Shown here piece after piece: positions 1-64,000 of a stretch of 64,000 nucleotides of DNA; positions within the stretch are counted from its first letter, which is position 1, and each line of letters opens with the position of its first letter. The stretch covers positions 62,001-126,000 of the forward strand of contig JAQBPO010000031.1 of the NCBI GenBank assembly GCA_028287465.1, in the 5' to 3' direction. This stretch comes from Fibrobacterota bacterium. Lineage in GTDB: Bacteria; Fibrobacterota; Fibrobacteria; UBA11236. The notes beneath the pieces are model-generated. The model made no database searches, was not told the origin of the DNA, and saw only the letters and a list, made by a program, of their open reading frames with translations. The translations under genes and the position numbers were made by a program.

Positions 1-546
1 GTAATGCATTTCCGCGACCACGGGGAAGGTGCCGGCCGCGATCCCGGCGAAGGCGTATCTGCCGTCCGATCCGATGGCGGCCCGGTAGGTGGATCCGGCG
101 AGGCGGAGGGACGAGGCCGTCCCCGAATCCGCCGTGACCGTACCGGAAAAGGCGGCGGCGGGAGCGAGGCGGATGGCGCGGGCCGGCGCGCCGGAAGCCG
201 TATCCACCAGGGCATCGGCCCCGCGTTGGAAGAACCCTTCCCCATCGCGGTCGATTTGGAGGTTGCAGCGCCTGCCCTTAGGGAGGTTCAGGGTGAACCG
301 GCCGCTATCGTCCGTCACCGCGCTGTCCAGGGCCAGGGCCTTATCATCGATCACATTGGCGAGCCAGAGCGAATCGTCGACCACCAGCACCTTGACGCGC
401 GCCGCCGGCGAACCGTTCGACAGGGTGACGGCCGCCTTGATCTCCCCGCTGGTGGTTTCCGAGGTGGCGCCCGCCAGGTCCCGTCCCTTTTCGAAACAGC
501 CGCTTAGGGAGAGGATGGCCGCGCATGCGAGGAGTTTGCCGTTCAC
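1..546 (-). CDS. Secreted lipoprotein with carboxypeptidase-regulatory-like repeats (3' end outside window)
   Basis: The reading frame is open from a GTG at 546 to the window edge, 182 codons, so the C-terminus is missing. The N-terminus (VNGKLLACAAILSLSGCFEK) is a lipoprotein signal with the lipobox LSGC, which places the protein in the envelope. The body contains two stretches of the carboxypeptidase-regulatory/SdrD-B type: 'AAVTLSNGSPAARVKVLVVD...DSGRFTLNLPKG', then 'FSGTVTADSG...IGSDGRYAFAGIAAGTF'. Such domains are beta-sandwich spacers and do not define an enzymatic role. A TTG three codons upstream (555) is an alternative start. It is divergent from the di-heme oxidoreductase gene at 784, with about 237 bp between them that must hold both promoters. 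Confidence 0.75.
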   Translation of the reverse strand, partial: MNGKLLACAAILSLSGCFEKGRDLAGATSETTSGEIKAAVTLSNGSPAARVKVLVVDDSLWLANVIDDKALALDSAVTDDSGRFTLNLPKGRRCNLQIDRDGEGFFQRGADALVDTASGAPARAIRLAPAAAFSGTVTADSGTASSLRLAGSTYRAAIGSDGRYAFAGIAAGTFPVVAEMHY

Positions 547-783
547 GTCATCCAATTTACCCCTTCCGCGGGATTTTTTCCCTCCGAATCGCCCTGGAGG
601 CCCGGGGTCTTCCGCTTTTTGGGTCCGGATACGGGCTCTTTGCGATGGGAGCGCCCGGGGGAAACATGAGCAAAGCATGAGCGGTAATCCTCCGGGGCGC
701 CACAATCCGGGGGTTGAGGGGAAATCCCGGAGATAAACTGAAGGCTCCAAGGGTGTGGGGGAACATCGATGGAGGGGAATACC

Positions 784-3324
784 ATGAATCCGAAGCTCAT
801 TACGGCCTTGGCCTTAGGCTTGGCCTGTTTCCGGTCGGCGGGGTCGCAGGTGGCCATCACCTTCCTGGACGCGCAGAAGAATCCCATAGCCGGGGTCGCA
901 TGCTCCCAGAACGGAGGGCCGTCAGGCGTATCCGACGGTACCGGGAAGGTTACCCTGGACGGGATCGTGGCCCTTCGCGGGCCCGGGGCCGGGACGCGCC
1001 GGGACGTCTCCCTTTCGCGCATCCCCTTGGAACCGGGGGAAAGGGCCCGGGTGACGGTGTCGGACACCAAGGGGCGCAAGGTATTGGATCGCATCCTCTC
1101 CCAGGGGGATCGGTTCGTTTTCGCCCAAGGGACCCAAGGGAGCAGGGGCCTATACTTCGTGGACATCTCCAGTCCCAACCGCACCCTGCGGGGACGGCGC
1201 CTCGATATGGGCGCGGGGGTGGTCTTCGAAGGTATCCGCGCCGCCGGATCGGGGAGCGCCGCCTTCCTCGGCAAGGGCACGGCGGCCATGGCGGACGAAG
1301 CGGTGATCCTGTGCAGCAACGCCGGCTTCGTCACCCAGGTCTACAAGGTGGCCGATGGCTCCAGCCTCACGGTCGATTTCACCAAGCCCAAGCTCGTCCC
1401 CTTGTTCGACGCGGCCGCCACGCCCGAGCCGGAGGTGCATTACGACCGCGGCGACGCCATCATCACCCAATGGGGCGACCGGGCGCGGGACCGGCACGCC
1501 AGGGAGGACCAATTCCAGAGTTACGATCACTACCTGACCCATTACTGGGAGCACCGCACCGCCCGGTACATCCTGACCGATCGCGTCGCCAAGGGCGGCA
1601 ACGGCATCGACGTGTCCTGGGTGACCGAATGGAAGCTGGACAACCTGCCCGAGTTCCGCGCCTGGTATTCCGGCAAGGGCAGCGTGGCCCAATATTACGG
1701 CAATTACGCGCCCCGGTTCGCCAAGGAAGGGCCCGGCACCTACGACAAGGACCACAGGAAGATCAGCGATCAGGGGACCCAGTACAAGTACACCTACACC
1801 ATCACCTCGGCGATCGGCCTGGACGGGTCGGAGCGCCCCCTGGCCGTTGGCCAGTCCATGGAAATCGAAGCCAGCCAATTCCTGGACGCGCCTCCGGTCG
1901 GCCGCGACAACTATTACGGGACGGTGTTCCTCTACGAGGTCGGCACCGGGGGGTTGGTTCCGTGGTACACGGTCGGGGACCATGCGGACCAGACGTCCGA
2001 ACGGGAGAACTCCCATAAGATCGATGAGAAGGCCTGGCTGGGCGGACGCACCACCTTGCCCTACCAATACTCGGACGAACCCGACAACCACTTCATGCAG
2101 ATGGCGACCAACCTGTCCGGATCCAATGCCCAGCCCTTCGTCCTTGGGCGCCGCGTCCTGCACACCAATTTCATCACGGGCGCCCACGATGAGCCGGACA
2201 ACCCGATCTGGGAGGAGAATATCGGGAAGGTGGGGACAAACTACATCAGCACCTCGTGCAATACCTGCCATGTCCGTAACGGCCGCGGTACCTCCCCCGT
2301 TCCCGGCGCGCTCTATAACATGGTCGTGAAGGTCGGGGACGCTAACGGCAATCCCCACCCCAAATTGGGCGGCGTGCTGCAACCCCAGTCCACCGCGGGC
2401 GCGGCGGAAGGAACGGTAAAGCTCGCGGGGTGGACGGAATCCAACGGCCTGCGCAAACCCGCTTACGGCTTCGAAGGCGGTCCCGTGCCGGCGAACTATT
2501 CCGTGCGCGCCACGCCGCAGCTCGTGGGCATGGGCCTGCTGGAGGCGATCCCGGAAACCGCCCTCCAGGCCTTGGAGGATCCCGATGACGCGGATGGGGA
2601 CGGGGTCTCCGGCCGGGCGAACATCGTTTCCGATCCCAAGACCGGCGAGCCCCGCCTGGGCCGCTTCGGGTGGAAGGCCGGCAAGGCCAGCCTGGCCCAT
2701 CAGATCGCCGGCGCCTTCAACACCGACATGGGGGTCATGACCTCCCTGCTTCCCAAGCCGGATTGCGGATCGGAACAGTCCAATTGCGGCATTGCCGGCG
2801 CCACCCTCGCGGACAGCAGCTTGCGGAACCTGATCACCTATATCAGCCTGCTGGGCGTACGCGCGCGCCGCGATTATCAGGACCCGGTCGCCCTTCAGGG
2901 AGAGGCCCTCTTCTCCGGCGCCGGGTGCGCCGCCTGCCATGTCGCCACCCTAAGGACCGGTCCCTACCACCCCAAGGCCGAGCTCCGCAACCAGACCATC
3001 CATCCTTATACGGATCTGCTCCTGCACGATATGGGGCCGGGCCTGGCGGACAATCTGCCCGAAGGCCTGGCCACCGGTTCCGAATGGCGCACGCCTCCGC
3101 TCTGGGGCCTGGGATTGTCGGCCTGCGTTACGGGCGGCGTAGTGGGCCCGTTCCAGCACCAGGTCTGCTCCCCCGACGGCAATTACCTTCACGACGGGCG
3201 CGCGCGGACCATCGAAGAGGCGATCCTGTGGCATGGCGGCGAGGCCGCGGGGTCGCTGGCCAAGTATAAGGCCATGTCCCAGGGGGAAGCGGCGGCCTTG
3301 GCCAAGTTCCTCAATAGCCTGTAA
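784..3324 (+). CDS. Di-heme oxidoreductase (DHOR/DUF1111 family), secreted
   Basis: Member of the putative thiol oxidoreductase/di-heme family (COG3488 type). Two c-type heme sites are visible, CNTCH near residue 492 and CAACH near residue 715. The segment 'DPDDADGDGVSGRAN' with its acidic calcium-loop look is typical of this family. The start is placed at the ATG at 784 rather than 769, because GGAGGGG sits just upstream of 784 and the resulting N-terminus (MNPKLITALALGLACFRSAG) is a signal peptide. Residues of roughly 20-140 are extra to the family: a carboxypeptidase-like beta segment, then a stretch ('VTVSDTKGRKVLDRILSQGD...SRGLYFVDI') that looks like a sorting-tail domain placed at the N-terminus. 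Hemes would be attached in the periplasm. The substrate is unknown. Confidence 0.85.
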   Translation: MNPKLITALALGLACFRSAGSQVAITFLDAQKNPIAGVACSQNGGPSGVSDGTGKVTLDGIVALRGPGAGTRRDVSLSRIPLEPGERARVTVSDTKGRKVLDRILSQGDRFVFAQGTQGSRGLYFVDISSPNRTLRGRRLDMGAGVVFEGIRAAGSGSAAFLGKGTAAMADEAVILCSNAGFVTQVYKVADGSSLTVDFTKPKLVPLFDAAATPEPEVHYDRGDAIITQWGDRARDRHAREDQFQSYDHYLTHYWEHRTARYILTDRVAKGGNGIDVSWVTEWKLDNLPEFRAWYSGKGSVAQYYGNYAPRFAKEGPGTYDKDHRKISDQGTQYKYTYTITSAIGLDGSERPLAVGQSMEIEASQFLDAPPVGRDNYYGTVFLYEVGTGGLVPWYTVGDHADQTSERENSHKIDEKAWLGGRTTLPYQYSDEPDNHFMQMATNLSGSNAQPFVLGRRVLHTNFITGAHDEPDNPIWEENIGKVGTNYISTSCNTCHVRNGRGTSPVPGALYNMVVKVGDANGNPHPKLGGVLQPQSTAGAAEGTVKLAGWTESNGLRKPAYGFEGGPVPANYSVRATPQLVGMGLLEAIPETALQALEDPDDADGDGVSGRANIVSDPKTGEPRLGRFGWKAGKASLAHQIAGAFNTDMGVMTSLLPKPDCGSEQSNCGIAGATLADSSLRNLITYISLLGVRARRDYQDPVALQGEALFSGAGCAACHVATLRTGPYHPKAELRNQTIHPYTDLLLHDMGPGLADNLPEGLATGSEWRTPPLWGLGLSACVTGGVVGPFQHQVCSPDGNYLHDGRARTIEEAILWHGGEAAGSLAKYKAMSQGEAAALAKFLNSL

Positions 3325-3381
3325 GGGCCCGGTCCATCGCGGATGCTGTCGCGATTCCGCCGTCCCATGGCGGGATCGGCT

Positions 3382-3468
3382 TCAACCGAATATGGCCATC
3401 ATGAAGACGGACCCGATCAGCATGAATATCGCCAGAATGAAGGCGCCCAGGATTTTCAAAGCGCGCAT
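3382..3468 (-). CDS. 28-residue single-pass membrane microprotein
   Basis: A short frame on the minus strand reads MRALKILGAFILAIFMLIGS followed by VFMMAIFG and a TGA stop. It has two basic residues at the N-terminus and then one continuous hydrophobic segment of about 20 residues, long enough for one membrane helix. Directly upstream of its ATG is a strong Shine-Dalgarno stretch (GGAGGAGG, 3-4 nt before ATG) in otherwise non-coding DNA. That is the main reason to believe it. It lies alone in the gap between the DHOR gene and the DUF5996 gene. No family is recognised. The rest of this 322-bp gap shows nothing else. Confidence 0.5.
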   Translation of the reverse strand: MRALKILGAFILAIFMLIGSVFMMAIFG

Positions 3469-3646
3469 GATCCTCCTCCGGGGCAGGGATCCCGATACCC
3501 ATAAAATCCGAATCCCCAAGGGAAGGGGCCAGCCCTTGGGCCCCGAAGTCTCCCGCGATCCAGGCCATCCCCAGAATTTATTTTAAGGGAATCAGGCATC
3601 AACCGGATGCCTCTAATGCCATCCGCCCAAGCATAGGGGGTCGCCC

Positions 3647-4612
3647 ATGACCCAGTTGCCCCGCGATATCCGCGTCTCCACGCAAAATCCCTGGCCGAGC
3701 CTTCCCTTGTCCGAATGGCGCGAGACCAGGGAGACCCTGCATATGTGGACCCAGATCGTGGGGAAGGTGCGCCTCGCGCAATCCCCTTTGATCAACCACT
3801 GGTGGGAAGTCCCGCTCTACCTGACCTCCCGGGGGATGACCACCAGCCCCATTCCCCATCATGGCGCGACCTTCCAGATCGATTTCGACTTCATCTCCCA
3901 TAACCTCCAGATCCAGAGCAGCGAGGGCATCGAGCGCATCCTGTACCTGAGCCCCATGCCCGTGGCCGAATTCTACCAATGGGTCATGGAGGCCCTGGGG
4001 GAATTGGGGCTCCCCGTGCGAATCCGCACCCTGCCCGTGGAAGTCGAGAATCCCATCCCGTTCGATGAGGATTATACCCACCATTCCTACGACCCGGAAT
4101 ACGCCTGGCGTTTCTGGCGCAGCCTCGTTTCCATCCAACAGGTCTTCGAGCTCTTCCGTTCCCGCTTCACCGGAAAGTGCAGTCCGATCCATTTCTTCTG
4201 GGGCGGCTTCGATCTGGCCCTCTCCCGCTATAGCGGGCGGCCGGCCCCGGAACACCAGCCCACGCCTTTTACGCCGGCGTCCATCGTGCGGGAGGCTTAT
4301 TCCCACGAGGTATCCAGCTGCGGGTTCTGGCCGGGCGGCGGCATCATCGACGGGGCCATGTTCTACGCGTACGCTTATCCGGAGCCCGGGGGATTCAAGG
4401 AGCACCCCGTCGCGCCCGCGGGCGCATACTACAATCGGGAACTCGGGGAATTCCTGCTTCCCTACGAAAGCGTGCGCCGCTCGGACGATCCGGAAGGGAC
4501 CCTGCTCGGCTTCCTCCAAAGCACCTATGAAGCCGCGGCCGATTTGGGCGGCTGGGACAGGAAGGCGTTGGAACGGTTCGACGATGCCGCGTTCCCCGCT
4601 ACTTCCCCATGA
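3647..4612 (+). CDS. DUF5996 family protein
   Basis: The 321-residue protein matches the pattern of the DUF5996 family: 'ETLHMWTQIVGKVRLAQSP' followed by 'NHWWEVPLYLTSRGMTTSPIPH' in the first 75 residues, and later the 'YSHEVSSCGFWPGG' and 'FLLPYESVR' blocks. No signal peptide or membrane segment is present, so it is probably cytoplasmic. The biochemical role of this family is not known. The last 14 bp overlap the end of the convergent acyltransferase gene. The ATG at 3647 fits the conserved family N-terminus. Confidence 0.85.
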   Translation: MTQLPRDIRVSTQNPWPSLPLSEWRETRETLHMWTQIVGKVRLAQSPLINHWWEVPLYLTSRGMTTSPIPHHGATFQIDFDFISHNLQIQSSEGIERILYLSPMPVAEFYQWVMEALGELGLPVRIRTLPVEVENPIPFDEDYTHHSYDPEYAWRFWRSLVSIQQVFELFRSRFTGKCSPIHFFWGGFDLALSRYSGRPAPEHQPTPFTPASIVREAYSHEVSSCGFWPGGGIIDGAMFYAYAYPEPGGFKEHPVAPAGAYYNRELGEFLLPYESVRRSDDPEGTLLGFLQSTYEAAADLGGWDRKALERFDDAAFPATSP

Positions 4613-5888
4613 AGAGGAGCCGCAGGGCGCGGACGCGCAGCACCAGGTAATGGTGGACCGCCAGGCTGAAGGCCAGGCTTACCGATACGATCAGGCCGAA
4701 TTCCAGGTGGACGTCCCAATCCTTTCCCGTCATATAGAGGCCGAGGGCCACCACGCAGACATGGTGGAAAAGGTAGATGCTGTAGGAAGCCTCGGACAGA
4801 TAGGCGAAGACGCGGTATCTGCGGTTGAGCAGGAAACGGAAGGCCGCGAACACCATGGCGCAAGTGGACCATACAAGGTACGAGTTGAGGTAGAAGACCG
4901 CCGCGCCGGCCCATCTTGCCCCGGTGCGGGAGTCCAGGTATTGACCGAGGGCGTAGGCCGCAGGCACGGACAGGATCTGCCAGGGACGTACGCGGTGGAA
5001 TTCCTCGCGGAGCCGCGCGCTCACGAACAGGGCCAATCCCGCCAGGTAATACCCGAGGAAATGCAACAGGGAGTAACCGGTAATCCCTCCCCAAATCCGG
5101 TACAGGAAGGGCATGAACGCCGCCAGGGCGAAGAGGGCGAAATGCCCAAGGGGAAGCAGGAGCATGAAGCCGCCCCGCTCGAAAAGGAAGCGCGAGGATG
5201 CCGGATGGCGCAGGCGGGCATGCGCGAATCCCTTGCCTATGACGGGGCCCCATTTTTTCCGGAGCGCCAGCAAGCCTACGGCGACGGCGGAGTAGAGGAA
5301 TACGTTCACGAGGAACCACAGGTGACCGATCCATTCGCCGCCGGTCCAGAAGGCCCCGTACGCCATGGACCCGAAATACCCCGCCATGCCATGGGCCCCC
5401 ATGTCATGGGACCCGCTGCCGGCGGAATGCAATAGATAGGACTGCACGCTGTTGAAAAGCACGGCCGTCGAAAGGAGCGGCAGCCCAAGCCGCGACAACC
5501 TGGACTTCAGGAAGCCTCCCTGCCCCTGTTTTTCCAGCAGCATCTGCGCGAAGAAACCCGACAGGATGAAAAAGCACGGGATGCGGAAGAAGTGGATGAA
5601 TGCGTTCACCCAGGAAAGGACCCGGGACGTGTCGGCATCCTTGACCAACCAGGGCGCATCCCCGGCGTATATGTAGGATGCGTGCAGGAATACCCCGAGA
5701 ACCATCAGGATACTGCGCAGGGCGTCCAGGTGATGCTGCCTTTCCGGGCGAGCGGTCCCGGCGCGACCGGCCGGGGACCAATCGACCCCGGCCTCACGGT
5801 GCGGAAAGGATGGATCAGGGTGGGTCCGGAGGGCATTCGCTTTTGCTGCATCCGGGGACCGTGTATCAAGTAATTCGACATTCATCAT
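4599..5888 (-). CDS. Acyltransferase family 3 membrane protein (OafA/MdoC-like)
   Basis: About 429 residues with some ten hydrophobic segments. The N-terminal signature of acyltransferase 3 follows the first 50 residues: 'RQHHLDALRSILMVLGVFLHAS', containing the family's R-x10-H pattern, then 'RIPCFFILSGFFA'. Proteins of this type transfer acetyl or succinyl groups to envelope glycans from the inner membrane. The ORF is open well upstream, but the upstream part is Arg/Pro-rich and non-membranous, so the start is placed at the tandem ATG at 5888/5885. Its glycan target is unknown. The exopolysaccharide and esterase genes in this window are possible partners by theme only. Confidence 0.8.
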   Translation of the reverse strand: MMNVELLDTRSPDAAKANALRTHPDPSFPHREAGVDWSPAGRAGTARPERQHHLDALRSILMVLGVFLHASYIYAGDAPWLVKDADTSRVLSWVNAFIHFFRIPCFFILSGFFAQMLLEKQGQGGFLKSRLSRLGLPLLSTAVLFNSVQSYLLHSAGSGSHDMGAHGMAGYFGSMAYGAFWTGGEWIGHLWFLVNVFLYSAVAVGLLALRKKWGPVIGKGFAHARLRHPASSRFLFERGGFMLLLPLGHFALFALAAFMPFLYRIWGGITGYSLLHFLGYYLAGLALFVSARLREEFHRVRPWQILSVPAAYALGQYLDSRTGARWAGAAVFYLNSYLVWSTCAMVFAAFRFLLNRRYRVFAYLSEASYSIYLFHHVCVVALGLYMTGKDWDVHLEFGLIVSVSLAFSLAVHHYLVLRVRALRLLFMGK

Positions 5889-6114
5889 ATTCCACTCCCG
5901 GTCCGGGGGCTTTCCGATAAAAACAAGACCGGAGCGGAGCCATGGGACAGGCCTTTTTACCGTAAGGTTTCCCGACCCGAAGCGGCAATTTTTCCGCCGC
6001 CCCGCGTGCCGTCCTGTCTCTTGCGGGGCGCGCGGCCAAAGAGGTGATTCATTAGGACTCTCCCCCGCCGGCCGCGCCCGGCTTGTCCATCCCCGTTTGA
6101 AAGAGGTCGTCACG

Positions 6115-7167
6115 ATGAACACCAGTGAACTCGCCGGAATGCGCCTGGGCCTGAAGGCAGGCGATTGGGTCATGGTCCGCACCAAGGAAGAGATCCTCGC
6201 GACCCTGGATGCGCGCGCGCGCATGGAAGGCATGCCTTTCCAACCGGAAATGCTCGCCTATTGCGGCAAGCGCTTCCGCGTGGGCAAGGTCGCCCACAAG
6301 ACATGCGATACCGTCAACAATACCGGCGGCCGCTCCGTACCCGATGCCGTCCACCTGGAAGGCGTCCGTTGCAATGGCGGGGCGCATGCCGGTTGCCAGG
6401 CGCGTTGCCTGATGTTCTGGAAGGAAGCCTGGCTCACGAGGTCCGTAGATCCCTCCATGCCCGCGGAGGTTCCGGATTCCCCGTTCCGAGAGGGGGTCGC
6501 GGCCGGCCCTTGCGCGGAATCCACGGTATGGTCCGCCGCGGTCGCTCCCGGGGAGAATCCTACGGACCCCAATCCCACCTGGGTCTGCCAGACGACCGCC
6601 CTCCCGGAGATGACGTCGCCCCTTCCCTGGTGGGACGCGCGCCAATATGTCAAGGATGTAACGACAGGCAACCATACCGTAGGCAAGGTCCTCAGGATGA
6701 TGACCTTCGCGACCTTCCGGAACCTGCTCCGCCTGCGGCCCGCCAGGCGGTACCTGCTCGCGGCCTACGACGCCTTCCAGAAGCTGCGGGGCGGTCGTCC
6801 CTATCCGCACGCCAAGGGCGCCATCCCCCTGGATAAGCCCACTCCCAACGTGATCCTGGGCCTCCAGCCCGGCGAAGCCGTGGTGATCCGGCCGCCGGAG
6901 GAAATACTGGGAACCCTGAACGTCAATGGCCGGAACCGCGGCATGTGGTTCGATCAGGAAATGGTGAAGTTCTGCGGCAACGGCTATACCGTTGAGTTGA
7001 GGGTCGAGCGCCTTATCGACGAGAGGACGGGGAAGATGCTGGTGATGAAGAATCCCTGCATCCAACTTCAGGGCGTCACCTGCGGCGGGGAGTGCACGGC
7101 CGATCGCCTCGGCTGCCCCAGGGCCATCAATACCTACTGGCGGGAAACCTGGCTGCAGCGGGCCTAG
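6115..7167 (+). CDS. Unnamed protein with duplicated Cys-rich 'YWRExWL' domain
   Basis: Two copies of one roughly 100-residue domain are visible at residues ~14-108 and ~240-350. Each copy runs: G-E/D-x-V-x-x-R, EEIL-x-TL, an 'EM-x-x-(Y/F)CG' block (C50 and C287), a central Cys, 'L(E/Q)GV-x-C', another Cys pair, then 'W(K/R)E-x-WL-x-R'. The C-terminal copy is better conserved ('CPRAINTYWRETWLQR') and the N-terminal copy has diverged ('CQARCLMFWKEAWLTR'). I recall unnamed proteins with this signature near polysaccharide genes, but no function is established. Cys spacing suggests metal binding or structural disulfides. No signal peptide is present. The start at 6115 has AAGAGG nine bases upstream. 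A TTG at 6097 is the alternative. Confidence 0.7.
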   Translation: MNTSELAGMRLGLKAGDWVMVRTKEEILATLDARARMEGMPFQPEMLAYCGKRFRVGKVAHKTCDTVNNTGGRSVPDAVHLEGVRCNGGAHAGCQARCLMFWKEAWLTRSVDPSMPAEVPDSPFREGVAAGPCAESTVWSAAVAPGENPTDPNPTWVCQTTALPEMTSPLPWWDARQYVKDVTTGNHTVGKVLRMMTFATFRNLLRLRPARRYLLAAYDAFQKLRGGRPYPHAKGAIPLDKPTPNVILGLQPGEAVVIRPPEEILGTLNVNGRNRGMWFDQEMVKFCGNGYTVELRVERLIDERTGKMLVMKNPCIQLQGVTCGGECTADRLGCPRAINTYWRETWLQRA

Positions 7168-7188
7168 GGCCGCGGCCGCCGGGAACCG

Positions 7189-7686
7189 CTAGGTGCGGCC
7201 GATCCCCAAGGCCTTCCTGCCGAGTCCGAATCCGGACTCGAGCAGCAGACAGATCGCGAAAGCCGCGGCGAGCCCGGAGAACAAGGCTTGCCTGTTCAGG
7301 GGGAAGGTCCTGGAATAGCCCGCATAGGTTTCGGCGAGGATTTCCCGATCCCCGCTTATGAGAACATGCATCGCCTTCATGGGAAAGGGTCCCTGCAGGG
7401 CCTCTTTTTCCCTCCCGAAGCGCACCTTCCTGGCCACCATGCGCTCAATCGGCTCGGCCTCTCCTTTGAAGGTCGCGTCCGGGCTGGAACGATGCTTCCC
7501 GATCAGGGCGCCGAGGTCGCCTCCATGGAGCCGGTCCGCGATCTCCTGGAAACCCCGGAGGTTCTCCACCACCTCCAGGTAATGCGCGCCGATCCGTTTC
7601 TCGTATTGGTCGATGAAATTGGGGGCCTGGATGCCCAGGATGAGGCAGATGCCGAAGGCGGCGATCATGAAATAGCGATGGATCAT
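7189..7686 (-). CDS. DUF2937 family membrane protein
   Basis: 165 residues with one N-terminal hydrophobic helix (residues ~6-23) and one near the C-terminus (~137-155), flanking a charged, mostly helical segment. The pattern 'GIQAPNFIDQYEKRIGAHYLEV...L.GFQEIA' is characteristic of DUF2937 proteins, which are small inner-membrane proteins of unknown function. It is convergent with the preceding Cys-rich gene and divergent from the SASA esterase gene. The 174-bp gap upstream holds both promoters. Confidence 0.75.
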   Translation of the reverse strand: MIHRYFMIAAFGICLILGIQAPNFIDQYEKRIGAHYLEVVENLRGFQEIADRLHGGDLGALIGKHRSSPDATFKGEAEPIERMVARKVRFGREKEALQGPFPMKAMHVLISGDREILAETYAGYSRTFPLNRQALFSGLAAAFAICLLLESGFGLGRKALGIGRT

Positions 7687-7860
7687 TCTGCTAAAGGTAG
7701 AATGAAAAGAACCGACGCGCTTTCGCGCTGAAAGCGGATTTTCGGGTTCCTCCCTGCCCAAACGGGGGTTCCGAAACAAAAGATTCCCGCGGGAATAGAC
7801 CTTTGTACCGGCATCGGGGACGTCCCGGTCCCATGGGCTTCCATACAGGGTGGTGGGTGG

Positions 7861-9978
7861 ATGTTGATCATGAAAGGGTTCGCCATGCTCGCACTTTGCG
7901 CCATGGCCGGCCAAGACGCGTTGTCGGCGACCCTGACCGATGAATTGAACGACTTGTCCCTCATCTCCGCCACCAGCGGCAATGTCGGCATCGATACGGC
8001 CAATACCGCATTTTTCGGGGGAGACCCGGCCAGGCTGAAACGCTGGATCACGACGGCCGAATACGTCACCTATGCCACTCCGGGGGATCTGCGCTCCTTC
8101 TCCGTCCAAGCCTGGTTCGCCTCCGGCGAAGCCGGCGCGGATCTGATCTTCGCCGCCTCGGCGGACGATGGCGCGTTCACCCCCGTGTTACCCATGAAGA
8201 TCACCGGAACGGCCGGAAACCCATGGCTCCAGGTGGAGTACGCCCTGGCCTCCCTGCCCCCCGGGACCCGCTTTCTCAGGATCACCTTTCCCGAAGGAGG
8301 CACCAGCTGGGCGCCGCAAATCGGCAAGGTCGTCCTGGAGCATGATCCATCGACCCTGATCCTCCCGTCCCTGTTCGCCAGCGATATGGTCCTGCAACGG
8401 GGCAAGCCGATCCGCATCTGGGGCAAGTCGCTCGATGGGGATACCGTTTCCATAGGCTTCCGGGGAAAGACCGTGACCGCGGTTTCCCGGGATGGGAATT
8501 GGTCGGCCGAAATCGGCCCGCTCGCCGCGGGAGGGCCGGATTCGCTCAGGATCGGAAGCAAGTCCGGCGGCGCCCGGACCTTGCGGAACATCCTGGTCGG
8601 GGACGTATGGCTGTGCGGCGGGCAATCCAATATGTGGTGGCCGCTCAAGGACGATCGGGACGCCGCCATCGAGGTCCCGGCCGCGGCCAACCCGAAGATC
8701 CGCTTGTTCTCGCAAACGATCACGGCGGCCAAAACGCCCGGGGACGACGTCTCCCACGGTACCTGGTCCCAATGCGCGCCCGACGCGGCCCGGGAATTCT
8801 CCGCGGTCGCCTACTACTTCGGGAAGGAACTCGCGGCGGCCCGGGATGTCCCGATCGGACTGGTGCAGGCCGCCATCGGAGGCACCCATATCGAAAGCTG
8901 GATGAGCGCGCAGGCCCTGCGAAGCGATCCGGATTTCGCGTATGCCGGCGATCCCGCCATCACTTCCAAATGGTATCTGCCGGAGTTGAATTTCCCTTCC
9001 GGGCCCTTCAACGCCATGGTGCGCCCGCTCATGCCCCTGGGCCTGACCGGCGTCCTGTGGTACCAAGGCGAGAACAACAAAATGGATCCCTACGCCTACC
9101 GCAAGCTCCTGCCCGCCTTGATCCGCGACTGGCGCGGCGGATTCGGGCAAGGGGATCTTCCCTTCCTTGTGGTCCAGCTCCCGGCCTACGGCCTCGATCC
9201 CAACTGGCCGGAAATGCGCGAGGCCCAGGCCATGGCGCATTATTCCCTTCCCAAGGTGGGCATCACGGTCAATATCGACATGGGCGATTCCGCCGACATC
9301 CATCCCACCCGGAAACAACCGTTCGGATCCCGCCTCGCGCGGCTGGCCCGGGGCATGGTCTACGGAGAGGATATCGAATACGCGAGCCCGCTCTTCATGC
9401 ATAGCGCCCTAACCCGCGATTCCATCGTGCTCGAATTCGATCACGTGGGATCGGGCCTCAAGACGACCGACGGCAAATCCCCGGAAGGGTTCGAAATCGC
9501 CGGAGCGGACTCGGTGTTCTATCCTGCCCAGGCCACCTTGCAAGGGCTCGCCATGGTGAGGATCGGCCACTCCAAGGTGAAGAATCCGCGGCTGTTCCGG
9601 TACGCGTGGAAGGACGTCCCGCACGTGAACCTGATCAACGGTGCGCATCTTCCGGCCGGACCCTTCCGCTCCAGCCTGGCCGCCAGTACCGGTTTGGAAC
9701 CGGACCCGACCGCGGACCATGCCGTACCCGGTTTCGACATCACCCACGCGGCTTCCTCCCTGCGGCTCGCCATCCATGCGCCTCCGGGACGGGAGACCTG
9801 GGCGCAGGCAAGCGTGGTCGACCTGCGCGGAAACCGGGTCCGGCGGGCGGGCGTGATGATTCCGCGCTCCGGCGCCGCGGATCTGGACATGGGCACGGAA
9901 TCCATCCGGACCGGCATGTATGTGGTCTCGATTACGGTGGGCCGCGAACGGGTATCCAGGCGGATCTGGATCCGATAA
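7861..9978 (+). CDS. Secreted sialate O-acetylesterase-like enzyme (SASA/SGNH)
   Basis: 705 residues with signal peptide. An N-terminal beta-sandwich (about 25-165) is followed by a SASA-type esterase region. Visible landmarks are 'LFASDMVLQRGKPIRIWG', 'GDVWLCGGQSNM' carrying the nucleophile Ser256, 'GVLWYQGENN', and 'DIHP' with D479/H481. The family deacetylates sugars such as sialic acid or hemicellulose side chains. The C-terminus ('VVDLRGNRVRRAGVMI...GMYVVSITVG') is a type IX-like sorting tail, so export across the outer membrane is likely. The start could be the ATG at 7861 or at 7870. GGTGGGTGG precedes both. It stands next to the GH76 gene, suggesting joint attack on a decorated mannan-type polymer. 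Confidence 0.85.
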   Translation: MLIMKGFAMLALCAMAGQDALSATLTDELNDLSLISATSGNVGIDTANTAFFGGDPARLKRWITTAEYVTYATPGDLRSFSVQAWFASGEAGADLIFAASADDGAFTPVLPMKITGTAGNPWLQVEYALASLPPGTRFLRITFPEGGTSWAPQIGKVVLEHDPSTLILPSLFASDMVLQRGKPIRIWGKSLDGDTVSIGFRGKTVTAVSRDGNWSAEIGPLAAGGPDSLRIGSKSGGARTLRNILVGDVWLCGGQSNMWWPLKDDRDAAIEVPAAANPKIRLFSQTITAAKTPGDDVSHGTWSQCAPDAAREFSAVAYYFGKELAAARDVPIGLVQAAIGGTHIESWMSAQALRSDPDFAYAGDPAITSKWYLPELNFPSGPFNAMVRPLMPLGLTGVLWYQGENNKMDPYAYRKLLPALIRDWRGGFGQGDLPFLVVQLPAYGLDPNWPEMREAQAMAHYSLPKVGITVNIDMGDSADIHPTRKQPFGSRLARLARGMVYGEDIEYASPLFMHSALTRDSIVLEFDHVGSGLKTTDGKSPEGFEIAGADSVFYPAQATLQGLAMVRIGHSKVKNPRLFRYAWKDVPHVNLINGAHLPAGPFRSSLAASTGLEPDPTADHAVPGFDITHAASSLRLAIHAPPGRETWAQASVVDLRGNRVRRAGVMIPRSGAADLDMGTESIRTGMYVVSITVGRERVSRRIWIR

Positions 9979-9979
9979 A

Positions 9980-9997
9980 GCGCCTTGCTCAAGGCGT
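9980..9997 (+). terminator. Stem-loop just after the SASA esterase stop
   Basis: Beginning one base after the TAA is the inverted repeat GCGCCTTGCTCAAGGCGT, a stem of about seven pairs with a four-base loop. It is followed by CTTG rather than a clean T-run, so it could be a weak or Rho-assisted terminator. Confidence 0.35.
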
Positions 9998-10226
9998 CTT
10001 GAAACCCCTTCCGACCCACGGCATTTTCCGCCTTTTTCCTGCCGTATTTTCCCAAAATCCCAAGCCCCCTCAAATTCCGGCCCCCGCCGGAACCGATTCG
10101 GGCCATTATGCAGGAAGATCGCGGAAAGCAGAATCCGCGGCCTTGTTATCTATTGGGATCGCACCGGGTGCCTGGCGCACCTGAGCTGCGTTAGGTGGAT
10201 TTGTACAACAGCCCGGGGGGGGATTG

Positions 10227-11513
10227 ATGAGGAAGCCATACGGCCCTGTCATCGGCATCGTTTCTTTTTTCATGACGATTTCATGTTTCGGTTCGCGCGC
10301 CTTGGCCGTTTCCAAGGGCCAGGCCGATACCGCGATCCAGGCGTTCAACTCGACCTATTGGAACGCCTCCAACAAGACCTTCTACAAGCAGGACAACAAA
10401 TCCGGGCAGCTGGACTATTGGATGTGGGCGCATGCCTGGGAAACGGAAATGGACGCCTACGAGCGGACCAAGGATCCGGCCCTGCTGCAGAGGATCAAGG
10501 ACACCTATACGGGCTTCATCGCGCACAACGGCTCCAACGGAACCGACCTGTCCAACAACGCCTACAATGACGATATCGCCTGGTGGGTCCTGGCCGCGAC
10601 GCGGGCCTACGAACTGACCCAGGACACGGTGTACCGGGCCCTCGCCAAGAAGAACTTCGACTGGATGTATTCGACCCAATGGGACACCACCTGGGGCGGC
10701 GGCATCTGGTGGCAGAACCGGTCCCGGGGCCAGAAGAACACCTGCAGCACCATCCCGATGGCGATCGTAGGCTTCAAGCTGGCGAAGCAACTCTCCACGC
10801 CGGCCTACGCCACCAAGGCCCTGGCCATGCAGAACTGGGTCCGCAAGCGGCTGCTCCGTCCCAGCGGCGAAGTCGCCGATCGGGTCACGGCCACGGCGCA
10901 TGGGGATTCCGTGGTCTGGGGGCCTCTCTCGTACAATCACGGGATCTTCATCTACTCCTCGTACCTGGCCTTCGTCCAAACCAAGGACAGCGCGTACTTC
11001 AAGGAAGCCCAGGCGACCGCGGATTATTTCAAGCGGGACAAATGCGATGCCCAGGGCATCATGCCCGACGAGAAAGGCAGCGGCGGGAACACCAGCAACG
11101 ACGCCGGCATGTACAAGACCGTCTTCGTCCATTACATGATGCGGTTCGTCATCGAGGCGAAACAGAATCAGTACCTGCCGTGGATGAACGCCAACGCGGC
11201 CAGCCTCTGGAACAACCGCCGCAAGACGGACAACCTGATGTGGTTCTGCTGGGGCACGCCCGCTCCCACCGTCACCGGTTCCGCCGGCATCGGGGCCCAT
11301 ATGGCCACGGGCATGGCCTCCCTGCTGAACCTGATGGTGATCGCCGAAAGCGCTCCCGTGGTTTCCATAGGCCAGGACCGCAAAACGGAATCCCCGTCGC
11401 GAATCGGGAACAAGGGACCGGGCGTTTCCCTGGTACGGGGAGATGAAGCCTTCCTCCTGGACGGGAAGCGCAAGGGCTCGGCGGCGCATGGAGCCACAAG
11501 CTCCCGGCAATGA
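10227..11513 (+). CDS. Glycoside hydrolase family 76 (alpha-1,6-mannanase-like)
   Basis: 428 residues with a signal peptide (MRKPYGPVIGIVSFFMTISC...). GH76 features are clear: an (alpha/alpha) toroid rich in Trp, the catalytic Asp pair in 'NNAYNDDIAWWVLAATRAYE' (about residues 112-113), 'WGGGIWWQN', and 'YNHGIFI'. GH76 enzymes are endo-alpha-1,6-mannanases acting on fungal or bacterial mannans. The C-terminal ~60 residues after 'NLMVIAES' are low-complexity and do not look like the sorting tail of its neighbours. ATG at 10227 follows GGGGGGGATTG. The 245-bp upstream gap holds no other gene. Confidence 0.85.
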   Translation: MRKPYGPVIGIVSFFMTISCFGSRALAVSKGQADTAIQAFNSTYWNASNKTFYKQDNKSGQLDYWMWAHAWETEMDAYERTKDPALLQRIKDTYTGFIAHNGSNGTDLSNNAYNDDIAWWVLAATRAYELTQDTVYRALAKKNFDWMYSTQWDTTWGGGIWWQNRSRGQKNTCSTIPMAIVGFKLAKQLSTPAYATKALAMQNWVRKRLLRPSGEVADRVTATAHGDSVVWGPLSYNHGIFIYSSYLAFVQTKDSAYFKEAQATADYFKRDKCDAQGIMPDEKGSGGNTSNDAGMYKTVFVHYMMRFVIEAKQNQYLPWMNANAASLWNNRRKTDNLMWFCWGTPAPTVTGSAGIGAHMATGMASLLNLMVIAESAPVVSIGQDRKTESPSRIGNKGPGVSLVRGDEAFLLDGKRKGSAAHGATSSRQ

Positions 11514-11714
11514 TCCCGGCGTCGGGTAACCTTACACCGTGCCGGAAACCGGGTCAGGGCGGAGCGCTCGTTTGGGGTTTTAACGTGCGCGTCCCGCGGC
11601 CCGCATCCGGACCCCCCCCGCAACTTCCCGGCTACCCTGCCTCTTTCATTGCTTTTATTCCCGCACTAATGTAGGCTTGGCTTCTCCCTACATCCTTTCC
11701 CCCAGGAGCCCTCC

Positions 11715-14303
11715 TTGAACCATAGCCCCCTGCGAGCCACCGCCTTAGCCTTGCTTGCCCTGACCGGCGCCCTTTTCGCCCAGGACGACGCCAAGTGGTC
11801 CCTGAAGTTCGGCACGCCCGGATTGATGGGACCCGTCTCCACCTCGGGCTTCGCCCATGCCGTGGCCGTGGCCCCCAACGGGGACGTCTATGCCGGGGGC
11901 ATCATCGCCTACGCCGGAACGGCCAAGAGCAACAACATCGCGCGCTATAACAAGGCCAAGGATGCCTGGGAAGCCATGGGCACCGGGCTTGCCGGCACCC
12001 GGGTGCGCGCCATCGCCATCAGCGGTTCGGATGTCTATGCCGGCGGGGAGCTGACCTTGGCCGGGAACGCGGACGGGAACGTGGCCATTTCCAATATCGC
12101 CAAGTGGGATACCGTAACGCGCAAGTGGAGCGCCTTGGGAGCCGGCATCGGCGGGGCCTCGACCGGGGGCATCCCCACCTCGGTCAACAGCATGATCGTG
12201 AGCGGCGGCATGCTTTACGTGGGCGGCCGGTTCACCACCGCCGGGGGCGTGACCGTCGCCAACGTGGCCGTCTGGGACATCGCCGCGGGGGAGTGGAAGG
12301 CCATGGGCGCCGGGTTGAACAATAACGGATTCAGCTACGTGCTGTCCCTGGCCGCCAAGGGCAATACCGTTTACGCGGCCGGCAGCCTCTCCATCCTCAA
12401 CGGCTCCAACCTTTCCGAAGGCATGGCGGTCTGGGACGGCAATGCCTGGGCGCCCATGGGCACCGGCTTCTCCATGGCACCCGCCATCATGCCCGCCAAG
12501 GTCAATGCCCTCACCGTCTCCGGGGACAGCCTCTATGCCGTAGGGCAATTCCAGTACGCGCCGGGCGTGGTAGCGAAAGGCGTCGCCGTCTACAACTTCA
12601 CCTCGAAGATCTGGACCGCCCTCGGCGGCGACGGAAACGGCCCTACGGGCGTGGAACTCAATGCCGTGGCCGTAAGCGGCAAGGACCTCTTCATCGGGGG
12701 CAATTTCGCTTCCGACATCTACGGCAATACCGTCAACCATGTCATCCAATTCGATCTCGCGGCCAAGACCGCCTCCAACCTCAAGCAGGGCTTGACCCAA
12801 GGCCAGAGCCCCACCATGATCATGGGAATGGCCATCGGGGACGGCAACCTGTATATCGGCGGCCAGTTCACCCACCTGGGCGGACTCCGGGCCGAGAACG
12901 TCGCGCGCTGGGACATCGCCGCCAAGGCCTGGTCCGCGCTCGGGGCCAACGGCGGGGTCACCCCGTTCGTCAACGTGGGCCCGGCCCAATCCCCGGCCCA
13001 TGTAAAGACCCTCGCCGGCGATGCGGACGGCAATATCTACGCGGGCGGGACCTTCTTCGGGGCCGGCGACGCGGGCGCCAACCACGTGGCGGTCTGGAAC
13101 GGCAAGGCCTGGGATTCCCTGGGAGCGGGCCTAACCGGCACCACGACCTTCAGCGGCGTTTCCATCGTGAACGCCATCGCCTCCATCGGCAAGGACGTCT
13201 ACGTGGGCGGCGCCTTCTACAAGGCCGGAACGGTCACCACCCCGAACATCGCCCGTTGGGACCGGACCGCCAAGACCTGGAACGCCTTGGGCGGCGGCGC
13301 GGGAAGCGGCATCAATTCGGTTACCTGCCTCGCCACCTTGAACGACCAGGTGTATGTCGGAGGCACCTTCACCTACGTGATGGATACCGAGAACAAGCCC
13401 GCGGCGGGCGTGGCGCGCTGGACCCCGGCCACCAATACCTGGAAGGTCCTGGCCGGGCATTCCATCCTGAATCCCCACGTGCTCCTCGCCATCGGCAAGG
13501 ACATCTATCTCGGCGGGAACGGGGTCAAAAAGCGGAACGAGACGGATACGACGTGGCAATTGGTCGAGGGCGCGGGCGACGTACGCGCCATGGCGGAAAG
13601 CGATTCCATCCTCTACATGGGCGGGTATTTCTCCGGCCCCATGAACGCCCAGAGTATCGTCAAGCTCGACCTCCGCACCAAGGTCCTCTCCCGGCTCGGC
13701 GACTCCTCCACCAACGGCCTGCGCGCGGGCGGTACCGGCCAGGGAACGGTGAACGGCATCTCCAAGGTTCCCGGCGGCATCGTGGTCGTCGGCCAATTCA
13801 CCCTCGCGGGCGGCAAGCTCGCGAAGAACGCGGCCTTTTGGCATGAGGCTTCGCAGACCTGGTATCCCCTGGGCTCCGGACTGGACGATATCGCGATGGC
13901 CTCCTACTCCGTGGCGGATACGGCCTACGTGGCCGGCAACTTCAATACCGCGGGCGGCACGCTCTCGACACGCATCGCGGCGTATGCAGGCATGCCGGCC
14001 CTGACCGTGGCCGTGCGGCCTTCGGCGCGCGCGCCGGCCTCCTCGGGTTCCGCCTTGCGCATGCGCTCGGGTTCGCTGGAGCTGTCGTTGGCCTCCGCTT
14101 CGCGGGTTTCCATCGCCTTGTTCGACTTCAAGGGCAAAGGCTTGGGAGGATTCGCGGCCAAGAGGATGGGGGCCGGCGGGCATCGCATCGCGTTCGCGAA
14201 GCCGGGCAGCGGTCCTTTGGTGTATCGCCTGACCTTGAAGAGCGAGGGGAAACCCGAGGCCGTGACCTCGGGCATGTTGATGGCGGATCCGATCCAGCCT
14301 TAG
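11715..14303 (+). CDS. Secreted beta-propeller protein with 14 kelch-like repeats
   Basis: 862 residues with a signal peptide ending near 'LTGALFAQ'. The TTG start at 11715 is favoured because AGGAG lies just upstream and no ATG gives a signal peptide. The body is a tandem array of about 14 repeats of roughly 50 residues. Each contains a '(V/L)Y(A/V)GG-x-F' strand, often 'AG', then 'N-(I/V)A-x-W(D/N)', then 'W-x-x-(L/M)G-x-G'. Such repeats fold as propellers and bind ligands or partners. No catalytic residues can be assigned. The C-terminus ('VSIALFDFKGKGLGGFAA...LVYRLTL') is a type IX-like sorting tail. It is probably surface-exposed. Confidence 0.75.
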   Translation: MNHSPLRATALALLALTGALFAQDDAKWSLKFGTPGLMGPVSTSGFAHAVAVAPNGDVYAGGIIAYAGTAKSNNIARYNKAKDAWEAMGTGLAGTRVRAIAISGSDVYAGGELTLAGNADGNVAISNIAKWDTVTRKWSALGAGIGGASTGGIPTSVNSMIVSGGMLYVGGRFTTAGGVTVANVAVWDIAAGEWKAMGAGLNNNGFSYVLSLAAKGNTVYAAGSLSILNGSNLSEGMAVWDGNAWAPMGTGFSMAPAIMPAKVNALTVSGDSLYAVGQFQYAPGVVAKGVAVYNFTSKIWTALGGDGNGPTGVELNAVAVSGKDLFIGGNFASDIYGNTVNHVIQFDLAAKTASNLKQGLTQGQSPTMIMGMAIGDGNLYIGGQFTHLGGLRAENVARWDIAAKAWSALGANGGVTPFVNVGPAQSPAHVKTLAGDADGNIYAGGTFFGAGDAGANHVAVWNGKAWDSLGAGLTGTTTFSGVSIVNAIASIGKDVYVGGAFYKAGTVTTPNIARWDRTAKTWNALGGGAGSGINSVTCLATLNDQVYVGGTFTYVMDTENKPAAGVARWTPATNTWKVLAGHSILNPHVLLAIGKDIYLGGNGVKKRNETDTTWQLVEGAGDVRAMAESDSILYMGGYFSGPMNAQSIVKLDLRTKVLSRLGDSSTNGLRAGGTGQGTVNGISKVPGGIVVVGQFTLAGGKLAKNAAFWHEASQTWYPLGSGLDDIAMASYSVADTAYVAGNFNTAGGTLSTRIAAYAGMPALTVAVRPSARAPASSGSALRMRSGSLELSLASASRVSIALFDFKGKGLGGFAAKRMGAGGHRIAFAKPGSGPLVYRLTLKSEGKPEAVTSGMLMADPIQP

Positions 14304-14582
14304 GCTTATGGAAGGATCCGCCGGACTCCGACTTATTCCCTGATCCTGGCGGCGTTGGCCGTCCGCGCGGCCGGCGCCTGCCTGGGGTGATTTCTCCCAA
14401 ATCCGGGGGCGGCTTGGAAGCCTTAGCGGAGGAGGAAAAAGGGTCGGCTGGGCTTGGGAGGCCGGGACAGTTTGAAAAAAGCTTCGATAGCCCTCTCCCC
14501 CCTCCCCCGTTTCGCTGGATTCAGGGGTTTTCCTTGCCTCTGAACCGGGCGTATTCCTGCGCCCACCCGTACAATCCAGGAG

Positions 14583-17500
14583 GTGGTGAAGCTTTTTTTC
14601 CTTCTGCTATGCCTGCCGGGAATGCTCCTGGCCCGGGGCGACTTTTCCGCGTGGAAGGATTCCACGCGCATTTTCATCGACGCGTCCGCCACGGGCGGCA
14701 ACGCAAGCACCAAGCTGGTCAATTTCCCGGTGCTGCTCAGGCTCAACGCCTCCATGCTCGACTTCTCCACCCTGGGCGCCGGCGGCCGCGATGTACGCTT
14801 CGCGGACAAGGACGGCATTCCGCTCTCCCACGAAATCGAATCCTTCAATGCTTCGGCCAAGCAGGCCCTGATCTGGGTAAAGGTCCCGCTCATCGATTCC
14901 CTCAGTTCATCCCAGTACTTCGTGATGTACTGGAACAATCCCGCCGCCCCGGACATCTCCAACGGCGGGGCCGTGTTCGACACCTCGGATGGATACGCCG
15001 GAGTCTGGCACCTTTCGGAGGACCCGGCCGCGGCGGCCGGCGATACGGGGACCGCGAAGTTCTACGCGGACGCCACGCGCAACAGGAATAACGGCGATGA
15101 TTTCGTCTCCAGCCCGCGCGATACGGGCGCCATCGGCTACGGGCAATCATTCGACGGATTCGATGATCACGTGCAGATCCCGAGTTCGCCCTCGCTGCAG
15201 CTCCGCGGGCCGCTTTCCCTCTCCATCTGGTGCCGCGCCGCCACCCTGAAGCCCGCCGCCGACGGGGATACCTTGAACGCCCTCATCCGCAAGGGCGATC
15301 CGAATCCGAACAGCTATCAATTGGCGGTAAAAGGAGGGTACGTCTTCCTGGCGCTCGACGCTGATGACAATAGCACCATCCGGTCCAGGCAGAAACTGGT
15401 CACCGGCCGTTATTACCATATCGCGGCCACCTGGGCGGGTAAATCCGTGAAGCTTTACATCAACGGGGAATTCGATTCGGAATTCTTCCCGCCCAGCCCC
15501 GCGGGCTCGCTCACCCAGGACGCCAAGCCTTTGCAAATCGGCGGACGGGTCCGGACCCTCGAAGCCGGTTCGCACGACCATTGGCACGGCAGCCTTGATG
15601 AAGCCTGGGTCTCACGGCTCTCGCATACGCCCGCCTACTTCAAGATGAGTTACGAGAACCAGAAACCGGGATCCACGGTACTATCGTTCAGGGCGTTTCC
15701 GACCGTCACCCCCCCCATCCTCCCGCAGCCGGTCTGGGCGCACTCGCGGAAGATCCTGCTGAACACCTCCGCGACCGGCGCCAACGTGGCCGGCTCCTTG
15801 GCCGACTTCCCGGTGTTGGTGCGCCTGAACGCGGACCTGTTCGATTTCACCCAGGCCAAGGCGGATGGCTCCGATCTCCGCTTCTCCGACAATTCGGGCA
15901 AGAACCTGCCTTACGCGATTGAACGCTGGAGCGCCGCGGATAAGGCCGCCGAAATCTGGGTGTCGGTCCACAACGTGGCGGGCAACTCCAGCACCGGATA
16001 CATTACGATGGATTGGGGATCGGCCGGCGCGACGGATGCGCAGAACCCGGCGGCCGTGTTCGATACCGCCTTCGGCTTCGCGGGCGTATGGCACATGGAT
16101 GATGGCGGCCCCGGTTCCGACGGCGCCGCGAAATACCGGGACCAGACCCCGAACCATAATGACGGAACGGATTTCGCCGCGCCGGACCCGGCCCCCGCCC
16201 TGGTGGGCAAAGGCCAGGCGTTCACCGTCCCCCCGGATCGGGTGGAGATCCGATCCAGCCCCAGCGTGGCCCTGACGTCGGCGCTGACCCTGTCCGCGTG
16301 GATCAAGGGAACCTTATGGGATACGGGGACCGGAAGAAATAACCTCATCTTCCGCAAGGGCAACGGCTCCCCCATCGCTTTCGACCTGTCGATCAAGGAC
16401 GGGCATCTCAAGCTCTTCCTGAACGATTTCGACAGCCTGGGGACGACGGGACGCGGCGTTCTCGACACGGGAAAATGGTATCACGTTGCGGCGGCGTGGA
16501 CCGGCTCGACCCTTCAGCTCTACGTGAACGGAAAGCCCGATTTGGCCGCGCCCCTGGCGCGTACCGGCGTCTTGCCCCAGGATACCCTGCCATTGTTCCT
16601 GGGCAGCCGGAATCATAACATTGATGCCACCGCCGATCGATTCAAAGGAACCCTGGATGAAATGCAGGTATCCCGGATCGCGCGCAGCGCGGATTGGATC
16701 CGGCTCGCCTACGAGAACCAGAAGGCCAATTCCCGGTTCACCGTGCATGAAGGATACGAAAGCAAGGTCCCGGCGGCCGAAACCACCACGGTCGATCCTC
16801 CCATCATCCTCTCGAGCATCCCCTGGACCTACGACACCATCCTGGCGCCGGGGGCCATCCTCCAAGAGAAGGGCGTCTTCCGGCTCACCAATACCGGCTC
16901 CGTTTCCGCCCATGTTTCCATCAATCCCATGGGCGATTCCGGGGCGCCCGGGGTCCAAGGGAGCGAAGCGTTGATCCGCATCACCAACCCCGGCGGGCTT
17001 CCGTCCACCCTGGTCTTCGCTTTGGATTCCAACCTAGCGGGAGGGCGCTCCGTATTCAAGCTGCTTCCCGGGACCGGATCCCTCGGCCGCCTCATCGACC
17101 TGGGCTTCGCGGCGAAGGGAGAATCCCTGCTTGGTCCCGGAAGCTGGATCTTCGCCCGGGACACCGCCGCTCCGGTGGTAAAGGTCCTCGATCAGGGCGT
17201 AGATGCGTCGGACTCCTCCTGGATCCTCATCAGCATCGAGGATAATACCGCCGGGGTCAACGTCGCCTACCCCCAGGGAACCGGTACGGCGTCGCGGACG
17301 GTAGCGGTGGGCGCGCCCAGCCGGTACGCTTTCCCGGCTCCGGCCGGATCCGGGCCCGTGCGCGTGCGTTTCGCCATCGATGACGGCAGCCGCAGGACCG
17401 GCTTCCCCCCGGACGCCTCGCCCGCCTACATCCTGTCGCGCAGCCTGCCGGATTTCCGGGCGCCCCTTTCCCTGCGGGGCGGATTGGCCTGGAGCCTGGT

Positions 17501-18803
17501 CGGCATCCCCGTGCGCGCTTCGCATCCCCTGTCCCTCGGTGATCTGGCGGCGGCCTCCGGGGCGGATCGGCTCTTCGCCGCGGCCTGGAAGCAGGGGACG
17601 AGCGACATCTCCTCCGGCGAATACCTGGTCGGCGACGCGTCCGATTCCCTTCCCACCGGGGGCGGCCTTTGGCTGGCCTCCGGCAAGGAAACATTCACGT
17701 TACCCATGGGCCGGGTATTCTCCATCGCTCCCGGTCCGGACCAGGCCTTTTCCTTCCGGCTGCACCGGGGCTGGAACCAGATCGCCAATCCCGCTTTGGA
17801 GGATTTGCCCTGGGTCGTCTCCAAAAACAAGGTCGCGGCCTATGATCAGAGCCCGGTCAAAGGCCTGCATGAATATATCGGCAACGGGAAGTATGCCGAC
17901 GTCGATACCCTCAAGCCGTGGAAGGGTTATTTCGTCCTATCCAACGCCGACACGACGGTGCGGGTGTCCGCAACGGCCGGGACGGCGGCGGGAAAAGCCG
18001 CCGCATCGGGATTCTACGGCGGCCGGGTACTCAAGGCGGTTTTCGAACCCGTCGCCTATGCGGACGGATCCGCTCCCGCGCCCATCGGATTGCGGCTGGG
18101 CGCGGCCTCGTACGCCAAGGACGGTCTGGCCCTGGAAGACGAGGCCATGCCCACCGCGCCGGGCCAAGGCGCCTACCTGGCCGCGACGCGCGCGGGCCGT
18201 CGCCTGCGTACGGACATGATCAGCCTGCATCCCGGTCGGTTGCATGCATGGAGGATCGCCTGGAACGGCGCCGGTGCCGGGACTGCATCGAAACGCGGAG
18301 AACCGGCGCGCCTCAAACTCACGGGCCTCGACCTGCCCGAAAACGCCCTGCTGTGGGCCATGGCGCCTTCCTGGAACTCTACCCGCATCGGAAACGGCCC
18401 GCGGCGGTTGTCGATCGGCGAGGACGTGGTGGTCCCGGATCTGGAAGGAGATACCTTGGTGATCTGGGCCGCGACCGCGGCGGAATGGTCCCCGGGCGAT
18501 GCGATTCCGGAGTTGGCCCCCACGCCGTCCATCTTGGCCGCAAAGCTGGAATGGGGCTCCAAGGGAGGCATGGTGACCCTGGATTTACCGCAGGCCTCGG
18601 GCGTCATCGCGTCGCTCTATGCCGTGGATGGCCGTTGCTTGACCCGGGTAAAGCGCGATCGCCTCGCTCCCGGACGGCATGTCCTGGCCTTGCCCCTGAC
18701 CAATGGAGGCCGGATGCGCGGCATGTTTTTCCTGGTTTTGGATTTTCCCGGGCTCGAAGGGGGCCGGCGGTCGATCCTGAGGACCTTCGCGACCGCACCG
18801 TGA
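14583..18803 (+). CDS. Large DUF2341/LamG surface protein
   Basis: 1406 residues. After a signal peptide (MVKLFFLLLCLPGMLLARG) come two tandem copies of the same pair. DUF2341 (about 22-140 and 386-500) has 'FPVLLRLN' / 'FPVLVRLN', then '(V/L)RF(A/S)D', then 'AGVWH(L/M)'. A LamG/concanavalin-like domain follows (about 172-366 and 533-725) with 'YHIAATWAGKSVKLYINGE' and its counterpart. The remaining 680 residues are beta-rich and end in a sorting-like tail ('GVIASLYAVDGRCLTRVKRD'). LamG domains usually bind glycans, so an adhesin or polysaccharide-binding role is likely. The only usable starts are GTG at 14583 or 14586. AGGAGG lies immediately before them, closer than normal. Confidence 0.8.
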   Translation: MVKLFFLLLCLPGMLLARGDFSAWKDSTRIFIDASATGGNASTKLVNFPVLLRLNASMLDFSTLGAGGRDVRFADKDGIPLSHEIESFNASAKQALIWVKVPLIDSLSSSQYFVMYWNNPAAPDISNGGAVFDTSDGYAGVWHLSEDPAAAAGDTGTAKFYADATRNRNNGDDFVSSPRDTGAIGYGQSFDGFDDHVQIPSSPSLQLRGPLSLSIWCRAATLKPAADGDTLNALIRKGDPNPNSYQLAVKGGYVFLALDADDNSTIRSRQKLVTGRYYHIAATWAGKSVKLYINGEFDSEFFPPSPAGSLTQDAKPLQIGGRVRTLEAGSHDHWHGSLDEAWVSRLSHTPAYFKMSYENQKPGSTVLSFRAFPTVTPPILPQPVWAHSRKILLNTSATGANVAGSLADFPVLVRLNADLFDFTQAKADGSDLRFSDNSGKNLPYAIERWSAADKAAEIWVSVHNVAGNSSTGYITMDWGSAGATDAQNPAAVFDTAFGFAGVWHMDDGGPGSDGAAKYRDQTPNHNDGTDFAAPDPAPALVGKGQAFTVPPDRVEIRSSPSVALTSALTLSAWIKGTLWDTGTGRNNLIFRKGNGSPIAFDLSIKDGHLKLFLNDFDSLGTTGRGVLDTGKWYHVAAAWTGSTLQLYVNGKPDLAAPLARTGVLPQDTLPLFLGSRNHNIDATADRFKGTLDEMQVSRIARSADWIRLAYENQKANSRFTVHEGYESKVPAAETTTVDPPIILSSIPWTYDTILAPGAILQEKGVFRLTNTGSVSAHVSINPMGDSGAPGVQGSEALIRITNPGGLPSTLVFALDSNLAGGRSVFKLLPGTGSLGRLIDLGFAAKGESLLGPGSWIFARDTAAPVVKVLDQGVDASDSSWILISIEDNTAGVNVAYPQGTGTASRTVAVGAPSRYAFPAPAGSGPVRVRFAIDDGSRRTGFPPDASPAYILSRSLPDFRAPLSLRGGLAWSLVGIPVRASHPLSLGDLAAASGADRLFAAAWKQGTSDISSGEYLVGDASDSLPTGGGLWLASGKETFTLPMGRVFSIAPGPDQAFSFRLHRGWNQIANPALEDLPWVVSKNKVAAYDQSPVKGLHEYIGNGKYADVDTLKPWKGYFVLSNADTTVRVSATAGTAAGKAAASGFYGGRVLKAVFEPVAYADGSAPAPIGLRLGAASYAKDGLALEDEAMPTAPGQGAYLAATRAGRRLRTDMISLHPGRLHAWRIAWNGAGAGTASKRGEPARLKLTGLDLPENALLWAMAPSWNSTRIGNGPRRLSIGEDVVVPDLEGDTLVIWAATAAEWSPGDAIPELAPTPSILAAKLEWGSKGGMVTLDLPQASGVIASLYAVDGRCLTRVKRDRLAPGRHVLALPLTNGGRMRGMFFLVLDFPGLEGGRRSILRTFATAP

Positions 18804-18827
18804 TTCCAATCAAGTGCCAAGAAAGCC

Positions 18828-19283
18828 CTATTTTTCCTGGATTACTTTTATTTCGCCCGAATCTTTTTTCGCGAAGAAGCGCAACCTTACGTCATATTTC
18901 GAATTTTGGACGTAGCAGGCCAAACTGGGGTTAACGCCCCGAATACGTATGGCCTGTCCCATTTTTTTCAGCCTGATATTATCGGTTAATGAGAAATCAT
19001 TTAAATAAATCGCGTCCGGGATTATTATGCCGGCACCCCCGGCGAGGTCACTTGATATAGTCTGGTAGTTTCCATTTATCCAGGGGTACACCCGTACCCG
19101 AATGCTATCAATGATTTTCGCCCTGGATTTCATCTGAATCGAAATTCCGGAATCCCCAAAATTGTACCCGTAAATCGTGTCTGGTTGAAAAGAAAAGACG
19201 TGATTCGGCTCTGATGCCGATATGGCTCCCATCCAGATCCAAAGTCCAAGCATTCCTAGAATTGGAGCCGGAAGCTTCCTCAT
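18828..19283 (-). CDS. Small secreted protein of unknown function
   Basis: 151 residues with a signal peptide (MRKLPAPILGMLGLWIWMGA, cleavage likely after ISA). The mature part is beta-strand-like with no Cys pair or catalytic motif I recognise. Base composition is visibly more AT-rich than the flanking genes, as in the next two genes upstream. It is the last gene of a minus-strand run beginning with the lipoprotein/TonB receptor pair, 81 bp after the 19365-19928 gene. It is convergent with the large DUF2341 gene, 24 bp away. Confidence 0.6.
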   Translation of the reverse strand: MRKLPAPILGMLGLWIWMGAISASEPNHVFSFQPDTIYGYNFGDSGISIQMKSRAKIIDSIRVRVYPWINGNYQTISSDLAGGAGIIIPDAIYLNDFSLTDNIRLKKMGQAIRIRGVNPSLACYVQNSKYDVRLRFFAKKDSGEIKVIQEK

Positions 19284-19364
19284 TTTTATGGCTTTCTGTC
19301 GTATAGCACTCGGTAACCTGCGAACGAGGCGGGAACGCCCGGCCTGGAAGAGCCGGATCTTCTC

Positions 19365-19928
19365 TCAATCCGTCATGACTGCCGAGAGAATCCGCTTCTT
19401 GCTCCGATTCCAGTAGAAATACCGATCCCCGCCTTGCTTGAATGGGAAGAAGTCGATGCCGCCGCACTCGATTTCGATCTTCCGCTTTTCATCTTTCCCG
19501 CACGCCCGGTACCCTTGACCGCACGCCGTCGGGTAAATCCCCCTTTCAACGGCTTTGACTCCGGATAAGGAGCGATACCACCATTGAAGTTCGGCTTTTT
19601 CCTTTTCCGAGAGGTCTTTCAGGCCAGCCGCTTCTTTTCTGCTGTCGAAAAGTTGGCTGGACCTGTATTGCCCATTGCCATCCTGCAAAAAGGCGAACAG
19701 CCCGAGGCCGCGCCCCTTCTCAGGCTGAAGGATCAGGATGGAGTCGACGAACCCGTCGCAATTGATATCGGTGGCCGCCGCCAGATACCGGGTCGGGCTC
19801 GGTTTCCGCCAAGCTCCATAGAAGCTTGAATCCCTGGGTATGATCCAGCCTTTGGGCAACTCCAAAGCGTCCGCAAAACCATACCCAAGGAGAAGCAGCG
19901 CGAACAAGGGATGCATTTTCAGGGTCAT
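19365..19928 (-). CDS. Secreted protein of unknown function with FG-GAP-like fragment
   Basis: 187 residues with an N-terminal signal (MTLKMHPLFALLLLGYGFADA). 'ATDINCDGFVDSILILQPEKG' resembles one blade of an FG-GAP/VCBS calcium-binding repeat, but a single blade cannot make a propeller. Later 'CGQGYRACGKDEKRKIEIECGG' carries three Cys, which could form disulfides. Its ATG overlaps the stop of the upstream gene in an ATGA arrangement, so the two are translated together. Composition is AT-richer than the surroundings. No family is assigned. Confidence 0.6.
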   Translation of the reverse strand: MTLKMHPLFALLLLGYGFADALELPKGWIIPRDSSFYGAWRKPSPTRYLAAATDINCDGFVDSILILQPEKGRGLGLFAFLQDGNGQYRSSQLFDSRKEAAGLKDLSEKEKAELQWWYRSLSGVKAVERGIYPTACGQGYRACGKDEKRKIEIECGGIDFFPFKQGGDRYFYWNRSKKRILSAVMTD

Positions 19929-20665
19929 CGATTTGGCATCCTTTCCAGTCCCCGCATTATTTGCCTTCCCAATGCATTGAATACGTGGGAATGCTTCTTC
20001 GCGGTCGTCCTGGTTTCGGCTCGAATAAGGGAGTTGGTACCGTCTACCTTCGTCCTATAGTAGGCTATATAACGTATTCCATCTTTGGATGGGTAACCCT
20101 TCAATAGGGAATCGCTTCTCATCTTCAGCACGCTTATTTGAATCGAATCCCTCCCCCTTTGGAATAAAGTGTCTCGTATTGATTTCGCTATGGATGCCTT
20201 TTCCTGATTGGTAAGGGTTTGGCCCAATTGGAACTTGTTTTCCAATTCAAGGATCTCCATCTTCCAATTATTTTCGATTGCACCGGACACGGGTGCAGGC
20301 ATTCCATAATATTGGTAACGCTCAAAGCAACCGCCGCACATCGCGTCGATATTGAGCGTAAGAAGCGCGATAGGCGGGCTCGTGTTGGATAGAAAAATAA
20401 TGGTCCCCGGATCGGCAGGCGGTTCGTATGCCAACCACACGTCATTTATCGCCTTTGAATTCAGTTGGGCCGTATGCCAGGTCGAATTGGCCTTGGCGAC
20501 TTCCAGTACTTGATTCGTGTCTGGAATACGCGTGCCATTGAATTCCGTAACGAACCTGTTTTTGACGACAAAGCCGGAATCGATCAAACATAAAACAATC
20601 CGCAGTTGACCTTCCGAGGCGGCGACTAAGGAAACAAAGAGAATAAGGACTGGGGGGAGCTTCAT
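19925..20665 (-). CDS. Secreted protein of unknown function
   Basis: 246 residues with a signal peptide (MKLPPVLILFVSLVAASEG). The middle contains 'NIDAMCGGCFERYQYYGMP', a CxxC motif that could be redox-active or a metal site, then a charged helical stretch ('ENKFQLGQTLTNQEKASIAKS') and a basic C-terminus. It starts nine bases after the TonB receptor stop and overlaps the next gene, so all belong to one transcript. I do not recognise the family. Confidence 0.6.
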   Translation of the reverse strand: MKLPPVLILFVSLVAASEGQLRIVLCLIDSGFVVKNRFVTEFNGTRIPDTNQVLEVAKANSTWHTAQLNSKAINDVWLAYEPPADPGTIIFLSNTSPPIALLTLNIDAMCGGCFERYQYYGMPAPVSGAIENNWKMEILELENKFQLGQTLTNQEKASIAKSIRDTLFQRGRDSIQISVLKMRSDSLLKGYPSKDGIRYIAYYRTKVDGTNSLIRAETRTTAKKHSHVFNALGRQIMRGLERMPNR

Positions 20666-20674
20666 CGATACTCC

Positions 20675-23329
20675 TCAAAGATCCCCGGTCACGCCCAGGA
20701 AGAACAAGGGGAACGGCCAGTTCAACTGGGCCGACTTCAGCTGCCCGGTCTTGTCGTCCCGGGCGAAGTAATTGGGGCTGTTCATGGAGTTCCACACTTC
20801 CAGGTAGGCCTTGAAGTTCCGGTTGAACCACCGCGCGTCCCGCGTCAGGCGCATGTCCAGGCGGCTATAGGGCGAGAGGCGGCCGGAATTGCGGGCGCCC
20901 ACGTACAGGGGCTGATAGGTTCCCTTGCCGTCCATGTCCCCGGAGTAAGGCGTATAGGGTTGGCCCAGGGCCCAGCGATAGGTGAAGCTGATATCGAAGC
21001 CGCCGGGTATGTCGAAGTAGTTCACCCAGTTCAGCACCACGGGCCGATGGTAGCGGTAGGCATAGTAGGGACGGCCTTCGCCGTCGCGGCGGTTGGAAAG
21101 GCTGAAGTCCGCGGAGACCCAACCGTTCCAGAGGGCGGTGGGTTCGTAGAAGAAGGAGAGTTCGGTGCCCAGGCTGTTGCCGGCCCCGGTATTGGCGTAG
21201 TTGAAGATGAGGCCGCCGAAGGTCTCATAGGCCGCGTTCTGGACGGAGTCGGAGAGGGAGGAGAATCGGGCCGTCGTGTCCAGGATGGTCCTCAGATCGG
21301 CGATCTGGTCCGGCGTCAGCTTGGATCCCGGCATGGGCAGGAGGAAGCCCTGCAGGTCTATGGTGCGGTCGGGCGCCAGGCTGGCGGTCACCAGGTCCTC
21401 GTAACGCTTATAGTACCCGTCGATGCTGGCGCGATAGCCCTTGCTGAAGCGGTGGGTCCATTGCATGCCCAGCTGGCCGGTCTTTTCGGCCTTCAGGGAG
21501 GGATCGCGATCGCGCTGGTAGAAGGGAAGGTTGTTCTGGGAGTAGATGCCGGAGGAGAACAGGAGGGCGTCGCTTTCGTTCACGTCCCAGCGGTAGTCGA
21601 GGCGGGGCGCGGGGAAGAATTCCCGCGAGGTGTTCTGGTATTCGCCGCGCAGGCCGTAGGTCAGGGCTCCATTGCCGGTCTTCCACCGGTGCGAGAAGAA
21701 GACGCTGCCGAAGTGCTCTTCCAGGCGGCCCTGGTGGGTGAAGCTGATCCGGGAAGGGTATTCGCCCAGGTAATCGAAGCTGCTCCGGGAACTGTCCGAT
21801 TTGCCGATCGCGAAACCGGCGTCCGAGAAGTAGCCCAGGGGTTCCAGCATGTCCACGTTGCCGTTGACGATGACGTCGTACAGCACGTAGGGCAGGTTCA
21901 TGTCATAGCGTTGCCGCTTGTAATCGTAGGCGGCGCCGAATTCGAAGCGATGGGTTTCCGACGGCGTATAGGTATCCGAGATCCGGTAGTTGGCGTATTG
22001 CGCGGATTGCGAAAGGGCCAGCTTAGAGCCCGCGCCCGCATGCTTGAACGCCACGTCCCAGGCCTGGGTCTGGAATCCGACCGCGTTCTCGACCAGGTTA
22101 TTCTCGTCCGCGTCCCAGGCCAGGTTGAGGAAGTGCATCTGGTTGCCGATGGAAACGGAGGAGATGCTGTCGACGGAGATCTTCTTGGAGGAGGGAGGCG
22201 CGCGCTTATAAGGCGAAGGCGCCATGACCGCGGTGGGGTCGCCGAACTTGGGGTTGATGCGCGAGAGGATGTTGGTCTGATGCGGGACCACCACGGCATA
22301 GGCGTCCGTGGAAAGGCTGGACATGTAGTTCGCGCGGAAGTTCGCCTTGGGGGCGAAGGAAGCCCCCCAATGGTAGTCGAGGAAGTCCGGCATGTTGATA
22401 TGGTCGCGGTAACCCTGCATGTCCGCCTGGAAGGCGCTGTCCTGGGAGACGGTGGAAGAGACGTCCATCAGGCCATGCAAGGCGCGGTTGAAGAGGAAGA
22501 CCTGGGCCGCCCCGTATACGCTCAGGGAGTTGGCGATGATGGGGACCTCGGCGAAGGCGTCCCCACGCACCAAGGAAAGGTTGGCATTAACGCGGGACTT
22601 TTCCGGGAAGCGGCTCTTGGTCTTCATGCGCAGGAGGCCGGAGAGGGCCCCGGGATTCTCCACGGGGAAGTCGTCCCGGTAGAGCTGCACGGACTCCAGG
22701 GTATTCAAGTTGAACATCGAGAACACGCCCCCCACGTGGTAGGGCTGCAAGAGGGGCAGGCCGTCCATCACCACCCGGGTCTGCTCGGCGTCGCCGCCGC
22801 GCACGTAGGGACGTACGTTGACGTCGTTCTGGACCGTGACGCCGGGGGTGAAGGCCATCGCGCGCACCGGATCGTTCATGGTGCTGGGGATCTTGCGGAT
22901 GAAGTCGCTGCTGATCTCGGTGGGGCCTTCGGCCCGTCGCCCGCCCTTGACGATGCGGGGAGCGAGCTCCACGGCCTCGGAGTCGGCGGCGTTCGGAGCC
23001 GCCGCACCGGACGGCGCCGGCGCGGCCGCGGGGCGGGGCTTATCGGCAAGCATCGCCTTGCGGACAACGGTGTCGGGGGCCAGGTTCGGCGAGGGGATAT
23101 CCTTGCCCGACGCGAGGGAATCCGCGAGGAGGGAATCGGGCCCGGCCGCCAGGGTATCGGGCGCCGGCCCGACGGCCGCTACGGTATCCGCATCGGTGCC
23201 GGCGTAAAGCGTGTCCGCCTTCGCCGCGATCGGGCCCGCGGCCTGCGCATGCGCGTTCCCGAGGGCAACCTGCAGGCAAAGGAGGCCCAGGCATGCGCCC
23301 AGGCGGGTCATGGCCTTCAAATGCCCCAT
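20675..23329 (-). CDS. TonB-dependent outer-membrane receptor (copy 1)
   Basis: About 884 residues. After the signal peptide (TRLGACLGLLCLQVALGNAHA) and a low-complexity Ala/Pro/Asp region (about 30-130) comes a plug domain: 'IPSTMNDPVRAMAFTPGV', 'NDVNVRPYVRGGDAEQTRVV', 'MDGLPLLQPYHVGGVFSMFN'. A 22-strand-type barrel fills the rest and ends with the terminal-strand pattern 'PFPLFFLGVTGDL'. It imports a ligand across the outer membrane using TonB. The substrate is not evident. ATG 23329 overlaps the end of the lipoprotein gene by 13 bp. ATG 23311 also gives a signal peptide. A paralogous pair lies at 28503-31849. Confidence 0.85.
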   Translation of the reverse strand: MGHLKAMTRLGACLGLLCLQVALGNAHAQAAGPIAAKADTLYAGTDADTVAAVGPAPDTLAAGPDSLLADSLASGKDIPSPNLAPDTVVRKAMLADKPRPAAAPAPSGAAAPNAADSEAVELAPRIVKGGRRAEGPTEISSDFIRKIPSTMNDPVRAMAFTPGVTVQNDVNVRPYVRGGDAEQTRVVMDGLPLLQPYHVGGVFSMFNLNTLESVQLYRDDFPVENPGALSGLLRMKTKSRFPEKSRVNANLSLVRGDAFAEVPIIANSLSVYGAAQVFLFNRALHGLMDVSSTVSQDSAFQADMQGYRDHINMPDFLDYHWGASFAPKANFRANYMSSLSTDAYAVVVPHQTNILSRINPKFGDPTAVMAPSPYKRAPPSSKKISVDSISSVSIGNQMHFLNLAWDADENNLVENAVGFQTQAWDVAFKHAGAGSKLALSQSAQYANYRISDTYTPSETHRFEFGAAYDYKRQRYDMNLPYVLYDVIVNGNVDMLEPLGYFSDAGFAIGKSDSSRSSFDYLGEYPSRISFTHQGRLEEHFGSVFFSHRWKTGNGALTYGLRGEYQNTSREFFPAPRLDYRWDVNESDALLFSSGIYSQNNLPFYQRDRDPSLKAEKTGQLGMQWTHRFSKGYRASIDGYYKRYEDLVTASLAPDRTIDLQGFLLPMPGSKLTPDQIADLRTILDTTARFSSLSDSVQNAAYETFGGLIFNYANTGAGNSLGTELSFFYEPTALWNGWVSADFSLSNRRDGEGRPYYAYRYHRPVVLNWVNYFDIPGGFDISFTYRWALGQPYTPYSGDMDGKGTYQPLYVGARNSGRLSPYSRLDMRLTRDARWFNRNFKAYLEVWNSMNSPNYFARDDKTGQLKSAQLNWPFPLFFLGVTGDL

Positions 23330-24105
23330 CCCAATCCCAGGCTCGCATCCCACTGGGCCAAGGGGATATCGTCGCTGCGGAAACGCCGTTCGCCCGTGGG
23401 AACCTGCGGCAGGGTCACGTTGATTTGGGGAATGATGAAATCCGGGGCCAGCACCCAATCGGGAAGGCGGAAGGAGGCTCCCAGGGCGGCCTGGAAGACC
23501 AGGGTCCGGTCGCTGGGGAGGGGTTGCGAGAAATCGTCGCCCAGCACTTCGCCGATCTGGGTGGCCAGGTAGGTAGCGCGCATGTTACCGAACCAGAGCG
23601 GGCCGCCCAGCTTGCGCGAGGCGGCGTATTCCAGGAAGAAGGAATTGTCGGCCCAGGCGCCGATGCCCCACCCCGCGCCTATTTTATGGTGGAAGTCCGC
23701 TTCCGGTTCCGGGTTCCCGGATCCGCCCGAACGGCCCGGGACCGGCAGGGCCAGGTTGAAGCTGAACTCCATCGTGGCGGGATTGGTGGGCGCCTCCAGA
23801 TGCCATTGCATTTCCGCGCCCGGGAACGGCCCCCAGGAATCCTTGACGCCCAGGCGGTAGTCCAGACTGCCTTTGAACAGGTTGGATCCGGAAACGGATT
23901 CGCCCGCGCTGTCGCCGCAGGCATGCACGGCGTCGGCGGAGTCGGCCTGGTAATGGGCGCAGGACCACAAGGGTTCCCTGCCCATTCCCATGGTCGTCTG
24001 ACTCCTGCCGGCGGGCATAAGGACTCCAGTATTGAAATGGTGGACGGAATAGAGGCATCCCGTCAGGAACCAGGCCAAAACCAAACAAATCGATTTCAGG
24101 GGCAG
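23317..24105 (-). CDS. Outer-membrane lipoprotein partner of TonB receptor (copy 1)
   Basis: About 262 residues. The frame lacks an ATG before the lipobox. A TTG at 24084 would leave no basic N-terminus, whereas a CTG at 24105 gives 'xPLKSICLVLAWFLTGC', a proper lipoprotein signal, with AGAGGTGA about six bases upstream, so CTG is chosen. The mature part looks like a small outer-membrane barrel: 'GPFPGAEMQWHLEAPTNPAT', 'GAGWGIGAWADNSFFLEYA', final strand 'DASLGLGWGI'. Its paralogue at 30989-31849 shares these blocks. It overlaps and precedes the receptor gene, so it probably acts with it. No named family is assigned. Confidence 0.75.
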   Translation of the reverse strand: MPLKSICLVLAWFLTGCLYSVHHFNTGVLMPAGRSQTTMGMGREPLWSCAHYQADSADAVHACGDSAGESVSGSNLFKGSLDYRLGVKDSWGPFPGAEMQWHLEAPTNPATMEFSFNLALPVPGRSGGSGNPEPEADFHHKIGAGWGIGAWADNSFFLEYAASRKLGGPLWFGNMRATYLATQIGEVLGDDFSQPLPSDRTLVFQAALGASFRLPDWVLAPDFIIPQINVTLPQVPTGERRFRSDDIPLAQWDASLGLGWGI

Positions 24106-24180
24106 TTGATCACCTCTTGCAGGTCAACGATTGCCGGAGACCCGTTAAGGTACTCGGAATCGCCTATATGGACACTTGCA

Positions 24181-24216
24181 AAAGAAAAAAGCAAACGGCA
24201 TGCCGCCCATCTGGGC
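24181..24216 (-). terminator. Possible terminator after the 24231-24950 gene
   Basis: On the minus strand a GCCCAGATGGGC stem and a GGCATGCC palindrome are followed by TTTGCTTTTTTCTTTT. The position, just past the stop at 24231 and before the next minus-strand gene, fits a terminator, but the stem is short and the spacing to the T-tract is long. Confidence 0.3.
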
Positions 24217-24230
24217 AGCAGGGGAGCCGG

Positions 24231-24950
24231 CTACCGGGGAAGGATTCGAAAAATGCGGTTTCCAGAAGTTTGCGACATTAGATAGATGCCTTCGGATAAG
24301 GCGGTTTCGGGGATCCGGCCCGGAACCGATTGCCCCGCCCAGACCGGTTTCCCGATCAGGTTATAGATAGTAGTGGGTATCGGCGCGGCTGCGGAAAGCG
24401 CCGCTCTTACCGAACGCCCGCGCGCTCCGGGACCGATGGCCGTGGGGAGGGGGCATCCGGCCACCTTGACGGTATCGATCCGGGGGTGCAGGTCCACGAA
24501 CTGGGACGACACGCGCATGTTCCCCACCGTGGTCTCCTTCTCGAAAACGTATTGCGGATCGGACCACGTGACCGCGGCGAAGGGCGTCTTGAGCACGGTG
24601 AGGGTGTCCTTGATCATGAAGCCGTTGATGGCTTCCAGGGAATCCCCGGGCTCCAGGTAATGCTTGGCCACGGACAGGGAGTCGATGCGCAGATCCAGGT
24701 ACAGCATGCGGGTCTTGCCGGTATTGCGGTAGGTCTCGTCCCCGGAGACGTAGACATAGGTCTGCACCACCACGGTGTCCCATCTGGGATCCTTGGTGCT
24801 GAGGGCCTTGACGCTATAGGGGGAAATCTCGAAGCTGATCGCGGCGCGCGCGGGAACAACGGCCGGAAAGGACATGGCGGCCATGCCCCCCAAAGCCAGG
24901 GCGGCGGTCGCAAAGGCGGATCTCAAGGCATCGGCGGAAAAGCTACGCAT
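24231..24950 (-). CDS. Secreted beta-rich protein with sorting tail, unknown function
   Basis: 239 residues with a Sec signal (…ALALGGMAAMSFPAVVPARA). The mature N-terminal 150 residues form a beta-sandwich-like sequence with no recognised motif ('FEISPYSVKALSTKDPRWDT...YLDLRIDSLSVAKHYLEPGDS'). The last 45 residues ('TTIYNLIGKPVWAGQSVPG...ALSEGIYLMSQTSG') are a type IX-like sorting tail. Its ATG shares one base with the stop of the upstream gene (TGATG), so the pair is translationally coupled and probably works as a unit. Confidence 0.65.
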   Translation of the reverse strand: MRSFSADALRSAFATAALALGGMAAMSFPAVVPARAAISFEISPYSVKALSTKDPRWDTVVVQTYVYVSGDETYRNTGKTRMLYLDLRIDSLSVAKHYLEPGDSLEAINGFMIKDTLTVLKTPFAAVTWSDPQYVFEKETTVGNMRVSSQFVDLHPRIDTVKVAGCPLPTAIGPGARGRSVRAALSAAAPIPTTIYNLIGKPVWAGQSVPGRIPETALSEGIYLMSQTSGNRIFRILPR

Positions 24951-25459
24951 CAGTCGGCCCTCCGGGCGGGAACGACGCAGTCCTTGCCCGTATACACGGT
25001 GTCCTTCTCTACGGCGCGGCGGAATTGGCAGGTGCGCACCAGGACGTTGTTGGCGATGGCGGCGGAGGTTTCCCCCAGCACGCCGTTGGGATCCGTGATG
25101 GCGATGACGGAGAAGGGTTTCTTGTCCACCCAGGCGCCGATCTTGTAGGTGTATTCCACGCCGGCCGCCATGGTCTGGGCCGAATCCACGATGCCGTTCA
25201 TGCGCTCCGTACCTTCGATGCCGATCTGGGCGGCGGTCCAGCGGGCGCGGGCCGGGGTGGCGGCGCCCTTGGCCATGATGCTGAGGGTCACGGTGACCGA
25301 GTCGCTTTCCGGGTTGTGCACGGAATCGGACATGACCACGGAGAGCTTGGTGGGCAGCATGTCGATGGCGGCGACGGATGGATCGGAAGGGTTGGGGAAG
25401 GCCGGATGGGGATTCAGGAGAACGGCGCCGAGCACGGCCGCCGCGAGGATTGCGCGCAT
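24950..25459 (-). CDS. Small secreted protein, unknown function
   Basis: 169 residues with a signal peptide (MRAILAAAVLGAVLLNPHPA). The mature part looks like a CARDB/fibronectin-type beta-sandwich ('KLSVVMSDSVHNPESDSVTV...ERMNGIVDSAQTMAAGVEYTYKIGAWVD'), which occurs in surface proteins as a structural module. Two Cys near the C-terminus (about 148 and 163) may form a disulfide. AAGGTGG lies a few bases before the ATG. It is coupled to the downstream gene through a TGATG junction. Confidence 0.65.
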   Translation of the reverse strand: MRAILAAAVLGAVLLNPHPAFPNPSDPSVAAIDMLPTKLSVVMSDSVHNPESDSVTVTLSIMAKGAATPARARWTAAQIGIEGTERMNGIVDSAQTMAAGVEYTYKIGAWVDKKPFSVIAITDPNGVLGETSAAIANNVLVRTCQFRRAVEKDTVYTGKDCVVPARRAD

Positions 25460-25609
25460 ATTCCACCTTGGGGAAAAGCGAAATATATCTATCGGCCCGG
25501 GGGCCCCGCCGGGGCGGGATGGATTGCCGTTGTCCAGCGGACACCGATGTCGGGAAGGGTCCGTTCCGATCGGCCTGGAAGCCGGAAGGCCAGAAGGGCC
25601 TTGATCGGC

Positions 25610-26137
25610 TCAGGCGCCGAAGGCGCCCAGGATGAAACGTCCGGCGGCGACCCCGAACCACCCCAGGCCCACGAAGAGGGCGGCCGCGAAAAGGAGGAAA
25701 CCCAGGGCGAAAAGCCAATCGCCCTTGCGCCTGCGGCCGGGATCCGCGATATGGTCCCGCAACAGGTTCACGTTTCGCACATTGGCCTTCCATGCGAAAT
25801 CGAAGAGATTCCCGACGATGGGAACCAAGCCAACCACCGCCTCCAGGGTCACGTTGAAACCCATGCGCAACAGGGTCAGGCGGGGAGCGCCCAGCCGGGC
25901 GGCCATGACGATGATGTAGGTGGAGAGCGCCGCGCCGATGAGGTCGCCGATGACCGGGACCAGGCCGATCAGGGATTCGACGCCTACGCGGAAATTCGTC
26001 CCCGGTACCGGAATGCTGCTGTCGAGGACCCAGGCCAGGGCCTCCAGCTTGCCGACAGGGGTATTCGCTCCGGGGGATTGCCTGGGATCCTTTTCCCTAT
26101 CGGTCCAGCGTCCTACTTCCACCTTGGGTTTGCTCAT
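25610..26137 (-). CDS. DUF4112 family membrane protein
   Basis: 175 residues. The segment 'DSSIPVPGTNFRVGVESLIG' followed by 'LVPVIGDLIGAALSTYIIV' and 'VGLVPIVGNLFDFAWKANVRN' is the DUF4112 signature: an amphipathic repeat with two Pro-Gly-containing membrane segments. A further hydrophobic helix lies at about 142-168. The function of the family is unknown. No operon partner is visible. Confidence 0.85.
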   Translation of the reverse strand: MSKPKVEVGRWTDREKDPRQSPGANTPVGKLEALAWVLDSSIPVPGTNFRVGVESLIGLVPVIGDLIGAALSTYIIVMAARLGAPRLTLLRMGFNVTLEAVVGLVPIVGNLFDFAWKANVRNVNLLRDHIADPGRRRKGDWLFALGFLLFAAALFVGLGWFGVAAGRFILGAFGA

Positions 26138-26249
26138 GAAGTATAAGATAGCTGCCGCGGGGGCCTGAGGCGAAAAATCCGGTTACGCCCCTGGGACCCC
26201 GGGAACAGGGCTTCGCGGCCGGATTCCCGCGTAACCACTTCCCGGCGGG

Positions 26250-26285
26250 AAACCGGGACGGTGGGGCGGCTCCCGGGTTTTTCTT
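26250..26285 (+). terminator. Orphan intrinsic terminator on the plus strand
   Basis: AAACCGGGA pairs with TCCCGGGTTT (one bulged G) around a 12-base loop and is followed by TTTTTCTT. By shape this is a good Rho-independent terminator reading rightward. No plus-strand gene ends anywhere near it; the adjacent DUF4112 gene is on the other strand. It may close a small RNA or antisense transcript. The rest of the 284-bp gap also contains a CCGGCC/GGCCGG hairpin at about 26330-26348. Confidence 0.45.
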
Positions 26286-26421
26286 ATGCAGGACGTAACC
26301 GCCGCCCAACTAATCGACGCGCCGGCCCGTAAAGGCCGGGTCCCCTGAATACTTTTTTCCGTCGACAGGATGAACACCCCGGGCCATGGCGGATAGCCGC
26401 GCCCCACCGAAGGAGTAGAAC

Positions 26422-27342
26422 ATGAAGGTCCCCGCAACCCTGCCCGCCGCCCCCGTCCGCACGGCCACCCTGGCCGAGACGGCTACCGCCACGGCCGCGG
26501 CGCCCGCCGCCCAGTCCTCCCATGCTCCCGCAGCGGCCCGGGAGCGCGCCCAAGGCGCCGCCAGCCCGTCCGGCCTCGGCTCCCTTCCGGAAACCGAAGC
26601 CCAGGCCTCCGCCCGGCGCCAGGCCCTCAAGGACAGCATCAGCGCGCCCCGCCCGATCGAGTCCGGCCTCAACCTCGCCAACCCGGAGACCGTCAACCAC
26701 CACAATTCCATCCAGCTCATGAAGGTCTGCCAGGAGGCCTATGACAAACCCAATTACTCCATCGGGCATACGAACTATCTGTACAAGCAGTACGCGGACC
26801 ATCAGATCATAACCTACAGCGGTTCCAAGGAGATGAAGGATTGGGGGCATGACGCGAACATCGCGAAAGGCAGATACAGGGAAATGGGCACGGTGCACCG
26901 CGGGTTCTCTTCCGCCTACGATGAGCTCAAGCCCCTGCAGGACTCCATGCTCGACAAGAACAAGCCGGTGGTGGTCGCGGGCCATAGCCTGGGAGGCGCC
27001 ACCGCCACCATCGCCGCCCTGGATCTGAAGCAGCGCGGCTACAACGTGGTCAGCCTCACCACCTTCGGGTGCCCGCGCGTGGGCGCGGCGGATTTCAAGA
27101 AGACCTACGACGCGGCGAACATCCCCACCTTCCGCTACGTCAATTCCTACGACGTGGTGCCGCGCATCCCCAAGATCGGATACAATCACGTAGGCACGCC
27201 ATTCTACCTGGGCAGCGACGGCAAGATGCTGGACCGCCAGGAATCCATCCTCAAGCTCTGGCCCTGGAACGTGCCCGAGCAGCGCGTCTCTTCCCATCAT
27301 CTCTACAATTACATCTCCAACCTCGGGAAGTTCGTTTCCTGA
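26422..27342 (+). CDS. Class 3 lipase (alpha/beta-hydrolase)
   Basis: 306 residues. The catalytic triad of lipase class 3 is readable: Ser189 in 'VVVAGHSLGGATATIAALDL', Asp244 in 'NSYDVVPRIP', and His292 or His293 in 'VSSHHLYNY'. 'TFGCPRVGAADFKKTY' is a second family block. The first ~75 residues are Ala/Pro/Thr-rich with no signal peptide, so either the protein is cytoplasmic or it leaves by a non-Sec route. AAGGAG lies seven bases before the ATG. It hydrolyses ester bonds of lipids or related substrates; the true substrate is unknown. Confidence 0.85.
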   Translation: MKVPATLPAAPVRTATLAETATATAAAPAAQSSHAPAAARERAQGAASPSGLGSLPETEAQASARRQALKDSISAPRPIESGLNLANPETVNHHNSIQLMKVCQEAYDKPNYSIGHTNYLYKQYADHQIITYSGSKEMKDWGHDANIAKGRYREMGTVHRGFSSAYDELKPLQDSMLDKNKPVVVAGHSLGGATATIAALDLKQRGYNVVSLTTFGCPRVGAADFKKTYDAANIPTFRYVNSYDVVPRIPKIGYNHVGTPFYLGSDGKMLDRQESILKLWPWNVPEQRVSSHHLYNYISNLGKFVS

Positions 27343-27356
27343 ACCTTCCGGCGCTG

Positions 27357-27396
27357 GACGGTACGGGAAGGCCCTGGAGGCCCTCCCCGTACCGTC
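27357..27396 (+). terminator. Strong stem-loop after the lipase gene
   Basis: A perfect 11-bp inverted repeat, GACGGTACGGG at 27357-27367 and CCCGTACCGTC at 27386-27396, encloses a further GGCC/GGCC pair. It starts 15 bp after the lipase stop. No T-run follows, so termination would need Rho, or the hairpin may protect the 3' end. Confidence 0.45.
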
Positions 27397-27558
27397 GGCG
27401 CAAACGGATGCGACGTCGCCGCAAGGGCCGCAATGCCGCGTTCACCCTTAGACAACGGCATTCCCCGATTCCCGATTCCCCGGTGCCCGCGGCGAGGCTA
27501 TAGTTATGCAGGGACCCGGGCCGGCAAGCCAATCCATACGGGTCGAAAGCGGGGGAAG

Positions 27559-28488
27559 ATGGATCCGGTCAGGGCGTTTCCGATATTGATCTGCGGCCTT
27601 CTGTCCTTATGCCATCCGGCCCGCGGGCAAAAGAACCTGGACATCTTCCTGCTGATCGGGCAGAGCAACATGTCCGGACGCGGCCCCATGATCGCCTCCG
27701 ATTCCACCACCGACATCGCCGGCGCCTGGCTGTTCAAGGACAGCGCGACCTGGGAGCGCGCGCGCAATCCCCTCAACCGGTATTCAACCTTGGAGGCGGG
27801 GTCGCCCGCCAACCAGGTGGGCCCGGGATTCGGTTTCTCCCAGGAGATGCACCGTCTCCTTCCGGCCGCGGAATTCGGCCTGGTGGTGAATGCCCGCGGC
27901 GGGTCCTCCATCGTCAGCTGGGCCAAGGGGACCGCCTACTACGCCGATGCGTTGAAGCGTTCCCGCCAGGCCATGAAATCCGGGACCTTGAAAGGAATCC
28001 TGTGGCACCAGGGCGAATCCGACGCCGCCGACAGCCTCTACCTGGACAAGCTCGTGGCCCTGATGGAGTCCTTGCGGAAGGATCTGGGGATTGCCGCCCT
28101 GCCCGTCATCGCCGGCCAGATCGGCCAGTTCGAGCCCAAGCATGCCGCCTTCAACGCGCGCATCCTGACCCTGCCGCAAAGGCTCGCGCATTGCGCGGTG
28201 GTGGAAAGCGACGGCCTGGTCGACAAGGGGGACAAGCTTCACTTCGATCGCAAAAGCCAGATCATCCTCGGCGGCCGTTACGCGGCCAAGGCCTGGGCCC
28301 TGGTCTACGATAGGGGTCCGGTCGGGCTCGATCGAGGGGACGGGATCCCGGTACGCGGCGGGCAAGCGAGAGGCCGGGCCCCGGCCCGATCGATCCGATC
28401 GGTCGTTTTCCCTGCCGCGGCCGGGGAACCCGGAGCCGGAATGGCCGATGCCTTGGGACGGCAATCCCCGCTGGTCCCGGATTTCTAG
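27559..28488 (+). CDS. Secreted SGNH/SASA-type carbohydrate esterase
   Basis: 309 residues with a signal peptide (MDPVRAFPILICGLLSLCHP). SGNH blocks are visible: 'IFLLIGQSNMSGRGP' with Ser36, 'VVNARGGSSIVSWAKG', 'GILWHQGESDA', and the D225-x-x-H228 pair in 'DKLHFD'. This arrangement is typical of acetyl-esterases acting on plant or bacterial glycans. The last ~65 residues after 'AKAWALVYDRG' are Arg/Pro/Gly-rich and look unstructured. The ATG is preceded by GGGGGAAG. It is convergent with the second TonB receptor gene, 14 bp away. Confidence 0.85.
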   Translation: MDPVRAFPILICGLLSLCHPARGQKNLDIFLLIGQSNMSGRGPMIASDSTTDIAGAWLFKDSATWERARNPLNRYSTLEAGSPANQVGPGFGFSQEMHRLLPAAEFGLVVNARGGSSIVSWAKGTAYYADALKRSRQAMKSGTLKGILWHQGESDAADSLYLDKLVALMESLRKDLGIAALPVIAGQIGQFEPKHAAFNARILTLPQRLAHCAVVESDGLVDKGDKLHFDRKSQIILGGRYAAKAWALVYDRGPVGLDRGDGIPVRGGQARGRAPARSIRSVVFPAAAGEPGAGMADALGRQSPLVPDF

Positions 28489-28502
28489 GGTACCAGCGGA
28501 CC

Positions 28503-31004
28503 TCACCAGCGGCCGGAAATGCCCAGGAAGAGGACGGGGATTGGGTAGTTCAGATCCACGAACTTCCATTTGCGCGTGCCGGCATCGGACAGGAGGAAGT
28601 TGGGCGTATTGAAGGAGTTCCACAGCTCGAAGTAGGACTCCATCGGGAGGCCCCAGGCCGTGAATTCCCTGGAGAGGCGCAGGTCCCATCGGCTGTAAGG
28701 GGAATAGCGCCTGCCGTTGCGGGGGCCCGCATAGAAGACCGTATCGTTTTCCGGGCCGCCGTTCCCGGTATTGAATCCCGAACCCAGGCCGTCCTCTTCC
28801 GATCCGTAGGAGACGTAGTCCGTATACGGCAGGCCGGCGGCGTAACGCCCGCGCAGGGCCAGGCCGTACCGGTCGGGCAGCTTGAAATGGTTGATCCAGT
28901 TGAACGCCCAGGGACGCTGATAGCGGTAGTCGTAGACGCGCTCTCCCGGAGCGTCCTGGCGCTTGGAGTAACCCGCCTCGGCGGAAAGCCAGCCTCCCCA
29001 GATCCGGGTGGGATTGTAGAAGAAGGAGATTTCCGTTCCCGCCGCCTTGCCCATGCCCCCGTTGCGGTAGTCCAGGCGGCGATCCCCGAAGCGCGATCGG
29101 ATGCTGTCCTGTTGGGCATTGGTCAGTGAAGGGAAGAGCGTGCTGTCCACCTCTTCCAAAGGCCCGGAGCCCCAGGTGAGATGGCCGGTATTCACGAGGA
29201 AGGGAACCACCAGATCGAAATAATTCTTCTGGTAGAAGTCGCATTCCAGACGGTACGCGGGGGAGAAGGTATGCGTCCATTCCAGATTGAAGTGGAAGGC
29301 CTTCTCGGCGCGCAAGGAGGGATTGATGTCGCGGATCTGGAAGGGGAAATCGCTCTGGGAATAAAGGCCCGCGGCCACGGTCATCTCGTCCTTGCCTCCC
29401 ACGCTCTGGAACCAGGAGGCCCTGGGGCTCAGGAAGGGCGCGGAGGAATAGGTATCCGTTTCCGCGCGGACGCCCACGGTGAGGCGATGAGCCGCATCGA
29501 AGTTGTATTCGCCCGAGGCGTAGGCGGACAGGAAGTCCGCGGACAGGTCGCCCCGGTGATCGAAGCGGATCAGGGCCGGCAACCGTTTCAGGTAATCGGC
29601 ATTGGGATTGACTCCGGCATCGTTGGAGCGGTAGAGGAAGCCATCGGGATTGAAAAATCCCAGGGCATCCAGCGCGTCCACGTTCCCGTTCACGATGGTT
29701 TCGAAGATGGGCCGCGGCAGGCGCGTTTCGAAGGAGGATTCGCGTTTGGATTGGGAGGCGCCCAGGCCCAGGCGGAAACCATCCGTGAGCCAACCCCTCG
29801 CATCCAGCCGCCAGTCATACGTCCGATTGGCGATCTTGAGGAGGTAGTCGCTGGGAGCGGGCTTGCGATGGCCGGCGAATCCCCCCGCGGGGGTGATGGA
29901 GTCGATCCAGACCGCCTTATCGAAGAATCCCACGGCCCAATCCTGGGACTGGTAGGCGACGCTTTGATCGATGTTCCACGCCGCGGTCGGCCGCCAATGG
30001 AAGCGCAGGGCGTGCACGGCATTGTCCACGGAGACCAGGGCCAGGGTATCCACCAGGCTCTCCCTGCGCCGTTTGTCGGCGGGATTCCCGTAGAAGAGGT
30101 CCCACTCGTAATAGTCCGGCGAGACTTCCCCGTCGTTGACGAACCGGTGCGGGTTCGGTTCCTTGACGGTGAAGATGTCCTTGGAAAGGATGCCCGTGTA
30201 CTCCGCCCGCGCCCGGTCGGAAAGCTTCCAGGCCAGGCCCAGCTGGAGGTCCTTGAAATTGGGCAGGTCCAGGTAGGTCTGGATCTCCCTCCGATCCTTG
30301 TCGAACCCCGGATCCTGCCGGACCAGGCTCATCGCGTCCAGGCCGCGGTTGAACATCCAATCGTACCAGAAGGATTGGTAGGCGAAGGACGCGCCGAGCT
30401 TGTCCTTCACGATGGGCACGCCGGCATAGGCGTTCCCGCGCAACAGGGACAGGTCCGCGGACAAGGACACGGTATCCAGGGGCGCGGGCCGCGCGCGCAT
30501 GAACAGGGCCCCGGAAAGGGCATTGCCCATTTCCACCGGGAACCCGCCGCTGTACAGGGTCAGGTCCTCCAGGGACTCCATGTTGAATACGGAATAGATG
30601 CTCCCGAAATGATACGGCTGAAGGAGCGGAATGCCTTCCCAAAGCACCTGGGTCTCTTCCGCCTTGCCCCCGCGCACGAAGGGTCGCACGCTCATATCGT
30701 TCTGGTTGGTCGTCCCGGGCAGGGTGGTCAGGGCGCGCAGGGGATCCCCTTGCGCGGCCGCGATGTTCTTGAGGTCCTCGCGCGTGAGGCGGATGCGGCT
30801 CACCTCTTTTTCCCTATGCGATCGGGTATCGCGGGCCTTTACGTTCTTGTCCTTGAGCTCCAGGGCGGAAGAGTCCCCGACCGCCCGGGTCGAGTCGATC
30901 GGGTCGGCGGGGCCGGAGAGGGTATCGGGATCCACGGCCGGCATCGCCATGGAGCCTAGGGATGCCGCCATCAGGAAAAGGGCCGCCTTCATTTGAAATG
31001 CCAT
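28503..31004 (-). CDS. TonB-dependent outer-membrane receptor (copy 2)
   Basis: About 833 residues. A signal peptide (MKAALFLMAASLGSMAMPA) and a short acidic spacer lead into a plug: 'VSRIRLTREDLKNIAAAQGD', 'NDMSVRPFVRGGKAEETQVL', 'WEGIPLLQPYHFGSIYSVFN'. A large barrel follows, closing with 'PIPVLFLGISGRW'. It shares plug and terminal-strand wording with the receptor at 20675-23329, so the two are paralogues. ATG 30992 forms an ATGA overlap with the lipoprotein stop. ATG 31004 (used here) has better upstream purines. The imported substrate is unknown. Confidence 0.85.
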   Translation of the reverse strand: MAFQMKAALFLMAASLGSMAMPAVDPDTLSGPADPIDSTRAVGDSSALELKDKNVKARDTRSHREKEVSRIRLTREDLKNIAAAQGDPLRALTTLPGTTNQNDMSVRPFVRGGKAEETQVLWEGIPLLQPYHFGSIYSVFNMESLEDLTLYSGGFPVEMGNALSGALFMRARPAPLDTVSLSADLSLLRGNAYAGVPIVKDKLGASFAYQSFWYDWMFNRGLDAMSLVRQDPGFDKDRREIQTYLDLPNFKDLQLGLAWKLSDRARAEYTGILSKDIFTVKEPNPHRFVNDGEVSPDYYEWDLFYGNPADKRRRESLVDTLALVSVDNAVHALRFHWRPTAAWNIDQSVAYQSQDWAVGFFDKAVWIDSITPAGGFAGHRKPAPSDYLLKIANRTYDWRLDARGWLTDGFRLGLGASQSKRESSFETRLPRPIFETIVNGNVDALDALGFFNPDGFLYRSNDAGVNPNADYLKRLPALIRFDHRGDLSADFLSAYASGEYNFDAAHRLTVGVRAETDTYSSAPFLSPRASWFQSVGGKDEMTVAAGLYSQSDFPFQIRDINPSLRAEKAFHFNLEWTHTFSPAYRLECDFYQKNYFDLVVPFLVNTGHLTWGSGPLEEVDSTLFPSLTNAQQDSIRSRFGDRRLDYRNGGMGKAAGTEISFFYNPTRIWGGWLSAEAGYSKRQDAPGERVYDYRYQRPWAFNWINHFKLPDRYGLALRGRYAAGLPYTDYVSYGSEEDGLGSGFNTGNGGPENDTVFYAGPRNGRRYSPYSRWDLRLSREFTAWGLPMESYFELWNSFNTPNFLLSDAGTRKWKFVDLNYPIPVLFLGISGRW

Positions 31005-31849
31005 CCCATCCCCAGGTTCACGTTCCACATCCGATCGTCCAGGAGCTCCTTCGGGACCTTGCTGGCGCCGTTCGGCCCCAGGGGATAGGTGAGCACGGCC
31101 TGGGGGATGAGGAAGTCGGGGAGCATGGCGATATCCGGGAGCTCCCAGCGGAATCCCGCGGAAGCCTGGTGGATGAGCCGCCTTTCGCTCGCGAAGACCC
31201 GCTCGTCCACGGCGTCGGCGAGATCGGGGATCTGGGTGGCGAGCCGGGTGGCGCGGTAGTTGAAGAACAGGTCGTTCTCCCCCCAGGCGTGGGAGAATGC
31301 GTATTCCAGGAAGTACGAGTTGTCGGCCCAGAAGCCGATGCCCCAACCCGCGGAAAGGGAATGATGGAAAGGGATGCCGGCGGGAACGGGCAACCCCAGC
31401 CGCAAGTCGAACTCACCCGTGGCGGGGTTGGTGGGGGCTTCCAGATGCAGGCCCATGTCCGCGCCCGGGAACGGTCCCCACTGGCCCAGGATCCCCAGGC
31501 GGTAGCCGATGCTGTAGCTTGAAACGGAAGTCCAGAAGGCCTTGGGGGCCGTCGTGTCCGATTCCGTTCGGTACCCTCCTGTCGAGTCCTGGATGGTCTC
31601 CCTATAGGTGACGCAATGGATTCCCAGGGAATCGCGGGATTCGGAGGTCATGCCGTAGGAACCCGGCTCATTGCATCCGAAGGTGAAGGATCGAAACCTC
31701 CCGCCGCCCAAGGTGAGCGAAGAACGCCCGGGCTCCAGGAGCCGTCCCGAGTTGAAATGGGCGGTGGAATAGAGGCATCCGGACATGAGAAACGCACAGG
31801 TTACCCAAGCGGCGGTAATCGCCGTCCGACCTCCGGGATTTTTCTTCAA
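30989..31849 (-). CDS. Outer-membrane lipoprotein partner of TonB receptor (copy 2)
   Basis: 286 residues from a TTG at 31849, chosen because it yields 'KKNPGG...AAWVTCAFLMSGC', a complete lipoprotein signal, with AAAGGA upstream. After the Cys come 'LYSTAHFNSGRLLEPGRSSL', matching 'LYSVHHFNTGVLMPAGRSQT' of copy 1, then 'GPFPGADMGLHLEAPTNPAT', 'SAGWGIGFWADNSYFLEYAF' and a final strand 'WNVNLGMGWHFK'. The alternating pattern suggests a small outer-membrane barrel. Overlap with the receptor gene implies a joint function. The gene is divergent from the BNR-like lipoprotein gene at 31928. Confidence 0.75.
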   Translation of the reverse strand: MKKNPGGRTAITAAWVTCAFLMSGCLYSTAHFNSGRLLEPGRSSLTLGGGRFRSFTFGCNEPGSYGMTSESRDSLGIHCVTYRETIQDSTGGYRTESDTTAPKAFWTSVSSYSIGYRLGILGQWGPFPGADMGLHLEAPTNPATGEFDLRLGLPVPAGIPFHHSLSAGWGIGFWADNSYFLEYAFSHAWGENDLFFNYRATRLATQIPDLADAVDERVFASERRLIHQASAGFRWELPDIAMLPDFLIPQAVLTYPLGPNGASKVPKELLDDRMWNVNLGMGWHFK

Positions 31850-31927
31850 GCGCGGATCCTTTGGGTGTTCCGTGAGCGCGCAAAATAATAAATTCGTTCC
31901 GTGACGAACCACAAAGGGGCTCCTAAA

Positions 31928-33223
31928 ATGCGAGGTAACATCCGGATTCCCGGAAAAGCACCACTCTCCGTGGTGATCGCGGCCTTGGCGCTCTTCGGAT
32001 GCACTACGGAAGATGGCCGGGAATACGATGTCCCCGCCCGGCAGGAGGTCATGACCGCGGTTTTCGAACTGGATGGGGACGGAACGCCGATCGTCCTGGC
32101 CGACGTGGGCATGAACTTCGGGACCAGGGCCAAGCTGGAGGAATACGAGGCCCCATTCGAAATGCGCAACGTGCAGACCATCGCGTATCGGCGCGTCAAC
32201 GGGAAATGGCAGGCCCATCCATTCAAGAACCTGCAAAGGATCTATGAATCCGGTTCCTCCCTGGTCCGGAATGCCAAGGGAGATCTGCAGCCGATGGTCT
32301 GGAACCGGAACGCCTTGTCCATGTTCTCCCGGAACGGAGGCGACTGGAATCTCAAGTCCCTCGTCCGGATCGGGGAGTACGGCCTCAACAGCTCGCTGCG
32401 AAGGGGCGGAGGGGACGGCATTTCCAACGTGTCCGTGGTCGGCGACGATCGATGGCAAACCGTGGTGGGTGATTGGGACAAGCATCGCCTGGAGGTGGTC
32501 CAAAGCGATGGAAAAAGGTTCCTCCTGGACACCCTCGCGGAATTCCAAACGGATTTCCTCTACAGCGGCCCCGAATACAATATGGCTCTCGGCATAGTCT
32601 ATCCGAGGGAGGTGGACGGCCAGCCGGAACTCCTTTCCTACCGGTGGAGCCTCGATCCGGCCCACGCCAATCCGATCAAGGAGATCCTTTCCAGGGGAGG
32701 CTACGCCGGGGTCGCGCTTTCCGCCCGGATCAACGGAGAGGATCGCCTATACCTGTCCGTCGAAGGGGATACTCTTGCCGAGTACGCGTTCCGGAGCGGG
32801 GGGCTGGTCAGGTTGGGTCCGGTGATCCCGCCCGAGCATGATCCCGGCCCCCCTTTATTGGGTAACTTCAGGCCCAGCATGGCCCAGGATAGGTGCATCC
32901 ATACCTTTGGGATGGCCTTTAGGGATACAGCCCTGTCCATGGTGCATTCCTTGGCCATGGTTCATTCCTCCTGGTGCAGGGCGGGCTCGGACACCATCCC
33001 TCTTCCTACCCTCCCCCTCGAGCGGACGGGATATCCCCTTTTGGCCGGACCCTTACAGATCGCGGCGGACGGGACCCTCATGGCGGCGGTCATGATCAAG
33101 CATGACCTCAACAAGGCGCAACCATGGGAAAGGGTCAAGGAGATCCCGGCCAGCGGCATCTACATGGTCCGCTCAAGCGATGGCGGCACCCATTGGGAAT
33201 GGGAAACGGTCGCCGAATTCTGA
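31928..33223 (+). CDS. Lipoprotein with BNR-like propeller features
   Basis: 431 residues. The signal 'APLSVVIAALALFGC' ends in a lipobox (LFGC). The mature part is beta-rich with repeated 'NGKW', 'GGDWNLKSLVRIG' and 'DDRWQTVVGDW' strands and one clear Asp-box, 'SSDGGTHWEW', near the C-terminus. Asp-boxes mark sialidase-type or BNR propellers, but the sialidase catalytic residues cannot be identified. The role is unknown. It faces away from the lipoprotein/TonB receptor pair across a 78-bp shared promoter region. Confidence 0.65.
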   Translation: MRGNIRIPGKAPLSVVIAALALFGCTTEDGREYDVPARQEVMTAVFELDGDGTPIVLADVGMNFGTRAKLEEYEAPFEMRNVQTIAYRRVNGKWQAHPFKNLQRIYESGSSLVRNAKGDLQPMVWNRNALSMFSRNGGDWNLKSLVRIGEYGLNSSLRRGGGDGISNVSVVGDDRWQTVVGDWDKHRLEVVQSDGKRFLLDTLAEFQTDFLYSGPEYNMALGIVYPREVDGQPELLSYRWSLDPAHANPIKEILSRGGYAGVALSARINGEDRLYLSVEGDTLAEYAFRSGGLVRLGPVIPPEHDPGPPLLGNFRPSMAQDRCIHTFGMAFRDTALSMVHSLAMVHSSWCRAGSDTIPLPTLPLERTGYPLLAGPLQIAADGTLMAAVMIKHDLNKAQPWERVKEIPASGIYMVRSSDGGTHWEWETVAEF

Positions 33224-33228
33224 ATCCG

Positions 33229-34515
33229 TCACCATCTCCATAAAGGCACGAGCCGCCCCGCCTCCCAAGGCGCATCCCCGGCTTCCAATTCCACGAAGCC
33301 GTCCGCCCTGGCCCAACCGCTGAAATCCCCGGAGCCCTGGTTGCCGGCCCATGCGGCCCGCATCCGGCCTTCCGCATCCCAACCGCAGGTGACCGGCCGG
33401 AATTGGGTCAGACGGCCGCTCGGCCCCGCGCCGGATGCGAGGATGGCCGGCATGGATCCTGCCGCCCATCCCGGACGGGTGGGGCCCGGTGAGGCGTCGG
33501 CTTGGGAGGCCGGGGATCCCATGGCCCTGCGGAGCGCGGGCAATACGTAACGGTGCAGGCATACGAGTACGGAGGCGGGATTGCCGGGCAGGCCGAATAC
33601 GGGCGTGCCGTCCGCGCCCATCCCGAACCAGAAGGGTTTGCCCGGCTTCTGGAGGATCCGGTGGAACAGGGGCCGGACACCCATCTCCCGCAGGACTTCC
33701 GGCACGTGATCGGTCTTGCCCATGGAGACCCCGCCCGTCAGGATCAGGGCCTCGCATCGGCCCTTCAGCCCTTCCAGGCACTGGCGCAAGCGGGCCTTGT
33801 CGTCGCGGCAATGCAGGAGGGCCACGCGATCGATATGGCTCCGGCGCAAAGCGGCTTCGATGGCATAGGGATTGGATTTCCGGATCTGATACGCCGAGGG
33901 CTCGCGGCCCACGTCCACCAGTTCATCCCCCGTGGCCACGACGGCCACGGACGGCGAGGCGCCCACCTTCAGGTCCTTCATGCCGAAGGAAGCGGCCGCG
34001 CCCAGATGCGGCGCGGTCAGGATCACGCCTTCGGGAACGATGGTCTCTCCTTGGGCGCAGTCCCCGCCGGCGCGATGCACGAACCGGAAGCGGACCGCTT
34101 CGGGCGCCCGTTCGCCCAGGACCGCATGGCCGTCCTCGATGCGGATCTCCTCCACGGGCATGATGCAATCCGTCCCCTGCGGGAGCACGGCTCCCGTCAT
34201 CGCCTCCAGGCAGCCGGCCCGGTCCTGCAGGCGCTTCGCCGGCTGGCCCGCCTTCTGCATGCCCTCCACGCGGAAGCGGCGGAGGCCCTTCTCCCAGGCC
34301 TCGAAGGCGAAGGCGATCCCGTCCATGGCCACCCGGTCGAACGGAGGCTGGGCGCGATCGGCGCGGATGGGCTCGCGCAGGAAACGGCCCGCGCATTTCG
34401 AGATGGGAAGGGTAACCGGGGCGTAACGTCCGGCGGGCAGGGCCGCGGCCAGGATGGCATCCGCTTCGGCGGGCGATATCATTTCGCGGAAATCCCCGTG
34501 GGCCGGTTCGGACAT
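33229..34515 (-). CDS. moeA: Molybdopterin molybdotransferase MoeA
   Basis: 428 residues. MoeA inserts molybdate into adenylylated molybdopterin, the last step of molybdenum-cofactor synthesis. Family landmarks in order are 'AQPPFDRVAMDGIAFAF', 'GAVLPQGTDCIMPVEE', 'VAVVATGDELVDVG', 'LTGGVSMGKTDHVPEVL', 'LQKPGKPFWFG' and 'PVFGLPGNPASVLVCLHRYV'. The usual 'DNSAMDG' is 'DRVAMDG' here. No other molybdenum-cofactor gene and no obvious molybdoenzyme is visible in the window. The gene is convergent with the BNR-like lipoprotein gene, 5 bp away. Confidence 0.93.
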   Translation of the reverse strand: MSEPAHGDFREMISPAEADAILAAALPAGRYAPVTLPISKCAGRFLREPIRADRAQPPFDRVAMDGIAFAFEAWEKGLRRFRVEGMQKAGQPAKRLQDRAGCLEAMTGAVLPQGTDCIMPVEEIRIEDGHAVLGERAPEAVRFRFVHRAGGDCAQGETIVPEGVILTAPHLGAAASFGMKDLKVGASPSVAVVATGDELVDVGREPSAYQIRKSNPYAIEAALRRSHIDRVALLHCRDDKARLRQCLEGLKGRCEALILTGGVSMGKTDHVPEVLREMGVRPLFHRILQKPGKPFWFGMGADGTPVFGLPGNPASVLVCLHRYVLPALRRAMGSPASQADASPGPTRPGWAAGSMPAILASGAGPSGRLTQFRPVTCGWDAEGRMRAAWAGNQGSGDFSGWARADGFVELEAGDAPWEAGRLVPLWRW

Positions 34516-34641
34516 GGGGGAAATTTAAGTTCTTGGGGCCGTATGCGGGGATGGTTTTGGATCCTTGCGGGAATCGAGGGTACGCCCGTCACACCGGTCT
34601 CGAAAAACCGCGCGACCTGCCCTACAATGGGCGCAGGGATA

Positions 34642-34658
34642 GGAGGGAGTCACCCTCC
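34642..34658 (+). promoter_or_regulatory. Hairpin over the only Shine-Dalgarno-like stretch before the receiver gene
   Basis: GGAGGG and CCCTCC form a perfect six-pair stem with the loop AGTCA. The left arm is the only ribosome-binding-like sequence upstream of the ATG at 34669, and it lies more than 20 bases from it, so the fold could limit translation. Confidence 0.4.
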
Positions 34659-34668
34659 GCGGATTACC

Positions 34669-35073
34669 ATGGCCAAGATACTGATTTACGAACCGGAAGA
34701 CCGGTACCGGATAATGTTGCGCTTCATCCTGGAAGGCATCAATCATCGCGTCCTGGATGCGGGAAGCCTGGAAGACATCCCCATCCTGCTCGCTGCCGAC
34801 AAGCCGGACCTTATCGTGCTTGGCGTGCATCTGGGCGAAGAGCCGGAATTCCCGACCTGGCCGGACTGGCGGTTGGAACTGCCCGACGTGCCCACCCTGA
34901 TCCTCTTCTCCGGGGAGGAATCCATGCGCGCGGAGTTCCTGGAAGCCTGGGACGGGTCCCGGTCCCTGAACCAGATGATCCAGCCGATCGATCCCTATCC
35001 CCTTCTCGCCATGGTGAAGGCCATGCTGACCGCGCCCGTGGAGTGGCGCCGCGGCGGCCAGCACGCGGGCTGA
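34669..35073 (+). CDS. Degenerate response-regulator receiver-domain protein
   Basis: 134 residues that fold-match a stand-alone receiver: first strand 'KILIYEPEDRYRIMLRFIL' with the acidic pocket (E8, E10, D11), third strand 'KPDLIVLGVHLG', fourth strand 'VPTLILFSGEES', fifth 'LNQMIQPIDPYPLLAMVKAM'. The position normally holding the phosphorylated Asp is Gly52, and the usual Lys before the last Pro is Gln. Without these the protein cannot be phosphorylated in the normal way, so it is likely a pseudo-receiver used for protein binding. It is divergent from moeA across about 150 bp. No kinase is nearby. Confidence 0.7.
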   Translation: MAKILIYEPEDRYRIMLRFILEGINHRVLDAGSLEDIPILLAADKPDLIVLGVHLGEEPEFPTWPDWRLELPDVPTLILFSGEESMRAEFLEAWDGSRSLNQMIQPIDPYPLLAMVKAMLTAPVEWRRGGQHAG

Positions 35074-35123
35074 GGCGCGGGCGCCGGGCGCCGTCGCCGC
35101 ATAGGGGAGATCGGCGCGGCGGG

Positions 35124-36128
35124 CTAGAAGGTCTGCTCCATCAGCGATCGGCTGGTGAACACCCAGGTTACCACCCTGGTGCGGGGCAGGGATTCGACGA
35201 GCTCCAGGATCCGGTCCGGCCCCTTGATGAATCCCGCCAGGGAATGCACGGTCTTGACCGGGACCCCCAGCTCCCTGGAGAGATGGGCCCCCAGGTGGCC
35301 CGACTGCCGCTTGTATTGGTTGAGGAAGCTGTCCCCGAACAGCAGGATGCCGGCGGAATCCGGTTCCGCATAGATCCCGCCCTTCCCGTTCCCCACCCGC
35401 CGAATCCGCACGGTATCCGTTTCCGCCAATCCGAACTTGTCCGCCAGGTCCCCCTGGAATCCGGTCAGGACCGAATCGATCAGGGCCGATCCCTGCCCGG
35501 TCCCGGCCGGAAGCCCGGCCGGGCTTCCGGCCCGTGATTCCGGATCCCGTTCCCCCTCCGCCATGAGCCCCGGCCGCAGCCGCGCGGCGAGCCTCACGGC
35601 CGCCAGCCGGATGGCATCCTCGTCCCAATGGGTATCCGTATGCGGGAACAGGCGCAGGGAATCCCTCGCCGCCGCGAAATCCCTGCGCAGGTCGAGGTAC
35701 TCCACTCCCAGGCTGTCGAGTCCCGCCAGGAAAAGGTTCTTGGACGGGCTGATGTCGGACCCATCCCTGCCGCCCAGCAGGGCCGGGTACACTTCCACCT
35801 TGGTCGGGACCGGCACCAGCAGGAGCCGGACGCCCTTCGCCTTGAGTCCGGCCGAAACCCGCGAGATGAGGGCGAGGTTGGAATCGAGGTGGTCCCATTT
35901 GGTGACCGCGGCGCGCAGGTCCTCCAGGTAGAACAGGTGCCCGTTCCCGCCCCGGATGACGTATTTGTCCGCCCCCTTGCCGGATCGCGCGTCCTGGGCG
36001 TCCAGGACCCGGATGAGGGCCTCGTTGCGGGAATAGAACGGATCCTTTTCCCGGCATCCCGCAAGGATGAGCAAGGAGAAGAGCAGGACGAGCAGGGACG
36101 CGGGCGCGTAACGCCGGGCAGGCTTCAT
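35124..36128 (-). CDS. AlgJ/AlgX-like SGNH lipoprotein (possible polysaccharide O-acetylation)
   Basis: 334 residues with a lipoprotein signal (LVLLFSLLILAGC, Cys25). The layout matches the AlgJ/AlgX/SGNH-like acetyltransferase group: 'LFYLEDLRAAVTKW', 'KGVRLLLVPVPTKVEVYP', an 'HTDTHWDEDAIRLAA' block (about 161-175) supplying the Asp-His pair, and 'ILLFGDSFLNQY' (about 263) supplying the Ser nucleophile. These proteins acetylate exopolysaccharide in the periplasm. The MBOAT partner expected from the alginate system is not adjacent. The gene lies 130 bp downstream of the glycan transferase fusion on the same strand and may be co-transcribed. ATG is preceded by AAGGAA. Confidence 0.75.
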   Translation of the reverse strand: MKPARRYAPASLLVLLFSLLILAGCREKDPFYSRNEALIRVLDAQDARSGKGADKYVIRGGNGHLFYLEDLRAAVTKWDHLDSNLALISRVSAGLKAKGVRLLLVPVPTKVEVYPALLGGRDGSDISPSKNLFLAGLDSLGVEYLDLRRDFAAARDSLRLFPHTDTHWDEDAIRLAAVRLAARLRPGLMAEGERDPESRAGSPAGLPAGTGQGSALIDSVLTGFQGDLADKFGLAETDTVRIRRVGNGKGGIYAEPDSAGILLFGDSFLNQYKRQSGHLGAHLSRELGVPVKTVHSLAGFIKGPDRILELVESLPRTRVVTWVFTSRSLMEQTF

Positions 36129-36258
36129 CGGAGGGTTCCTTCAGCCATTATCATACCGGTAAAAAGGGAGCCGACGCAAGGGCCTGACTTATGGTACAGC
36201 TACGCTCTTACGGTGCGCCGCAAGGGTCGGAGCGGGCCCCGCCTCCGGGCGATAGGGC

Positions 36259-38316
36259 CTAAGCCCTCGCCGGCCGCCGCGGAATCACGGGATTGTCGTG
36301 GGCTTCCCGGCGTTCCGCCGCGCGAATGGCATCGCGATCGCCTTGGGCGCCCAGGTGGCTGGGGATGTAAACGGGATTGCGTCGCAACATCACCTGGACC
36401 CGGCGCGTTGCCATGCTGTCCCGGATGGAGGTGAAAGCGAACTTCTGCATCAACCGGTTGAGCTTCCACTCCAGGGAATGCTGGTTCACGTAATGTTGGA
36501 AGGTCTTGACCAGGCCCACGCTCACGCGGCGCTGATCCTGATCCAGCTCCCAGGGATGGAAATAGACCATGGCGGGATGGCCCTTGCGGTTGCAGGAGTC
36601 TATGAAGGTTTCCGTGACCACGTGCGGGAACAGGCGCAGGTAACCTCCACCGGACATGGGCAGGAATTTGTTGCCGACGCCCAGGGTGGACATGGGGAAT
36701 TCCATCATGGTCTTGCCGCTCTTCAGGTGCTGGGTATGCGGCAGGCGGTTCGGATAATGCGGGATGCCGTAGCGGTCGCGCTTGATGGGGAAGATGCTGG
36801 AATCGTACTTGAGGCCGTGCTTGGCCATGATTTCCAGGGCCCAGTAGGTGCTGGGCACGATGGTGAAGTTCGAGGCCCGGTGTCCGATGACGGGCTGGGT
36901 ATAGTTCCTGGCGATGGCTTCCAGGGACTTGGCGAGATCTTCCTCGTAGCTGGCCGGGGTCATGTCCGTGATCAGGTTGTGGTAATACCCATGGGTCCCG
37001 ATCTCATGGCCTTCCGATGCGATCATGCGGACGATCTCGGGGAAGCGCTCCGCCACCCAACCCAGCACGAAAAAGGTGGCCTTGGCCTCCTGGGAGCGGA
37101 ACAGGCCCAGGATGCGCTCCATGTTGGCTACGATGCGCGTCTCCTGCAGATGCCAGGTGGAAGGCGGCACCTTTTCCTTGAGGTTGTACGCATGGAACCA
37201 GCATTCCACGTCCACGGTCATGAAGTTGCGGACGCGGCTCTGCGGACGGGCCAGATCCACCACCTTGTCCATGTGGATCTCCTGGAGCATCCGGTGGACG
37301 CGGGGGCTGGGATCGCGCACGGCCATGCGGCCGCCCAGGCCGTTCACGCGGTGGGACAGGTCCACCAGGAAGCCCAGGTCGTCCAGATCGAAATCCTTAC
37401 GCGGGGTGTAGCACACTTCCAGGGTCTTGATGCCGCGGGCGGAAAGGCGGGCCAGGCGATCGGTGATCTCCGAAGGATCCTTGCCCTGGAGGACCATGGA
37501 GCGATCATCGCTGTCCAGCTTCACCCAGGCCGTGACCTTATGGGTGGAGCCGTGCTTCTTGGGCGCGTGCGCCAGCATGTTGAGGAGCTTGACGCGCTTG
37601 AGGCTCGCCAGATCGCGGGTATCCCCTTCCTTGCGGGGCTTGATGAGCAGGTAACCCACGGTGTTCATGAGCACCCACCATTCCATGCGCGCCCAGGAGC
37701 CGAAATGGCTGAAGGAGGCCCGGTAGGAATAATCGAAGTAGGTCTTGCGGACCACGCTCTCCATGCCCTCGTCGTAGCCGAGGGAGATCTGCGCGAGACC
37801 GGTCAGGCCGGGCTTGACCCAAAGGGTGCGGTTCTGGTAATGCGGGATGGTGCGGCCGAACTCGACGGTGAAATGCGCCCGCTCGGGACGCGGGCCGATG
37901 AAGCTCATGTCCCCGCGCAGCACGCTCCAGAATTGCGGGAGCTCATCCAGGTGGAGGGCGCGCAGCCACCATCCAACCTGGGTCACGCGCGGGTCGATGC
38001 CCTTGGCCGCCAATTGCGGCCCGTTCTTCTCCGCGTCCGTGCGCATGCTGCGGAACTTGTAGATCTCGAAAGGCTTGCCCCCCACGTCGGACTTGCGGAT
38101 GGGCGCGGGCTCTTCCCCGTCCGGGCCTTTTTCGCGGGGGCGGGACCGTTTGTTGATGCCCACCCGTTCCTGGCTATAGAGGATCGGGCCCGGGCTTTCC
38201 ATCTTGATGAGGATGGCCAGGATGGGGTAGAAAAATAGGAAGGCGCCGGTGCCCACAAGACCGACGGCTATATCGATCATCCGTTTCACGACGATGACGC
38301 TGGGACTGGGTCGCAT
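36259..38316 (-). CDS. Fusion: initiating sugar-phosphate transferase + STAS-like domain + polysaccharide deacetylase
   Basis: 685 residues with three parts. Residues 9-245 form a monotopic bacterial sugar transferase, which moves a sugar-1-phosphate to undecaprenyl phosphate: one membrane helix (about 13-38), 'PFEIYKFRSMRTDAE', 'LDELPQFWSVLRGDMSFIGP', 'WVKPGLTGLAQ'. Residues ~258-355 look like a STAS domain ('RLSARGIKTLEV', 'LGFLVDLSHRVNGLGGR', 'VHRMLQEIHMDKVVDL'). Residues ~362-620 are a polysaccharide deacetylase of the XrtA/PEP-CTERM-locus kind: 'FMTVDVECWFH' (D369), 'EGHEIGTHGYYH' (H437, H442), 'VYFHPWELD' (H587). The ATG at 38316 has AAGGAGCAGG directly before it. The transferase works on the cytoplasmic face, whereas such deacetylases usually act on sugars or polymer, so a single-compartment fusion is unexpected. 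Confidence 0.85.
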   Translation of the reverse strand: MRPSPSVIVVKRMIDIAVGLVGTGAFLFFYPILAILIKMESPGPILYSQERVGINKRSRPREKGPDGEEPAPIRKSDVGGKPFEIYKFRSMRTDAEKNGPQLAAKGIDPRVTQVGWWLRALHLDELPQFWSVLRGDMSFIGPRPERAHFTVEFGRTIPHYQNRTLWVKPGLTGLAQISLGYDEGMESVVRKTYFDYSYRASFSHFGSWARMEWWVLMNTVGYLLIKPRKEGDTRDLASLKRVKLLNMLAHAPKKHGSTHKVTAWVKLDSDDRSMVLQGKDPSEITDRLARLSARGIKTLEVCYTPRKDFDLDDLGFLVDLSHRVNGLGGRMAVRDPSPRVHRMLQEIHMDKVVDLARPQSRVRNFMTVDVECWFHAYNLKEKVPPSTWHLQETRIVANMERILGLFRSQEAKATFFVLGWVAERFPEIVRMIASEGHEIGTHGYYHNLITDMTPASYEEDLAKSLEAIARNYTQPVIGHRASNFTIVPSTYWALEIMAKHGLKYDSSIFPIKRDRYGIPHYPNRLPHTQHLKSGKTMMEFPMSTLGVGNKFLPMSGGGYLRLFPHVVTETFIDSCNRKGHPAMVYFHPWELDQDQRRVSVGLVKTFQHYVNQHSLEWKLNRLMQKFAFTSIRDSMATRRVQVMLRRNPVYIPSHLGAQGDRDAIRAAERREAHDNPVIPRRPARA

Positions 38317-38677
38317 CCTGCTCCTTGCGCGCGCGGGGCGCCTTTCCAAAAACCGTCGGATCCGACAACGGATCCGGATATGCGTTGCAATCTTAGGGGA
38401 TGGCCGGGCTTTTTTCCAAGATTATCGGAATTTGACCGGTTTCTGGCCATTTTCAAGGAAATTGAAGGACCGGGGGCCGGCCCGCTCCCTTCGCCGGGCT
38501 CCCAGGATGCATCGGGATGGCTTCGGAAACGCGCCGGGAAAGCATCGGGAAAGTTTGCATTTGATTTCACTTCGCGCCTCCGCAAAACCTTATTTCCCAT
38601 TATAGGCTTTACGACCGCACCAGTGAAAAATCGGTAGAAGAACAGCGTTGGGTATCGGCCATGCCGATGGGGGCTCC
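38317..38677. other. 361-bp divergent intergenic region with a 12-bp palindrome
   Basis: No gene is seen between the transferase fusion and dedA. The palindrome GTCGGATCCGAC at 38355-38366 is followed two bases later by AACGGATCCGGA, giving two CGGATCCG centres 14 bp apart, about 40-60 bp upstream of the transferase start. This could be an operator for it. The rest is featureless, with A/T-rich pieces near 38400-38460. Confidence 0.3.
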
Positions 38678-39277
38678 ATGCGTGAATGGCTGATCGAAAA
38701 CGGCGAATGGGGCGTGGCCCTGCTGATGTTGCTCCAGAACCTCTTCCCGCTCCTGCCTTCCGAAGTCATCATGCCCCTGGCCGGCTTTCTCGCGTCCATC
38801 GGGATCCTGGATATGAAGGGCGTGGTGCTCGCGGGCCTGCTGGGGTCCCTGCTCGGTCATCTCCCCTGGTATTTCCTGGGCTTCGCCTTGGGCGAAGAGC
38901 GGCTGGAAAAGCTGGTGGCGCGGCATGGCCACTGGATCCACCTCCGCAAGGTGCATGTCCAGAAGGCCGAAGCCTGGTTCGATCGAAACAATGTGAAGGC
39001 CGTCCTCCTGGGCCGCCTCGTTCCCGGCCTCCGCACCTGCGTGAACATCCCCGCCGGGACCACCCGCATGCACTTCGTCCCTTACCTGGTCTACACCCTG
39101 ATCGGCGACGCCATCTGGACCACCCTGCTCGCCTACGGCGGATATATCATGGGGCGGGATTACCATTTGATCGCCAGCTACATGCATATGTTCGTCTGGG
39201 TCATCGCGGGCGGCATCACGGCCCTGACCTTGGTCATCTGGATCCGGCGCCATGGCCAGCATGGCCGGCCGGCCTAG
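38678..39277 (+). CDS. DedA family membrane protein
   Basis: 199 residues, with hydrophobic segments typical of DedA (SNARE-associated/VTT) proteins. Visible family blocks are 'NLFPLLPSEVIMPLAGFLA', 'AGLLGSLLGHLPWYFLGFALG' and the 'GRLVPGLRTCVNIPAGTTRM' motif that is the strongest family mark. DedA proteins act as membrane lipid transporters or flippases, including undecaprenyl phosphate recycling in some species, and affect envelope stability. ATG 38678 is preferred over TTG 38648 because it follows GGGGG and starts directly with the expected N-terminus. Confidence 0.88.
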   Translation: MREWLIENGEWGVALLMLLQNLFPLLPSEVIMPLAGFLASIGILDMKGVVLAGLLGSLLGHLPWYFLGFALGEERLEKLVARHGHWIHLRKVHVQKAEAWFDRNNVKAVLLGRLVPGLRTCVNIPAGTTRMHFVPYLVYTLIGDAIWTTLLAYGGYIMGRDYHLIASYMHMFVWVIAGGITALTLVIWIRRHGQHGRPA

Positions 39278-39382
39278 TCCCGGATGGCCCGACCGTGTCC
39301 GGGGGCCGGCTGAAATGCTTTATTGATACTGAGGTGCCCGGGTTCCGGGAGCCGGGGCGGCGGGAAGACGGGAGATTCCGGG

Positions 39383-39859
39383 ATGGAGCGACGGGGAAAC
39401 GGCATGGGCGGGAGACGGGGGTTCCGGAACTACGACATGGAGATTTTCCTCCGCTTGGCGGCCTATCGCGCGATCCACGGCGGCCGCAACCCTCCGCTCA
39501 ACAGTACCCTCTGGATGGAACATGCGCTCCTCTGGGAGGAAAGCCATAAGCCCACGCCTCTCGGGCGTTTATTCGGCCGCCGCCCCCGGGAGGCGGACTG
39601 GCATGATGCCCGCCCCTTGGACCGGTTTCCCGTGGTGAAGCCCTTCCTCCGGGACGACTATACCGTGGGGCAGGTTACCGCGCGCCTGGAGGCCTGGCCG
39701 ATGATCGCGGGCAGCCGAATCGTGGATCGGGATCCGTCCGGGGAATGGTTCCTGTTCATCATCGAGGTGGTGGCGGAGAGCAAGCGCAAAGCGGAGCAGA
39801 TCGTGGAGTGCATCTTCCTGGTCGAGCCCCACGTCCGCAGCAATCCCGAACCGTCCTGA
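39383..39859 (+). CDS. Hypothetical protein
   Basis: 158 residues from ATG 39383, after GGGAGA. No signal peptide. The first 20 residues are Arg/Gly-rich. The body ('NYDMEIFLRLAAYRAIHGGR', 'TARLEAWPMIAGSRIVDRDP', 'LFIIEVVAESKRKAEQIVEC') looks like a small alpha/beta fold with an acidic C-terminus. I do not recognise a family. It is convergent with the minus-strand gene ending at 39866, six bases away. Confidence 0.55.
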   Translation: MERRGNGMGGRRGFRNYDMEIFLRLAAYRAIHGGRNPPLNSTLWMEHALLWEESHKPTPLGRLFGRRPREADWHDARPLDRFPVVKPFLRDDYTVGQVTARLEAWPMIAGSRIVDRDPSGEWFLFIIEVVAESKRKAEQIVECIFLVEPHVRSNPEPS

Positions 39860-39865
39860 ATCCCT

Positions 39866-40582
39866 TTATTCCGCCGGTGCCGGAGGGGGCGCCCCTTCCT
39901 TGGGAACCCTGAATTTCCTGACCTTCGGCGGCGGCGGGGCCTTTCCCTTGCGGACCACGTTCACGGCCGCGGCGGAAGCGCGCCGTTCCCGCTCCACCAC
40001 GAAGGGAGTCCCCTCCCCTTCCACCCGCTCCGGATAGTAGGCCATCCGCAACTGCACCTTGGCGAATCTGGGCCGGGCATGGAAGTCGCCCAAGACGCGA
40101 TCCAGCCGGCGCTGTCCCTGGAAGGTCTGATGCGCCCCGATGCGCTGGGGCGGGAAGTCGTTGGGGTCCACGGCGATTCCCGAGGCCGGACCGCCGGCGG
40201 TGGTCCCGGAAGAAGCGGGTCCGGAAGGGACGCCCGCTCCCGTTGAAGAAACCCCGTGTCCGCCGCCCCCGCCTTGGGATGCTTCCCCCGGGATCCGCGA
40301 TCCCGCCGAGGCGGGCTTCCGGTCGAAGGTGAGCACCAGGGTGTTGCCGGACATCGAGGCATGAGGCGGGATCTGGCAATCCAGGAACAATACGCTGTCC
40401 GAAGGGTTCACGAAGGTGAAGGCGTACTGGAGCATGCCTTGATCCAATTGGTAGATGGCCGTGTCCGTTTTCAGGGTCGGCGGCGCGGTCGCGATGGGCG
40501 TGGCCAGGGCGCCTTCCTGGGCCGGGGCCAGGGAAAAGGCGAAGGCGATTGCGAAGGCAAGTCCTTTGGGTCCGAAGCGCAT
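39866..40582 (-). CDS. Secreted hypothetical protein with Gly/Ser-rich linker
   Basis: 238 residues with a signal peptide (MRFGPKGLAFAIAFAFSLAPAQ). Residues ~30-90 form a beta segment ('YAFTFVNPSDSVLFLDCQIP') and a Gly/Ser/Ala linker spans about 92-135. A second segment ('RIGAHQTFQGQRRLDRVLGD...FAKVQLRMAYYPERV') is followed by a Pro/Lys-rich tail. The family is unknown. Its ATG lies one base after the stop of the TIGR01777 gene, so it is the last cistron of a coupled three-gene operon. Confidence 0.6.
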   Translation of the reverse strand: MRFGPKGLAFAIAFAFSLAPAQEGALATPIATAPPTLKTDTAIYQLDQGMLQYAFTFVNPSDSVLFLDCQIPPHASMSGNTLVLTFDRKPASAGSRIPGEASQGGGGGHGVSSTGAGVPSGPASSGTTAGGPASGIAVDPNDFPPQRIGAHQTFQGQRRLDRVLGDFHARPRFAKVQLRMAYYPERVEGEGTPFVVERERRASAAAVNVVRKGKAPPPPKVRKFRVPKEGAPPPAPAE

Positions 40583-40583
40583 T

Positions 40584-41513
40584 TCATCCTCCTGAGGCTA
40601 TCTGTCCCAAGGCCGCGTCCAAGCGGGGGTAACGGAAAGTATACCCCATCGCGGCGAGCCTTTTCCCGTCCGTCCGTTGGCCTTCCAGCAAGGTGGCCGC
40701 CATGTCCCCCAATACCGGCCGCAGCAGCAAGGCCGGGGCCTTGAACAACAGGGGCCTGTGCACGGCCTTGGCCAGGGCGCGGGCGAAATCCCTTTGCGTC
40801 ATGGGTTCCGGCGCGGTCCCGTTCACGGCCCCTTTCATGGGCGCCGACCCGCTCATGCCTCCGGCCGAAAGGGCATGGGCGAAAATCCCCGCGGTATCCT
40901 CCACATGGATCCAGCTCCACCATTGCTTCCCGGAACCGAGCACCGCGCCGCCGCCCAACCGGTAGACGGGAAGCAGCTTTTCCAGGGCCCCGCCCCGGCC
41001 GAGCACCAGGCCGTTGCGCACCGCCACGGTGCGGATGCCCAAGGCCTCGGCCCTGAAAATCTCGCGCTCCCAGGCCACGCATACCCCGGCCAGGAATCCG
41101 CGGCCCGGCGCGGCAGTCTCTTCCAGGATGCGATCGCCGCCGTCCCCGTAGTAGCCGACCGCCGAGGCCGCCGCGAAAACCGAGGGCTTGGCCTTGGCCC
41201 GGCCCATGGCTTCCACCAGGGCCCGGGTGCCTTGCACGCGGGAATCCAGGATGCGTTTCTTCCGCTCCTCGGTCCACGGCCATTGGCCGATATTCTCCCC
41301 GGCCAGATGGACCACGGCTTCCGCGCCGTCCATGGCCTCGTCGGGAACGGAGCCGCCCGGATGCCATGCGAAGGAGCGCGTCCCAGGGGGGGCGTTGCGG
41401 TTCGCGGCTTCCGGGTTACGGGAGAGGATGCGGAGGACGTGGCCTTCCGCGCGCAACCGGGCCGTAAGGGCGCTTCCGATGAAGCCCGTGGCGCCGGTGA
41501 TCAGGACGATCAT
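40584..41513 (-). CDS. TIGR01777-family NAD(P)-binding epimerase/oxidoreductase
   Basis: 309 residues. A Rossmann nucleotide-binding loop opens the protein ('MIVLITGATGFIGSALTARL'). Further signature blocks are 'AEAVVHLAGENIGQWPWTEERKKRILDSRV' (split by the conserved HLAGE), 'SAVGYYGDGGDRILEE', 'VAVRNGLVLGRGGALEKLLP' and 'WSWIHVEDTAGI'. This extended-SDR subgroup (E. coli YfcH relatives) has no firmly established substrate. Its start overlaps the stop of the upstream methyltransferase gene (ATGA). Confidence 0.88.
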   Translation of the reverse strand: MIVLITGATGFIGSALTARLRAEGHVLRILSRNPEAANRNAPPGTRSFAWHPGGSVPDEAMDGAEAVVHLAGENIGQWPWTEERKKRILDSRVQGTRALVEAMGRAKAKPSVFAAASAVGYYGDGGDRILEETAAPGRGFLAGVCVAWEREIFRAEALGIRTVAVRNGLVLGRGGALEKLLPVYRLGGGAVLGSGKQWWSWIHVEDTAGIFAHALSAGGMSGSAPMKGAVNGTAPEPMTQRDFARALAKAVHRPLLFKAPALLLRPVLGDMAATLLEGQRTDGKRLAAMGYTFRYPRLDAALGQIASGG

Positions 41514-42805
41514 CTTCCGGGCGGAGTCTTGTCCACGGAGGGGCGATGGGGCTTGACGGCCTTTTCGGGCTTGGCCTTCTCAGGCGTATCGGAACCGTCT
41601 TCCCGCGGAGGCATGATGGAATACTCGGAGACCGCGACTTCCAGGGCGCCGTTGTCGATCATGAGGCGGTTTTCCGGCTTGAACCAGATTTCCTTCTCGA
41701 GCTCGCGATCCGGGATGAGCACATAGGCCTTGGAGGACGGGCACTTCACCTTGAGGAACTGGCCCAGGGACTTGTAGAAATCCTGAAGGCCTTCCTTGGT
41801 GTCCTCGAGGCGCACGCCGTAGGGCGGATTGGCCACGATGACGCGATCGGGATAGGGTCCCTCGAGCTTGGCGAAGTCCTTCTGGATCAGCTTGATCGCG
41901 TCCAGGAAGGGCGTGCGCGCGAGATTGGCGCGCGTGGCCGCCATGGCCCGGGCGCTGATGTCCACGCCCGTGATCAGGCCCTTGGGAAGGGGCAGCATGT
42001 TCTTGGTGAACTCGTTCTTGACCTTGGCCCACAGGGACTCGGAGAAATCCGGCAGGGTCTCGAAGCCCTGGGTCTCGCGGAAATAGCCGGCCGGCATATG
42101 GGTGGCGATCATCGCGCCTTCGATGAGGAAGGTGCCGCTTCCGCAGAACAGATCGAGCAATGGGCGTTCGCCCTTCCACTTGGCGAACATCAGGACCGCG
42201 GCGGCCAGGTTCTCCTTGAGCGGCGCATCCACGGCCTGGATGCGGTAGCCGCGGCGATGCATGATGCCGTCCGAATAATAGAGGCTGATGGTGGCCTGGT
42301 CATGGCGCAGGAAGAGATCGAGGCGTACGTCCGGGGTCTCGCGATCGATGGAGGGCCGGGCGCCGGTGCGTTCGCGCAGGCTGTCGACGACGGCGTCCTT
42401 CAGCTTGAGGGCGGCGTATTGGGAATGCGTGATCGCGGAATCCGAGACCGAGGCGGTGACCTTGAGGGTCTGGCCTTCCTTCAGGATGCGCGCCCAGTTG
42501 AACTTGACCGCATGTTCGTAGAGCTCGTCGGGATTGCGGCAGGGGAAGGTGGCCAGGGGGCGCAGCACGCGCGAAGCGAGCCGCGAAGCGTATACCACCC
42601 GGTAGACTTCTTCCCGGGAAAGCTTGGCTTCCACCCCGAGATAGACCTGCTTCACATCGACGATGCCGAGCTCGCGCATTTCCGCTTCCAGGAGGGGCTC
42701 CAGGTTGCGCGGAGTGCTGATGAAAAAGGCGTGGCGGGCGGGGCCCTTGCGTCCCGCATCCGACTGGGTATCTTCCAAGACGGAAAGGGGATCCGATGCG
42801 TTCAT
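41510..42805 (-). CDS. THUMP-domain 23S rRNA guanine-N2 methyltransferase (RlmL/RlmK-type N-terminal module)
   Basis: 431 residues. The N-terminus ('HAFFISTPRNLEPLLEAEMR') and the THUMP domain (about 70-185) bind RNA. The methyltransferase core follows with 'PLLDLFCGSGTFLIEGAMIA' for S-adenosylmethionine binding and 'RVIVANPPYGVRL', the NPPY catalytic motif of N2-guanine enzymes. It corresponds to the G2445-modifying half of RlmL, with no RlmK half. The C-terminal 40 residues are Lys/Pro-rich. It is the first gene of the 42805-39866 operon. Confidence 0.85.
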   Translation of the reverse strand: MNASDPLSVLEDTQSDAGRKGPARHAFFISTPRNLEPLLEAEMRELGIVDVKQVYLGVEAKLSREEVYRVVYASRLASRVLRPLATFPCRNPDELYEHAVKFNWARILKEGQTLKVTASVSDSAITHSQYAALKLKDAVVDSLRERTGARPSIDRETPDVRLDLFLRHDQATISLYYSDGIMHRRGYRIQAVDAPLKENLAAAVLMFAKWKGERPLLDLFCGSGTFLIEGAMIATHMPAGYFRETQGFETLPDFSESLWAKVKNEFTKNMLPLPKGLITGVDISARAMAATRANLARTPFLDAIKLIQKDFAKLEGPYPDRVIVANPPYGVRLEDTKEGLQDFYKSLGQFLKVKCPSSKAYVLIPDRELEKEIWFKPENRLMIDNGALEVAVSEYSIMPPREDGSDTPEKAKPEKAVKPHRPSVDKTPPGR

Positions 42806-42874
42806 GGGGAAAACATAAAAATCCGCGCGGGTATTTGCCTATTTATCGATGTAAACCGCGCCGGAAGCCCGGAT

Positions 42875-42897
42875 AAAAGCGCGGAATCCGCTTTTTT
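42875..42897 (-). terminator. Intrinsic terminator of the RRM gene
   Basis: AAAAGCG at 42875-42881 pairs with CGCTTTT at 42889-42895 around a seven-base loop, with T-runs on both strands. It lies about 95 bp past the stop of the RRM gene (minus) and before the methyltransferase operon, so it separates the two transcripts. The shape is bidirectional. Confidence 0.6.
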
Positions 42898-42991
42898 CCG
42901 GTTTGGCCGAACGGATTTTGAGGCGGGGATGGGCCGGGGGATCATCAACGAGGGCCGGCCGCGGGCGCTTGCGCGCGGCCGGACTCCGCTC

Positions 42992-43324
42992 TCAGTAGGT
43001 GCCGCGATTGGTGGCGGGGGTGCTGGGACGGGTGTCCCGGCGGAATCCTCCGCCGGCGCCGGCGCCGCCGCCCGGTCCCTCTTCGCGGGGACGGGCTTCG
43101 CGCGCGTTGATCTTGCGGCCGGTCAGCTCAGCGCCATTCATGCCTTCGAGGGCGGCCTTGGCCTCCTCGTCGTTGGCCATTTCCACGAACCCGAAACCCC
43201 TGGATTTCCCGGTCAGCTTGTCTTTGATGATGCGGGCGGAACTCACGTTCCCGAAGCCCGCAAACGCGTCGCGGAGCTCATCCTCAGTGGTCTGGTAAGG
43301 TATGTTGCTGACATAAATGTTCAT
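42992..43324 (-). CDS. RRM-type RNA-binding protein
   Basis: 110 residues. A single RNA-recognition motif fills residues 1-80: RNP2 is 'IYVSNI' (3-8) and RNP1 is 'KSRGFGFVEM' (40-49), both with the aromatic residues that stack on RNA. The tail is a Gly/Arg-rich segment. Such small bacterial RRM proteins resemble the cold-induced Rbp family of cyanobacteria and act as RNA chaperones. The ATG at 43324 is preceded by AAGGAA. The gene has its own terminator downstream. Confidence 0.9.
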   Translation of the reverse strand: MNIYVSNIPYQTTEDELRDAFAGFGNVSSARIIKDKLTGKSRGFGFVEMANDEEAKAALEGMNGAELTGRKINAREARPREEGPGGGAGAGGGFRRDTRPSTPATNRGTY

Positions 43325-44060
43325 CTGGGATTCCTTCTTTGAGAACGCATCGCCCACCTGGTTGAATCCGGGCACCATGCGCTTCGATACGCATGATGAT
43401 CCTAGCCTGCCCGAACGCCGGTAACCGATTGAGGCTAAATATACTCTGGGCCATGGAAACGGGGGCCGGGATTTTTCGGGTTCGCCGGCATATTCGCCCC
43501 TGAAAATGGCCCTTTCGTCATAATCCCATTCAATCCCATAAGTTCCGTCGTTCATTTGCGGTCAACGTAACACCGCGCGGATCCTCCCTGAACCCAGGGG
43601 TTACCCCCCTCCGCCGCCGCGGCTCCGGGAGCCGGAACGAATTGTTTCGGAACGGGTCGTGACAGCAGGAATTTCCCGTCGGAGGATCCCTGCCGTAAAG
43701 TTCGCTCCGCTTCCGGTTCGAGAAGTCCGGTGCGGCGGATCCGGGACCGATCTTTCCCATTGGATCGCGCCCGCGCTTCCGAGACGATCCGTGATAAGGT
43801 TTTGGAACCGGGATCCGGCGCGCCGGCTTCCCGTTCCGGATTAGTCGCTTGCTTCGGGATCCCGTATCCTGTACTTTATCCATGGGTTGATCAAGCGTGT
43901 ATCCATGTGGCGTATTCCGGTGTACCGTATAGTACAATGGAAGCCGGTGTTTCAAATAAACCCGGCGATGCCCATGGGGTACCGGTTTCCTCCTGATTAA
44001 ATTATTCCCGAACATAAAGCCTTTCCATTGATCGCCTTTTCCCTTCCGGAGCTCCCCCCG
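43325..44060. other. 736-bp divergent intergenic region upstream of the exopolysaccharide operon
   Basis: No convincing gene on either strand. The left 500 bp are GC-rich with several GGATCC-containing inverted pieces. From about 43860 the DNA becomes AT-richer ('TGTACTTTATCC', 'TTGATC', 'TATAGT' at 43928-43933), which is where the operon promoter most likely lies, although no clean -35/-10 pair with 17-bp spacing is seen. A hairpin at 43943-43966 follows. Confidence 0.5.
43943..43966 (+). promoter_or_regulatory. Leader hairpin upstream of the exopolysaccharide operon
   Basis: GCCGG(T)GTTT pairs with AAACCCGGC with one bulged base and the loop CAAAT. It lies about 95 bp before the ATG at 44061 and just downstream of a TATAGT -10-like box, so it could sit near the 5' end of the mRNA. 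No T-run follows, so it is not a simple terminator. Confidence 0.35.
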
Positions 44061-47000
44061 ATGCCCCCACGCGCCAGGACCGTTACCAGGATGTTGCTGC
44101 TCCCGTTCATGGTCCTCCTGGCCGCCCTTTCCGGATGCCAGCGCGCCCCCAAACCGGGGCCGGATTTCGGGACCAGCCGCGTCCAGGGCGTGCGATTCGA
44201 TCCGTCCTACTACTACGATCTGAAACGGCCCTTGCGCGAGTTCGTGGACTCTTCCGTGGGCGAGTGGCAGTCCCGGGGCATCAACACCATCTTCTTCAAG
44301 GCCTATGACGCCGAGTTCGGGGCCGTCTACAAGACGGGCTATTCCGGCAACCGCAAGACCGACTACGGCGACAAGGATCTCCTGAGGCTTTTCCTGGACG
44401 CGGCGCATAAGCGCGGGGTACGCCTGGTCGCATGGATGCCGGCCTTCGAGCACAAGGGCGCCTGGGAGGCGCATCCGGAGTGGCGGATCAAGGCCTCGGA
44501 CGGCTCGGACCTCATGCCCCTGCCGGATCACCATTTCCTGTGCGTGCGCCAGCCCGGCGTGGCGGAGTGGTGGAAGGGGTTCGTCGGGGATCTGCTGAAA
44601 CGCTATCCCGATCTGGACGGGATGGATTTCGCCGAACCCGCCATCGTCTGGAAAGGCACGGTGACCTGCGCCTGCCCCGTCTGCAAAAAGGAGATCGCCT
44701 CGGGAGGGCGGGACCCGTTCTCCCCGGAGGCGGTGGCCGAGCGCGCCCGCGGCATGACCGATCTCCTGCTGGCCTCGACCGCCGCCGTGAAAAGGGCGGG
44801 CAAGACCGCCTGCGTCACCTTCATCGCCACGGCGGACCGTTCCACGGACCTGCTCCCCTTCGCGCGCCAGAAGGATCTCACCGGCCTGGACGTGGATCGC
44901 CTGCTCGAGTCCCCGGATCGGCCGCAATGGGTTTCCATCGAGATGATGTGGCAGCAATGGGCGGACACCTACGACAATCCGGCCGCCTTCCGGCCGGCCT
45001 GGACGCGCAAGGCCGTGGAGCAGGCCCTGGCCCAGGTGGGGACCCGCGCCCATGTGGTGGCCCACGTGGAAATAACCCCGCTGGGCCCGGTGGAGGTCAG
45101 CCCCAACGAATTGACCGAAAGCATGGTGGCCGCGCGCGAAGGCGGGGCCCAGAGCATCGAGTTCTACGACACCCACCTTGCGGACAGCCTGGGGGCATGG
45201 CCCAACCTGGAACGGGCCTGGCGGACCCAGAGCGAGCGCAAGGCCGTGGTGTTCCACGATCCGGGGGGATTGGGAGTGGCCCGGCAGGTGGCGGTGCTCT
45301 TCGGCCACTTCGGCCTCAAGACCGTGGTGGCGGAGGTGGATTCCTTCTCGGATACCCTGATCCATCCCGGCGATCTGGCGGCCTACGTGGGCAACAAGGA
45401 GAATTACCCCCTGCCTGCGGCCTTCCTGGCCTGGGCGGCCCGCCCGGATTCGAAGCTGTTCTGGGCCGACTTCAACCTATGGCAGCTGGACCGGCCGATC
45501 CTGGGCGGCCATGGCGATACCAATACCTACAAGGATACGGCCCGCGGCCTCTCCAATGCGCCCAGCAACGGAACCCTGGCCCGCAAAGGCCTGAAGTTCG
45601 AATACCACCAGCGCACTTCCGAGTACCCCTTCGTCATGTACGGAGGGCAGGAGCTGTTCAAGACCGATTCGGTACTCAACGTGGTCTCGGTGCTGGATAC
45701 CGCCAAGGCGATCGTGCATGCCCGCGTGCGCTCGCGGGACGGGGACATGAAGCCCTATATCGTGCAGTCCGGGAACTTCTGGTACGTGGCCGATTGCCCC
45801 ACCGACTATATCGTGGAAGGCGGCCGGGACGCGGCGTTCGCGGATCTGCTTCACGAGTTCGTCGGGGACATGCATCCGGTCAAGCGCACGGCCCTGGTCC
45901 GCATCGAGGACGTGTGCCCGCTGACCGATCCCCTTTCCATCAAGGCCATCGCCGACTACCTGAGCGGGGAAGGCGTGCCCTTCTCCATCGCCCTGGTCCC
46001 CTTCTACGTGGACCCGGACGAGAACGTGGCCGCCAGCCTTTCCGACAAGCCGGAGCTGGCCAAGGCCATCCGGTACGCCATGTCCAAGGGCGCCGCCATC
46101 GTCATGCACGGGAGCACCCACCAGTACCGGGGCCGCTCGACCCACGATTACGAGTTCTGGGACGCCCTGCACGATGATCCCCTATTCGAGGATTCCAAGG
46201 AATACGTGCGCCTGCGGCTCCAGCGCGGCATCGACGAGATGCGCAAGAACGGCATCTACCCGATAGTGTTCGAGACGCCCCATTACGCCTGCTCCCAGCT
46301 GGACTACTCCGTCATCGATCGCTTCTTCTCCGCGGAATACGGGCGGAGGCAGGTCATCGACAAGACCGGTTTCGATCAGCTCGTCCCCTACTTCATCGCC
46401 CGGCATCCTTCCGGCACCTCCATCATCCCCGAGAACCTGGGGTACGTCCCCAACGATCGCCAGGACGCGGCGCCGCTCCTCCGCTTCGCCAAGAACAACC
46501 TGGCGGTCCGGGACGGCTTCGCCAGCTTCTTCTTCCATCCCTGGATCGACAGGAAGGTCCTGAAGGACCTGGTGGAAGGCATCCGCGGCATGGGTTACCG
46601 GTTCTCGGACATCCGTGGGCTGCAACTGGACATGCAGGCCCAGGGTATCGTTCAGGTTACGGGTAGCCGCGAGGCCGTACTCAACCCGCAGGGCAAGTAC
46701 CTCCGCACCTTCTACCTGGACGCGACGGGCGAAAAGCACGAAGAGTGGATATCCGGCGATCCCGTCTCCGTGGAATTCCGGAAGGCCGTCCATTGCCCGC
46801 CGGGCTGGACCTTCGTAGCGGAAGCCATCGACAAGCCGGAGGGCTGGATGCCCCGCTTCTCCAAGCAAGAACAGGGATTCCTGGGCAAGGCGCGCCAAAG
46901 GCTGTTCTATTCGCCCGCCCTGCGCACCGCGCAAGGCGCTCCGGCCCGGCCCTGCGTCCTCTGGGTGCCGCCGGGATTCGCCAAGGGCCATCCCCATTGG

Positions 47001-49412
47001 CATCCCCCGTCCTATGGCGGACCCGTTGTTTCAACGGGCGGACCCGTTCCAACGGGCGGACCCGCGCCGGCGGATTCCGCTTCCTTGGGCTCGGTCAAAG
47101 CCACCCGGGCGGCGACGGCCCTCCGCCCCGGGACCGATACCGCAACCCTGGGCGCCGGGCCCGCCTCCGCCAGCCATATCCGCTTCCCCGAAAGCCAGGC
47201 CTCCTGGGTGCGCGCCTTCCGCGCCTGCGGCATCGACGTGGACACCTTGCGGGTGGACCGATTCCTGGAAATCCCCGATGAGAACAACCTCGTCGTGGTG
47301 CCCGCCCAGGCCGCGGCCTACCTCTCGACCCAGCAGGCCCTGATGCTGGGGAAATGGGTGGCCAAGGGCAGGGCCGTGATCCTGGAAGGCCCCTCCACCC
47401 TGGCCGAATTGATCGGCATCCGAGCGACGGATTCCGGAAAGACCGTGACGGACCTGAAGGACGACTTCCTGCCCCAGGTGGAAGTGAAGTGGAAGGAACC
47501 TTCGCCCTACCTCATCTTCGACGCGGACGTGGAGTACGTGAACGAATACAGCACCTCCGAGGACGCGCCCCTGGTGGCCGGCGGCGAATACGGGGAAGGC
47601 AAGTACCTCTTCTTCGCCACCCCGTTCGCGGCGGACTCCTCCCATTCCGGACCCTATCGTTTTCCCTTCTTCCTGGACATGGTGCAGCGCGAATTCGACC
47701 TGCATCCCGCCCTCCGCTCCCCGAACCTGGAGGTCTACTTCGATCCGGGCAACCGCGAGGACTTCCCCCTGGAACAACTGGTGGCCGCCTGGCACAAGAA
47801 CGGGGTCAGGGCGGCCTACCTCGCCGGCTGGCACGAATACGACAAATACACCTTCGAATACGCCTACCTGACCGAACTCCTGCACAAGAACGGGATCCTG
47901 GCATACGCCTGGCTGGACCTCCCCGAGGTGTCGGACAAGTTCTGGCACGACCATCCCGCCTGGCGCGAGAAGACCGCGGCCGGCACGGATGCGGAGATGG
48001 ATTCGGAAATCGGCTGGAAGCAGTACATGAACATGAGCAACGACACCTGCCGCGCGGGCGTCTACAACTCTTACAAGCGCCTATTGCAATCGGCCGCCTG
48101 GGACGGGGCCGCGCTCACGGGCCGCATGTTCGCCGGGGACGGGCCGAAGGATTCCCTGAAGCATATCACGCCCTTCCATCCCTCCTTCCGGGCCGCGTAC
48201 GCCGCCGCGCGCGGCTATGACCCCATCCGCATCTTCGATCCGGCCGCGCCGCAGTTCCACGGCAGGTCCCTGCGTTATTGGAACGAGTTCTCGGCCTACC
48301 GCGATTCCCTGGAACTCGCCTTGACCCGGGACGCCATCGCGTTCCTCAAGCAGCAACGCGTCCTGCAGCGGCCCGGCACGGAAATCATCCTGACGCGCAG
48401 CCTGGACGGGGCCTCCCCGGCGGCCAAGGCCTGGTACCATGACCTTACGGAAAAGGATCCCCAGGTGCGGCTGCAGGCCTCCCCGGCCCGGACCTCCATG
48501 AACGCGGCCGTGCTCCTGGAGGATTTGTCGCGCTGGCGCGCGGAGTACCCCCGATGGCGGCCGATGGTCGAGATCCATTTCGACAACCATAAGTCCGCGA
48601 GCGGCGTGACCGGCCAACTGTGCGGGCTGGAGCTGATGGACCTGGTGGCCGGCGCCGAGCAGGCGGGAACGCGCCTGTCCCTGCGGACGGAGGATTATAT
48701 CTACGATACCGATTTCCGCGATCTGTCCTATGCGGCCGCGGCCTCAGCCAGCGAACGCATTTCCCCCTCCGGCTGGACCATCCGTTCCCAGGGCCGGACG
48801 GTCCTGGAACTGGACGAGAAGGCCAATCCGGAAGTCCTGGTGGACGGCGGCCTGTGGCCGGCCTACGTCAAAGGCCGCCTCCTTCTGCCCGAAGGCGAGC
48901 ACCGCGTGGAAGGCTGCCCTCGCCTGATCGCGTGGAAGACCCTGTTGCAGGCTCCCGCGCGCATCACCGGTTTCACCGGAGGCATCACGGAAGCGCAGAC
49001 CACCCTGCAAGGCCTGCGCCTTCGTTACGAATCCGCCCTCCCGGTCTCCCTGGGCGTGTCCATGGCGCCCCGCTCCGCCACCCTGGACGGCTTGCCCTTC
49101 AACCTGCCCGCGGCGCCCCTCCAGGGCCGGCCGGGCGTTCCGAAAGGCGGCGAGGCCGCGGCCGGCATGGGCCTGAGCCTGCCGTCCGGCAGCCATGTGG
49201 TGGAAATCATCACCCGCCCGTTCGCCACCTCCCTCATGCGCCAGGCCAGCATCGGGCTTTCCGGCATCATCATCGTCATCAGCTCCATCACCGTGCTGGC
49301 CTTCCTCCTCCTCTATCTGGGCGGGATGGCGAAGCGGGTGTATAACGGGGACGATGTCGACGAGGACCCGAAAGGGAAACCGAAGAACGCGAAATCCAAG
49401 ATCGGAGATTAG
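44061..49412 (+). CDS. Giant exopolysaccharide-processing lipoprotein: two glycosidase-like barrels, two Rossmann-like modules, DUF2334 deacetylase
   Basis: 1783 residues. ATG 44061 follows CGGAG and gives a lipoprotein signal ending LSGC (Cys26). Order: GHL10/PgaB-like barrel (~44-390; 'DGMDFAEPAIVW', candidate acids near 187); Rossmann-like module (~394-597; 'VVFHDPGGLGVARQVAVLFG'); DUF2334 deacetylase (~608-853; 'RTALVRIEDVCP', 'VMHGSTHQY', 'FETPHYACS', 'FFFHPWID'); beta region and GGP linker; second Rossmann-like module (~1040-1200); second barrel (~1223-1540; 'NLEVYFDPGNRED', 'NGILAYAWLDLPEV'); beta domain; membrane helix (~1730-1757). Hydrolase, Rossmann and deacetylase in this order recall PelA, and DUF2334 beside GT2 recalls B. 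subtilis YdaL/YdaM. It would trim and deacetylate the polymer made by the next gene product, outside the cytoplasm. Confidence 0.85.
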   Translation: MPPRARTVTRMLLLPFMVLLAALSGCQRAPKPGPDFGTSRVQGVRFDPSYYYDLKRPLREFVDSSVGEWQSRGINTIFFKAYDAEFGAVYKTGYSGNRKTDYGDKDLLRLFLDAAHKRGVRLVAWMPAFEHKGAWEAHPEWRIKASDGSDLMPLPDHHFLCVRQPGVAEWWKGFVGDLLKRYPDLDGMDFAEPAIVWKGTVTCACPVCKKEIASGGRDPFSPEAVAERARGMTDLLLASTAAVKRAGKTACVTFIATADRSTDLLPFARQKDLTGLDVDRLLESPDRPQWVSIEMMWQQWADTYDNPAAFRPAWTRKAVEQALAQVGTRAHVVAHVEITPLGPVEVSPNELTESMVAAREGGAQSIEFYDTHLADSLGAWPNLERAWRTQSERKAVVFHDPGGLGVARQVAVLFGHFGLKTVVAEVDSFSDTLIHPGDLAAYVGNKENYPLPAAFLAWAARPDSKLFWADFNLWQLDRPILGGHGDTNTYKDTARGLSNAPSNGTLARKGLKFEYHQRTSEYPFVMYGGQELFKTDSVLNVVSVLDTAKAIVHARVRSRDGDMKPYIVQSGNFWYVADCPTDYIVEGGRDAAFADLLHEFVGDMHPVKRTALVRIEDVCPLTDPLSIKAIADYLSGEGVPFSIALVPFYVDPDENVAASLSDKPELAKAIRYAMSKGAAIVMHGSTHQYRGRSTHDYEFWDALHDDPLFEDSKEYVRLRLQRGIDEMRKNGIYPIVFETPHYACSQLDYSVIDRFFSAEYGRRQVIDKTGFDQLVPYFIARHPSGTSIIPENLGYVPNDRQDAAPLLRFAKNNLAVRDGFASFFFHPWIDRKVLKDLVEGIRGMGYRFSDIRGLQLDMQAQGIVQVTGSREAVLNPQGKYLRTFYLDATGEKHEEWISGDPVSVEFRKAVHCPPGWTFVAEAIDKPEGWMPRFSKQEQGFLGKARQRLFYSPALRTAQGAPARPCVLWVPPGFAKGHPHWHPPSYGGPVVSTGGPVPTGGPAPADSASLGSVKATRAATALRPGTDTATLGAGPASASHIRFPESQASWVRAFRACGIDVDTLRVDRFLEIPDENNLVVVPAQAAAYLSTQQALMLGKWVAKGRAVILEGPSTLAELIGIRATDSGKTVTDLKDDFLPQVEVKWKEPSPYLIFDADVEYVNEYSTSEDAPLVAGGEYGEGKYLFFATPFAADSSHSGPYRFPFFLDMVQREFDLHPALRSPNLEVYFDPGNREDFPLEQLVAAWHKNGVRAAYLAGWHEYDKYTFEYAYLTELLHKNGILAYAWLDLPEVSDKFWHDHPAWREKTAAGTDAEMDSEIGWKQYMNMSNDTCRAGVYNSYKRLLQSAAWDGAALTGRMFAGDGPKDSLKHITPFHPSFRAAYAAARGYDPIRIFDPAAPQFHGRSLRYWNEFSAYRDSLELALTRDAIAFLKQQRVLQRPGTEIILTRSLDGASPAAKAWYHDLTEKDPQVRLQASPARTSMNAAVLLEDLSRWRAEYPRWRPMVEIHFDNHKSASGVTGQLCGLELMDLVAGAEQAGTRLSLRTEDYIYDTDFRDLSYAAAASASERISPSGWTIRSQGRTVLELDEKANPEVLVDGGLWPAYVKGRLLLPEGEHRVEGCPRLIAWKTLLQAPARITGFTGGITEAQTTLQGLRLRYESALPVSLGVSMAPRSATLDGLPFNLPAAPLQGRPGVPKGGEAAAGMGLSLPSGSHVVEIITRPFATSLMRQASIGLSGIIIVISSITVLAFLLLYLGGMAKRVYNGDDVDEDPKGKPKNAKSKIGD
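47016..47064 (+). repeat. Short tandem repeat in the giant gene (GGP linker)
   Basis: The unit GGCGGACCCG recurs three times (47016, 47037, 47055) with spacers TTGTTTCAACG and TTCCAACG, encoding GGPV-STGGPVPTGGPAP. It lies in the low-complexity linker between the deacetylase half and the second Rossmann-like module and may vary in copy number. Confidence 0.6.
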
Positions 49413-49419
49413 GACCTGA

Positions 49420-50742
49420 ATGCCGTATTCCCATCCCATCCTCGAATTCCTTTTCCTTTTCTCCGTAGTGGTCATCTGGGCCATGATCCTGTTCAACCTG
49501 ATGCTCACCTGGGGCGGGTACATCTACCGGCGCAAGTTCTTCAAGAACGAGGTCCCCCTGGCCGACGACGCGGACCTGCCCGGGGTTTCCGCCCTGATCC
49601 CGGCCCGCAACGAGGCCATGGTGATCGAGAAGACCGTGCGCGCCCTGTTGGCGATGGATTACCCGAAGGACAAGTTCGAGGTGATCGTCATCAGCGACCA
49701 TTCCAACGACGGAACCACGGAAATCGTCGAGCGGCTGTCGAAGGAGGATCCGCGCGTCCGCTGCCTGGGCTGGCCCGCACGGGAGCGGGGGTCCGGTAAG
49801 CCCCATGCCCTCAACGAAGGCCTCAAGCTCTGCCGCTTCCCCGTCATCGCCATCTACGACGGGGACAACAATCCGCGCCCGCAATCCCTGCGCATCCTCT
49901 CCTCGGCCATGGTGGCGAACCCGAACCTGACCGCCGTGCTGGGCAAGTTCCGCTGCATCAACCGCAACAAGAACCTGCTCACGCGCATGGTCAACATCGA
50001 GACCCTGAGCTTCCAGTGGATGATCCAGGCGGGCCGGTACTGGTTCTCCAAGTTCGCCATCCTGCCCGGCACCAATTACATCATCCGCAAATCGGCGCTG
50101 GATGCGGTGGGCGGATGGGACGTCAAGGCCATCACCGAGGATTCGGAATTGTCCGTGCGCCTGCAGATGATGGGCTACGAGGTGCAGTTCGTGCCCACCT
50201 CCGTGACCTGGGAGCAGGAGCCGGAGACCCTCAAGGTCTGGATCAAGCAGCGGACGCGCTGGGTGCGCGGCAACAATTACGTGCTCAGGAAGTTCGCCGG
50301 GCCGGCCCTCAAGTTCAGGAACCGCCACCTGACCATGGAGTTCCTCTACATGTTCGGGCTGTATTACCTGTTCCTCCTCTCCACCGTGCTCTCCCACGGC
50401 ATCTTCATCCTGAGCCTCCTGGGCGTCATCCGCATCGACATCCCGGGTCCCTATACGGCGGTATGGTATTCCGCCTACGCCCTCTACATGGCCGAGGTCT
50501 TCTTCGTGCTCTCGTACGAGAAGGAAGACACCTTGGGCAACTTCTTCGTCACCGCCCTGATGTACTTCACCTATTGCCAGCTGTGGATCTACGTGGTGTT
50601 CAAGTCCTTGCTGCTCGATTTCACCCGCACGCGCGTAGGCGTCTGGGACAAGACCGTTCGCTTCAAGACCGACGCCGAGATCCCGCCGGAAAACCCGGTG
50701 GAACCCCGCGACAAGGCGAAGGCGAAAAAGTCCGATGATTGA
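49420..50742 (+). CDS. Processive family 2 glycosyltransferase (polysaccharide synthase)
   Basis: 440 residues. One membrane helix (7-29) precedes the GT-A domain with the nucleotide-sugar motifs 'PARNEAMVIEKT', 'VISDHSNDGT', DGD at 147-149, TED at 239-241 and the processivity motif QRTRW at 277-281. At least three helices follow (~305-335, ~345-365, ~378-402). This set of motifs marks synthases that polymerise and push the chain across the inner membrane (PgaC, hyaluronan synthase, YdaM type). No PilZ domain is present. It starts seven bases after the giant gene and overlaps the next gene by 8 bp, so synthesis and processing proteins are made together. Confidence 0.9.
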   Translation: MPYSHPILEFLFLFSVVVIWAMILFNLMLTWGGYIYRRKFFKNEVPLADDADLPGVSALIPARNEAMVIEKTVRALLAMDYPKDKFEVIVISDHSNDGTTEIVERLSKEDPRVRCLGWPARERGSGKPHALNEGLKLCRFPVIAIYDGDNNPRPQSLRILSSAMVANPNLTAVLGKFRCINRNKNLLTRMVNIETLSFQWMIQAGRYWFSKFAILPGTNYIIRKSALDAVGGWDVKAITEDSELSVRLQMMGYEVQFVPTSVTWEQEPETLKVWIKQRTRWVRGNNYVLRKFAGPALKFRNRHLTMEFLYMFGLYYLFLLSTVLSHGIFILSLLGVIRIDIPGPYTAVWYSAYALYMAEVFFVLSYEKEDTLGNFFVTALMYFTYCQLWIYVVFKSLLLDFTRTRVGVWDKTVRFKTDAEIPPENPVEPRDKAKAKKSDD

Positions 50743-52024
50743 GTCGCGCCCCGCCTTGCTTCCGATCCTGCTGGCTACCATCCTTTCCGCCGTTTCCGTC
50801 CGCGTCCTGGCGGCCCCCGCGCCGGCCGATACGGAGACAGCGGCCGATTCGGCGATAGCGCAAGCGGAGAACGATGGGCGGGACACCGCCGAGGCCGATC
50901 CGATCGCGGAAGCGGAAGGGGATGAAGGGGAAGGTTCCGATCAACCCTTGTGGATGGACTCCTATGGCGAAGGCGTCTTCTCGCGCCATGACGACCGGAA
51001 CCTTTCCGGGTTCACCGAGTTCAAGGTCGGCAAGCGCTTCAAGACCCGCCTGCCCATGGACCTGTACCTCAAGACGCGCCTCTACCGCGACCAGCGGGAT
51101 TTCTACTGGAACAACCGCGCGGACGCGGGGGCGGGCGCGCGCGTCTCCCTGCTCAAGAAGGTCTCCTTGACCTTATTCGGCGAGGTGGTCGCCGGCCAAT
51201 ACCTGCGCCTCTCTTCCGGTGCCCTCGGGTTCGGCGGCCTGCAGGGCCGCATCGAAGGGAACCGCGCGGCGATCGATGCCGCGCAGAGCGAGTACCAGGC
51301 GATGTACAAGGAGATTTTCCAGGCCCATCTGCTCGACGACCCCAAGATCAACCGCGAGACCATCGCCCATCTGGATACCACGGGCAATATCCATCTCCAG
51401 AACCTGGTGCGCCTGAACGCGCGCCTCGACAGCCTGGAGACCTCGAAGGACAGCATGAGCCAGGCGATGGACAGCATCGGCCTGGTTCCGGCCGGCGCGG
51501 TGACGGAGTACCGGGCCGGGCTCGTATTCTGGCACGCTTGGGGACAGGATGAGGCGGAAGGGGAAGGCCCGGCGGAAGGCTCGGCGCGGCCCCGTTTCCG
51601 GTTCCCCTTGAGGTTCTGGGGCGAGGCGTATTCGGATTGGATCTTCTCGTCCCTGAGCCGCCATGTGCGCTCCCGCGGAGGCGGGGAAGCGTACCGCGAC
51701 AGCGTCGCGCGGTTCCGCAACCTCATCTTCTACGCCAACCCGGATGTGGGGATGATGCTGATGGAAGGCCTGGCGGGATCCGTATCCGCCTACGGGACCG
51801 CCTATGTCTGGTTCGATACCCATAAGGATTGGTGGAACAATCTGGCCATGGCCGGCCCGGGCCTGCGGTACAAACCCCTGGGCGCGCTCGATCTGGTCTT
51901 CAAGGCCGAATACCTTTGGGGCCGGTATTACGGGCGCGAACGCAAGGAAGATCCCAATCCTTACGCGCGTAACCTGCGGGATGTGCGCCTTACGGGAAGT
52001 TTCTGGTACGGCCTGGGGATTTGA
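50735..52024 (+). CDS. Outer-membrane barrel, probable exopolysaccharide export pore
   Basis: 429 residues with a signal peptide (MIESRPALLPILLATILSAVSVRVLA) and an acidic linker rich in Glu, Asp and Ala (~30-72). Amphipathic strands begin at 'NLSGFTEFKVGKRF'. A helical insertion (~169-250; 'GLQGRIEGNRAAIDAAQSEY...RLDSLETSKDSMSQAMDS') probably forms a coiled coil. Strands resume at 'RFPLRFWGEAYSDWIFSSLS' and end with 'DVRLTGSFWYGLGI'. The 'DWWNNLAMAGPGLRYKP' segment is like the C-terminal barrels of polysaccharide porins of the BcsC/PgaA/NfrA kind. No TPR scaffold is attached, unlike those porins. Function as the pore is inferred from position between synthase and propeller genes. Confidence 0.65.
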   Translation: MIESRPALLPILLATILSAVSVRVLAAPAPADTETAADSAIAQAENDGRDTAEADPIAEAEGDEGEGSDQPLWMDSYGEGVFSRHDDRNLSGFTEFKVGKRFKTRLPMDLYLKTRLYRDQRDFYWNNRADAGAGARVSLLKKVSLTLFGEVVAGQYLRLSSGALGFGGLQGRIEGNRAAIDAAQSEYQAMYKEIFQAHLLDDPKINRETIAHLDTTGNIHLQNLVRLNARLDSLETSKDSMSQAMDSIGLVPAGAVTEYRAGLVFWHAWGQDEAEGEGPAEGSARPRFRFPLRFWGEAYSDWIFSSLSRHVRSRGGGEAYRDSVARFRNLIFYANPDVGMMLMEGLAGSVSAYGTAYVWFDTHKDWWNNLAMAGPGLRYKPLGALDLVFKAEYLWGRYYGRERKEDPNPYARNLRDVRLTGSFWYGLGI

Positions 52025-52047
52025 TCCCGGGAAAGATGGAGGATGGA

Positions 52048-53616
52048 ATGCATTGCATCGAACGGAAATCCCATGGCGCGGCCTTTTCAGGCTTTGCGGC
52101 AATGAAGGCCTTCTCAGGCTTGGCAGGCTCGGCGGCCGCACCGGTCCTGGCCGCCCTTACGGCAATGGCGACAATGGCGGCCATGGCAGCGCCCACCGCC
52201 GGAGCCGTGCCTCCCGGGGGGCAATTGTGGCGCTTCTACGCGGACTATAGCGTGACCGTTGTGGCGGCCACCCCTGACCTGTCCGGGAACGGCGGCAAGG
52301 ACGTATTGGTGGGATCCCAGGACGATTCCCTGTACCTGGTGGAGGGCAAAGGGCCCAAGGCCGGGTTCCAGCTCTGGTCCGCTCCCTTCCGGTCCACCCT
52401 GAGCGCCGCGGCCTCCATTCCGGACGTGAACGGGGACGGGAAGGCGGACGTGGCCGGAGGCGACGAGCTCGGCCTCATCCAGGCCTTGTCCGGGGCGTCC
52501 GGCCAGGCCCTGTGGAAATACCTCACCTTCGGGACCATCCTCAGCGTGGTTTCCGCGCCGGATGCCAACGGCGACGGGATCGCCGACGTCGCCGCGGCCA
52601 GCGAGAACGATACGGTCTATTGCCTGTCCGGAAAACCGGACGGGGCCCTGGGCAAGGTGTTGTGGCAATTCGGGTTCCTGGGCACCAAGCACGGCGGCGG
52701 AGGCGGAAAGCCCAAAACGTCGTCAGCGCCGGCATCCGCGGTCGCGGGTTCCCCGTCAGCCGCCCTCCCGGGCCCCAAGGACGGGGCTTCGGGGGCCAAC
52801 AGCCTAGCGGTGCTGGCGGATAAAAGCGGCGCGTTCGGCATAGCCGTGGGTACCAGCGCGGATACGGTCTACTGCCTGGCCCCCGCCACCGGAACGCCCA
52901 AATGGAAGACCGGCCTTCCCGGGGACGTCTGGAAGGTGGCCGCATTCCCGGATCAGGACGGCGATGGCATCAGCGAGGTGCTCGCCGCATGCGGCGCCGA
53001 CAAGGCCTATCTGCTCAAGGGAGCCACGGGCGAGATCCTCTGGTCCCATCCTGTCTCCCTCGGCGCCCTCTCCCTGGCCGTCACCGAGGACATGAACGGG
53101 GACGGGAAGGCCGACGCCCTCATCGGGGACGGGGGAGGAAAGGTCCATTGCGTATCCGGCGCGGCCAAGGGAGCCGACGTCGCGGCGGTTTGGACCTACG
53201 ACTTCGGCGATACCAGCAGCATCCTGTCCCTCGCCCCCATGGGCGACGTGGATAAGGACGGCAAACCGGACTGCGCGGTGGGAACGTCCAACGATTCCGC
53301 CGCCCTCTTGGGCGGCAAAGGCGTGCGGGTCTGGTCGGTCAGCCTGGGCGGGGACGTGAAATCCGTGGCCGATATCGGCGACGTGGACGGCAACGGCACC
53401 GACGATATGGGAGCGGGTTCCGCATTGGGTTTCGCCTCGGCCCTGTTCGGAGGGGGTCCGGCCCCCATCGCGGCACGGGAGGGTTACGGTCCGAGGGCGC
53501 GGCGGGCCGTCGGGAGCGGTGCCGACCAACCTCATGACGCGAACGGAAGGCTGCGTTCCGGACGCGGATCGCGGCCGTTCGCTGGAGCATTCTGGAACGG
53601 GCAAGGGGGCCGATGA
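52048..53616 (+). CDS. Secreted FG-GAP/PQQ-like beta-propeller protein of the exopolysaccharide operon
   Basis: 522 residues. The best start is ATG 52048 (GGAGG a few bases upstream). A TTG at 52021 overlapping the previous stop is also possible. The N-terminus has a long Ala/Met-rich hydrophobic segment (~24-50), a signal peptide or anchor. Repeats carry the FG-GAP acidic loop 'D-x-NGDGxxD' / 'DKDGKPD' / 'DVDGNGTDD' alternating with PQQ-like strands ('LSGASGQALWKYLTFG', 'LKGATGEILWSHPVSLG'). A Gly/Lys/Ser/Pro spacer interrupts at ~217-250. The acidic loops bind calcium. The last ~50 residues are Arg/Gly-rich. It may bind the polymer or scaffold the export complex. The stop overlaps the epimerase start (ATGA). 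Confidence 0.7.
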   Translation: MHCIERKSHGAAFSGFAAMKAFSGLAGSAAAPVLAALTAMATMAAMAAPTAGAVPPGGQLWRFYADYSVTVVAATPDLSGNGGKDVLVGSQDDSLYLVEGKGPKAGFQLWSAPFRSTLSAAASIPDVNGDGKADVAGGDELGLIQALSGASGQALWKYLTFGTILSVVSAPDANGDGIADVAAASENDTVYCLSGKPDGALGKVLWQFGFLGTKHGGGGGKPKTSSAPASAVAGSPSAALPGPKDGASGANSLAVLADKSGAFGIAVGTSADTVYCLAPATGTPKWKTGLPGDVWKVAAFPDQDGDGISEVLAACGADKAYLLKGATGEILWSHPVSLGALSLAVTEDMNGDGKADALIGDGGGKVHCVSGAAKGADVAAVWTYDFGDTSSILSLAPMGDVDKDGKPDCAVGTSNDSAALLGGKGVRVWSVSLGGDVKSVADIGDVDGNGTDDMGAGSALGFASALFGGGPAPIAAREGYGPRARRAVGSGADQPHDANGRLRSGRGSRPFAGAFWNGQGGR

Positions 53617-54740
53617 TGGAAACCGTAGCCCGCAAACCCCTGATCGCCTTGGCATTCGGGACCCGTCCCGAAGCCGTCAAAATGGTCCCGGTCATCCGCG
53701 CCCTCAAGGCCCGGCCCGAACTCTCCACCCTGGTGATCTCCACCGGCCAGCACAAGCAGATGCTGACCCAGATCCTGGAACGCTTCGATATCCGGGTGGA
53801 TCACGAGATGGATCTGATGGAACCGAACCAGAGCCTGTACCGGTTGAGCAGCAAGGCCATCGCCGCCTTCGAGGAGGTCCTGACCCGGACCCGCCCGGAC
53901 ATGATGCTGGTCCAGGGCGACACCACTACGGCCTTCCTGGGCGCCCTGTGCGCCTTCTACGGGAAGATCCCCGTGGGCCATGTGGAAGCGGGCCTCCGCA
54001 CCAACGACAAGTACTTCCCCTTCCCGGAGGAGATCAACCGCCGCCTCATCACCGCCTGCGCGGACATCAACTTCTGCCCCACCCAGGGCAACAAGGACAA
54101 CCTCCTGCGCGAAGGCCTGCGCGAGGAGACCATGATCATCACCGGGAACACCGGCATCGATACCCTGCTGTTGGCGGCCGCCATGGAGCATCCCTTCCCC
54201 CTGCCCGATCTGGATCTGCGGGGAAAGCGCATGATCCTCGTGACGGTCCACCGCCGGGAAAGCTTCGGCGAGCCCATGGAGCGGATCTTCTCGGCCATCC
54301 GGGAATTGGCCGATGCCTATCCGGACGCCCAGGTCGTCTACCCCGTCCACCTGAACCCCAACGTGCAGAAACCGGCCCGGGAAATCCTCGGCGGCGTCGC
54401 CAATATCCACCTTGTCCCGCCCATGGACTATTTCGACTTCGTGGCCCTGATGGGCAAGGCCCACCTCATCCTCACCGATTCCGGCGGGGTGCAGGAAGAA
54501 GCCCCGACCTTGGGGGTTCCGGTGCTGGTGCTGCGCAACGAAACCGAACGGCCCGAAGCGGTGCAGGCCGGCACGGTCCGCCTGGCGGGAACGCGGCGCG
54601 AGGATATCGTGCGGGAGGCGCGCCTGCTGCTCGACAACGAAGCCGAACGGGCCAAGCTGGCCGGCGCGTCCAACCCTTACGGGGACGGCAAGGCCGCGCC
54701 CCGGATCGTCGCGGCCATCCTGAAGCATTTCGGGCTATAG
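53613..54740 (+). CDS. wecB: UDP-N-acetylglucosamine 2-epimerase (non-hydrolysing)
   Basis: 375 residues. Interconverts UDP-GlcNAc and UDP-ManNAc in the cytoplasm. Family blocks: 'LIALAFGTRPEAVKMVPVIR', 'LVQGDTTTAFLGALCAFYGK', 'PVGHVEAGLRTNDKYFPFPE', 'VTVHRRESFGEPMERIF', 'ILTDSGGVQEEAPTLGVPVL' and 'RNETERPEA', including the substrate-binding Asp/Glu/His residues. It is the last gene of the coupled exopolysaccharide operon (ATGA overlap), so it probably supplies UDP-ManNAc to the GT2 synthase. No UDP-ManNAc dehydrogenase follows. ATG 53616 is an alternative start. Confidence 0.92.
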   Translation: MMETVARKPLIALAFGTRPEAVKMVPVIRALKARPELSTLVISTGQHKQMLTQILERFDIRVDHEMDLMEPNQSLYRLSSKAIAAFEEVLTRTRPDMMLVQGDTTTAFLGALCAFYGKIPVGHVEAGLRTNDKYFPFPEEINRRLITACADINFCPTQGNKDNLLREGLREETMIITGNTGIDTLLLAAAMEHPFPLPDLDLRGKRMILVTVHRRESFGEPMERIFSAIRELADAYPDAQVVYPVHLNPNVQKPAREILGGVANIHLVPPMDYFDFVALMGKAHLILTDSGGVQEEAPTLGVPVLVLRNETERPEAVQAGTVRLAGTRREDIVREARLLLDNEAERAKLAGASNPYGDGKAAPRIVAAILKHFGL

Positions 54741-54769
54741 CTTCAGCTAAAGCTTATAAAGGCCCTGAG

Positions 54770-54806
54770 CCTGGGCGCCCAGCGCTTCTTCTCCCCTCAT
54801 GAGGGG
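54770..54806 (+). terminator. Two palindromes after the exopolysaccharide operon
   Basis: CTGGGCGCCCAG at 54770-54781 and CCCCTCATGAGGGG at 54793-54806 can form adjacent hairpins 30-65 bp past the epimerase stop. No T-run follows. They may be a Rho-assisted end of the operon. Confidence 0.3.
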
Positions 54807-54967
54807 CCCTTCCCCGATCCCGATTCCGATAAGAAACAGGGAAATACCGCCTTCATTGTAGGCTTCAAACCCGGGGGCCCGGTCTTGGGCCGTGATCGCG
54901 ATATCGCCCTATCCTTTCCTGACGCCCGTGGGAGTGGGTCGCGTTTCATACCAAAGGGAGAATTCCT

Positions 54968-56674
54968 ATGCACCGATGGATAGCCCCGGCCGTCCTGGCC
55001 TTGGCCGCCGCGCCGGTTTTCGCGCAATTGACCTATAAGGACTGCGCCGCCCTGCAGGCCACGGACTTCCAGATGACCGAACTGCTCAACAAGAAGGGGA
55101 CGGACGGGGCCGCCCCGGATCCGGACCTCTCCGAACCCACGCGCATGGACGTGCAGGTGGTGACCAAGGGCGGGGCCTATTCCCATTCGAACATCTTCTT
55201 CGTCGAGCGCCTGGGCAACGTGAAGTATTACGACGGGGCCGCCAAGAAGGTGACCCTGATGGGCAAGATCAACGTATGGGGCAAGGCCGACAACGGCCTG
55301 ATGGGGATAGTGATCCATCCCGATTACGAGAAGAACCGCTGGATCTACCTCTGGTATTCGCCCAACCAGCTCATCGGCCAGAACCGCCAGCTCCGCCTCA
55401 CGCGCATCACGGTCAAGCCGGACAATACCCTGGACATGGCCTCGGAGAAGATCCTCATCAACATCCTGGCCAGCAAGACCGATACCTGGCACAGCGGAGG
55501 ACCCATGCAGTTCGACGCCTATGGCGATTTGTGGGCCGGGGTGGGGAACAACAGCTCCGATCTCAATCCGGACGCGTGCAGCCTGGGAAACAGCGTGCTA
55601 TCCCGGACGGACAGCACCAACAGCGCCGAATGGGGACCGTCCAATACCGCAAGCCTGCGCGGCGGATTCTTCCGCATCCATCCCGACAGCTCCGCCAAGG
55701 GCTATTCCATCCCCCGGGGCAATTTCGGCGAATATTGGGCGGACCAGTTCGAGAAGCAGGGAAAGGCCGATATCGCGGCCCAGTACCGGGATCCCAAGAA
55801 GGTGCTTCCCGAGGTCTACGTCAAGGGCGAGCGCAGCAACTTCTCCATCGGCGTGCATCCCACCAAGCGCTGGCTGGGCTGGGGCACGGTCAACTACTCC
55901 AACGTCAACGACGAGTTCAACATCACCGATCACCCCATCTTCACGGGATTCCCCTACTACCACAACAACAACATCAAGACCTGCGATCACAATATCGACG
56001 CGAACGCGCCCCGGAACACCTCGCCCCTGAACAGCGGGGTGGCCGATCTCCCGCCCGCCATCGCCGGGTCCATCAACAACCTGGTCAACGTCGCCATCGG
56101 CGGGCCCATCTACCATTTCGATCCGAGCCTCGCTTCGGAAACCAAGTTCCCGCCCCAGTTCGACAACAAGTGGCTGGTGGCCGGCTTCCAGGCCGGCATG
56201 TGGGCGGTGACCGTGGATACGAATACGCTCAAGGTGAACAATACCCTCAAGGTCGACAACGGCATCTTCGGCTCCTTCAAGATCCGCAACCATGTCGGCT
56301 CCATGTACGGCAAGGACGGGGCCCTCTACATCCTCAATTACGACGGGTACTACGACCAGGCGATCAATCCCGGCGTCATGCGCGTGACCTACAAGGGCTC
56401 CTGCCGCGTGCCGGTGGCGGCCGCGGATCCCAAGCCGCAGGGCTACCAGAAGATTTGGTTGTCCCAGGCAGCCTTGGAAGTGGGGGAACGGGGCCGCCAT
56501 ACCTTCGCCCTATACGATCTGGGCGGGCGCCGGATCTTCAGCGCGGAGGCGGATGGCGCCGCGCGCTATGCCTTCGCCGGACTGCTGGGAGGCGTCAGCC
56601 CGCGCCCGGGAGTTTACGTGGTGAAGGTTGAAACCGCCCAAGGCCATTTCATGCGGCAGGTTTCCCTGCTTTGA
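54968..56674 (+). CDS. Secreted PQQ-dependent sugar dehydrogenase-like protein (copy 1)
   Basis: 568 residues with a signal peptide (MHRWIAPAVLALAAAPVFAQ). The body follows the soluble glucose/sorbosone dehydrogenase (GSDH) propeller pattern: 'EPTRMDVQVVTKGG', 'GNVKYYDGAAKKV', 'DNGLMGIVIHPDYEKNRWIY', 'TWHSGGPMQFDAYGDLWAGV', 'YGKDGALYILNYDGYYD'. The C-terminus ('HTFALYDLGGRRIFSAEADG...GVYVVKVETAQG') is a type IX-like sorting tail. Enzymes of this fold oxidise sugars using PQQ, but whether this one binds PQQ cannot be told from sequence alone and no PQQ-synthesis gene is in view. GGGAGA lies just upstream of ATG. A close paralogue follows at 56865. Confidence 0.8.
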   Translation: MHRWIAPAVLALAAAPVFAQLTYKDCAALQATDFQMTELLNKKGTDGAAPDPDLSEPTRMDVQVVTKGGAYSHSNIFFVERLGNVKYYDGAAKKVTLMGKINVWGKADNGLMGIVIHPDYEKNRWIYLWYSPNQLIGQNRQLRLTRITVKPDNTLDMASEKILINILASKTDTWHSGGPMQFDAYGDLWAGVGNNSSDLNPDACSLGNSVLSRTDSTNSAEWGPSNTASLRGGFFRIHPDSSAKGYSIPRGNFGEYWADQFEKQGKADIAAQYRDPKKVLPEVYVKGERSNFSIGVHPTKRWLGWGTVNYSNVNDEFNITDHPIFTGFPYYHNNNIKTCDHNIDANAPRNTSPLNSGVADLPPAIAGSINNLVNVAIGGPIYHFDPSLASETKFPPQFDNKWLVAGFQAGMWAVTVDTNTLKVNNTLKVDNGIFGSFKIRNHVGSMYGKDGALYILNYDGYYDQAINPGVMRVTYKGSCRVPVAAADPKPQGYQKIWLSQAALEVGERGRHTFALYDLGGRRIFSAEADGAARYAFAGLLGGVSPRPGVYVVKVETAQGHFMRQVSLL

Positions 56675-56814
56675 CCTTCCGGGCGCCCACGTAGGGAGCC
56701 CGCTTCCGCCCCTTTCAGCCCCCGCGCCGTTCACCCCGGGGAAACGGTTTCTCCCCTTTCCTCAAACACTTCAAGCCCGATGGACGGCGGAACCCTTCTT
56801 TATCCGTTATCCTG

Positions 56815-56820
56815 TATAAT
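56815..56820 (+). promoter_or_regulatory. Probable -10 box upstream of the second sugar dehydrogenase gene
   Basis: A perfect TATAAT stands 44 bp before the GTG start, in the only AT-rich spot of the 190-bp gap. No good -35 is seen at 17-bp spacing. It suggests that the second paralogue has its own promoter. Confidence 0.4.
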
Positions 56821-56864
56821 AACCGGGCGCCCTCCAAAGGCGGCCGTCAGCGGGGGGAGTCCAA

Positions 56865-58619
56865 GTGTTTTCAAGGTCCATCACGTCTATGGGTGCCGCG
56901 CTCTCGCTCTCCCTATCGCTGTCCCTTTCACTGTACGCGCCGGCCCGGGCCCAGCTCGCCTACAAGGGATGCGGCGATCTCCAGGCCGCGGATTTCCAGG
57001 CCGTCGAACTCTTCAACAAGACCGGCACGGCCGGCGCGGCGATGGACACGAGCATTTCCGAACCCACCCGCATGGACGTGCGCATCGTGAACAAGAACGG
57101 CGCCTACGACCACTCCGACATCTACTTCGTCGAACGCCTCGGCAGCGTGAAGTATTACGATGGCGCGGCCAAGACCGTCAGCCTGATGGGCAAGATCGAT
57201 ACCTGGGGCAAGATCGACAATGGCCTCATGGGCCTGGCCTTGAGCCCGGATTTCGAGACCAACCGCAACATCTTCTTCTGGTATTCCCCCAACAAGCTGG
57301 CCGGGCAGAACCGCAAGCTCCGCCTCACCCGCATCAAGGTCAAGCCGGACAATACCCTGGACATGGCCTCGGAGAAGATCCTCATCGAATTCCTGGGGAG
57401 CAAGACCGACAATTTCCACAGCGGCGGCCCCATGATGTTCGACTCCTACGGGGATCTGTGGATCGCCGTTGGGAACAACAGCGTGGACCTGGACCCGGCC
57501 ACCTTGAACGTCCTCTCCAGGACCGACAGCACCCAGAGCGCGGAATGGGGCCCCTCCAATACGGCCAGCATGCGGGGCGGTTTCCTGCGCATCCATCCGG
57601 ACGAGTCGGAAAAGGGCTACTCCATCCCCCGGGGCAACTTCGGGGAATATTGGGCCGATCAATTCGAGAAAATGGGCCGCGCCGATCTGGCCGCGCAATA
57701 CCGGGACCCCAAGAAGGTGCTTCCCGAGGTCTACGTCAAGGGCGAGCGCAGCAACTTCTCCATCGGCGTGCACCCCACCAAGCGCTGGCTGGCCTGGGCC
57801 ACGGTCAACTACTCCAACGTGAACGACGAGTTCAACATCACGGGCCATCCCATCTTCTCGGGCTTCCCGTATTTCCACAACGACAACCTGAGGACGGGCG
57901 CCCATACCATCGATCCCGCCGCCCCCCGCAACGAATCGCCCTTGAACAGCGGGGTGGTGGAGCTGCCGCCCGCCATCCCGGGCTCCATCAACAACCTGGT
58001 CAACGTGGCCATCGGCGGGCCCATCTACCGTTTCGATCCGAGCCTCAAATCGGACGTCAAGTTCCCGCCCCAATTCAACGATAAATGGCTGATCACGGGA
58101 TTCGGCGGGGGCATGTGGGTGGTGACCGTGGATACGGTGACCTTGAAGGTCCTCAATACCCAGCAGGTGGACAAGACCGTGTTTTCCGGAGTCAAGATCC
58201 GCAACCATGTGATGTCCATGTTCGGCAAGGACGGCGCGCTCTACGTGCTCAACTACGACGGCTACTACAACTCGGCCAAGAACCCCGGCGCCATGCGCAT
58301 CACCTACAAGGGGCCGTGCCAGGTGCCCTTGGCCCTGCGTCCGGAACCCGCCGCCGAAGGGTACTTCAAGATCACCCTGTCCCAGGCGGGCCTCAAGGTC
58401 GGCGAGAAAGGCCGCCATGCCTTCAGCCTTTTCGACCTTTCCGGCCGCCGGGTATTCCGGGCGGAGGGCGGTGAAGGAGCGGAATACCGTTTCCGCGATC
58501 TGGCCTTGGGCGCGGGATCCGGCGACGGGTCCGCTCCGGGCGGCGCCCCTCACGGAGTCTATCTGGTGGAAGTAAGGACGGCCCAAGGCCGTTTCGTCCG
58601 CAGCATCACCCTGATGTAG
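56865..58619 (+). CDS. Secreted PQQ-dependent sugar dehydrogenase-like protein (copy 2)
   Basis: 584 residues, starting at GTG 56865 (GGGGAG upstream). The signal peptide is rich in Ser/Leu repeats (ALSLSLSLSLSLYAPARA). The GSDH-type propeller is nearly collinear with copy 1: 'EPTRMDVRIVNKNG', 'DNGLMGLALSPDFETNRNIF', 'NFHSGGPMMFDSYGDLWIAV', 'VYVKGERSNFSIGVHPTKRW', 'FGKDGALYVLNYDGYYN'. Long stretches between 55800 and 57770 are almost identical at the DNA level to copy 1, so the duplication is recent or under gene conversion. It ends with a sorting tail ('HAFSLFDLSGRRVFRAEGGE...GVYLVEVRTAQG'). The last 14 bp overlap the convergent TPR gene. Confidence 0.8.
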   Translation: MFSRSITSMGAALSLSLSLSLSLYAPARAQLAYKGCGDLQAADFQAVELFNKTGTAGAAMDTSISEPTRMDVRIVNKNGAYDHSDIYFVERLGSVKYYDGAAKTVSLMGKIDTWGKIDNGLMGLALSPDFETNRNIFFWYSPNKLAGQNRKLRLTRIKVKPDNTLDMASEKILIEFLGSKTDNFHSGGPMMFDSYGDLWIAVGNNSVDLDPATLNVLSRTDSTQSAEWGPSNTASMRGGFLRIHPDESEKGYSIPRGNFGEYWADQFEKMGRADLAAQYRDPKKVLPEVYVKGERSNFSIGVHPTKRWLAWATVNYSNVNDEFNITGHPIFSGFPYFHNDNLRTGAHTIDPAAPRNESPLNSGVVELPPAIPGSINNLVNVAIGGPIYRFDPSLKSDVKFPPQFNDKWLITGFGGGMWVVTVDTVTLKVLNTQQVDKTVFSGVKIRNHVMSMFGKDGALYVLNYDGYYNSAKNPGAMRITYKGPCQVPLALRPEPAAEGYFKITLSQAGLKVGEKGRHAFSLFDLSGRRVFRAEGGEGAEYRFRDLALGAGSGDGSAPGGAPHGVYLVEVRTAQGRFVRSITLM

Positions 58620-60459
58620 GCGAAGGATAGAGAGAGGCCATCACCGCCGACGCGCGGACCCTCACCGCTTCCGGCAAGGGGGCTTCGCGATCCAGGCTGG
58701 AGACCCGCTCCGCGTATTCCAGGTGGATGCCCGGGTCGATCTCCCTGTTCCGGTTCAGGGCCGTCAGCAGCAGCAGGCGCGCCACGGCGTCCTCTTTGGA
58801 TTCCGTCGCCGTCCGCACAAGGCTTTCGAGGATCTGACGGTCCCCGTCGGGCCCGAGGTTCCCTTTATGCATGGCCGCCGTCGCCACGACCAGGGCCTGC
58901 ATGCGGGCCGTGAGCAAGGCGGGCCAACGGCCGGGCGCGGGCTTGGCGTACCACGCGGGCGTGATCTCGGCCGCCGCCCCCGCCTTCTCCTTGGCGAAGG
59001 CGCACAACCGCGTCGCGAGATGATCGAAGAGCGCCCCAGGATCGTCCGGGTCGGTCTCCCCGGCGAACCTGCCCGCTTCCTCTCCCGTCGCCGTATCCAG
59101 GGCGGTCAGGGCCACGGCCCATTTCGGACCGGACACGTCCATATGCGCATTGATTACGAAAGGGCAAGGGTGATTCCCGGCCATGCGACCCATCTGCAGC
59201 AGTTGCTTCACGGGATAGGGGGAGCCGCCCGATACGAATCCCAAGCGGTCCTTGAGGCCCAGCAACAAGGCCGTGCCTACCGCGGTGGTGCCCATGTGGA
59301 TCCGCTCCGCCAGATACAAGGCCAGGGAGCGGCTGAACAATCCGGCCATGTCGTCACCCTGCCTGATCGCAGCCTGCCCTTGGGATCCGGGGCTCCCGGA
59401 AACGGTGGGGGCGGCAATGCAGATTTGGATCGTACCGGCGGCCTTGGGCGGGACCAGGGCGTCGAAGCCTTCCTGGCCGCGCGCCCAGATGGGGCCGGCG
59501 AGGGGCATCACCGCGATTTCCATGGGCGCGCCGGCCGGCCCGGACCCGATGCCCTTGGCCTTGTTATCCAGTTGCGCCTGCCAGAACGCCAGGTTCTCGC
59601 GCCAGTCCGGCCTTTGCAGGGCGTTCAGGGATTCCAGGATCGCCTTGGCCCCGTCGATCCGGCCCAATTCCAAGCTTGCCTTGAGCAGGTTGTTCCCCAG
59701 CATCATCCCGTGCGCGCCGGGGTCGAAGCGGGGCGAGAACAAGTCCAGCATCGCCTCCAACTCCCCGGCCTTGCCGAGTTCGCCTGACATTTCCATCAGG
59801 GCTTCGGCCGGCAGGGACTCCGACCGTTCCAGGACCGCGCGGATGCCGTCCAGCGCAGCGCTCCTGTTTCCGGTTCCCAAAGCATGGCGCGCGAGCCACG
59901 CCTTGGCCCGCCAGCTTTCCGGCAGCGTTTCCAGCAGCCGCAACGCATCCAGCAGGCCGGTTTCGCCGCCTTCGGCCTCGGCCCGCGCGCAATACTGCGC
60001 CATGGCCTGCTCCTGGTTCGGATCCCGTTCCAGGGCCCTCCAGCGCAAGACCTTGGCCTGGGCCATGTCGCCTTGCCGTTCCATCAGGACGGCGAGATTG
60101 GCGAGGCCGGCGGGACCGCTCCCCTTCACCTCGTCCGCGGCCCTGAAGGCCTTCTCCGCATCGTGCAAATGGCCGTTCTCCAGATGCACCAGGCCCAACA
60201 GGAGGTTGCCTCGCTCCATGTTCGCGTCGATGTCCTCCAATTGGATGGCGGCATCGATCACTTCGGACGCCAGGCCGTCCTCGAGGGATTTCATGATGAG
60301 GGCGGCCAGGCCGTCGGGGTTGTCCCATTCCTTGAGGATGGCCCCGGGTAGGATGGTTTCGCGCCATTGCTGCCGCGGGATGGACACCTCGCGGCCATTG
60401 GAGTCGAAGACCCGGATGGCGTCCGGTTCCGTATCGGGATTTTTATTCGAATCATTCAT
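58606..60459 (-). CDS. Tetratricopeptide-repeat protein
   Basis: 617 residues. The N-terminus has a conserved module, 'FDSNGREVSIPRQQWRETIL' followed by 'KEWDNPDGLAALIMKSLEDG', which I recall at the start of a TPR family in Acidobacteria and related phyla. Residues ~85-330 are TPR-like helical pairs ('LGLVHLENGHLHDAEKAFRA', 'LANLAVLMERQGDMAQAKVL'). The second half (~335-617) is an alpha/beta region with no recognised motif. No signal peptide or membrane helix. Start ATG 60459 was chosen because it begins the conserved module. Role unknown, possibly scaffolding. Confidence 0.7.
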   Translation of the reverse strand: MNDSNKNPDTEPDAIRVFDSNGREVSIPRQQWRETILPGAILKEWDNPDGLAALIMKSLEDGLASEVIDAAIQLEDIDANMERGNLLLGLVHLENGHLHDAEKAFRAADEVKGSGPAGLANLAVLMERQGDMAQAKVLRWRALERDPNQEQAMAQYCARAEAEGGETGLLDALRLLETLPESWRAKAWLARHALGTGNRSAALDGIRAVLERSESLPAEALMEMSGELGKAGELEAMLDLFSPRFDPGAHGMMLGNNLLKASLELGRIDGAKAILESLNALQRPDWRENLAFWQAQLDNKAKGIGSGPAGAPMEIAVMPLAGPIWARGQEGFDALVPPKAAGTIQICIAAPTVSGSPGSQGQAAIRQGDDMAGLFSRSLALYLAERIHMGTTAVGTALLLGLKDRLGFVSGGSPYPVKQLLQMGRMAGNHPCPFVINAHMDVSGPKWAVALTALDTATGEEAGRFAGETDPDDPGALFDHLATRLCAFAKEKAGAAAEITPAWYAKPAPGRWPALLTARMQALVVATAAMHKGNLGPDGDRQILESLVRTATESKEDAVARLLLLTALNRNREIDPGIHLEYAERVSSLDREAPLPEAVRVRASAVMASLYPSPTSG

Positions 60460-60539
60460 GGGACGCGGCTCCGAATGGGGGACTGGCCTGGCCGTCCTAA
60501 AATAGGAAAGGACGACCGGTCCCGCCGCATCACCTTGCT

Positions 60540-61121
60540 TCAACCCGGCTTGGATACCCCGGATTTTTCCGAGGCCCGCGCCTCACCGGCGGAAGATTCC
60601 GCGGCCGCCGCCGTCTTCGCGTCCAGCACATGGTCCGGCTCAGCCTTCACCTGCCCGGGATTGAGCCCGATCTTATACGCGGAGGATACCGCTATCCCGT
60701 AGAAAACCAGATCCATGACGTCGAACTCCGATAGGTAGGCCTTGAAGATTTCATAAAAATCGACCACGAACAGGATCCGGACCAGAGGCAGGTTTTCCTG
60801 ATCCGCGACGAAGAAGGCGAGGCAGAACAGGTTCCCCAGCACGCAGCCGAGCAGGGCGTAGAATCCCGCGACCGTCCCATGGACCTTGCCCGACCCTTTG
60901 CCGAACCGCTTGACGCAATAGCCCACCAGCACGCCGACGCCGATGGCGAAATAGCCGACCACGTATTGGATGGCATAGGTGACGAGCCCCCAGGCCAGGG
61001 CCGAAGCGAAGCCGGCGGCGGCCCCGGCCATTTGGGCCTTCGCCAGGCTGGCTTTCCTTTCATGCAAGGCGAGGTCCGAATCGCGCTTTCCGATGGGCGG
61101 GAGGTTATCAGCGGATTCCAT
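60540..61121 (-). CDS. Small integral membrane protein, unknown function
   Basis: 193 residues. A charged N-terminus (1-28) is followed by hydrophobic segments at about 32-50, 53-70 and 85-107, with a weaker one at 112-125, then a hydrophilic Ala/Glu/Lys tail. 'GSGKVHGTVAGFYALLGCVLGN' is the most distinctive piece. It lies 80 bp upstream of the TPR gene on the same strand and may be co-transcribed with it. No family name is assigned. Confidence 0.6.
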   Translation of the reverse strand: MESADNLPPIGKRDSDLALHERKASLAKAQMAGAAAGFASALAWGLVTYAIQYVVGYFAIGVGVLVGYCVKRFGKGSGKVHGTVAGFYALLGCVLGNLFCLAFFVADQENLPLVRILFVVDFYEIFKAYLSEFDVMDLVFYGIAVSSAYKIGLNPGQVKAEPDHVLDAKTAAAAESSAGEARASEKSGVSKPG

Positions 61122-61280
61122 GGCGGTCCTTCCGGTTTGGTCGTGCGATGCGGGTTACGGGCGCGCAAAGCGTAACAAAGTTCACATGGAAGCGGAAGGA
61201 TGGATATCAAAACCGCCCCGGGCATTCGGCCGGAGGCGGTTGATTCAGCGGATTGGCTCAGGAAAAGGGGAGGGGTAGGA

Positions 61281-61853
61281 TCAGGCCAGGCGCTTGATCA
61301 GATCGGCCAGGACGGGCGTTCCCTTGGCGGTCACGTCCACGGAGAAACGCTGGCGCGGATCCGCGGGGCGATCCAAGGTGAACCCGCCGACGCCGAAGGC
61401 CTTTTCCAGCACCTTGACCAGGTCCGGCTTGACGGCTTCCAGGGTCTCCGGGCTGTTGGGGGCGATGGCGCGGCTGTTGACGATGAAGCGGATCTCTCCG
61501 GCCTTGAACTTCGGCTTTCCGGCGTGGAAGCCGGCGTCGTCTTCCAGGCGCTTGGCCACGCGGAGGAGGCCGAGCAGGCTGGAGCGGATCTTCTCTTCGT
61601 TGGTGCCGTCCATGGGATGCTTGTAATCGTAGAGCAGGCCCAGTTGGCGGCCGGTGGCGTCCAGGGAGTAGTTCACGTAATGGCCCACCAGGAGGGTCAC
61701 GGGACCGTCCGGCACGTGCTTGTAGTCCGCCACGTCGATGAAGATCTCCGGAGCGTCCGGGATCCAGGTGCTCAGCACCTTGAACCATTCGTCGGGCTCG
61801 GCCTGGGCGGGATTCTCGAGATGGATTTTCCAGTTCAGATATTGCAGGTTCAT
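61281..61853 (-). CDS. Hypothetical protein coupled to the sulfite reductase gene
   Basis: 190 residues, soluble, with no signal peptide. 'LQYLNWKIHLENPAQAEPDE', 'APEIFIDVADYKHVPDGPVT' and 'GHYVNYSLDATGRQLGLLYD' suggest a small alpha/beta domain. The C-terminal ~60 residues ('VKPDLVKVLEKAFGVGGFTL') look like a second domain. It starts 17 bp after the reductase stop, and AAGGGA precedes the ATG, so it is part of the same operon. An accessory role in sulfite or nitrite reduction is guessed from position only. Confidence 0.65.
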   Translation of the reverse strand: MNLQYLNWKIHLENPAQAEPDEWFKVLSTWIPDAPEIFIDVADYKHVPDGPVTLLVGHYVNYSLDATGRQLGLLYDYKHPMDGTNEEKIRSSLLGLLRVAKRLEDDAGFHAGKPKFKAGEIRFIVNSRAIAPNSPETLEAVKPDLVKVLEKAFGVGGFTLDRPADPRQRFSVDVTAKGTPVLADLIKRLA

Positions 61854-61870
61854 CGTAATCCCTTGATCCC

Positions 61871-64000
<2,130 letters not shown>

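Follow-up and report, generated by a model that had tools for sequence, protein, structure and literature searches.

A monotopic phosphoglycosyl transferase fused with a STAS-like domain and an XrtA-type deacetylase in an uncultured Fibrobacterota genus

In the window (the whole analysed stretch of 64,000 nucleotides from a Fibrobacterota draft genome) one gene on the minus strand (36259..38316; start ATG at 38316, stop codon at 36261-36259) encodes, in a single frame of 685 amino acids, a monotopic phosphoglycosyl transferase (PGT), a STAS-like domain and an XrtA-type CE4 deacetylase. This arrangement, claimed earlier by a first-pass annotation, was confirmed by the frame itself, by Pfam and NCBIfam profiles, and by copies in six assemblies. 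The gene is paralogue A of four, and, as judged from sequence, with modest confidence on our side, its product would be a membrane-anchored, cytoplasm-facing bifunctional starter for exopolysaccharide repeat units.

Architecture of the fusion protein

The AlphaFold2 model of the 685-residue fusion (mean pLDDT 83.8; pTM 0.56, which makes the relative placement of domains unreliable) consists of three domains and is divided into helix 5-40, the PGT core, a disordered linker (237-256), the middle domain (261-355), and the CE4 domain (363-646). All parts described below lie on the minus strand. Hydropathy agreed with the model in giving a single strong hydrophobic segment, the reentrant membrane helix of the PGT (aa 5-40; 38197..38304).

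The PGT domain (aa 1-232; 37621..38316) is matched by Bac_transf at aa 79-205 (Pfam, hmmscan; E 3e-47, 160.7 bits against the curated cut-off of 27), and in structure comparison this part of the model resembles the PglC and WbaP folds with Z about 18. It possesses R119, the Asp-Glu dyad D124-E125, present in all 21 fused copies, and the PRP motif (142-144), in which R143 together with P144 is found in 10/10 copies and P144 in 21/21. By domain score, dyad, and PRP motif the protein is predicted to be a monotopic PGT. The N-terminal four-helix bundle and DUF of the large monotopic PGTs (WbaP/WcaJ type) are absent from the fusion, which has its catalytic core from residue 1 and one hydrophobic segment only.

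A disordered linker (aa 233-258; 37543..37620), with pLDDT 36-50 across most of its length, is followed by the STAS-like domain (aa 259-356; 37249..37542). In the window protein the Pfam STAS match (aa 284-355, E 0.008) is below the curated cut-off, with scores of 16.3 and 19.0 bits against 22.6, while Pfam STAS and STAS_2 were matched by 14/14 family members tested (best E 5.8e-6). Profile search of PDB sequences with this domain returned TM1081, RsbV, TM1442, and SpoIIAA, all with weak E-values; when the domain was predicted alone, the best PDB fold matches were SpoIIAA, RsbV, and TM1081 with a Foldseek probability of 0.99-1.00 and E only ~1e-3 to 1e-2. In the AlphaFold2 model its elements follow the order beta-beta-alpha-beta-alpha-beta-alpha-beta. 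The middle domain is taken as a STAS fold despite the weak Pfam score in the window protein.

The proposal that this domain is controlled by anti-sigma-type phosphorylation was unsupported. The position corresponding to SpoIIAA Ser58 is occupied by Glu in 15 and by Asp in one of the 16 STAS-bearing copies (Asp312 in the window protein), and phosphorylation control was rejected because Ser is found at this site in none of them. Besides, paralogue D comprises PGT and deacetylase without STAS, so the domain is dispensable. It may be a scaffold or binding module, not open to phosphorylation, which holds both enzymes in position or docks a partner.

The XrtA-type CE4 deacetylase domain with DUF3473 (aa 361-640; 36397..37236) is matched in Pfam (hmmscan) by Polysacc_deac_1 at aa 397-482 (E 6e-17) and by DUF3473 at aa 506-634 (E 8e-40), both far above cut-off, and in NCBIfam by TIGR03006, the XrtA system polysaccharide deacetylase, at aa 364-633 with 291.9 bits against the cut-off of 276.2, most Pseudomonadota members of this family scoring 340-463 bits. 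Its fold matches include 3rxz, 3qbu, and ArnD (8t0j), and for 3rxz, HP0310, and ArnD Z is 20-25. The variable C-terminal tail (aa 641-685; 36262..36396) has low pLDDT at its end and high dN.

According to the first-pass annotation all expected Asp and His residues of the deacetylase were visible. This holds for D369, E371, H442, and H446, found in 21/21 fused copies, and for H587, which along with R480 is found in every fused copy long enough to reach it, but not for position four of the XrtA deacetylase motif DVED, which reads DVEC (C372) in the window protein. All 13 stand-alone relatives examined have Asp here; of the 21 fused copies 20 have Cys and one has Ser, and both sister-genus deacetylases have Cys. 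Since C372 replaces an Asp invariant in the 13 relatives, the deacetylase is perhaps altered or inactive, and this substitution, together with the CE4 pseudoenzyme BA3943 among the fold matches, is the ground for supposing an inactive CE4 domain that would bind a polysaccharide intermediate and thereby gate the PGT. We consider such a role unlikely, as no other metal- or catalysis-type residue varies, dN/dS is low, and the TIGR03006 score is over the cut-off.

Distribution, surroundings, and origin

The window genome, a 5.8 Mb draft in 100 contigs, contains four dispersed in-frame fusion paralogues (A on contig 7, in the window; B on contig 63; C on contig 78; D on contig 47), and all four of its TIGR03006 deacetylases are fused. 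Fusions were found in 6/6 genomes of the genus: 20 copies are complete and in frame, and a further one is truncated at the end of a contig. When the window gene was compared with four orthologues, dN/dS was about 0.08-0.17 for the PGT, 0.16-0.23 for the STAS-like domain, and 0.11-0.18 for the deacetylase; purifying selection acts on each of the three domains. The draft state of the genome could suggest that two genes were joined by an assembly artefact or a frameshift; the probability of this is negligible, because in-frame copies recur in six separate assemblies and in four paralogues and selection is purifying. The frameshift or mis-join that the first-pass annotation had named as grounds for refutation was thus not borne out, and this candidate explanation was rejected.

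The survey covered about 1,430 genomes of five phyla: 167 Fibrobacterota, 396 Acidobacteriota, 398 Pseudomonadota, 132 Zixibacteria, and 345 Thermodesulfobacteriota. In this sample, where long frames were fetched in part and rare cases are possible, no PGT-deacetylase fusion was seen outside the genus; the domain order thus recurs in all six genomes of the genus and in none beyond it, and the earlier statement that transferase and deacetylase are separate genes elsewhere was in essence supported. In our searches the four-copy family is confined to one uncultured Fibrobacterota genus. Candidates for wider occurrence were rejected: the inspected 560-880-aa frames of Acidobacteriota proved to be deacetylase-GT2 fusions or frames without PGT, the PGT being in another frame, and the long frames fetched from Thermodesulfobacteriota and Zixibacteria were without fused PGT. 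Free short PGTs of about 50% identity to the fused PGT were observed in two Zixibacteria genomes (L126:3294-4223 and L127:2745-3716).

In several Acidobacteriota the PGT and the deacetylase adjoin as separate genes, an obvious precursor of a fusion. An XrtA-type deacetylase with C-terminal GT2 is also recurrent in this phylum (L105, L109, L110, L111, L112, L116, and L119), and one genome of the fusion's own genus has a deacetylase-GT2 fusion as well (G003; L084:7818-9587). Since Acidobacteriota both pair the deacetylase gene with a PGT and fuse it with GT2, coupling of the deacetylase to sugar transfer recurs.

All fused copies group with the two sister-genus proteins (L032:9677-10999 and L079:9651-10802) in the deacetylase tree (SH-aLRT 99), and within this group the sister-genus proteins join paralogue C with support of 98. 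The deacetylase of genome G008 has neither a PGT catalytic domain nor STAS, and its N-terminus aligns to the fused PGT's reentrant helix (paralogue C) with z 15 against shuffles; in the G007 deacetylase a weak remnant of this helix was found (z about 5). The G008 protein is apparently a transferase turned membrane anchor. In another family of the order (G010) there is a free PGT of the subfamily to which the fused PGTs belong; it falls with them into a joint group of support 99 in the PGT tree, where the relation of the fusion to free PGTs of the same order is weakly resolved (support 62). From these trees we infer, and only infer because the root of the deacetylase tree is weak, a single fusion before the two genera parted, then duplication, and later, in the sister genus, disappearance of the transferase core.

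Every genome of the fusion-bearing genus encodes a single exosortase, and an exosortase/PEP-CTERM system is present in the window genome, as expected for a TIGR03006 host. There the exosortase (PF09721, E 3e-56) is encoded on contig 13, apart from the four fusions, and the exosortase locus (L097:3957-15792) includes PrsK-, PrsR-, PrsT-, and Wzc-like genes, a PEP-CTERM protein, and a DegT-type aminotransferase. Most of the Prs-like genes are below the NCBIfam family cut-offs, so the system is divergent. None of the four fusion paralogues of the window genome lies in this locus. A further PrsR-like gene (445 bits, with a cut-off of 503) lies 310 bp away from paralogue C, and the G008 deacetylase has DegT-type aminotransferase, Wza-like, FemAB (TIGR03019-like), and Wzc-like genes as neighbours. 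These surroundings tie the family, not the window copy itself, to exopolysaccharide assembly.

Around the window copy no recognisable Wzx/Wzy locus was found; its neighbours are a DedA-type gene, MoeA, and a small receiver-like protein (34669..35073, plus strand), convergent to the fusion gene and judged from its sequence to be without the phospho-Asp and Lys. This protein is kept beside paralogue A in 6/6 genomes, which is an association only; it recalls EpsW, the single-domain regulator acting on the PGT EpsZ (PMC12802240). Directly downstream of the fusion gene is an AlgX-like lipoprotein of SGNH acetyltransferase type (35124..36128, minus strand), rejected as a conserved partner since it was not found beside the other five orthologues. 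The window also contains a second polysaccharide-type locus (44028-54740, plus strand) resembling a synthase-dependent Pga/Pel-like system, which encodes a 1794-aa GHL6-like and DUF2334 deacetylase-superfamily protein, a PgaC-like GT2, a 429-aa protein without Pfam match, an FG-GAP protein, and a UDP-GlcNAc 2-epimerase.

Topology and proposed action

Monotopic PGTs are known to face the cytoplasm. In the copies tested the only strong hydrophobic segment is the N-terminal PGT helix, and because of this single membrane helix and the known PGT topology the deacetylase is placed in the cytoplasm, which supports the location given by the first-pass annotation. Many CE4 enzymes work outside the cytoplasm, and by analogy the deacetylase might be exported to the periplasm by a chain that re-crosses the membrane; this is very improbable, since the paralogues tested have no second strong hydrophobic segment, paralogue B alone having an additional marginal one inside the C-terminal helix of the PGT. 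With the deacetylase in the cytoplasm, the likely substrate would be a lipid-linked or nucleotide sugar, in line with the earlier suggestion, and most likely freshly made undecaprenyl-PP-HexNAc.

In the proposed mechanism the PGT domain, anchored by its reentrant helix, would move HexNAc-1-phosphate from a UDP-sugar to undecaprenyl phosphate, an activity assumed from the conserved catalytic residues. Then the tethered CE4 domain at the inner membrane face would strip the N-acetyl group from the lipid-linked sugar, or from a short oligosaccharide built on it, before flipping, and so yield a free-amine sugar in the polymer. The four paralogues would initiate different polymers or suit different conditions. 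The narrowest version, in which one chain loads and then immediately de-N-acetylates the first undecaprenyl sugar with a Cys-bearing CE4 site and a phosphorylation-proof STAS scaffold, is put forward tentatively.

Amide hydrolysis on an undecaprenyl-linked sugar is known for ArnD, which deformylates its substrate. ArnD shares the CE4-like fold with the fused deacetylase at 16% identity and is a stand-alone deformylase. A precedent by location is HfsH of Caulobacter, a polysaccharide deacetylase with holdfast precursors as its proposed substrates, which was reported to be cytosolic (PMC5362036).

Both enzymes might also be active with the PGT serving to localise the deacetylase, which would then deacetylate a sugar further along in the lipid-linked repeat unit. 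Such an arrangement is conceivable though doubtful: it is consistent with the proposal that HfsH modifies a subunit of the holdfast polymer as it grows (PMC5362036), with the fusion of the deacetylase to GT2 instead in Acidobacteriota, and with the membrane helix retained in the G008 deacetylase, where the loss of the PGT catalytic domain makes the deacetylase independent of the PGT and thus counts against the bifunctional starter. On the other hand, the fusion to an initiating enzyme is kept in four paralogues, for which action on the product of that very enzyme is the simplest explanation.

Relation to known systems and significance

Bifunctional monotopic PGTs (Bi-PGTs) with an extra domain fused to the catalytic core have been described (PMC10942596), and monotopic PGT fusions with sugar-modifying and regulatory domains have been mentioned (PMC12802240). 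The fusion shares with PglC and Bi-PGTs the reentrant helix, the dyad, the PRP motif, and an added domain on the core, but differs from them in its C-terminal partner, a CE4/DUF3473 deacetylase, and in the STAS-fold domain between the two. Like the XrtA deacetylases of TIGR03006 it scores over the cut-off, includes DUF3473, and has no export signal seen; unlike them it is fused to a PGT, has DVEC in place of DVED, and is encoded by genes dispersed outside the exosortase locus. The deacetylase-GT2 fusions of Acidobacteriota similarly join the same deacetylase family to a sugar transferase, while the transferase is GT2, the domain order is reversed, and the deacetylases form a separate branch of the tree. 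In Myxococcus xanthus the phosphorylated response regulator EpsW acts in trans on the large PGT EpsZ (PMC12802240); there, as in the fusion, a regulatory-type domain is paired with an initiating PGT, whereas the fusion has a non-phosphorylatable STAS domain in cis. In the literature searched, of limited coverage, no description of a PGT-deacetylase pair or of the triple with STAS was found. Monotopic PGTs with extra domains as a class and XrtA-type deacetylases are already known, and within the literature searched it is their combination that is newly described here.

The literature found leaves the site of action and the substrate of XrtA-type deacetylases unsettled. The covalent tie to a cytoplasm-facing starter in four paralogues and the helix-retaining G008 protein argue for intracellular deacetylation of a lipid-linked sugar, and the fusion provides one protein in which deacetylation on such a sugar can be tested directly. 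The STAS domain joins the list of regulatory-type parts found on initiating transferases. If the proposed action is true, the first sugar of the repeat unit would carry a free amine already on the cytoplasmic side.

Follow-up and report, generated by a model that had tools for sequence, protein, structure and literature searches.

What does the row of five genes at the heart of the 64,000-nucleotide stretch of Fibrobacterota DNA analysed here (the window) make, and does it represent a kind of system that is already known? An earlier note, made from the letters alone, had read the row as a synthase-dependent exopolysaccharide operon. The five protein families it named are upheld, by profile matches for A, B, D and E and by a predicted barrel structure for C. 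We consider the operon to be a self-contained synthase-dependent exopolysaccharide system for a two-membrane cell, of the Pss/PGR/Nfr (ManNAc) kind, with a probability of about 0.65; within this reading, we infer the sugar and its linkage, the way out of the cell and what C and D do. The genes are as follows.

44061-49412, + strand: gene A, 1783 aa, giant hydrolase/deacetylase
49420-50742, + strand: gene B, 440 aa, processive GT2 synthase, PssC homologue
50735-52024, + strand: gene C, 429 aa, predicted outer-membrane barrel
52021-53616, + strand: gene D, FG-GAP/PQQ beta-propeller with Sec signal, 531 aa as ORF
53613-54740, + strand: gene E, 375 aa, non-hydrolysing UDP-GlcNAc 2-epimerase, WecB type

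All five ORFs are intact and run in the same direction within 44061-54740. A 7 bp gap separates A from B, B and C overlap by 8 bp, and D and E share an ATGA overlap. The ATGA-type overlaps or gaps of a few base pairs described earlier hold for these three junctions, but probably not for C/D. There, a TTG at 52021 overlaps the stop codon of C, while the signal peptide of D indicates the ATG at 52102, which is the likely start; D would then be 504 aa long and follow C after a gap of about 77 bp. A sigma-70 promoter scan found no promoter-like site, and there was no terminator excess; that A-E are transcribed as one unit is therefore deduced solely from how they are spaced and conserved. For the whole window, Rfam and tRNA scans gave no matches.

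The A-B-C-D-E order is present in four of the six genomes of the window's genus. In three of these carriers the locus adjoins the same RRM/methyltransferase genes, and in the fourth it is split over two contigs. Gene A was not found in the other 164 of the 168 Fibrobacterota genomes searched, apart from one weak partial match. Genome and phylum scans placed it in 10 of 82 KSB1 genomes, full-length wherever the contig permits. On all nine KSB1 contigs that either begin at B or run on beyond A, genes B, C and D lie side by side, after A where the contig includes it. KSB1 proteins are 54-57% identical to those of the window for B and about 30% for C and D. Gene order persists between the two phyla at identities of about 30-87%, which is far above chance. 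E follows D in all four Fibrobacterota carriers. Seven of the nine KSB1 contigs are assessable for E, the other two ending too early; E adjoins D in five (three on the same strand, two on the opposite strand) and was not found in two, where about 2-7 kb of downstream sequence was covered. A-B-C-D is thus a strict core, with E as a frequent, non-obligatory neighbour. All carriers found are metagenome-assembled; that independent contigs from two phyla have the same locus speaks against an artefact of assembly. Whether relatives would keep the genes together had been posed beforehand as a check, and by these counts they do. The recurrence looked for in Fibrobacterota and related phyla holds for one genus and for part of KSB1, but is not general in Fibrobacterota.

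The largest product, A, is built from the following segments (residues).

N terminus: signal/lipobox-like LSGC (sequence)
About 40-395: GHL6-like TIM barrel (Pfam)
About 403-854: GATase-like segment and DUF2334 deacetylase core (Pfam, alignments)
About 1045-1190: second GATase-like segment (AlphaFold model)
About 1220-1580: PgaB-like TIM barrel (AlphaFold model, VIA-align)
About 1565-1720: beta-sandwich (AlphaFold model)
About 1725-1750: C-terminal transmembrane helix (hydropathy)

Its Pfam matches to GHL6 (35.8 bits) and DUF2334 (166 bits) agree with the proposed hydrolase/deacetylase. Over nearly its whole length, the core at about 403-854 aligns with DUF2334 proteins that stand alone in Burkholderia and Comamonadaceae. 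The DUF2334 motifs RxED, HGxTH, ETPHY, IPENLGY and SFFxH are kept in all relatives covering them, and RxED, HGxTH and SFFxH are presumed to be metal-site motifs. The first TIM barrel is GHL6/GHL10-like with conserved E192 and E294, and in KSB1 it also matches GHL13, the PgaB hydrolase family. An AlphaFold model of residues 1041-1729 (pLDDT 76) contains a GATase-like domain, a TIM barrel and a beta-sandwich. By VIA-align, this second TIM barrel is closest to PgaB's C-terminal domain (Z 21.7, 309 aligned, 4.1 A), with several other TIM-barrel hydrolases within 1 Z of that match. The second barrel carries DGxNxAELYY in KSB1 versus DGxxLTGRMF in the Fibrobacterota genus, and one acidic residue that KSB1 retains is missing from Fibrobacterota; because of this replacement, the window's second barrel may bind rather than cut. 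Profile searches found no TPR match in A, and a PDB sequence search returned alpha-L-fucosidase alone, as a weak match. The description of A as a lipoprotein stands as far as the lipobox-like LSGC goes, but the lipobox is not conserved across all KSB1 relatives, and A also has the C-terminal helix, which is conserved. A literature search on DUF2334 gave nothing related, which shows little, as most subscription papers were outside its reach.

The outer-membrane barrel proposed for C is borne out by structure prediction, in which it models as a 12-strand transmembrane barrel (strand pLDDT mostly 84-94, mean pLDDT 73). Its N- and C-terminal halves are homologous (hhalign probability 99.8%, E 2e-27), making C a duplicated six-strand unit, and a helical insertion (164-247) occurs only in the Fibrobacterota genus. 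C matches no family in Pfam, NCBIfam or PHROGs, no relatives were found among plasmids and viral contigs, and a fold search led to no assignment to an exporter family. Counting against the main reading, a pore of 12 strands could be too narrow if C is not oligomeric and the model is right.

As the operon's sole predicted outer-membrane barrel, lying directly after B on every long-enough contig of both phyla, C would be the route by which the polymer leaves the cell. These same two properties argue against a purely accessory or structural outer-membrane protein, either an anchor for D or a porin for oligosaccharide uptake or release, with the polymer exiting otherwise or staying periplasmic. 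That alternative draws on the low strand number and on the lack of a TPR domain in C in profile searches. It also draws on the fold search, in which C comes closest to barrels of autotransporters and porins, at high rmsd (about 4-6 A), with the oligosaccharide porins CymA and KdgM/NanC-like among the neighbours and AlgE low in the Foldseek list, and on a C paralogue that stands without the other operon genes in one genome (L026:3483-4682). Barrels of autotransporter size do pass polymers, however, and we regard an accessory C as unlikely and export through C as the preferred reading.

D matches FG-GAP/PQQ repeats by profile. A type A tail for the type IX secretion system (T9SS; TIGR04183) is present on all three D proteins scanned from KSB1 (29-35 bits against a cut-off of 23); by profile it was not found in three scanned Fibrobacterota D proteins, nor in the window copy. 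One Fibrobacterota D protein (that of L024) has a longer, tail-like end when viewed by eye, and SprA, the T9SS translocon, is encoded in all ten genomes tested. For KSB1 at least, the tails and the translocon make the cell surface the likely place of D, which there is probably a type IX secreted protein. The loss of a recognisable T9SS tail in the window's D runs counter to the main view. With the tails found in KSB1, D as a BamB-like scaffold that takes the place of TPRs in the periplasm is no longer the leading view.

Synthase B keeps the motifs DGDN (DxD), TED and QRTRW (QxxRW). It is 44% identical to Listeria PssC over 415 residues (350 bits), and scores 346 bits with an Enterococcus homologue, 265-277 bits with Acinetobacter GT2s, 113 bits with E. 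coli PgaC (27% identity), 94 bits with BcsA and 29.6 bits with NfrB (about 20% identity). Used as query, Listeria PssC prefers B, at 350 bits versus at most 124 for this genome's other tested GT2 proteins. By these comparisons B belongs to the PssC synthase family, an affinity that is read from pairwise scores since the base of a deep GT2 tree with PgaC, BcsA and NfrB is left open by long branches.

Listeria monocytogenes pssA-E and Bacillus subtilis ydaJKLMN had been named as relatives by the earlier note, and rightly so, given the kinship of B to PssC and the DUF2334 domain beside the synthase. The Listeria order is DUF2334, GT2, BcsB and GGDEF, the GT2 gene coming immediately after the DUF2334 gene. 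Unlike the present operon, Listeria pss has a BcsB-like PssD and a c-di-GMP receptor, PssE, and is without an outer-membrane part or an epimerase in the operon. Its DUF2334 match is weak (29 bits), and the alignment shows no counterpart there of the HxxxH pair that A keeps. The yda operon, compared by gene content, shares the DUF2334-GT2 pair according to the note, and B. subtilis has DUF2334 and BcsB matches; it differs in its c-di-GMP receptor YdaK, its BcsB-family protein and its Gram-positive host.

Among Gram-negative bacteria, the Acinetobacter baumannii PGR locus (pgrA-G) comprises GT2, BcsB, DUF4434 and WecB genes, according to the available part of its description (PMC12507263). WecB (PgrF) lies beside a GT2 that is 36% identical to B and 39% identical to PssC, and therefore PssC-like, which that part of the paper does not state. 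PGR differs from the operon in having BcsB (PgrD), a DUF4434/PgaB-like PgrE, a TPR/porin PgrG and a degenerate GGDEF-like PgrA, and in having no DUF2334 match, no C-type barrel and no propeller. E. coli NfrB-NfrA-YbcH with WecB (NGR glycan) likewise combines a synthase, an outer-membrane pore and WecB-supplied UDP-ManNAc, but NfrB is distant from B and carries an MshEN domain, and NfrA, unlike C, has TPRs and a 16-strand barrel. The PNAG operon pgaABCD shares a GT2 and a deacetylase with a PgaB-type TIM barrel; its more distant PgaC, the TPR porin PgaA, a PgaB deacetylase that is not DUF2334 and the lack of an epimerase in the operon set it apart. Pel (pelABCDEFG) joins a hydrolase and a deacetylase in one periplasmic protein, PelA, but these are of other families than A (GH166 and CE21), and PelB is a TPR porin. 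The Pel synthase is a GT4 enzyme.

Of the parts that mark Pss/Yda-type loci, the operon has the PssC-family synthase and the adjoining DUF2334, and lacks the BcsB-like partner and the GGDEF-type receptor. BcsB (PF03170) was not found in any of the ten carrier genomes, with positive E. coli and B. subtilis controls, and Pfam found no PilZ, MshEN, GGDEF or TPR domain in the operon. By analogy, the operon would work like a ManNAc synthase system of the Pss/PGR/Nfr type that is set apart by the absence of BcsB and of a receptor. The claim of a distinct system thus stands for the gene set, which no described locus compared here matches, but not for the kind of system, which is known from PssC and from the published Nfr and PGR loci. 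What is new is the duplicated 12-strand barrel, the propeller with a type IX tail in KSB1 and the deacetylase fused to two TIM barrels, together with the absence of BcsB from the carrier genomes and of PilZ, TPR and GGDEF parts from the operon. In a published operon survey of synthase-dependent systems (PMC7112194), Fibrobacter, Listeria and ManNAc are absent from the main text.

E matches Epimerase_2/wecB (464 bits, cut-off 210) and is predicted to supply UDP-ManNAc, the product of WecB-type enzymes. The window's genome has a second epimerase gene elsewhere, 33% identical to E, and E is therefore best seen as a dedicated extra copy; given this paralogue and the two KSB1 loci without E near D, the supply of UDP-ManNAc is not established as being for B alone. 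In other lineages, wecB adjoins the PssC-like GT2 in Acinetobacter, and GT2 and DUF2334 genes in Streptomyces and on Comamonadaceae plasmids, where the GT2s are only about 25% identical to B (Streptomyces) or NfrB-like (Comamonadaceae). The E. coli Nfr synthase requires WecB, a ManNAc polymer was argued for by the authors, and wecB stays beside nfrB in species without a separate pathway (PMC8669469, PMC8669472). The Listeria polysaccharide is beta-1,4-ManNAc with galactose (PMC4125290, PMC5039582, PMC5422440, PMC6307706) and requires pssC (PMC4125290). With WecB-linked Gram-negative synthase loci already published, the epimerase is the best clue to the product rather than an oddity. The homology of B to PssC and the WecB-type epimerases beside PssC-like or DUF2334 genes elsewhere suggest that the product is probably a partly deacetylated ManNAc polymer.

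A PNAG-like polymer (poly-GlcNAc) or one of another hexosamine, with the epimerase balancing the UDP-HexNAc pool or serving a different glycan, is unlikely. In its favour, PgaC_IcaA (TIGR03937) is the best curated family for B, but at 161.6 bits B falls far below the PgaC cut-off of 422.3, and its PssC score is three times its PgaC score. The PgaB-like domain in A and the lack of E beside some KSB1 operons also fit such a polymer; what speaks against it is that other lineages, too, have WecB-type epimerases next to related synthases or next to DUF2334 genes. A glycan attached to the cell wall or to protein, such as one decorating surface or T9SS cargo proteins, would suit the associated T9SS cargo protein and the giant membrane-anchored modifying enzyme, but is very improbable, as B belongs with the processive PssC synthases, of which the known member produces an insoluble polymer outside the cell, and the operon contains no ligase or lipid-linked transferase.

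In the preferred reading of a ManNAc exopolysaccharide, E would convert UDP-GlcNAc to UDP-ManNAc, which B would polymerise at the inner membrane, delivering the chain into the periplasm. There A, held by the helix at its C terminus, would take off some acetyl groups through its DUF2334 domain and may bind or trim the chain with its TIM barrels, doing work for which other systems have separate PgaB- and BcsB-like proteins. C would let the chain, or short chains, out across the outer membrane, and D, as an outer-surface propeller, may hold or organise the polymer. A further proposal, which we put forward only tentatively, is that C, a small 12-strand barrel with internal duplication and no TPR arm, represents a new family of polysaccharide exporters of the outer membrane. 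Its partners would be a giant periplasmic protein uniting BcsB-like, deacetylase and PgaB-like activities, and a propeller brought to the surface by T9SS, so that export and surface anchoring of a ManNAc polymer would be coupled to T9SS in FCB-group bacteria. If true, a polymer made by a synthase would have a way across the outer membrane that involves no TPR protein, and would be linked to type IX secretion. A ManNAc polymer is a chemically specific product predicted for a gene set of two little-studied phyla, and one synthase family ties together Listeria Pss, Acinetobacter PGR and this operon, whose products are testable in a single comparison.

With regard to control, the lack of a c-di-GMP PilZ domain remarked on earlier is confirmed by Pfam, which found none in B, including after its membrane segments, and no c-di-GMP receptor in the operon. 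GGDEF proteins are encoded elsewhere in all ten carrier genomes, and control by c-di-GMP is possible, although not built into the operon.

PssB has been listed as a deacetylase, and the DUF2334 protein in the PssB position of Listeria innocua was compared with the giant hydrolase/deacetylase A of the operon by profile alignment.

L081:4485-5984: DUF2334 protein of Listeria innocua, PssB position

Whereas A has kept the HxxxH metal pair, the Listeria protein displays DVPVVTY at the aligned position, which suggests, at the low identity of this alignment, that it may be devoid of the usual deacetylase site. PgrC, the synthase of the Acinetobacter PGR locus (L084 and L083), is a homologue of the Listeria synthase PssC (39%), and this homology would suggest that the StAb3 phage receptor is a poly-ManNAc of the Listeria type. 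Unnamed loci on a Comamonadaceae plasmid (L086) and a Streptomyces plasmid (L091) combine wecB, a GT2 gene and a DUF2334 gene. With its additional DUF4434 gene and NfrA_C/TPR porin, the former resembles an Nfr system that has a DUF2334 deacetylase.

In the KSB1 loci L030 and L072, the propeller gene D occurs as a tandem duplicate, with both copies directly following the barrel gene C. A type IX tail of the KSB1 kind was not recognisable at the C terminus of D in the window (53470-53616), where D runs into the first bases of E, which gives the impression of an eroded tail. Directly 3' of the operon lies a tandem gene pair, both members of which were assigned by family match and have a weak type IX secretion tail.

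Window 54968-56674, plus strand: glucose/sorbosone dehydrogenase-like protein 1
Window 56865-58619, plus strand: glucose/sorbosone dehydrogenase-like protein 2

Homologues are likewise found near the operon in two relatives. Upstream of the operon, family matches identified a fused gene.

Window 36259-38349, minus strand: sugar transferase, STAS and polysaccharide deacetylase fusion

In this single ORF, an EpsB/WcaJ-like bacterial sugar transferase and a weakly matched STAS segment are joined to a polysaccharide deacetylase of the XrtA type, which scores 291.8 bits with TIGR03006 against a cut-off of 276. The fusion is kept in other members of the genus. One genome of this genus, G001, contains a diverged C paralogue (31%).

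L026:3483-4682, minus strand: stand-alone C paralogue

It is unaccompanied by the remaining operon genes and adjoins an RRM gene, which in other genus members neighbours the entire operon, whereas the true operon of G001 is carried on contigs other than L026.
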